Assembly (NCBI GenBank): GCA_030037225.1
Contig: JASHRU010000006.1
Coordinates: forward strand, 1 to 33,768
Length of the DNA stretch: 33,768 nt
Direction: 5' to 3'
From: Candidatus Acidiferrales bacterium
GTDB lineage: Bacteria; Acidobacteriota; Terriglobia; Acidiferrales; UBA7541
Shown here: in pieces, positions 1 to 33,768 of the stretch
Layout of the letters: the number at the start of each line of letters is the position of its first letter
Numbering within the stretch: the first letter of the stretch is position 1
Translations under genes and position numbers: made by a program
The notes under the pieces: generated by a model
Database searches by the model: none
Told to the model about the DNA's origin: nothing
Seen by the model: the letters and a program-made list of their open reading frames with translations, nothing else

Positions 1-1254
1 GATGGCGGGCGTGGGGCGCTTTTCGCGCGCCTCGAAGAGATGCTTCTGAGCGCTGGCGAGCAGGGCTTGCACCTCGGCTTCCGTTTTGCCCATGCGCGTG
101 TCGAGTTCCGCGAACTCGCGCGCGACCCACAAAACGTTCTTCGCCGGGTTGTGGTGCATTTCGCCCACCGGCTCAACGTCGTAATAGAGCTCGATGACCA
201 GCGCCTCGTCGGGTGGAAGCGCCTGGCGCACTTCCTCCTGCGTCCAGGTGAAATAGTCGCCGTCGTCATGGAGCGAAATGTCGGCATCCTGGCTGGAATA
301 GAAGCCGCCGCGGCCGGCGGGTTCGGAGAGCGCGTCGCCGGTCCAGCGAATGATGCCTTCGGCGGTGCGGCGAAACAGGGGATCGCCGGTGATCTGCCAG
401 GCGCGGACGTAGTTGGCGAGCAACGGCGCGTTGTCGTAGCTCATTTTTTCAAAGTGAGGGACGCACCAGCGTTCGTCCACGGAATAGCGATGAAAGCCGC
501 CGCCAATCTGATCGTACATGCCGCCGCGGGCCATCTTCGCGAGTGAAGTCTCCACGACGGAAAGCAGATGGCGATGGCCGCTCGCCTGGTACCGTTCCGC
601 GAGGAAATCGATCGCAGCCGGATGCGGAAATTTGGGGGCGCGGCCGAATCCGCCATTGCGGATGTCGAACTGTCGAACGGTAGCGTCCTCCATCTCATCG
701 AGCAAGCGGGGGGAAAGTGTGGCGCGGCTTTCGCGGAACGACTCGGCCTTTGCGACGGCATCAGCGAGAGTCTGTGCAGAACGATCTACCTCGGCGCGGC
801 GTTCACGATAGGCTTCGGCGACGGCGGAGAGGATGCGGCGGAAACCGGGGCGGCCCATGGCGTCGTCGGGCGGAAAGTACGTGCCGCCGAAAAAGGGCCG
901 GCCATCGGGTGTGAGAAAGCCGGTGAGCGGCCAACCCCCCTGGCCGGATATGGCGCTGATGGCGGCCTGATAGCGGGCGTCCACGTCGGGGCGTTCATCG
1001 CGGTCCACCTTGACGGGGACGTAGAGCTGGTTGATGAGCGCCGCGATTTCGGGATTCTCGTAGCTCTCGCGGTCGATTACATGGCACCAGTGGCACCAGA
1101 CGGCGCCGATATCGAGCAGGATGGGCTTGTCCTCCGCGCGGGCGCGAGCAAATGCTTCCTCCCCCCATTCGTGCCAGTGGACGGGCTGATGTTCCGCGGA
1201 GCGGAGATAGGCGCTCGCGGAATTGGCCAGCCGGTTGCCGGAAGTCGCGGTCAT
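1..1254 (-). CDS. Thioredoxin-domain (DUF255, YyaL/SSP411-like) protein, C-terminus cut by window edge
   Basis: Minus-strand frame open from ATG at 1254 to the window edge. Translation begins MTATSGNRLANSASAYLRSAEHQPVHWHEWGEEAFARARAEDKPILLDIGAVWCHWCHVIDRESYENPEIAALIN and contains GGWPLTGFLTPDGRPFFGGTYFP, typical of the DUF255 family. Not in the ORF track because it runs off the edge. Confidence 0.93.
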   Translation of the reverse strand, partial: MTATSGNRLANSASAYLRSAEHQPVHWHEWGEEAFARARAEDKPILLDIGAVWCHWCHVIDRESYENPEIAALINQLYVPVKVDRDERPDVDARYQAAISAISGQGGWPLTGFLTPDGRPFFGGTYFPPDDAMGRPGFRRILSAVAEAYRERRAEVDRSAQTLADAVAKAESFRESRATLSPRLLDEMEDATVRQFDIRNGGFGRAPKFPHPAAIDFLAERYQASGHRHLLSVVETSLAKMARGGMYDQIGGGFHRYSVDERWCVPHFEKMSYDNAPLLANYVRAWQITGDPLFRRTAEGIIRWTGDALSEPAGRGGFYSSQDADISLHDDGDYFTWTQEEVRQALPPDEALVIELYYDVEPVGEMHHNPAKNVLWVAREFAELDTRMGKTEAEVQALLASAQKHLFEAREKRPTPAI

Positions 1255-1323
1255 GGAGAAACTCTTTCAACAGTTGCCAGCGGAAACCTGCTGCGTTCGG
1301 GCCGGCAGCCTGGGAAACAATCG

Positions 1324-1767
1324 CTACTGAATCGGCTGTGAGCCTCCGGCATCGAGCGGGTCGAGAGGCTTGCGTCCCTGGAATCCTTCATTGACGCCGT
1401 GATAGAAGCGAATCCGGTCTTCGCCCAGCCGCCAGCAGAGCAGCACTTCTTCGTCGTTGAGAATAGCAGGGAAATCGAGCAGGCCCATCTCCAGGTCCTT
1501 CACCAGACAGCCGGTGGAGTGGATGGATTCCAGCGCGCGCTGCACCTTCATGCCGATCTGGTTGTACCGAGTGCGGAGATCGGAGACCTCGGACTGCGAA
1601 ACCAGCGAGCCGCCGAGCATGCCGATGCGTCGAGCGACGCCCGCAAGGCTTTCCTCCACCTCTGCGAGGGCGCGGCGGCCTTCCATGGCTTCGATCAGCA
1701 TGGGCTCGACCTCGTGGCGCGTCCGCTCGGCTTCGGTGAGGGTGAAATGACGGAACTCTTCGGCCAT
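1324..1767 (-). CDS. DUF2203 family protein
   Basis: 147 aa; FTLTEAER...LVKDLEMGLLDFPA...EEVLLCWRLGEDRIRFYHGVNEGFQGRKPL is characteristic of DUF2203. Confidence 0.85.
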   Translation of the reverse strand: MAEEFRHFTLTEAERTRHEVEPMLIEAMEGRRALAEVEESLAGVARRIGMLGGSLVSQSEVSDLRTRYNQIGMKVQRALESIHSTGCLVKDLEMGLLDFPAILNDEEVLLCWRLGEDRIRFYHGVNEGFQGRKPLDPLDAGGSQPIQ

Positions 1768-1777
1768 GGGGTTCAGA

Positions 1778-2935
1778 TTATCCGAGTTGCAGCATGCGGT
1801 CGAGGGCGACGCGGGCCCAACGGCGCTCGTTCTCCGGGACGCTGATGCGATTCACCACGGTGCCTTCAAGCAGGTTGTCGAGCGTCCAGAGCAGGTGCTG
1901 CGGCGTGATGCGGAACATGGTGGTGCAAACGCAGACGTGCGGATCGAGGGAGATCACGGTGCGGTCGGTGAGCGTCCTCGCCAGGCGATTGACGAGGTGA
2001 ATCTCCGTGCCCACGGCCCAGGAGCTGCCAGAGGACGCAGCGGTGATTTTTTTCAGGATGCCTTCAGTCGAGCCGGTGTCGTCGGCCTTCTGGACAACTT
2101 CGAAGCGACACTCCGGATGGACGATCACACGCATTCCGGGATGCTCGGCGCGGACGCGATCCACGTGTTCAGGCAGGAAGCGCTGGTGGACGGAACAGTA
2201 GCCTTTCCACAGAATCATTTTCGCTTTGCGGATCTGCTGTTCCGTGTTGCCACCCAATTCCTGCTCGGGATCCCAGACAACCATCTGATCGAGCGGGATT
2301 CCCATGCCGTAAGCGGTGTTGCGGCCGAGGTGCTCGTCCGGAAGAAAAAGCGCGCGCTGGCCCTGCGTGAACGCCCACTGGAGCACGCGCGCGGCGTTGG
2401 AACTGGTTACTACAGAACCGCCATGCTGGCCGGTGAAGGCTTTGATGGCGGCGGTGGAATTCATGTATGTGACGGGCACCACACCCAGTCCGCCAAGGGA
2501 TTCCAGTTCGGCCCAGCACGTTTCCACCTGGCCGATCTCGGCCATGTCTGCCATGGAGCAGCCGGCGTTCAGGTCTGGCAGGATGACCACCTGGCCCGGG
2601 CGGCGGAGCACGTCCGCGCTCTCGGCCATAAAGTGCACGCCGCAGAAGACGATGTATTTTGCATCGCATCCAGCGGCCTGCTGGGCCAGCTTCAGCGAAT
2701 CGCCACGGAATCGCGCGAAGCGGATAACTTCGTCGCGCTGGTAGTGATGGCCCAAGATCACCAGATCGGAACCCAGCTTTTGGACGGCGGCACCGATACG
2801 CTCGTCGAGCGTCGTATCGGGCGCGAGCAGGTAGCTCGAAAAGTCGCAGCCGACGCCCTTCTCCATCTCGGGCACACGCAGGGTAGATGGCTGTGCCAGT
2901 GAGGCGAGTCTTCCGAGTTCAATTAATTGCGGCAT
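1778..2935 (-). CDS. nadA: Quinolinate synthase NadA
   Basis: 385 aa; LGHHYQRDEVIRFA, GCDAKYIVFCGVHFMAESADVL, HPECRFEVVQKADDTGSTEGI, and Fe-S ligand Cys near the C-terminus. Confidence 0.95.
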   Translation of the reverse strand: MPQLIELGRLASLAQPSTLRVPEMEKGVGCDFSSYLLAPDTTLDERIGAAVQKLGSDLVILGHHYQRDEVIRFARFRGDSLKLAQQAAGCDAKYIVFCGVHFMAESADVLRRPGQVVILPDLNAGCSMADMAEIGQVETCWAELESLGGLGVVPVTYMNSTAAIKAFTGQHGGSVVTSSNAARVLQWAFTQGQRALFLPDEHLGRNTAYGMGIPLDQMVVWDPEQELGGNTEQQIRKAKMILWKGYCSVHQRFLPEHVDRVRAEHPGMRVIVHPECRFEVVQKADDTGSTEGILKKITAASSGSSWAVGTEIHLVNRLARTLTDRTVISLDPHVCVCTTMFRITPQHLLWTLDNLLEGTVVNRISVPENERRWARVALDRMLQLG

Positions 2936-3037
2936 ATGGAGAGGCGTCCCTGAGCGGTGCTGTGCCTATTGTCTCTCGAAGCGAGGCCTTATACCAGTCT
3001 CTCCGGTCCTCCGCCAGTGGGAATTACGCCGGGCACG

Positions 3038-4021
3038 CTAGCCACCAATGAACACCATGGTGCGCGAGGGAGGGACGAAATCGGGTTCGTTGATGCGATG
3101 GCCCTCCTCCTTTTCGAGCACCCTCTCTTTGATGAAATTCGCCAGGTCGAGGTCACTCGCGCCGTTACGAAGGAACGGACGCAGGTCATGGTCCTGTTGG
3201 CTGAAGAGGCAGGTCCGCAGCTTTCCGTCTGCGGTGATCCGGATGCGCGAGCAGTGCCCGCAAAAGGGTTCGGTGACGGGGGCAATCAGGCCGACTTCGC
3301 CCGGGGCGCCGTCGGCGAAGCGGAATTTGCGCGCGGTTTCGCTAGGTTCGTGCGGGATTTGGACCAATGGCCAGCGGGCGTCAATGCGACGGCGGATCTC
3401 CGCGGCCGGGACCACTACGTCACGGGACCAATGGCGGTCCGCGTCGAGGGGCATGAATTCGATGAAGCGCATGGTGATGCCGGACGAGCGGGCGAGCGCG
3501 GCGAAGGCTTCCACCTCGTCGTCGTTCAGGCCACGAACGAGCACCGCGTTTACTTTCACCGGCCGGAGCAGGCTCGCCTGCGCGGCGTGAATGCCGTCCA
3601 TGACGCTGTGGAATTTGCGAGTGCGCGTAATGCGTTCGAATTTTGCGGCGTCGAGCGAGTCAAGGCTGATATTGATGCGATGGAGGCCGGCGCGAACCAG
3701 ACGGTCGCAGTTTTCGGCCAGTAATTGGCCATTGGTGGTCATCGAGAGATCTTGGAATCCGAGGTCGCGCAGCCGGGAGATGAATTCGATCACGCCGGGA
3801 CGCACCATGGGCTCGCCGCCTGTGACGCGCACCTTTTCGAGCCCCAGGCCGCGCAGCACCAGCGCCACGCGGACGAGTTCGTCCCAGGAAAGCAGTTCGT
3901 CCTCGGGACGGTAATTCTCCGGGTCGGCGGAGCGGCAATAGACGCACCGGAAATTGCAGCGGTCCGTTACGGAGACGCGCACATCGGTGATCCGGCGGCC
4001 GAATTTGTCGTGTAGTGGCAT
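3038..4021 (-). CDS. moaA: GTP 3',8-cyclase MoaA (molybdopterin biosynthesis, radical SAM)
   Basis: DRCNFRCVYC (CX3CX2C), VRVTGGEPMVR, second cluster FCGHCSRIRITADGKLRTCLFS, C-terminal MVFIGG (the conserved GG tail). Confidence 0.96.
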   Translation of the reverse strand: MPLHDKFGRRITDVRVSVTDRCNFRCVYCRSADPENYRPEDELLSWDELVRVALVLRGLGLEKVRVTGGEPMVRPGVIEFISRLRDLGFQDLSMTTNGQLLAENCDRLVRAGLHRINISLDSLDAAKFERITRTRKFHSVMDGIHAAQASLLRPVKVNAVLVRGLNDDEVEAFAALARSSGITMRFIEFMPLDADRHWSRDVVVPAAEIRRRIDARWPLVQIPHEPSETARKFRFADGAPGEVGLIAPVTEPFCGHCSRIRITADGKLRTCLFSQQDHDLRPFLRNGASDLDLANFIKERVLEKEEGHRINEPDFVPPSRTMVFIGG

Positions 4022-4107
4022 AGCTCTTCAGGTTCCACGAGCGCGGGAAAGGGAGAAGACTGGCGGGGATGGCTCAGTCAGCTCCGGACGGCGAGACCGT
4101 TCCGGGC

Positions 4108-4245
4108 GTTCTCCTTTCCAAGCACGGGAGGCGATAGCGTTTCCGCCATCACCCTCGGCCCCGTTCGGTCCCTCGCGGGAGAGGACGGGACACCGCCCCA
4201 GCAGCCATAGGAGACACTCCCACAGGCCACAGGGGTCGGAGGAAC
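4108..4245 (-). ncRNA. Moco (molybdenum cofactor) riboswitch candidate in moaA 5' leader
   Basis: Minus-strand RNA upstream of moaA contains TCGCCTCCCGTGCTTGGAAAGG (4134..4113), nearly identical to the 3' core of the E. coli moaA Moco RNA as I remember it. It is preceded by a 10-bp stem GGTGATGGCG-GAAA-CGCTATCGCC (4153..4130) with a GNRA loop and two G-U pairs. A second hairpin has a GCGA loop (CCCGT..TCCC-GCGA-GGGA..ACGGG, 4189..4160), and a third lies at 4227..4204. Confidence 0.85.
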
Positions 4246-4251
4246 AGTTGT

Positions 4252-4280
4252 ATTTTACGCTCTACGAACTGCGGCCGCAA
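4252..4280 (-). promoter_or_regulatory. Sigma70-like promoter for the moaA leader
   Basis: Minus strand TTGCGG (4280..4275), 17 nt, TAAAAT (4257..4252). Predicted TSS near 4245, just before the structured leader. Confidence 0.6.
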
Positions 4281-4344
4281 TCCGGTGTCTCGATTCGAGA
4301 TCTCGCACGGGCCGGCGCAGGTCGGCGCTCCGAATGCAGGAATC

Positions 4345-5661
4345 CTACTCGCGGCCACCGCGATAGATCACGCCGCCTTTCATCACAAAGCTGACTTTCT
4401 CAACCACGCTGATGTCGTCGAGCGGATTTCCGGGCGCAGCGATGACGTCGGCGAAATAGCCGGGATTGAGCGCGCCAATTTGATCCTGCCAGCCGAGAAG
4501 CCTGGCACCGTTCAGCAGGTCGGCTTGGAGCGCGGCCAGCGGCGTCATGCCATATTTGACCATCAGGATAAGCTCGCGCGCCTGCGTGCCGTGGGGAAAC
4601 GGGCCTACGTCCGAGCCCACCGCCATGGGCACGCCGGCGGCAAGCTGTTTGCGAAATTCTCGCGCGTGGAATTCGAGCATTTCGCGTTCGCGCGAGGCCA
4701 GCGCGGAAGAATCTGCGTGATCGGCGAAATACTCGATGATGGTGAACGTAGGAACCGCGAAGATGCCTTTCTCGTGCATGACGCGCATGGTCTCGTCGCT
4801 CAGCTGGAAGGCGTGGTCGACCGAAGCCACTCCGGCGCGCGCGGCGTAGCCCGCGCCGGGCTCGCCGGTAGCATGGACGCCCACGCGCCGCCCCGTACGC
4901 GCCGCCTCTTCGACGGCGGCGCGTAGCTCCGCTTCCGTGTACTGGAACGGCGTAGAAAATTGGCCGTCGTGCAGACTGTCCCGCCCGGTTTCGTAGATTT
5001 TGATGAAATCCGCGCCTTCTTTCACCTGCTCGCGGATAACATTCACGAGCTCCGCGGCGTTGTTGGCGTAGGTGGCATTGGACAGCACGTGCTGCTCGGG
5101 ATTGAAGTGAATGGCGTCCTCGTGGCCGCCGAGAATGTCGATGGCGTTGCCGCTAATCCGCAAGCGCGGCCCTGGGATTTCGCCGCGATTGATGGCGTTC
5201 CGAACAGCAGTGTCGGCCGAGCCTGCGCCCTCCGTGCCCATGTCGCGTTCGGCGGTAAAGCCGGCCATCAGGTCGGCACGCGCCGCCAGCGTGGCCGTGA
5301 TCGTCCGCTGCGGCACTGATTCTTCGATCGTTTGCAGGTCCTCCGCCCCGGGATGGAGAAACAGGTGTACGTGGGCATCAATCAATCCGGGCATGAGCGT
5401 GGACTCGCCCAGATCGACGACCTCTGCCCCCTGTGGGTGGCGGACGGACGTGCCTACCTCCGTGATGCGATCGTCCTCGACGAGAATTTCGCCCGGCGCG
5501 ATGATTTTTCCAGCTTCGATATCGAGCAAGCGGGCCGCATGCAGCACAATGACGCGCTTCGGAACTTGCGATGCCGTTTGCGCGTTTGCAGCGGAGCGCG
5601 GAATCGCCAGGAACAGAGCGAAGAGAGACACGCCTGCACAGAGCCGGTATGTGGTGTTCAT
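4345..5661 (-). CDS. Secreted imidazolonepropionase-like amidohydrolase
   Basis: Signal peptide MNTTYRLCAGVSLFALFLAIPRSAANAQ; GLIDAHVHLFLHPG; GVHATGEPG; AVGSDVGPFPHG; metal-dependent amidohydrolase composition. ORF extends to 5718, but ATG 5661 gives the signal peptide. Confidence 0.9.
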   Translation of the reverse strand: MNTTYRLCAGVSLFALFLAIPRSAANAQTASQVPKRVIVLHAARLLDIEAGKIIAPGEILVEDDRITEVGTSVRHPQGAEVVDLGESTLMPGLIDAHVHLFLHPGAEDLQTIEESVPQRTITATLAARADLMAGFTAERDMGTEGAGSADTAVRNAINRGEIPGPRLRISGNAIDILGGHEDAIHFNPEQHVLSNATYANNAAELVNVIREQVKEGADFIKIYETGRDSLHDGQFSTPFQYTEAELRAAVEEAARTGRRVGVHATGEPGAGYAARAGVASVDHAFQLSDETMRVMHEKGIFAVPTFTIIEYFADHADSSALASREREMLEFHAREFRKQLAAGVPMAVGSDVGPFPHGTQARELILMVKYGMTPLAALQADLLNGARLLGWQDQIGALNPGYFADVIAAPGNPLDDISVVEKVSFVMKGGVIYRGGRE

Positions 5662-5830
5662 AGTGCCGGCGATAATACCACCTCGCGGGAATGCGGCCGG
5701 AACGCCCGGACGAGCCAACGGCGACCGGGGGTATAGGACGGAGACAGACCCACTTGTTTGTTAACAGCCCGCTGTGTATTCGCGTCCTGAAGATACGCGC
5801 AATCGCATGATGTCCGGGGGAGATGCGCAT

Positions 5831-7465
5831 ATGCCTGGAACTGCTATCGGCCGCGCCACGGCGCTTTGCGCCTTCGTTGCCGGCTGGATCTTCGCCCTGG
5901 TAACTGCACCGATCGGCAGCCAAGGCGTTACGGAGAAAGTGGATGCTGCGACTCTCAGTCGCATACGGGAAGAGGCGCTCCAGCGCTCGCAGATTCCGGA
6001 ACTCGTGGAGTATCTGACGGACGTTACCGGTCCGCGGCTCACCGGCTCGCCCAATATCCGAATGGCGCAGGACTATGCCATTGAACGGCTGAAGGGCTGG
6101 GGAATTTCCGATGCCCGCCGCGAAGCGTGGGGCCCGTTTGGTCGCGGCTGGACGATGGAAACCGTCACCGTGAGCATGACCCAGCCGGATTACAGTCCGA
6201 TCATCGCGTATCCCAAAGCCTGGAGTCCGGGGACCAACGGAACAGTTCGCGGGGAGGCGGTCTATTTGGACGCGAGCACCCCTGCTGAGGTCGAAAAATA
6301 CCGGGGAAAATTGAGGGGGAAAATCGTGCTGCTCGCGCCGGCGCTCTCTCTCCAGCCCAATTTTGATCCGCCGGCCGAGCGGATGAGTGATGAGGAGCTG
6401 CTCAAACTCGCCAATGCCGAGCCGCCGCCGAATCCGCCGCAGCCGTTCCGGATGAACGCGGAACAGCGCGCGCGGTCAGAGCTTTCCTACGCGAAGTGGA
6501 AACTGGCCGTTGACGAGGACGCGGCGGTGGTGCTCGAGCCGGGATTCAAAGATGCAGGAACAGTTTACGTGACCTCCGCAATCATTCCCTACCCGCCGGA
6601 CACGCCGGACGAGCAACGCGCGCATCCCTGGGACCTCGCACCGCCGAAGATGATTCCGCAGGTAGTGGTCGCTGCCGAGCAATACAACCGCATGCTTCGC
6701 CTGATCGGCCGGGGCATCGCGGTCCAGCTCGAAATCAACGTGGCCGTGCGATTCCACGACTCCGACAGGATGGCCTACAACGTAATCGGCGAAATCCCGG
6801 GGACCGATCTCGCGGGAGAGACGGCAATGCTCGGCGCCCCGATCGATTCCTGGCACACCGGGACGGGGGCGACGGACAACGCGGCAGGAGCGGCTGTGGC
6901 GCTCGAGGTGGCCCGGATTTTTCAGGAGCTGAAATTGAAGCCGCGGCGCACGGTTCGCATCGGCCTCTGGAGCGGAGAGGAGCAGGGCGGATACGGCTCG
7001 CGCGCCTACGTGGCCGCGCACTTGGCGAGCCGGAAGGCGCAGAACGGAACAGAGGTAGGTAGAGCGGCATTTCAGTTCAAACCCGAATACGGGGGGTTTG
7101 CGGGCTACTTCAATCTGGACTACGGCACTGGGAAGCTCCGCGGAATTTACATGCAGGGAAACGAGGCGGTGCGGCCGATTTTTCGCGACTGGCTCGCGCC
7201 GCTCGCGGATCTGGGCTGTTCGACGCTGACGATTGCCAACATCGGCTCCGGCGATCACATCTCGTTCGACGAGGTTGGGCTGCCTGGCTTTCAATTTATC
7301 CGTGATTACATGGAATTTCGCACCCGCTCGGCGCACACCAACATGGACGTGTACGACCACGTGATGCTGGAGGATCTGAAGCAGTCGGCGGCAGTGGCCG
7401 CTTCACTGCTCTACGACCTTGCGATGCGCGACGAGAGATTGCCGCGCAAGGCCCCAGAACGATAG
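5831..7465 (+). CDS. Secreted M28 family peptidase with PA-like domain
   Basis: GGGGGAG Shine-Dalgarno before ATG 5831; signal peptide; GAPIDSWHTGTGATDNAAGAAVALEVARIF, GLWSGEEQGGYGSRAYV and NLDYGTGKL match M28 metallopeptidases. Confidence 0.88.
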   Translation: MPGTAIGRATALCAFVAGWIFALVTAPIGSQGVTEKVDAATLSRIREEALQRSQIPELVEYLTDVTGPRLTGSPNIRMAQDYAIERLKGWGISDARREAWGPFGRGWTMETVTVSMTQPDYSPIIAYPKAWSPGTNGTVRGEAVYLDASTPAEVEKYRGKLRGKIVLLAPALSLQPNFDPPAERMSDEELLKLANAEPPPNPPQPFRMNAEQRARSELSYAKWKLAVDEDAAVVLEPGFKDAGTVYVTSAIIPYPPDTPDEQRAHPWDLAPPKMIPQVVVAAEQYNRMLRLIGRGIAVQLEINVAVRFHDSDRMAYNVIGEIPGTDLAGETAMLGAPIDSWHTGTGATDNAAGAAVALEVARIFQELKLKPRRTVRIGLWSGEEQGGYGSRAYVAAHLASRKAQNGTEVGRAAFQFKPEYGGFAGYFNLDYGTGKLRGIYMQGNEAVRPIFRDWLAPLADLGCSTLTIANIGSGDHISFDEVGLPGFQFIRDYMEFRTRSAHTNMDVYDHVMLEDLKQSAAVAASLLYDLAMRDERLPRKAPER

Positions 7466-7514
7466 CCCATCGCGATTCTGGCAGGCTGGGAACCTGTGAT
7501 AGATTGCGGTCGAA

Positions 7515-8687
7515 ATGCGCATCTTTGTTCTGGGGGCCGGGGCCACCGGATCCCTGCTCGCGCAACTCCTCGAACGCCAGGGGCACGAAGTCTCGTGCGG
7601 AGACCGCAACCCGGAGCGGGCGCGGAGATTTTTCCGCAAGGGCAGTGAAATCCCCGTTGTTGAAGTGAACGCGCGAAACCTGTGGGCCATCGTGCGTGCG
7701 GGGCGCGGCTGCCAGTTGCTGGTGAACGCCTCCCCGGCGGTGTACAACGAAATCATCCTGCGCGCGGCCCTCCGACTGAAGGCGCACTACCTGGACATGG
7801 CCGCACACCTGACGCGAAACCCGTTTCGTGCCGAACAGCTGCGCTACACGAAACGGTTCGAGGCGAAACGCCGCGCCGCGGTGATCAACGCGGGCATTGC
7901 GCCGGGGCTGACCAATCTGCTTGTCCGGCGCGCAAGCGAAATCCTGGACGAACTCCATTCCGTGCACATCCGTTTGTTTGAGGAAACGGAAAGCGACGAC
8001 CCGGTGTCGCAGTGGTCGCCTGAGGTTTCGTTTGATGAGGCGACGTCGCGGCCGAGAATCTACCGCGACGGCCGGTTCCATCTGGCGAAAAGGTTTGCCG
8101 AGCGCGAGCATTTCCGTTTCGGTTCGCCCATCGGCGAGGTGCCCGTGTATCTTGCGGCGCAGGACGAAGTGGCCACGCTGCCGCATTTCATTCCCATGCG
8201 TGAAATGGACGTGAAAATCGGTGGCGGAGAGATGGAAATGTTGCGGCGCTGGTATCGACAGGGAAAACTTTCGCGCTCGCGAGGGCTCTCTCGCGCGCGG
8301 TTTCCCGCAACGCCCACGCCGCGGGGCCTAACGCGGCTGGTGAAGCGCGGCCGGCTGGCGAATGCCCGATTCGCAGCCGCGGTGGTGGTGCGCGGAGTGA
8401 AAGACGAGCGGCCGGCGTTGGTTCGCTGGGACGTAGCCGTGCCGTCGCTCTTCCAGATCCGCCGACAGGGATTCCACCGCTCGCCGATCGCCTGGGCCAC
8501 GGCCACCATGACCACTCTGTTTGTGAAGCATTTTCCGCGCGAGGAGGCCGGCGTGTTTCCTCCCGAGCAATTGCCGCCGGAAGTGAGGCGCGACGTGCTG
8601 GCGGGCGCGCGTGAGCGCGGTATCCGCATCACCATGCGATTGAAGACGATGAAGAGCCAGGAAGAAATACCCGAGGAGAACTTCTAG
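7515..8687 (+). CDS. Saccharopine dehydrogenase-like NAD(P)-binding protein
   Basis: N-terminal Rossmann MRIFVLGAGATGSLLAQLLERQGHEVSCGDRNPERA; VINAGIAPGLTNLLVRRA. Confidence 0.85.
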   Translation: MRIFVLGAGATGSLLAQLLERQGHEVSCGDRNPERARRFFRKGSEIPVVEVNARNLWAIVRAGRGCQLLVNASPAVYNEIILRAALRLKAHYLDMAAHLTRNPFRAEQLRYTKRFEAKRRAAVINAGIAPGLTNLLVRRASEILDELHSVHIRLFEETESDDPVSQWSPEVSFDEATSRPRIYRDGRFHLAKRFAEREHFRFGSPIGEVPVYLAAQDEVATLPHFIPMREMDVKIGGGEMEMLRRWYRQGKLSRSRGLSRARFPATPTPRGLTRLVKRGRLANARFAAAVVVRGVKDERPALVRWDVAVPSLFQIRRQGFHRSPIAWATATMTTLFVKHFPREEAGVFPPEQLPPEVRRDVLAGARERGIRITMRLKTMKSQEEIPEENF

Positions 8688-8718
8688 GCCTCGTCGCGAT
8701 ACGCGCGGCTGCCGGCGT

Positions 8719-9414
8719 TCAAGGCTTCCAGTTCGGCTGCGAAGTAAAGGAATACAGCGGGTAGAGATCGCGGAAGGTTCTGGCCAGTTCCGCCGGGAAA
8801 CTTGAACGCGCGGCCGCTGTGGGCTTCATCCGCCGGCGCACCACCCATCCGCCGATCGTTTTCCACTCTTCGGGAGCAAGCGGCCAGCCCGCGTGCTTGG
8901 TCCATTCGCGCTTTTCCATCGCATACCAGTAGCTCTCGTAGCGGCGGCCAAGCCGCTTCTTCTGCCGCGCGAGCCACCCGGCGTGCTTGATCGCGCGCGG
9001 AGCGGCGAGGGCGCCGAGCGCGCCCTCCATTTTGGGCCCGCCATAAATTCGGAAACCCGCCGTGGCTGTGTCTGCGCTGATGCCGGCGTAAAGCTGGCCC
9101 GCGCTGCGGCCCTTTGCGCCGGAGCCACTTAGCGTGAGGTAGTAGTGCGTGTGATAGGGCGGCGTATCCGGCCGGAAGCGGATGTCGCGGTTGATCCGCG
9201 AGAAATTGACGCCCGTGAGTCCTGAAAGATCGAAGCTGGGATCGAGCTTCAGCGCCGCGGGCGTGATTGCTTCGAGCAGGGTGCGGAAAGGCGCCACCAC
9301 GTGCTCCTCATAGCGCGCGCGATTCGCATCCATCCAGGGTTTGTGGTTGTTGCGCGAGAGCTGGCGGAAGAACCGGAAGATTTCGGGGCTGAAGATGGCA
9401 GTGCTCTGTGGCAT
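8719..9414 (-). CDS. DUF2461 / TIGR02453 family protein
   Basis: FFRQLSRNNHKPWMDANRARYEEHVVAPF...FSRINRDIRFRPDTPPYHTHYYLTL; SD GAGGAG before ATG 9414. Confidence 0.9.
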   Translation of the reverse strand: MPQSTAIFSPEIFRFFRQLSRNNHKPWMDANRARYEEHVVAPFRTLLEAITPAALKLDPSFDLSGLTGVNFSRINRDIRFRPDTPPYHTHYYLTLSGSGAKGRSAGQLYAGISADTATAGFRIYGGPKMEGALGALAAPRAIKHAGWLARQKKRLGRRYESYWYAMEKREWTKHAGWPLAPEEWKTIGGWVVRRRMKPTAAARSSFPAELARTFRDLYPLYSFTSQPNWKP

Positions 9415-9522
9415 GAGTTCTCCTCGAAGGATCGATTGTAGCCGGAATTCGCAGTTCCCGCTTCCGGGGGGATCGCTTCTCTCGCTTTCTCTCGGGCCGC
9501 GTCCGTGATACAAGATGCGGCC

Positions 9523-10650
9523 ATGGCCAGCACCGCGCCGCACAATCCTCCGTTCCGCGCCGATCACGTGGGCAGCTTCTTGCGGCCGCCCGACCTGAAG
9601 CAGGCGCGGCTGGACCGCGCCGCGGGAAAAATCTCAGCCGCCGAGTTCCAGACCATCGAGGACGCGGCCGTCCGGCGGGTTGTCGCCCAGCAGGAGCAAG
9701 CCGGGCTGCGCTCCATCACCGATGGCGAGCTGCGGCGCGTGGACTTCTACACCGATTTTTACGTTCGCGGGCTGGGCGGCGTGGAAGTCCGGATGGAAAG
9801 CACTGCCGCATATTTCGTCGATCATGAGGGGCGCAAGATTCCCGTTCCCTGGACGCAGGTGGTTTCGCGCATGCAGTGGCGCAAACCGATCTACGCCGAA
9901 CACCTCAAGTTCCTGCAATCTGTGACGAAGGGAATGCCGAAAGTGACCGTGCCTTCGCCGATCATTCTCCACTTCACCTGCGGAAGCGCAGCGATATGCA
10001 AAAGCGCCTATCCCGACATCGACCTGTTCTGGTCCGACGTGATCGAAGCGTACCAGAAGGAGATGAGGTCGCTCTATGATTCCGGCTGCCGCTACCTGCA
10101 GGTGGACGACCCGCCCATGGCCACGCTATGCGACCCTAGGTTCCAGGGGATGATGAAGGCGCGCGGCGACGATCCCCTCGACACGCTCACTCGTTTGTAT
10201 CCGGAAAGGATCAACCGCGCGTTTGCCAATCGCCCCCCATCGCTCCATTTGGCGATGCACCTGTGCCGCGGAAACAATCAGAGCGGGTGGTTCGGCGAGG
10301 GGGGATACGATCCGATCGCCGAGGTCCTGTTCAACACAATTCAGGTGGATTCGTATTTTCTGGAATACGAAACCGCGCGCGCCGGCAGCTTTGAGCCCTT
10401 GCGATTCGTACCCAAGAACAAGACGGTGGTGCTGGGCCTGGTCTCCAGCAAGCTTCCCCAGTTGGAATCGAAGGATTACCTGAAGCGGCGCATCGCGGAA
10501 GCCGCGAAGTATATCGACCTCGACCAGCTCGCCATCAGCCCGCAGTGCGGGTTCGCAAGCTCGAGCGAAGGGAACCGCGTGAGCGAAGAAGACCAGTTTG
10601 CCAAGCTGCGCCTATGCGTCGAAGTGGCACAGGAAGTCTGGGGGCGCTAA
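9523..10650 (+). CDS. Cobalamin-independent methionine synthase-like (MetE C-terminal domain family) protein
   Basis: FRADHVGSFLRPPDLKQARLDRAAGKIS; YLQVDDPPMATLCD; LHLAMHLCRGNNQSGW; LVSSKLPQLESKDYLKRRIAEA; LAISPQCGFASS. Confidence 0.88.
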   Translation: MASTAPHNPPFRADHVGSFLRPPDLKQARLDRAAGKISAAEFQTIEDAAVRRVVAQQEQAGLRSITDGELRRVDFYTDFYVRGLGGVEVRMESTAAYFVDHEGRKIPVPWTQVVSRMQWRKPIYAEHLKFLQSVTKGMPKVTVPSPIILHFTCGSAAICKSAYPDIDLFWSDVIEAYQKEMRSLYDSGCRYLQVDDPPMATLCDPRFQGMMKARGDDPLDTLTRLYPERINRAFANRPPSLHLAMHLCRGNNQSGWFGEGGYDPIAEVLFNTIQVDSYFLEYETARAGSFEPLRFVPKNKTVVLGLVSSKLPQLESKDYLKRRIAEAAKYIDLDQLAISPQCGFASSSEGNRVSEEDQFAKLRLCVEVAQEVWGR

Positions 10651-10683
10651 GCGGCCTGGTCCTTCAGAATTGCGCTCGAGGGT

Positions 10684-11664
10684 CTACAACATCCGAAGAA
10701 AATCGATAACGGCCGTGTTGACCTCGGGGGCGCGCTCCTGCTGCGTCCAATGGCCGCATCCCGGCAGCATCAGCGTTCCGCGAAGCTGGGGCACAAAGTG
10801 TGAAAGGCTAGCGATCAGGTGATCCATACCGCGAAACCCGACCACGAGATCCCGGTCGCCGGCCACATAGAGCGCCGGCACCGTGACACGCGCTCCGGCC
10901 ATGGGCGCCAGAAGTTCCCAGTTGCGGTCGATATTCCGATACCAGTTCAGCCCGCCGCGAAATCCGGTGCGCGTAAATTCAGCCGTATAGAACTCCACGT
11001 CCGCCTCGGTTAGCCAGTCGGGGAGTGCGGCGGGATTCACCAGCCGCGAGAGGAGACCGCCCTGGCGCGGCATCATGCCGGCTCCGCCCGCGCCGCCGGC
11101 GCTTTGTTCCCGCCGCGGTGCATCGCCGGAAGCCGAATAGAGAATGCTCCGAAGCGTCCGGCGGACATCGCGTTGCAGTTCTGCCTCTGCTACCCCAGGA
11201 GACTGGAAATAGAGCTGGTAGAAAATTTCATCTTCAGTTTGCGGCATGATGCTTGTGGGCTGCGCAGGCAGCCGCGGAATGAACGGCACGCTCAGGCCCA
11301 CCACGGCGCGAAAGCGGTCGGGCCGCAGAAGTGCGGCATGCCAAGCCACAGGAGCGCCCCAGTCGTGGCCGATAATCGCGGCAGTCTCGGCGCCCAGCGC
11401 GTCGAGGAGGCCGAGCACGTCGCCAACCAGATGCAGCAGCGTGTATTGTTCGATGGCGGCGGGACAATCAGTCTGGCCGTAGCCGCGCATGTCGGGGGCC
11501 ACGGCGTGGAAGCCCGCCTCCGCAAGCGCCCGCAACTGATGTCGCCAGGAATACCAGGACTCCGGGAATCCATGGCACAGAATCACCTTCGGGCCGGCTC
11601 CGCATTCCGCGACGTGCATGCGGATTCCGTTTGTCTCGACAAAGCGATGATTCACCTCGTGCAT
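10684..11664 (-). CDS. Alpha/beta hydrolase (epoxide hydrolase-like)
   Basis: HGFPESWYSWRHQLRALAEAGFHAVAPDMRGYGQTD; GHDWGAPVAWHAALLRPDRF; C-terminal GCGHWTQQE; SD GGGAGG upstream. Confidence 0.92.
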   Translation of the reverse strand: MHEVNHRFVETNGIRMHVAECGAGPKVILCHGFPESWYSWRHQLRALAEAGFHAVAPDMRGYGQTDCPAAIEQYTLLHLVGDVLGLLDALGAETAAIIGHDWGAPVAWHAALLRPDRFRAVVGLSVPFIPRLPAQPTSIMPQTEDEIFYQLYFQSPGVAEAELQRDVRRTLRSILYSASGDAPRREQSAGGAGGAGMMPRQGGLLSRLVNPAALPDWLTEADVEFYTAEFTRTGFRGGLNWYRNIDRNWELLAPMAGARVTVPALYVAGDRDLVVGFRGMDHLIASLSHFVPQLRGTLMLPGCGHWTQQERAPEVNTAVIDFLRML

Positions 11665-11758
11665 CCGGGCCTCCCAGGGTTGAGATAGCGGATCGCGCAG
11701 GATCGGTCAAGTGCGGCGCGCTCCTGACTGGTGCGATTCCGGCTATAATCCGCGAGTC

Positions 11759-12721
11759 ATGCGCATGCTTCGGGCACCGATTCTAATCTCCATCGCGATT
11801 TCACTCGCGGCGGCAATTCTTACAGCACCGCCTGCTCGGGCGCAATCGGTGAACAACTCGATGTCGCCCGACTGGTGCGGGCAGCTCCCCCGTCCGCAAT
11901 ACAAGAATCTCGAGCGCGTGCCAACGGCCGATCCGTGGTTCGAAGTTTACCGGGTCGCGCCGGGCGTGTTCGCGCTCTACGAGCCGCATCAATTTGAGGA
12001 GACGATCTCGTACCTGATCGTCGGCCGGGAGCGTGCAGTCCTGTTCGATACCGGCATGGGCATCGGCAACCTCAAGCGCGTGGTGGAGTCGCTCACGGCA
12101 GCACCGGTCGTGGTGTTGAATTCGCATACGCATAATGATCACGCGGGTGACAACTGGGAATTTTCCGATGTCTACGGCATGGACACCGAATTCACCCGGT
12201 CCAGCGCAAAAGGCTCGAGCGCCGATGCCCAGGAAGAGATGGCTCCGGGTTCGCTTTGCGGCCAGTGGCCCGTGGGATTCGATCCGAAAACATACGCGAC
12301 CCGTCCTTGGCACATCACGCGCTGGATCCACGATGGTGACCAACTGGATTTGGGGGGCCGGGTTCTCGCGGTGATTGCCACGCCAGGGCATACGCCCGAC
12401 TCGATCTGCCTGCTGGATCGCAAGAACGGCCTGCTGTTCACCGGCGATACGTACTACCCCGGGCCCATTTGGCTTTTTCGTCCGGAAACCGATCTCAACG
12501 CATACGTGCATTCCGTGGAACGAATCGCGGCGCTCGCGCCCTCGCTTCACATGCTGCTGCCCGCCCACAACGTTCCTGTTGAAAGTCCTTCGGAGTTGCC
12601 CAAGCTGCTCGTGGCCATCCGCAAAGTGCAAGCGGGGAAGGTGCGGCCGGTTTCAAAGGGCCCGGGCAAGGTGCACTATGACGTGGACGGCTTCATCTTC
12701 CTGATGGCCACGCCGAAGTAA
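11759..12721 (+). CDS. Secreted metallo-beta-lactamase-fold hydrolase
   Basis: Signal peptide MRMLRAPILISIAISLAAAILTAPPARAQS; NSHTHNDHAGDN metal motif; TPGHTPDSICLLDRKNGLLFTGDTYYPG. Confidence 0.88.
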   Translation: MRMLRAPILISIAISLAAAILTAPPARAQSVNNSMSPDWCGQLPRPQYKNLERVPTADPWFEVYRVAPGVFALYEPHQFEETISYLIVGRERAVLFDTGMGIGNLKRVVESLTAAPVVVLNSHTHNDHAGDNWEFSDVYGMDTEFTRSSAKGSSADAQEEMAPGSLCGQWPVGFDPKTYATRPWHITRWIHDGDQLDLGGRVLAVIATPGHTPDSICLLDRKNGLLFTGDTYYPGPIWLFRPETDLNAYVHSVERIAALAPSLHMLLPAHNVPVESPSELPKLLVAIRKVQAGKVRPVSKGPGKVHYDVDGFIFLMATPK

Positions 12722-12780
12722 GAACCGAAAACGCGGCGTGTCCAGTTGATTCCTCTGCTTCCATTCCGGAGCAGCCTGCG

Positions 12781-12809
12781 TTGACTTGCCTGCGGGGGCC
12801 ATTTAAGAT
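12781..12809 (+). promoter_or_regulatory. Promoter of kinase gene 1 (TTGACT-17-TAAGAT)
   Basis: TTGACT 12781-12786, 17 nt spacer, TAAGAT 12804-12809, 9 nt before GTG start. Conserved at 15081-15109. Confidence 0.7.
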
Positions 12810-12818
12810 TTCGCGCGC

Positions 12819-15065
12819 GTGCCTGAACCTCAGCCCATTCTCGGCCAGACCATCTCCCACTACCGTATCCTGGAGAAACTCGGCGGCGGGGGGATGGGTG
12901 TGGTGTATAAGGCGGAAGACACGCGTCTGGGCCGGTTTGTCGCCCTGAAATTCTTGCCGGAAGACATGGCGAGCGATCCGCAAGCGCTCGAGCGGTTCCG
13001 CCGCGAAGCAAAGGCCGCTTCCGCTCTCAATCATCCCAATATTTGCACCATTCACGACATTGGCGAGGATTCCGGCCGGGCTTTTATCGCCATGGAGTAC
13101 CTGGAAGGGAAGACGCTGAAGCACATCATTTCCGGAAAGCCAGTGGAATGGGAGGTTTTGCAGGACGTGGCCATCGAGATCGCCGATGCTTTGGAGGCCG
13201 CGCACTCCAAGGGGATTGTTCACCGCGATATCAAGCCCGCCAACATTTTCATCACGGACCGTGGACACGCCAAGATCCTGGACTTTGGCTTGGCAAAGCT
13301 CGGTTCCACAAAATCCGCGGCGGACAATGCGGAGACCTTGGCCACTCGTGGCGTGGATGCCGAACAGCTCACCAGTCCCGGCAGCACGGTGGGAACCGTG
13401 GCCTACATGTCGCCGGAGCAGGTGAAGGCCAAGGAACTGGATGCGCGAACCGACCTTTTTTCCTTCGGCGTCGTGCTCTACGAGATGGCCACTGGCCAAT
13501 TGCCATTCCGGGGAGAAAGTTCGGGCCTGATCTACAAGGCTATCCTGGACGTGGCACCGGTGGCAGCGGCGCGCCTGAATCCCAGCGTGCCCGCAGATTT
13601 CGAACGCATCCTCAACAAGGCGCTGGAGAAGGACCGTAGCCTTCGCTATCAGACCGCCTCAGAAATGCAAACTGACCTGAAGCGGATGAAGCGCGACCGG
13701 GAATCCTCCGGACGGTCCGGGGCGGGGAAGAGCGGTGCAGGCACGGCCGCGATGGCTGCGGCGCCTGCCGGGCAGAAGTCCGTCGCGGTCCTGTACTTTG
13801 AGAATCTGAGCGGCGACAAGGAAGACGAATACCTGCGCGACGGAATGACCGAGGATGTGATCACCGAGCTTTCCAAGATCAAGGAATTGCGTGTCTTTCC
13901 GCGCGCCGCCGTGCTGGCATTTCGCGACAAGGCAGTCACGGGACCGCAGGTGGGGCACGAACTCAGCGCCACCTACGTTCTAAGCGGCAGTCTGCGCCGG
14001 GCCGGAAGCCGGCTGAGGATTACCGCGCAACTTGTGGAGACCAAGACGGGACACTCTACCTGGGCCGAACGATTTGACCGGGAATTGAAGGACGTTTTTG
14101 AAGTGCAGGATGAAATTGCCCGCAGCATCACGCAAGCCCTTCGCATCACGCTTTCCCCGCAAGAAGAAAAAGCCATTGCCCGCAAGCCTACTGAGAATAC
14201 CCAGGCGTACGACGCGTATCTGCGGGGACGAAGTTACGCCCACCGCGAGACCCGTCCTGACCTGGAATTCGCGCTGCAGATGTTCGATCTTGCCATCCTG
14301 CTCGACCCCGATTTCGCCATGGCCCATGCGGGAATCGCGCACGCGTGCGCCATGATTCATTTCTGGCATGACCGAACTGATCGGTGGATCGAGAAAGGAC
14401 TGGCCGCGTGCGCGCGGGCGCTGAAATCGGATCCTCATCTCGCGGAAGTGCTTGTCGCGCAGGGATTTATTTCCTATGCGCAAAAAAGATATGGGGAAGC
14501 AATTGAATATGCTCGAACGGCTATCGAACGCAAGCCCGATTGTCCGGGTGCCTACAACGTGCTGGCGCGAGCCTATTTTGAGTCCAACCGGTTTGAGGAA
14601 ATTGCCGCCCTGGCCGACCGCGCACTGGCAACAAACGGCGACGACTATAACCTTTACATACCCATCGAGAACGCCTTGGAAAATCTTGGGCGGACCGATA
14701 CCCTCCTCGACGTCCGCCAGCGGCTCCGGCGGGTCTTGGATCAACAATTGGAAATGGTTCCTGAAGACGTGCGCGCGCGGATCCTCCTCGCTTCGACCTG
14801 CGCAAAGCTGAACGATTCAGAGCGAGCCACACTCGAATTAGAGAGGGCCATCACCTTGCGTCCCGATGACTCCACGATCCTGTATAACGCGGCTTGTGGC
14901 TATGCGAGTCTCGCGCGAAAACAGGAAGCCTTGGCGACGCTCAAGAAGGCCATAGAGCACGGTTACAACCGTCTCGACTGGATGGCCCGCGATCCGGATC
15001 TTGTCGGCCTTCACGGCGACCCGGAGTTCCAACTCTTAGTTCAGGGCGGTGAGCGCAAGAACTAG
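12819..15065 (+). CDS. Soluble Ser/Thr protein kinase with TolB/FlgO-like domain and TPR C-terminus (copy 1)
   Basis: [48 protein letters not shown]; then [37 protein letters not shown]-like repeats follow. No obvious TM segment. GTG start. Confidence 0.93.
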
Positions 15066-15080
15066 CGTTGCGTGGCTCCG

Positions 15081-15109
15081 TTGACTTGCCTGCGCAGGCC
15101 ATTTAAGAT
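15081..15109 (+). promoter_or_regulatory. Promoter of kinase gene 2 (TTGACT-17-TAAGAT)
   Basis: TTGACT 15081-15086, TAAGAT 15104-15109. Spacer contains a perfect 12-bp palindrome GCCTGCGCAGGC (15088-15099). Confidence 0.7.
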
Positions 15110-15118
15110 TTCGCGCGC

Positions 15119-17320
15119 GTGCCTGAACCTCAGTCCATTCTCGGCCAGACCATCTCCCACTACCGTATCCTGGAAAAGCTCGGCGGCGGGGGCATGGGTG
15201 TGGTGTACAAGGCGGAAGACACGCGCCTGGGCCGCTTTGTCGCGCTGAAATTCCTGCCGGAAGACATGGCGAGCGATCCGCAGGCGCTTGAGCGCTTCCG
15301 CCGGGAAGCCCGCGCCGCCTCCGCCCTCAACCATCCGAACATCTGCATGATCCACGACATTGGCGAGGAGAAGGGCCGCGCCTTCATTGCCATGGAGTAT
15401 CTGGACGGACGAACGCTGAAACACGTGATTGCCGGTCGGCCCATCGAAATGGAGCGGCTGCTTGAAATTGCCGTCGACGTTGCAGATGGACTGGACGCCG
15501 CGCACGCCAAAGGCATCGTCCATCGCGACATCAAGCCGGCGAACATCTTCGTCACCGAGCGCGGCCACGCAAAGATTCTGGACTTCGGCTTGGCCAAAGT
15601 AGCCCAAAAGAGCGAACCGCTCGACGACGCCACCCTCGACCCCGGCGTTGCTATCCGGCACGAGCACCTCACTAGTCCGGGCACGGCCGTGGGGACCGCG
15701 GCCTACATGTCGCCGGAGCAGATCAGGGCCAAAGAACTGGATGCCCGCACGGATTTATTTTCTTTCGGCGTGGTGCTCTACGAAATGGCCACCGGAGCCC
15801 TCCCGTTCCGAGGCGACAGCTCGGGCATCATTACGGACGGAATTTTGAACCGAGCTCCCGTGGCTCCGGTGCGGCTGAATCCGGATATTCCGCCGAAGCT
15901 CGAAGAAATCATCACCAAGGCGCTGGAGAAAGACCGCAAGCTGCGCTACCAGTCCGCCGCGGAGATGTGGGCAGATCTGCAGCAACTGAAGCGAGGCTCG
16001 GAATCCGCGCGCGTTGCAGCCCCGGCAGCGAAGCCCGCCGAGCAGTCGGTGGCCGTGCTCTATTTTGAAAACCTCAGCAAGTCGGAAGAGGACGAATACT
16101 TCCGCGACGGTATGACGGAAGACATCATCACCGAGCTCTCCAAAATCAGCCAGCTGCAGGTGTTTCCCCGCGCCGAAATGCTTGCCTATCGCGACAAGCC
16201 CGTCACCGCGCCGCAAGTGGGGCAGGAACTCAATGCCGCTTATGTGCTCAGCGGCAGCCTGCGCCGTGCTGGGAACCGGCTGCGCATCACGGCGCAACTG
16301 GTCGAAACGCGCACGCGCACCTCCGTGTGGGCCGAAAAGTACGACCGGCAGATGGAAGACGTATTCGCCATCCAGGACGAGATCGCGCAGAGCATCGCTT
16401 CGGCCTTGAAGGTCAAGCTCACCGAGACCGAGAAGAAGGCTATCGCCAAAACGCCGACCGCCGACGTCAAGGCCTACGACTACTACCTGCGCGGCCGGCA
16501 GTTCTTCTATCAGTTCCGGCGGCGCGGCTACGACTTCGCTCGGCAAATGTTTACTCGCGCCATTGAGATCGATCCGGGATACGCGCGCGCATACGCCGGT
16601 ATCGCCGACAGCTATTCCTATCTCTACATGTATTGGGACGCGAGCGAAGCAAACCTGGAAGCCGCAGACGACGCCAGCAGGAAAGCCTTGCTGCTCGATC
16701 CCGGCCTGTCGGAGGCGCATGTTTCTCGCGGACTCGCCATCTCGTTGAGCAAGCGGTATGACGAGGCCGAGCTCGAATTCCAGACCGCCATCCGGTTGGA
16801 TCCGAAGCTTTTCGAGGCCTACTACTTCTACGCGCGCGCCTGCTTCCAGCAGGGAAAGCTGGAAGAGGCGGCTGATATGTTTCAGAAGGCTTCTCAGGTG
16901 AAACCGGAGGATTATCAGTCTCAAATCATGCTGGCCATGGTGTGCGGCAAGATGGGCCGCAAAGATGATGCGGACGGGGCGAATCGCCAGGGCTACCTGC
17001 TCGCGGAAAAGCATCTCGAACTGCACCCAGACGACGCGCGCGCCCTCTACTTGGGTGGCGGCGCCCTTGCCAGGATGGGCGAGCGGGCACGCAGCCTGGA
17101 CTGGTCTCGCCGCGCCCTGGCCATCGACCCGGAAGACTGCGGAATCCTCTACAATGTCGCCTGCACGTATGCCCATCTCGGAAAAATCGAAGAGTCCTTG
17201 GACTGCCTGGAAAAAGCGATGGCGCACGCCTTCTGGTACAAGCGCTGGGCGAAGCAAGACCCCGACCTGGATTCCGTCCGCAACCATCCCCGCTTCCAGG
17301 CGTTGATGGAACGGGAATAA
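15119..17320 (+). CDS. Soluble Ser/Thr protein kinase with TolB/FlgO-like domain and TPR C-terminus (copy 2)
   Basis: Paralogue of the preceding gene: near-identical N-terminus [64 protein letters not shown], with [22 protein letters not shown], and TPRs. Confidence 0.93.
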
Positions 17321-17361
17321 AGTCACTCAGCCGCATCGTTCGTGTACGGACTGGAACTTCC

Positions 17362-17382
17362 TATTCGCACTTCCTGCGAATA
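17362..17382. repeat. 8-bp perfect inverted repeat TATTCGCA-cttcc-TGCGAATA
   Basis: Arms 17362-17369 and 17375-17382, in the AT-richer intergenic region upstream of the peroxiredoxin gene. Confidence 0.7.
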
Positions 17383-17465
17383 TACTTTTCCGAGCCTTCG
17401 AATTTTCATGAGGATCGAGGGTGCACGCGCAGCTCATCCGAAAGCGTGCCACCAGGAGAGATCTG

Positions 17466-18122
17466 ATGTTGCGAATCAACGACGAAGCACCCAACTTTAC
17501 CGCCGAATCTTCGCAGGGCACAATTAACTTCCACGAATGGATCGGCAGCGGCTGGGCCATCCTGTTTTCCCACCCCAAGGACTTCACTCCGGTCTGCACC
17601 ACGGAACTCGGCTATATGGCCGGGCTGCAGCCCGAATTCGCAAAGCGCAATTGCAAGATCATCGGCTTGAGCGTGGACCCGGTCAGCTCCCACGCCAGGT
17701 GGGCGCAGGACATCGCCGAGACGCAGGGCCACGCGGTGAACTATCCGATGATCGGCGACCCGGAACTCAAGATTGCCAAGTTGTACGACATGTTGCCCGC
17801 CGATGCCGGCAACACCTCCGAAGGACGCACTGCGGCTACGAACGCCACCGTCCGAACCGTCTTCGTGGTCGGCCCCGATAAGAAGATCAAACTCATGCTC
17901 AGCTACCCCATGAGCACCGGCCGCAACTTTGACGAGGTGCTCCGCGTCCTCGATTCCCTGCAGTTGACCGCCAAACACCAGGTTTCCACTCCGGTCAACT
18001 GGAAACCCGGCGAGGACGTGATCATCAGCGGAAGCGTTTCGAATGAGGAAGCCAGAAAGAAATATCCCGGCGGGTGGAAGGAGCCGAAGCTGTACATTAG
18101 GATCATTCCCCAGCCGAAGTAG
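17466..18122 (+). CDS. 1-Cys (Prx6-type) peroxiredoxin
   Basis: FSHPKDFTPVCTTELGYMAGL active site; long Prx6-type C-terminal domain ending VSNEEARKKYPGGWKEPKLYIRIIPQPK; SD AGGAGAG before ATG 17466. Confidence 0.93.
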   Translation: MLRINDEAPNFTAESSQGTINFHEWIGSGWAILFSHPKDFTPVCTTELGYMAGLQPEFAKRNCKIIGLSVDPVSSHARWAQDIAETQGHAVNYPMIGDPELKIAKLYDMLPADAGNTSEGRTAATNATVRTVFVVGPDKKIKLMLSYPMSTGRNFDEVLRVLDSLQLTAKHQVSTPVNWKPGEDVIISGSVSNEEARKKYPGGWKEPKLYIRIIPQPK

Positions 18123-18143
18123 GAGAAGGCCAGCGAGGGCGCC

Positions 18144-19547
18144 GTGATCCTGAAGCAGTTTTATCTGCCGTGCCTGGCGCACGCTTCCTATCTGATTGGC
18201 GATGAGGCTTCCGCCACCGCGGCCGTCGTGGACCCCCAGCGCGATACGGACCAATACGTTGCGTTTGCCGCTGAGCAGGGGCTCAAAATCCGGCACGTTT
18301 TCCTGACTCACTTCCACGCCGATTTTCTTGCTGGACATCTGGAGCTGCGCGATCGTGCGGGCGCGACGATTTATCTTGGGGCCTCAGCGAAGGCGAGCTA
18401 CGCGTTTACTCCCCTTCGCGACGGTGAGAGTGTGGAATTCGGTTGCGTGCGCCTCAAGATTCTGGAAACTCCGGGGCACACTCCCGAATCCATCTCCATC
18501 CTCGTTTACGACCTCGACGCCGGCGATGCGCGCCCGCACGCCGTTCTCACCGGCGACACATTGTTCATCGGCGACGTGGGACGGCCCGACCTGCGTGCCG
18601 CGCTGGGATGGTCGGCGGTGCAGCTCGGAGGCATGCTCTTCGATTCGCTGCATTCCAAACTGCTGAAGCTTCCCGACGAAAGCTTGGTGTATCCCGCTCA
18701 CGGCGCGGGTTCGCTCTGCGGCAAAGCGCTAAGCAAGGAGACCGTGTCCACGTTGGGAGAGCAGCGGCGCGTGAACTACGCGCTCCAGCCGATGAGCAAG
18801 GAAGCCTTCATCCAGGTGGTGACCGCCGATCAGCCGGAAGCTCCCGCCTACTTTACTTACGACGCAGTGCTCAACAGCCAGGAGCGATCCACCCTCGAAC
18901 AGGCACTGGCGCGCGAGATGAATCCGCTGACGCTCGACTCGCTTCTGGGACTGCAGGCCACCGGCGCCCAGATCCTCGACACGCGCGACCTCGCGGAATT
19001 CGGAACCGCGCATCTCGCCGGCAGCATCAACATCGGACTTGGCGGCCAATACGCCACCTGGGCTGGAACCCTGCTCGACCGGAATCGTCCCATCGTCATC
19101 ATCGCCGATCCCGGCCGCGAGCAGGAGTCGGCCGTCCGCCTCGGACGCATCGGATTCGATCACGTGGCCGGGTATCTTGAGAACGGCCTGAAAAGTCTGG
19201 AAGCGAGGCTGGATTTAATGCGGGTCACTACGCGGCTTAGTCCCGAATTTGCTGCGGAACGATTGTCCGCGAACGACGCGCCGGTGTTGATCGATGTGCG
19301 CACGCAGCGCGAACGCGAACAGAAGCACATCGAAGGCAGTGTGAGCCTGCCGCTGAACCGTCTGTGCGAAAACGCTCACTCGCTGCCCAAGGATCGCCCT
19401 CTGCTCATGTACTGTGCCGGCGGTTACCGTTCCTCGATCGCAGCGAGCCTGCTCGAAAGCTGCGGATTCGGGCCCGTCAGCGAGATTGCCGGCGGTTTCG
19501 CGGCCTGGGAAGCCGCAAAGCTGCCCGTCCGCTCGGCTCAATCGTAG
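18144..19547 (+). CDS. MBL-fold persulfide dioxygenase fused to two rhodanese domains (CstB-like)
   Basis: N-terminal persulfide dioxygenase-type MBL (THFHADFLAGH, TPGHTPES, TGDTLFIGDVGRPDLR); first rhodanese-like domain without active-site Cys (IIADPGREQES); second with LLMYCAGGYRSS. GTG start. Confidence 0.9.
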   Translation: MILKQFYLPCLAHASYLIGDEASATAAVVDPQRDTDQYVAFAAEQGLKIRHVFLTHFHADFLAGHLELRDRAGATIYLGASAKASYAFTPLRDGESVEFGCVRLKILETPGHTPESISILVYDLDAGDARPHAVLTGDTLFIGDVGRPDLRAALGWSAVQLGGMLFDSLHSKLLKLPDESLVYPAHGAGSLCGKALSKETVSTLGEQRRVNYALQPMSKEAFIQVVTADQPEAPAYFTYDAVLNSQERSTLEQALAREMNPLTLDSLLGLQATGAQILDTRDLAEFGTAHLAGSINIGLGGQYATWAGTLLDRNRPIVIIADPGREQESAVRLGRIGFDHVAGYLENGLKSLEARLDLMRVTTRLSPEFAAERLSANDAPVLIDVRTQREREQKHIEGSVSLPLNRLCENAHSLPKDRPLLMYCAGGYRSSIAASLLESCGFGPVSEIAGGFAAWEAAKLPVRSAQS

Positions 19548-19583
19548 GCCATCGGAAGCAACTGAGGCCTTAGAGCGGCGAGA

Positions 19584-20012
19584 TTAGGCAGGCGGCGTAA
19601 ACGGCGTGCCGGCGCCTTGTTCGCACAGCAGCTTAAGGCTGTTCAGGTAGAAGCCCCAATTGAAGTTGTAGGTTCCATAGACCTCGTCGGAGAGCTCGCG
19701 GGCATAGTCCTGCGAAAAGATTAGGAATGTCTCTCCCTTGCGCTCCTCGAGCGCAAAGATAAACCGGTTCTCCTGCCAGTTCGGATGGCCTGCGACGCAC
19801 AGCCATTCCACGCGCCGGCCGGGTTCAAGCTTCGTCTGTTTCATCTGCGGGTGGAAGTCTCCGCCAAACGTGAAGCGGATGATTCCTCCCTCGCGCTCTT
19901 CGACGGCGGCTTTTCTGGTCCACCACCCTGTCACTCCAGTCTCCGTCGTCAACGCGCGGTAAACGGCAGAAGGCGCCGCATGGATGTGCACCGCATGTAT
20001 GATTTGCTTCAT
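19584..20012 (-). CDS. SRPBCC (AHSA1/START-like) domain protein
   Basis: HIHAAPSAVYRALTTETGVTGWWTRKAAVEEREGG...GFYLNSLKLLCEQG. Confidence 0.85.
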   Translation of the reverse strand: MKQIIHAVHIHAAPSAVYRALTTETGVTGWWTRKAAVEEREGGIIRFTFGGDFHPQMKQTKLEPGRRVEWLCVAGHPNWQENRFIFALEERKGETFLIFSQDYARELSDEVYGTYNFNWGFYLNSLKLLCEQGAGTPFTPPA

Positions 20013-20072
20013 CGCTTCACCTGGGGGATGTCCGACCACACAGCCGAATGGGTTGTCGCGAGGGCGCGTGGC

Positions 20073-20294
20073 TTAATGGCAGCCGCAGGAACGCGGCGTG
20101 CACGCGCACGAATCGGCGGCGCTGGAGGGTTCGGCAGCGGAAGGAGCGGAGCCGTTCGGGCTGCTGAAGGTGGAGAATTTGAGCTGTTTCCGCCTGCTCC
20201 CGCAGTTGGGACACTCGATGCGCTCCGAGCTCGAGCGCACCAGCCGCTCGTAGCTCGTCTCGCAATCCTCGCAAACGTATTCGTAGATGGGCAC
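20073..20294 (-). CDS. FmdB-family zinc ribbon protein
   Basis: GTG start at 20294; (M)PIYEYVCEDCETSYERLVRSSSERIECPNCGSRRKQLKFSTF; Cys-rich tail SCACTPRSCGCH. Confidence 0.85.
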   Translation of the reverse strand: MPIYEYVCEDCETSYERLVRSSSERIECPNCGSRRKQLKFSTFSSPNGSAPSAAEPSSAADSCACTPRSCGCH

Positions 20295-20373
20295 GGCCGC
20301 GGTCTCCAAAGGGTGCGCGATTCCAATCCATCTCAGTTTAGCAAATACGCCGGGCAGGACAGAACCACATGCT

Positions 20374-20907
20374 CTACGCGAACGGGTTTTCGTCGGCGCT
20401 CGGGCCGTATATCGAAGGTACCGGAACATCAAGCAGACGCAGATAGACCGAGAGTTGTCCCCGGTGGTGGAAGATGTGGCTGAACATGATCATCCGGATC
20501 ACGCCCAGGCGAGGCTTCGTGAAGATCGTCTTGCCTCCCGCTTTCAGTGTGAATGCCGCGCGGGCTTGCTCCTCGCTGAGCCCGTCCAGGTAGGCCCCTG
20601 CGTCCTTCACGCTTTGGTCGAATGCGGCGAGAATTTCTCCGCTGGTTAGAGGCTCCTCGAACTTGAATCTGGTTGGATCGATCTCGTGTTCCGTCTTTTG
20701 GATTGCCGTGACGAACCGACCGGGAGCAGTGGCAATGTGCGACGCAAGTTGACCTACCGACATGGACTTTGCGTGCGGCCTCCAGCCGAGCTTATCAGCC
20801 GGAACCTTTTCCAGCACGCGGCGGGTGGTCCTGGCCTCCTCGCGGAACTCGGCGGCGAGGCTCGCCCCGATGCTCGTCTTCTCCATTGCTCCCGTTGCGT
20901 TTGACAT
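20374..20907 (-). CDS. DinB family protein
   Basis: LASHIATAPG, MIMFSHIFHHRGQLSVYLRLLDVPVPSIYGPSADE; SD GGAGGAAAGGCA before ATG. Confidence 0.88.
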   Translation of the reverse strand: MSNATGAMEKTSIGASLAAEFREEARTTRRVLEKVPADKLGWRPHAKSMSVGQLASHIATAPGRFVTAIQKTEHEIDPTRFKFEEPLTSGEILAAFDQSVKDAGAYLDGLSEEQARAAFTLKAGGKTIFTKPRLGVIRMIMFSHIFHHRGQLSVYLRLLDVPVPSIYGPSADENPFA

Positions 20908-20963
20908 TGCCTTTCCTCCTTTTGCACGCTGAGACTACATCGAAACTCGGGCGCCACTCCTGC

Positions 20964-21422
20964 TTATTTCTTGTCGGCGGCTTCCGCGCGGGTGCGAATG
21001 CGTTCACCAATCGTCCTCCAACCCTTGGGCATACCTTCCCGGTACCCCTGGTCGATCTGTCCAAAGGCTTGGTGATGAAACTTGATCAGCGTTCCGCCCG
21101 CCTCTTCGCTCAGCCGGTACTGTACGTTGGACACGACCGCATAGGACATCATCAACGGCCCGGTGATTTCGAGCAACGTGGGCTTCTTGATGGCTTGCAC
21201 GACGCCCCAAAAGTGCCCGTTGCCATCGCCGAGGTCACGGTACCAACGGCCGCCGGGCCATGGCTCGATTTTTGCCATCATCGACTGGCCCTCCATATTT
21301 TGGAACGCCGGCCCCAGCTCCTCGAGCAGCGCGGCAAACGTGACGGCAATCGGCGCCTTTACGTGTATTTCCTCCGTAATGTTCAACGTCAGGTCTTCGA
21401 TGCTTTGTGCGGTCGCGATCAT
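20964..21422 (-). CDS. SRPBCC (AHSA1-like) domain protein
   Basis: EEIHVKAPIAVTFAALLEELGPAF...PWPGGRWYRDLGDGNGHFWGVVQAIKKPTLLEITGPL; SD AGGAGG. Confidence 0.85.
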   Translation of the reverse strand: MIATAQSIEDLTLNITEEIHVKAPIAVTFAALLEELGPAFQNMEGQSMMAKIEPWPGGRWYRDLGDGNGHFWGVVQAIKKPTLLEITGPLMMSYAVVSNVQYRLSEEAGGTLIKFHHQAFGQIDQGYREGMPKGWRTIGERIRTRAEAADKK

Positions 21423-21445
21423 GGTTCCTCCTGTTCGGGATGCGG

Positions 21446-21793
21446 TCAGTTTACTCGTGATTTCCGCTCGGCGCGTTCCTTGATGCGGAGCAACTGATGC
21501 CGCCAGAAGCGCGCAAAGGTTTCCGTCCACTCGTGGAGCGGCCGGATCGCTTCGGCGTTGGTGCGGTAGAAGATCTGGCGTCCGTCGCGCCGCGCATGGA
21601 CCAGCCCCGTGTCGCGCAGCACGCGCAGGTGCTTCGAGACCGACGGCTGCTCGATTCCCAGCCGCGCCACGATCTCGCTTACCGGCCGCTCCTCGAGCGC
21701 CAGTAGATTGAGGATCTCGCGTCGGCGCGGCTCGGCCACGGCGTTGAAGGCGTCGGACGTCGTGGCGGCTCGTGGCATCGTCAAACAATACAT
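21446..21793 (-). CDS. ArsR-family transcriptional regulator
   Basis: FNAVAEPRRREILNLLALEERPVSEIVARLGIEQPSVSKHLRVLRDTGLVHARRDGRQIFYRTN winged helix. Start could be 21793 or 21778. Confidence 0.92.
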   Translation of the reverse strand: MYCLTMPRAATTSDAFNAVAEPRRREILNLLALEERPVSEIVARLGIEQPSVSKHLRVLRDTGLVHARRDGRQIFYRTNAEAIRPLHEWTETFARFWRHQLLRIKERAERKSRVN

Positions 21794-21870
21794 TCCCGTA
21801 TAGGCATATGTCTAGCGATTTTTTTGAACCTGCTCGGAAGGCGCGGCTTCTCTCGCTGAACCCAAACAAG

Positions 21871-21902
21871 AAGCCCCGGGCAGCGGCTGCCGCCCGGGGC
21901 TT
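21871..21902 (-). terminator. Intrinsic-terminator-like hairpin downstream of the radical SAM gene
   Basis: 11-bp perfect arms AAGCCCCGGGC/GCCCGGGGCTT around a 10-nt loop region, followed on the minus strand by CTTGTTTGG. Located 24 nt past the stop at 21926. Confidence 0.75.
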
Positions 21903-21925
21903 AAGGGGACTTTCCCTGGCTGGAC

Positions 21926-24079
<2,154 letters not shown>

Positions 24080-24167
24080 GAGAGCACTCCTCCGTAAGAA
24101 TCGAATAACGCCCCGTGGATGGGGCCCGGCCGGGCTGGCTGCCTCCCCTGGCACCACACCCAAGCTG

Positions 24168-24196
24168 CTAATATGACTACACTTACCCCCAGTGAA
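24168..24196 (-). promoter_or_regulatory. Candidate promoter of the radical SAM gene
   Basis: Minus strand TTCACT (24196..24191), 17 nt, TATTAG (24173..24168); about 80 nt 5'UTR to ATG 24079. Confidence 0.45.
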
Positions 24197-24353
24197 TAGG
24201 GTGCATGGGACCCGGTCGGCCGTCCACTACGATTCGTCAAACGGTTTCCTGGCAGGGCCGAATGGGCATGTAGGGGGGGCGAACGGGGCGCTCCTGGCGG
24301 GGTTCGACGGCGGGCAGCCTGCGTTAGGCCGGGGGCAGGAGCCCGATAAGAGG

Positions 24354-24390
24354 AAACCCTGCGCCTCGCGCGATTCCACGAAGCGCAGGG
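24354..24390 (-). terminator. Hairpin terminator candidate after the small secreted protein gene
   Basis: CCCTGCGC (24357-24364)/GCGCAGGG (24383-24390) 8-bp arms; minus strand continues TTTCCTCTT. Confidence 0.5.
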
Positions 24391-24409
24391 TGCCCGTCCT
24401 GATCCATGG

Positions 24410-24865
24410 TCAGGGGATGTTGAACTCGTCGTTGCTGGGGACCATCGGGCAAGCAGCGTATTCCCGGAGGGATTCGTGACCTGTCAGCATTCCATCCGAA
24501 TCCTTTCGCTTCAGGAGCAGAACGGTCTGGGTTTTCGAGCCGCCATTTGGCCCTGTTGCAGCGGCGCATACAAAGATTCCTGAAGACCGCTGGTCGAGAA
24601 CCTTGAGGGTCAAGCTTCCCGACCCATCAGGAGCCTTCAGGATGGCTTCATGCTCGCCCACGAGTTGTGTGGTGAATCCGTAATCGGAAAGCGTCACCTT
24701 TCCTTTTTCTTTCGCCGGGCGGAAGACAGCCGGAAGAGAACTCACATCGAGCTTTGCGACCACAAACTGCGCTACCTTTTCGTTGGGGTAAATCGCTCCG
24801 CTTCCACCGAAGGCAAGCGGGACGTAAGACAGCGCCACAATTGCCAACAGGATTTTCGCTTTCAT
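24410..24865 (-). CDS. Small secreted protein of unknown function
   Basis: 151 aa with signal peptide MKAKILLAIVALSYVPLAFGGSG; SD AGGAG upstream; no family recognised. Confidence 0.75.
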   Translation of the reverse strand: MKAKILLAIVALSYVPLAFGGSGAIYPNEKVAQFVVAKLDVSSLPAVFRPAKEKGKVTLSDYGFTTQLVGEHEAILKAPDGSGSLTLKVLDQRSSGIFVCAAATGPNGGSKTQTVLLLKRKDSDGMLTGHESLREYAACPMVPSNDEFNIP

Positions 24866-25158
24866 TGACGTGCTCCTTTTCTATGAATTGGGTTTTTTGG
24901 AGTTTCTTCCACACGTCTCCGGTGGCTTGGAATCGAAGGACCGATCCGCGCCGATTACGGGACGTGCTCCACCGATCTAGACGCCAAGAGCCGGCTGTTT
25001 ATTCCATGTGCGTGCAGGGCCACTCGCCGCGAACACTGCGCCGCATGCCCAGGCTCGTGGGGGACGAAACAACCCGTCGTGCATCTAATTCTTCGAGCAG
25101 CGCCAGTGCGGCACACTACAGTCCGGCAGTCCGGGGCTTCGGGAACCGGCGCGCGGGA

Positions 25159-26331
25159 CTAGCCGTTGAGGGTGGGTTCGAGTGCGGCAATCGCGAAATG
25201 GGCCACTCTGGCAGCACCCTCGTCCAATTGCAGCCAGCGGACGACGCAGTGGGATTCCAGGTATTTCACCGCCTGCGACTCGCTGATTTCCAGGTGCTCC
25301 GCCAGACGCCCCCGCAACGACGGCTGCTGCTCGCGTCCCCGGCCGCGAGCGCTCCGCTCCGAACGCGTCAGCCGGGCAATTTCAATGCGCAGCGTGTCGC
25401 AGGCGCAGATGTAGTAATGCGTGGTGAGGTCGGAATCGGAAAGAATGACCACGCCCGGGCCTGCCGGCGCCGCATCCGATTCGCTCACTTTGTGCGGCGG
25501 GCAGGCCAGCAGGCGGCGTACCTGCATTTCCAGCCGCGCGACGCGCGACGCCAGCCCCGGATCGCCAGAGCGTGTGCGCAGTTCTTCGGCGCGCGGGCCC
25601 ACCCACCCGCTTTCCTCGCCCGGTTCTGCATGAGCGGCCGGAGGAATCGGTCTCTGTACCGCTGGCGGCGCGGCGGATGGCTCCTCGCCGCGCTGCTTCA
25701 CCTGCCCTAGCTCATGCGCCTCCGCCTGGCTCTGCCCCTCTGGCACGTCGGCCCCGCGCCTATGGCGTCGTCCACCACGGCGGCCGCGCCGGCGGCGTTT
25801 TCCGTCCTGCCGGTCGTCGCGCGCCGCGGCAGCCTGACCTGGGGGGGAGTATCCCGAAGCCGTGTTGCCGGGCTGCGGGACGCTATCTTCCGTCAATTCC
25901 CCGGTGGAATCCGCGCGCTCGCCGGGTTCGCTGGAAATCCGCGGCGCTGCTCCGGTTTCCGCGAACAGCCGGTCCGGCAGCGCGGCCCAGTGGTGCGGAG
26001 TCGGAACGACTTTCGGCTCGGGTTCCGCGGGCGCGGATTCGGGCAAACTTTCGCGCGGTGCCGCTTCCACCCCCGCCGGAGGCGTTCCTCCCAGCCGCTG
26101 GATGGCATCCGCGGCTTTCGTGCGCCACTCGTCCCGGCGGAAGTGCTCGTAGGCCTTACGATACCAGTCGAGCGCTTCGGCTTCCCGCTGTCCCTGTTCG
26201 TGGACCTTGGCGAGCTCGAACGCCACCATCGCGTCGCGCGTCTTCAGGAAGAGTTGTTCGAGTTTTGCGGGAGCGTCCGCCCCCGTGCGCGCTTTGCGGA
26301 TGCGCGCTTGCACCTGCTTCCAATTACCCAC
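25159..26331 (-). CDS. Hypothetical modular protein: helical N-terminus, Pro/Arg-rich linker, conserved-looking C-terminal domain
   Basis: ORF to 26382; GTG 26331 (VGNWKQVQARIRKART...) is a plausible start. Helical FELAKVHEQGQREAEALDWYRKAYEHFRRDEWRTKAADAIQRLG; basic KRRRRGRRGGRRHRRG; C-terminal YYICACDTLRIEIARL...LAEHLEISESQAVKYLESHCVVRWLQL. Confidence 0.7.
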   Translation of the reverse strand: MGNWKQVQARIRKARTGADAPAKLEQLFLKTRDAMVAFELAKVHEQGQREAEALDWYRKAYEHFRRDEWRTKAADAIQRLGGTPPAGVEAAPRESLPESAPAEPEPKVVPTPHHWAALPDRLFAETGAAPRISSEPGERADSTGELTEDSVPQPGNTASGYSPPGQAAAARDDRQDGKRRRRGRRGGRRHRRGADVPEGQSQAEAHELGQVKQRGEEPSAAPPAVQRPIPPAAHAEPGEESGWVGPRAEELRTRSGDPGLASRVARLEMQVRRLLACPPHKVSESDAAPAGPGVVILSDSDLTTHYYICACDTLRIEIARLTRSERSARGRGREQQPSLRGRLAEHLEISESQAVKYLESHCVVRWLQLDEGAARVAHFAIAALEPTLNG

Positions 26332-26412
26332 GGCTGCGCATTCTAGCAGGCACTGGGTCCTCCCGCCAGCGCGGGCCCTCATGCTTCAACTTACCGGACG
26401 AGCCGCGCTATT

Positions 26413-27663
26413 ATGCACACTCGCCGGTCCCACCGGCGCCTCGTGCCGGAACTTGCTCAGATTACGGCTTACGGAATTTTTCTCGCCAGCTATCTCGTTT
26501 TCGCCATCGGCAAATTTCCCGGCACGAAGATCGACCGGCCAGCAATGGGTGTCATCGGGGCCGTGCTCATGTTCACCTGCCGCGCGATTGGGCCGGCGGA
26601 CGCGCTCCACTTCATCGACTTTCCCACCCTCGTTCTGCTGTTTTCCATGATGGTGCTGGTAGCTCATCTCCACCTCGATGGTTTCTTCGACTGGGTCGCG
26701 GAACTCGCCGTGGCCCGCCTGAAGCCGCACCATCTTCTGCCCACTGTAGTCTTCCTCACCGGAGCGCTTTCGGCGTTTTTCGTCAACGACATCATCTGTC
26801 TGGTGATGGTGCCCTTCGTGCTCACGGCTACTCGCAGGATGGGGGTGCACCCAATGCCCTATCTCCTGGCCGTGGCCACAGCCTCGAACATCGGCAGCGT
26901 TGCCACCATCACGGGCAACCCGCAGAACATGCTGATTGGCTCCTTTTCAGAAATACCCTACCGCGAATTCTTCTGGCGTCTCGGACCCGTGGCTCTGGTC
27001 GGATTGTTCGTGGACTGGCTGGTGCTGTGGGCTGTGTGCGTGCGAACAGGGCGTCGCGATCCGGCCACGGTCGTCACCCCGACGGCCCACGTAGAGGCCG
27101 CGAAGCTAGTCAAACCCGGCGCGGTGATTCTACTCGTCCTCGCCGGTTTCCTCGCCGGCGTCCCTCCCGCCCTGATGGCTGCGGTGGGCGCGGCCATGAT
27201 GCTTATCACGCGCACGCGCGAGCCGCACGAGGTCTACGACGAGGTGGACTGGGGGATCCTCGTATTTTTCATCGGGCTGTTCCTGATTGTGGGCGGAGCG
27301 GAAAACGTCGGCCTCATGGAACGGCTTCGCTTCCTCACGGGCGCCGCGAATCTTGAGCACCCCGCCCTGTTCACCCTGATCGTCGCCGGGCTCTCGAACC
27401 TGGTGAGCAATGTTCCCGCCGTGATGTTGCTCAAATCTCTCGTGCCTCACTTCGCCGACCCGCAACGTGGCTGGCTGCTGCTGGCCATGGCCAGCACTCT
27501 CGCAGGCAATCTCACGATTACCGGGTCCGTGGCCAACATCATCGTAGTCGAGCGCGCCCGCCCGGACGTGGACATCACGTTCTGGGAATATTTCCGCGCC
27601 GGATTTCCCATTACGCTCTTGACACTCGCCTTCGGCTGGTTCTGGCTCTCTTCGTCGCGCTGA
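26413..27663 (+). CDS. ArsB/NhaD-type (SLC13/CitM superfamily) anion or Na+/H+ transporter
   Basis: Many hydrophobic segments; FFVNDIICLVMVPFVL, ATASNIGSVATITGNPQNMLIG, LVSNVPAVMLL, NLTITGSVANIIVVE. Confidence 0.9.
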   Translation: MHTRRSHRRLVPELAQITAYGIFLASYLVFAIGKFPGTKIDRPAMGVIGAVLMFTCRAIGPADALHFIDFPTLVLLFSMMVLVAHLHLDGFFDWVAELAVARLKPHHLLPTVVFLTGALSAFFVNDIICLVMVPFVLTATRRMGVHPMPYLLAVATASNIGSVATITGNPQNMLIGSFSEIPYREFFWRLGPVALVGLFVDWLVLWAVCVRTGRRDPATVVTPTAHVEAAKLVKPGAVILLVLAGFLAGVPPALMAAVGAAMMLITRTREPHEVYDEVDWGILVFFIGLFLIVGGAENVGLMERLRFLTGAANLEHPALFTLIVAGLSNLVSNVPAVMLLKSLVPHFADPQRGWLLLAMASTLAGNLTITGSVANIIVVERARPDVDITFWEYFRAGFPITLLTLAFGWFWLSSSR

Positions 27664-27825
27664 GGGGAAGCCTTCGTCCGCACCAGTGGGAACATCACTT
27701 TGTGTCCCTTGACTTGAAAACTGTGCCGGAGCAATGCTACCGCGGTCGAATGGTGCGGTATGCGATTCGCGAATTCATTTCGCGACGTTTCTCAGCTTGA
27801 GCTGGCAGGACTTGGGAGGATTCGC

Positions 27826-30192
27826 ATGCGGTCTCGGGTGCACGTACTCTCGTCTCTCATTCCGGTGGTAGTGGTGGCGGGCGCTTTTGCCGGCGGCGGA
27901 TTGCCCGCCGCGGCGCAGCAGGCAAACGGTGCCGCACCCGCCGTCACCGCGGCCGATTATCAGCGCGCGGAAAAATTCCTCAACTACAGCACCACACCGC
28001 TCGTGTTTCACAAGATTCGCCCCGCGTGGCTCGCCGACGAGCGCCTCTGGTATCGCGACCCCGTCCCCGATGGCATCGAGTTCGTCATTTTCGACCCCGC
28101 CCATGGGACGCGCCAGCCCGCGTTCGATCAGGTCCAGTTGGCCGCCGCGCTCTCCTCGGCGGCGGGCAAAAAGTACGATCCCATGCACCTGCCTTTCATG
28201 ACCTTTGAATTCTCCCCGGACCGGCAGTCCATCTCCTTCATCGTCCGCGGCCAACCGTGGAAATGCGATCTCCAGCCCTACCGCTGCTCCGCGCAAGGTA
28301 AACCCGGCCCCGCCGCCGGACCGCCCCTGGAAGTCAAATCGCCAGACGGGAAACTCCTGGCCTTCCTTCGCGACTGGAATCTCTGGGTGCGCGAGGTGGC
28401 TAGCGGCCAGGAAACGCAGCTCACCACCGACGGAGTGAAGGATTTCGGCTACGCCACCGATAACGCCGGCTGGATTCACAGCGAACGCCCGGTTCTGCTT
28501 TGGTCGCCGGACTCAAAAAAGATTGCCACCTTTCAGCAGGACCAGCGCGGCGTGGGAGAAATGTATCTGGTGGAAACCAAGGTCGGCCATCCGCGGCTCG
28601 AGGCCTGGAAATATCCTTTGCCTGGCGACGAAGTCGTCACCACCATCCAGCGCGTGATTATCGAGCTCGAGGGCGGCAGAGTGATTCGCTTGCAGATTCC
28701 CCCCGATCAGCATCGCTCCACATTGTGCGACGACGTGGCCTGCCGCGGCGGCGCCTGGGCCGATGTGGAATGGAGCGCGGACGCCTCCCATCTGGCCTTC
28801 GACTCCACCTCGCGGGACCACAAGCAGGAGCATCTGCGCGTCGCCGATGCGTCCACCGGCGCGGTGCGCGACGTTCTGGAAGAGACTGTTGCGACTCAGT
28901 TCGAATCCGGCCAGGGCCGCGTGAATTGGCACTACCTCCCGGCCTCAAACGAGGTGATCTGGTGTTCGGAGCGCGACGGCTGGTCGCACCTCTATCTCTA
29001 CGATCTGGCCACCGGCCGGCTCAAGAATCCAATTACCTCCGGCGAGTGGGCCGTCACCCAGTTGCTGCGCGTGGACGAAAAAGCCCGCAGGCTCTATTTC
29101 CTCGCCGTCGGCCGCGAGAAAGGCAATCCCTATTTCAGCCATCTCTACCGCATCGGCTTCGATGGCCAGCACCTCGAGCTTTTGACTCCGGAAGACGGAA
29201 ATCATGAAGTGGCGATTTCGCCCTCCGGCCGCTTTTTTGTGGACACATACTCGCAACCCGATGTGCCCGGAGTCACCGTGCTCCGCGACGAAAACGGAAA
29301 AGTGCTGCACACGATCGCAAAGGAGGATATCTCGCGCCTCACGGCGGCCGGATGGAAACCGCCCGTGCCCATCACCGTCAAAGCGCGCGACGGCGTCACC
29401 GATCTCTATGGATTAATGTTCGTGCCCACGAACCTCGACCGCAGTAAGAAGTACCCCATCGTCAACAACATTTATCCCGGGCCGCAGGGCGGCAGTGTGG
29501 GTAGCCCGTCTTTCTCCGAAGCGCGCCGCGATTGCCAGGCCCTGGCGGAACTCGGATTCGTGGTGGTGGAGATCGACGGCATGGGCAATCCCATGCGCTC
29601 CAAGAAATTCCACGACTTCTACTACGGCAACATGGGCGACAACACCCTGCCCGACCAGATCGCCGCGATGAAGCAGCTCGCTGTAAAGTATCCGTGGATC
29701 GACATCGAGCGCGCCGGCGTCTGGGGTCATTCCGGAGGCGGATTCGCGGCCGCCGATGCCATGTTCCGTTATCCCGACTTCTTCAAAGTGGGCATCGCCG
29801 AATCCGGCAACCACGATAATCGCGACTATGAGGACGATTGGGGCGAGCGCTACCAGGGTTTGCTGGTCAAGAATGCCGATGGCACCACGAACTACGACGA
29901 CCAGGCCAACGAAAACATCGCGAAAAATCTCAAAGGGCACCTTCTGCTCGCCCACGGCACGATGGACGACAATGTGCCGCCCTACAACACGCTCCTCGTT
30001 GTGGATGCCCTCATCAAGGCCAACAAGGATTTCGATCTCCTGCTGTTGCCGAATCAGCGCCACGGCTACGCCGCGGAAAATAACTACATGATGCGCCGCC
30101 GCTGGGACTATTTCGTGCGCTACCTGCTCGGCGCCGAGCCTCCCCACGAATTCCAATTCCATCCACCGCCGCCCGGCGAAGGACCGCAGTAG
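27826..30192 (+). CDS. Secreted dipeptidyl-peptidase IV-like S9 family serine peptidase
   Basis: SD GGAGGA before ATG 27826; signal peptide; DPP4-type beta-propeller region; GVWGHSGGGFAAADAMFRYPDFFKVGIAESGNHDNRDY; HGTMDDNVPPYNT; RHGY. Confidence 0.93.
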   Translation: MRSRVHVLSSLIPVVVVAGAFAGGGLPAAAQQANGAAPAVTAADYQRAEKFLNYSTTPLVFHKIRPAWLADERLWYRDPVPDGIEFVIFDPAHGTRQPAFDQVQLAAALSSAAGKKYDPMHLPFMTFEFSPDRQSISFIVRGQPWKCDLQPYRCSAQGKPGPAAGPPLEVKSPDGKLLAFLRDWNLWVREVASGQETQLTTDGVKDFGYATDNAGWIHSERPVLLWSPDSKKIATFQQDQRGVGEMYLVETKVGHPRLEAWKYPLPGDEVVTTIQRVIIELEGGRVIRLQIPPDQHRSTLCDDVACRGGAWADVEWSADASHLAFDSTSRDHKQEHLRVADASTGAVRDVLEETVATQFESGQGRVNWHYLPASNEVIWCSERDGWSHLYLYDLATGRLKNPITSGEWAVTQLLRVDEKARRLYFLAVGREKGNPYFSHLYRIGFDGQHLELLTPEDGNHEVAISPSGRFFVDTYSQPDVPGVTVLRDENGKVLHTIAKEDISRLTAAGWKPPVPITVKARDGVTDLYGLMFVPTNLDRSKKYPIVNNIYPGPQGGSVGSPSFSEARRDCQALAELGFVVVEIDGMGNPMRSKKFHDFYYGNMGDNTLPDQIAAMKQLAVKYPWIDIERAGVWGHSGGGFAAADAMFRYPDFFKVGIAESGNHDNRDYEDDWGERYQGLLVKNADGTTNYDDQANENIAKNLKGHLLLAHGTMDDNVPPYNTLLVVDALIKANKDFDLLLLPNQRHGYAAENNYMMRRRWDYFVRYLLGAEPPHEFQFHPPPPGEGPQ

Positions 30193-30196
30193 CCAC

Positions 30197-30236
30197 AGCC
30201 CCGTGCGGGCAGATGTTCAGTCGACTGCGGGGCTTT
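30197..30236 (+). terminator. Possible terminator at the convergent S9 peptidase/deacetylase junction
   Basis: AGCCCCG (30197-30203)/CGGGGCT (30228-30234) followed by TT; short U run. Confidence 0.35.
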
Positions 30237-30255
30237 GCCCGGCCCAAAATCCGGC

Positions 30256-32199
30256 TCACCGGATGCGAAGCAGAATCTGCCCGGGCTTTCCGGCTTCAAG
30301 CGGATTCAGCACGACTGTGTGCCGGTCGGGCAGAAGCTCGGCGCCTGCAGATACACTGGCCAGTTCCTCTGCAAACTCAAAGGTTAGTCCGTTCACCGTT
30401 TCTCGGCTGGATACGCGCAGTTCGATCGTATGCGGTTTGGCGCCCTGCACCGCACTCCAGTCCAGCCGGTCGCGGGCCCGCCAGTACTGCGCGAACTCCA
30501 GCGGGTCCATCGCGTGCACGCCCGCGGGTAGCCCCGCCAGCATTGCCTCTTCAGCTTCGAGCTTCTGCTTCGCGTCCGTAGGATGAATCAGCACGACGCT
30601 AGGGGCGCCGTTGTCCGCGTTGGCGCGGAAAACCTCGAGCGCGGAATTTACCCGCTCTGCTAGGGATGGCTCTTCTTCGTCCTCGATCGTCACGGGAAAC
30701 TCGTACACTCCCGAGTCCTGCTCGAACTCGAGGCCCAGCGTCAGTGCGTAGGGAAAATTCGTCAGCACGTCCGGCGCCGTGAACGACGAATCGAACTCGT
30801 AACCGCAGCGCACCAGGGCTTCCGGCAACGATTTCGGCACGCGCAGGTGTCCCGCGCGGAAAAAAATGCTGCGCTGCCCCGGCACGTTTCCGTCCAGCAG
30901 CTCGCGGCTCACGCGCACCTCGCCGAACACCGTCGCGCCCGTCGCCGTGTTCGCCCCCGTGCCCCGCGGATTGTAATTTACGTAGCTCTCCCGCCCCGTT
31001 CCCAGCTCGAAGTGGTTAAATGCGCGCGAGTGGATGATGGAATGGGTGCCCATCGGAAATCCCAGCCCGTGAACGCGGCGCAGCACGTCCAGGTTCTCCG
31101 GCGTCAGGTAGCCGTGCCCGTTCGCGTCGTTCACGTACTTCATCTGGATGAAGAACAGGCTGCGCGCTCTACGCGTGGCCTCGGCCTGCGCGTAGTCGAG
31201 CATGGGCGGAAACGAGTATTCCCAGTCCACGTCGTGCGTGAAGAGCACCACGGAGCGCAGGCTATTCGGCATCGTCGCTAGCCGCACGGCCCCCGGTTCG
31301 AGCGTTTCGTACCACGCGCGCAGAATCAGCATCCAGACGTCTCCTGCCGGTTCGAACGCGTTCACATACTGCCGGAACGCCTCGTAGTGCCGGTTCGTCT
31401 GCCCGCGGAGCAGCCCGTCGTGCAGGCTCACTCCGCTCAGATACACCGCGCCCGCGCCCATTCGCTTCCGCACCACCGCCGCCGTGCCGTCCTCGAATCG
31501 CGCCAGAACCGTTGTGCCGGGCTCAGGTGTATAGCCCAGCGTCCAGAAGATCTCCGGGATCGAATCGCTTCCCAGCCGGATTTCAAGTTCCTCCGGGCGG
31601 TCCAGATAACACAGGGTCGCGTCGGCACCCCGCTCGAATCGCACCAGGTGCCGGCGCTTCGAGGCTGCAGCTTCGCGGAACCCGAACAGCACTCCCTGCG
31701 GCCCCGCAGTCGCCGAAAATCCGAACACCGAGCCGCCCGCTTCCACGTGCTGGCGTATTTCGTCGAGCTCGGCGGCTGTGAACGTCCGCCCTTCCACGCG
31801 GGGATAGAGCAGCACCAGCCGGTGCCGCAGCGCCTCCGGCAAATCCTGCGTGACGAAAAACGGAATGCCCATTTCGCGCAGCGCATGGACTGCGGCCAGC
31901 GGTGGCTCGTCCGCCGTTGTGCGCAGCACCGCTACCTGCATCGGAAATCGGTCGGGATAAGCGTCTTCGTAGATCACGCGCGCAAGCCCAAGCGCGCGCA
32001 CCGGCACATCTGCCGCCAGCAGCCGGTGCCCCTCGCTGTAGTTCCGCCACGCGAAGAACCCGAACAGCCCAGCAACGAGTGCGAGCACGCCCGCCGCCCT
32101 TACACTGAATCCCCCTGTGCGTTCGGGATCGCCCCTAGCTGCGAGGGACATTCCGCCCCCCGCAGCGCCACCCAATTCGGGAATTGGCCGTCTGTCCAT
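30256..32199 (-). CDS. Membrane-anchored polysaccharide deacetylase-like protein with N-terminal GATase-like region
   Basis: TM segment AAGVLALVAGLFGFFAW; CE4-like motifs VVLFTHDVDWEYSF, MGTHSIIHSR, FFRAGHLRVP, VVLIHPTD. Start could be internal (e.g. MSLAARGD, residue 17). Confidence 0.75.
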   Translation of the reverse strand: MDRRPIPELGGAAGGGMSLAARGDPERTGGFSVRAAGVLALVAGLFGFFAWRNYSEGHRLLAADVPVRALGLARVIYEDAYPDRFPMQVAVLRTTADEPPLAAVHALREMGIPFFVTQDLPEALRHRLVLLYPRVEGRTFTAAELDEIRQHVEAGGSVFGFSATAGPQGVLFGFREAAASKRRHLVRFERGADATLCYLDRPEELEIRLGSDSIPEIFWTLGYTPEPGTTVLARFEDGTAAVVRKRMGAGAVYLSGVSLHDGLLRGQTNRHYEAFRQYVNAFEPAGDVWMLILRAWYETLEPGAVRLATMPNSLRSVVLFTHDVDWEYSFPPMLDYAQAEATRRARSLFFIQMKYVNDANGHGYLTPENLDVLRRVHGLGFPMGTHSIIHSRAFNHFELGTGRESYVNYNPRGTGANTATGATVFGEVRVSRELLDGNVPGQRSIFFRAGHLRVPKSLPEALVRCGYEFDSSFTAPDVLTNFPYALTLGLEFEQDSGVYEFPVTIEDEEEPSLAERVNSALEVFRANADNGAPSVVLIHPTDAKQKLEAEEAMLAGLPAGVHAMDPLEFAQYWRARDRLDWSAVQGAKPHTIELRVSSRETVNGLTFEFAEELASVSAGAELLPDRHTVVLNPLEAGKPGQILLRIR

Positions 32200-32269
32200 T
32201 GTTGCCTTCGTTTCGCTGCGTCCCGCTGTGTGCCCCGGTGACGGCGCGATTGAGGTTTACAATCGCGGC

Positions 32270-33409
32270 ATGCACGGAGCGCGCGAAACGCAGTGGATCG
32301 TGGACCAGGCGCGGTCCCTCGGTTTTTCGCTCTGCGGCGTCGCGAACGTTGCGGAATTTCCCGAGCTCGAACGATTCGAGGAATGGCTCGCCCTTGGCTA
32401 TGCCGGGCAAATGAATTACCTCGCCGATCCGCGCCGCGCTGCGCCCGCCGGCGTTCTCGAGGGCGCGCGCAGCCTCATCGTCTGTGCGCTCAACTACAAC
32501 ACTTCCCATCCGCACACCGCGGAAGCGGCCGCTTCTGTCTCTTCCTATTCTTCCTATCGGCAGATGGACCGCCTGCCCGTAGCCTTGCTCGATGGCGCCC
32601 CGCGCGGCTGGATTTCGCGTTACGCCTGGGGCGAGGACTATCACCGCGTCCTGGGGGAACGGCTCGAGCGGCTGATCGCCGCGATGCGTGAAGAATTCAG
32701 CGAACCCTTTGTCGCACGCGCCTACGTGGACACCGGACCCATTGCCGAACGCGTCGCCGCAAAGCACGCCGGCCTCGGCTGGCTCGCGAAAAACACCTGC
32801 CTGATTCATCCCGAGCTGGGTTCGTGGCTGTTCCTGGGCCTAATCGTCACTTCATTTGAGCTCGCACCATCCCTCGCGCGGGACCAGCTGCCGCAGCCGG
32901 ACCTCTGCGGCCAGTGCACCCTCTGCATCGACGCGTGTCCCACTCAGGCCATCGTCGAGCCCTACGTCCTCGATGCGCGCCGCTGCATCTCGTATTTGAC
33001 CATCGAGCATCGAGGCAGCGTGCCGCAAGACCTGCGCGCCGGGATGGGTGCTCATGTGTTCGGCTGCGACATTTGCCAGGATGTTTGCCCGTTCAATCGA
33101 AAAGCGCCGCTCACAGCCCAGGCCGAATTCGAACCCAAGCCCGCTGAATTGTGCGGGCCCTCGCTGGAGTGGCTGGCTGCCCTATCCGAGGAGGAATACC
33201 GCCGTGTGTTCCGGGGCAGCGCGATGAAACGCGCGAAATATCAGGGCTTGGTGCGAAATGCCTGCGTGGCGCTCGGCAATTCAGCGGCAACGCTGAGTTC
33301 CGCCGCGAGAGCGCGGATTCGCGTACTCCTGGAACGCCTCTCCGCCTCGCATGACTCGGTAATTGCCGAACACGCCGCCTGGGCCCTCACCTGCCTTCAC
33401 CAGGATTGA
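32270..33409 (+). CDS. queG: Epoxyqueuosine reductase QueG
   Basis: YVDTGPIAERVAAKHAGLGWLAKNTCLIHPELGSWLFLG; CGQCTLCIDACPTQAI; FGCDICQDVCPFN. ATG 32270 preferred over the 32117 ORF start. Confidence 0.94.
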   Translation: MHGARETQWIVDQARSLGFSLCGVANVAEFPELERFEEWLALGYAGQMNYLADPRRAAPAGVLEGARSLIVCALNYNTSHPHTAEAAASVSSYSSYRQMDRLPVALLDGAPRGWISRYAWGEDYHRVLGERLERLIAAMREEFSEPFVARAYVDTGPIAERVAAKHAGLGWLAKNTCLIHPELGSWLFLGLIVTSFELAPSLARDQLPQPDLCGQCTLCIDACPTQAIVEPYVLDARRCISYLTIEHRGSVPQDLRAGMGAHVFGCDICQDVCPFNRKAPLTAQAEFEPKPAELCGPSLEWLAALSEEEYRRVFRGSAMKRAKYQGLVRNACVALGNSAATLSSAARARIRVLLERLSASHDSVIAEHAAWALTCLHQD

Positions 33410-33583
33410 CCTCTCGGTTCTCACTGCGCCCGCTCCGGCGGCAGCCCGAGCGGCACAAGGCTGCCCGGCTGCATCTTCCGTATCAGGCGGGTTGCACGCC
33501 CTGGATTTTCGCGCCTGGCCTGCTAGTGTGTCTCTACGTCCCGCCCGGCAGGACCGGTCGGACCGCTCCCTGGGAAGAGGAAC

Positions 33584-33768
33584 GTGCGTTCGAAATATCT
33601 ATTGATAGGGCTGGCCCTGGGACTCGCGCTGGCCGGCGTGTGCTGGTACGCGCTCTCGCGCCGCCCGGCGCCGGCTCACGCTCCTGCTGCTCATGAGGTT
33701 GTCGAGGCGCCGCCCGCACCCATCGCCCAGCAACTCGACGACATCGTCGCGAATTTCCGCAAGATCAT
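33584..33768 (+). CDS. N-terminal fragment of a signal-anchored/secreted protein, cut by window edge
   Basis: GTG start after AGAGG; (M)RSKYLLIGLALGLALAGVCWYALSRRPAPAHAPAAHEVVEAPPAPIAQQLDDIVANFRKI, frame open to the window end. Confidence 0.65.
   Translation, partial: MRSKYLLIGLALGLALAGVCWYALSRRPAPAHAPAAHEVVEAPPAPIAQQLDDIVANFRKI

Follow-up and report, generated by a model that had tools for sequence, protein, structure and literature searches.

The moaA leader in the stretch of DNA analyzed here (33,768 nucleotides of a Candidatus Acidiferrales contig; referred to as the window) is a genuine Moco-class riboswitch, otherwise ordinary for its class, and we consider it probable (roughly 85%) that it serves as a Moco-sensing OFF switch on moaA, the OFF direction being what the riboswitch class and the E. 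coli homologue would lead one to expect. The aptamer itself belongs to a known class; the only unusual part is a replacement of the expression platform, the nature of which we treat as a hypothesis.

A Moco aptamer with its own promoter upstream of moaA

On the reverse strand, positions 4095..4253 (aptamer with flanks) matched the Rfam family RF01055 (Moco RNA) in a cmscan search with 74.3 bits (E 2.3e-16; curated cut-off, 36 bits), the alignment spanning the full length of the model (1-135 of 135). RF01055 was the only Rfam family above its cut-off in the window, and the whole genome (G000) holds a single copy. The leader fold was 4.4 sd below dinucleotide shuffles, with none of 200 shuffles being equally stable. 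When the window copy was aligned with 25 relatives from the same class (n = 26), at least one compensatory change was found in 20 of the 33 consensus pairs, P1 to P5 were recovered by RNAalifold, and UUGGAAAGG, CCUCCC, and AGGGU were invariant. The original prediction had proposed a Moco riboswitch with its own promoter 5' of moaA and had named an Rfam scan, folding, and covariation in related leaders as checks; the full-length match, the stability, and the covariation, together with the conservation of the promoter and the assignment of MoaA at equivalog level, bear it out.

The window aptamer contains the conserved core CCUCCC...UUGGAAAGG and stems P1, P2, P4, and P5. In the RF01055 alignment, the 5' strand of P1 (GUUCCUCC, with one bulged C) lies at 4238..4245 (minus strand, as for all features below); P2, also seen in the family consensus fold, occupies 4195..4235; and P5 (CC/GG), the core UUGGAAAGG, and the P1 3' strand GGAGAAC fall within 4108..4128. 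The P3 hairpin, with approximate limits of 4158..4192, was drawn from MFE and constrained folds, and P3 covaries among relatives. P4 (4130..4153) could be read from the sequence itself as well as from the RF01055 alignment and covariation: as first described, it is a 10-bp stem (arms 4153-4144 and 4139-4130) with a GAAA tetraloop and two G.U pairs, and it leads into UCGCCUCCCGUGCUUGGAAAGG. The E. coli moaA leader segment named for comparison was also correct, the fetched E. coli leader having acttcgcctcccgtatctggaaaggtgtacATG. P2 carries a variant GAAA-receptor bulge (CCUGUG...UAUGG, against the consensus CCUAAG...UAUGG), a candidate receptor for the GAAA loop of P4. Overall, the RNA resembles the E. 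coli moaA riboswitch in having P1 to P5, the GAAA loop of P4, a CCUCCC...UUGGAAAGG-type core, and a position 5' of moaA, and by analogy the same OFF direction would be expected here.

The promoter is present as originally described, with a -35-like element TTGCGG at 4275..4280, a 17-nucleotide spacer, and a -10-like element TAAAAT at 4252..4257. In an aptamer-anchored alignment, about 60 family leaders have TTGC-17/18-TAnnnT ahead of the aptamer, with TTGC kept at this spacing, and positions T1, A2, and T6 of the -10 element were invariant in the 60 aligned leaders, A2 and T6 being somewhat favored by the choice of the best -10 match in each leader. A simple sigma-70 scan of the window did not report TTGCGG-17-TAAAAT because its -35 element fits at only three of six positions. 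From the promoter spacing, the predicted transcript start falls almost exactly at P1.

The regulated gene, directly 3' of the RNA as it is in nearly all family copies, occupies 3038..4021 and encodes MoaA (GTP 3',8-cyclase), as indicated by PF04055, PF06463, and a score of 362.5 bits against the equivalog-level profile TIGR02666 (cut-off, 284). It is the sole full-length MoaA match in a profile search of the genome, and its product is 93% identical to that of the nearest named relative, a Candidatus Acidiferrales MAG in the Acidobacteriota; we take the host to be a soil acidobacterium. The interval 4280-4108 first assigned to the riboswitch does hold the promoter and the aptamer but is too short as a limit, as the regulatory region extends to the ATG at 4021. 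On the same strand, nadA (quinolinate synthase) and a DUF2203 open reading frame, together spanning 2935..1778, lie 3' of moaA, and the riboswitch might also act on NAD synthesis if they are cotranscribed with moaA.

One Rfam family, RF01055, takes in both Moco and tungsten cofactor (Tuco) RNAs, and MoaA serves both cofactors alike, so a Tuco riboswitch had to be weighed. P3, the presence of which is a criterion for the Moco type (Regulski 2008, PMC2408646), is a long stable hairpin both in G000 and in the sister species of the same genus (G001; moaA leader locus L028, L004). Further, the G000 genome encodes the molybdoenzyme domains PF00384 (molybdopterin) and PF02738 (MoCoBD), whereas AFOR_N (PF02730) of the tungsten AOR was not found in it, an absence that is provisional at 92.5% completeness, at which an AOR could be missed. 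The presence of P3 and of molybdoenzymes and the lack of an AFOR_N match therefore favor Moco as the likely ligand, and we rejected the Tuco reading, which we regard as very improbable.

Terminators in the family and their loss in one genus

RF01055 was found in 60 of the 89 genomes of the window's family, in 101 of 399 sampled genomes of the class, and in 51 of 347 sampled genomes of the phylum Acidobacteriota, which places the Moco riboswitch firmly in this phylum; Acidobacteria are absent from the text of Regulski et al. 2008 (PMC2408646), and a literature search on Moco riboswitches in Acidobacteria yielded a single paper, a general survey of structured RNAs. A Moco RNA followed by an intrinsic terminator is the second platform type in that paper (PMC2408646), and of 62 family leaders subjected to a strict scan, 47 had a hairpin followed by a U run. 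In leaders that the strict scan missed or skipped, a hairpin was evident by inspection, mostly with a U run, although in a few cases it was degenerate or its U run was weak. Nearly all leaders of the family have an intrinsic terminator, and among those inspected, only the leaders of G000 and G001 bore no trace of one; the relative L027 is uninformative, its contig beginning about 43 nt 5' of moaA. Two family genomes have two Moco RNAs each: G020 (L009 and L025), in which the L009 copy has a terminator-like hairpin that lacks a U run, and G081 (L143 and L094), with terminators on both.

In the family relatives, the 5' arm and loop of the terminator complement the core of the aptamer in the region of GUGCUUGGAA. 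The core paired with its own terminator loop at a mean of -10.0 kcal/mol, versus -7.7 kcal/mol with swapped loops (p 1e-4; 54 leaders, with their relatedness corrected for in part), and the result was the same with the 48 leaders left after duplicate removal. Judged by their anatomy, these relatives are terminator/antiterminator OFF switches, and the covariation of the terminator loop with the core suggests that pairing of the core with downstream sequence was probably the ancestral switching device.

The window's leader shares with the Moco RNAs of its sister genera the promoter layout, the aptamer, the middle hairpin, the gene, and a downstream sequence able to pair with the core, but it lacks both a terminator hairpin and a U run. 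No T run of four or more occurs in 4120-4016, from the aptamer to the ATG, and a terminator scan of the window returned nothing. The absence of the terminator from the window's genus is solid. An assembly error is a negligible explanation for it: G000 and G001 are both draft assemblies, yet the two species, at 26% platform divergence, agree in length and layout and show no indel. In the MoaA tree, G000 and G001 are sister to the terminator-bearing G011 within the family (support, 100/94). As the pair is nested among terminator bearers, the simplest account is a loss of the terminator in the lineage of the two species; we rejected a horizontal transfer of moaA and its leader from a terminator-less family, as the tree places the genus within its own family. 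With the terminator lost, the output step would appear to have been rewired in this genus.

The middle hairpin, CCGG-a-ACGG-ucucg-CCGU-CCGG, was seen in the sequence and in folds at 4084..4105 and had been correctly described as lacking a U run. Many relatives have a hairpin at the same place, between the aptamer and the terminator. A short GACUG/CAGUC hairpin also lies between the aptamer and the ATG in the genus.

A candidate anti-aptamer tract and the output step

Between the aptamer and the ATG, at 4046..4057, a C/U-rich and G-poor tract, UUCUCCCUUUCC, is a candidate anti-aptamer element. It can pair, with one bulge, with aptamer segment GGAAAGGAGAA at 4119-4109, a strand different from the GUGCUUGGAA strand engaged in the sister genera. 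The MFEs of both species of the genus have the same anti-aptamer topology, and when P1 and P5 were forced closed in constrained folds, the tract was left largely unpaired in both. Its composition ranks in the top 0.2-1.2% of window segments. Compared with shuffles, the anti-aptamer duplex energy was not significant (p 0.10 in the window and 0.41 in the sister species), and substitutions between G000 and G001 kept the complementarity no better than random ones. We therefore rejected the window's anti-aptamer pairing as a stand-alone significant signal. Taking the folds of both species together with the parallel cases described below, we lean slightly toward the presence of an anti-aptamer helix in this genus.

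We hypothesize the following switch. The moaA transcript would start just 5' of P1. When Moco is absent, GGAAAGGAGAA would pair with UUCUCCCUUUCC, the tract would be hidden, and RNA polymerase would get to moaA. When Moco is present, P1 and P5 would close on the core, the tract would be freed as a single strand, and moaA expression would stop, possibly because Rho loads on the exposed C/U-rich, G-poor tract. We put this Rho step at a little under even odds. In E. coli, Rho-dependent 3' ends occur in the moaA leader (PMC7815308), for which RNA-seq also gives evidence of termination (PMC12121620). In the mgtA and ribB riboswitches, a rut site becomes exposed when ligand is bound (PMC10085680), and our proposal has the same logic, namely, that the ligand exposes a Rho loading site. 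A Rho gene is encoded in G000. The composition of the tract is not independent evidence for Rho, as any sequence complementary to GGAAAGGAGAA would be expected to be rich in pyrimidines.

From the missing U run, the original prediction had judged translational control likelier than termination. The U run is indeed missing, but the terminator of the relatives has been lost here and Rho fits at least equally well; in addition, the Shine-Dalgarno (SD)-like region before the ATG is weak and poorly conserved. If the output were translational, the tract freed in the bound state, or neighboring sequence, would keep the ribosome off the moaA start. The absence of a terminator agrees with this, and -20..-1 accessibility falls in the bound model (from 0.60 to 0.49 and from 0.51 to 0.39), although the change is small. 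By inspection, UCUUC (4059-4055) can pair with GAAGA (4029-4025) 5' of the ATG, but the sister species does not keep this pairing, and SD sequestration through UCUUC/GAAGA was rejected. In E. coli, a few nucleotides separate GGAAAGG from the ATG, and the RBS lies within the P1-forming nucleotides (PMC2408646). This precedent speaks for translational control; however, an E. coli-type platform (start codon no more than about 10 nt from GGAAAGG) was not found in the window, where the ATG at 4021 lies about 90 nt past the end of GGAAAGG at 4113, with the middle hairpin and the pyrimidine tract in between. Neither species of the genus shows more than weak SD-like pairing (-3.3 kcal/mol, versus -13.4 kcal/mol for a strong SD), which, with the poor conservation of the last bases before the ATG, disfavors SD occlusion. 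Given the weak SD, the freed C/U-rich tract, the Rho gene, and the E. coli and mgtA/ribB precedents, we rank Rho first and translation second, a translational output being rather unlikely.

The leader may also be a degenerate switch, in which the aptamer is intact but the terminator is gone and moaA is constitutive or otherwise controlled in this genus. The terminator loss and an anti-aptamer pairing that is neither significant alone nor detectably preserved would fit such decay. However, the two species share 93% identity in the aptamer, versus 65% in the sequence upstream and 74% in the platform, and all invariant core positions are kept. Conservation above that of the flanks is hard to explain without function, and we consider degeneration improbable compared with a working Moco-sensing OFF switch.

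Terminator-less leaders elsewhere in the class and a possible convergent platform replacement

Terminators are also absent from another family of the class (f11) and from leader L029. Many of these leaders combine a middle hairpin with a pyrimidine tract complementary to the aptamer 3' strand; in L029, for example, the tract UUUUCCUUUCC lies opposite GGAAAGGAAA. Complementarity pooled over 28 terminator-less leaders, which are not fully independent, was significant (Fisher p 1.1e-4; swap p 0.002). Further, the C-over-G bubble was stronger (p 5e-10) and pyrimidine runs were longer (p 2e-6) in terminator-less than in terminator-bearing leaders, an excess of pyrimidines that arises in part because the tract complements the purine-rich core.

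Several f11 leaders (L213, L215, and L224, and also G190 and G686) contain long imperfect inverted repeats between the aptamer and moaA, with arms of 25 to 32 nt and tandem sub-repeats such as CTGAGTGCTGAATG. In some f11 leaders, the 3' arm of the long repeat contains the start codon or immediately precedes it, and in some the 5' arm opens with AAGCAC, complementary to GUGCUU of the core. The long repeats are thus a possible start-codon-sequestering platform, and where a long hairpin buries or abuts the start codon, translation is indicated as the level of control in those f11 leaders.

Taken together, these patterns allow the tentative suggestion that, within one Acidobacteriota family, a terminator platform has been swapped for a terminator-less platform with a pyrimidine-tract anti-aptamer, either Rho gated or translational, and that a distant family of the class has converged on such a platform. 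Such leaders amount to a natural experiment, as close relatives share the same aptamer, promoter, and gene and differ in their output devices, and they make the evolutionary replacement of riboswitch expression platforms directly testable.
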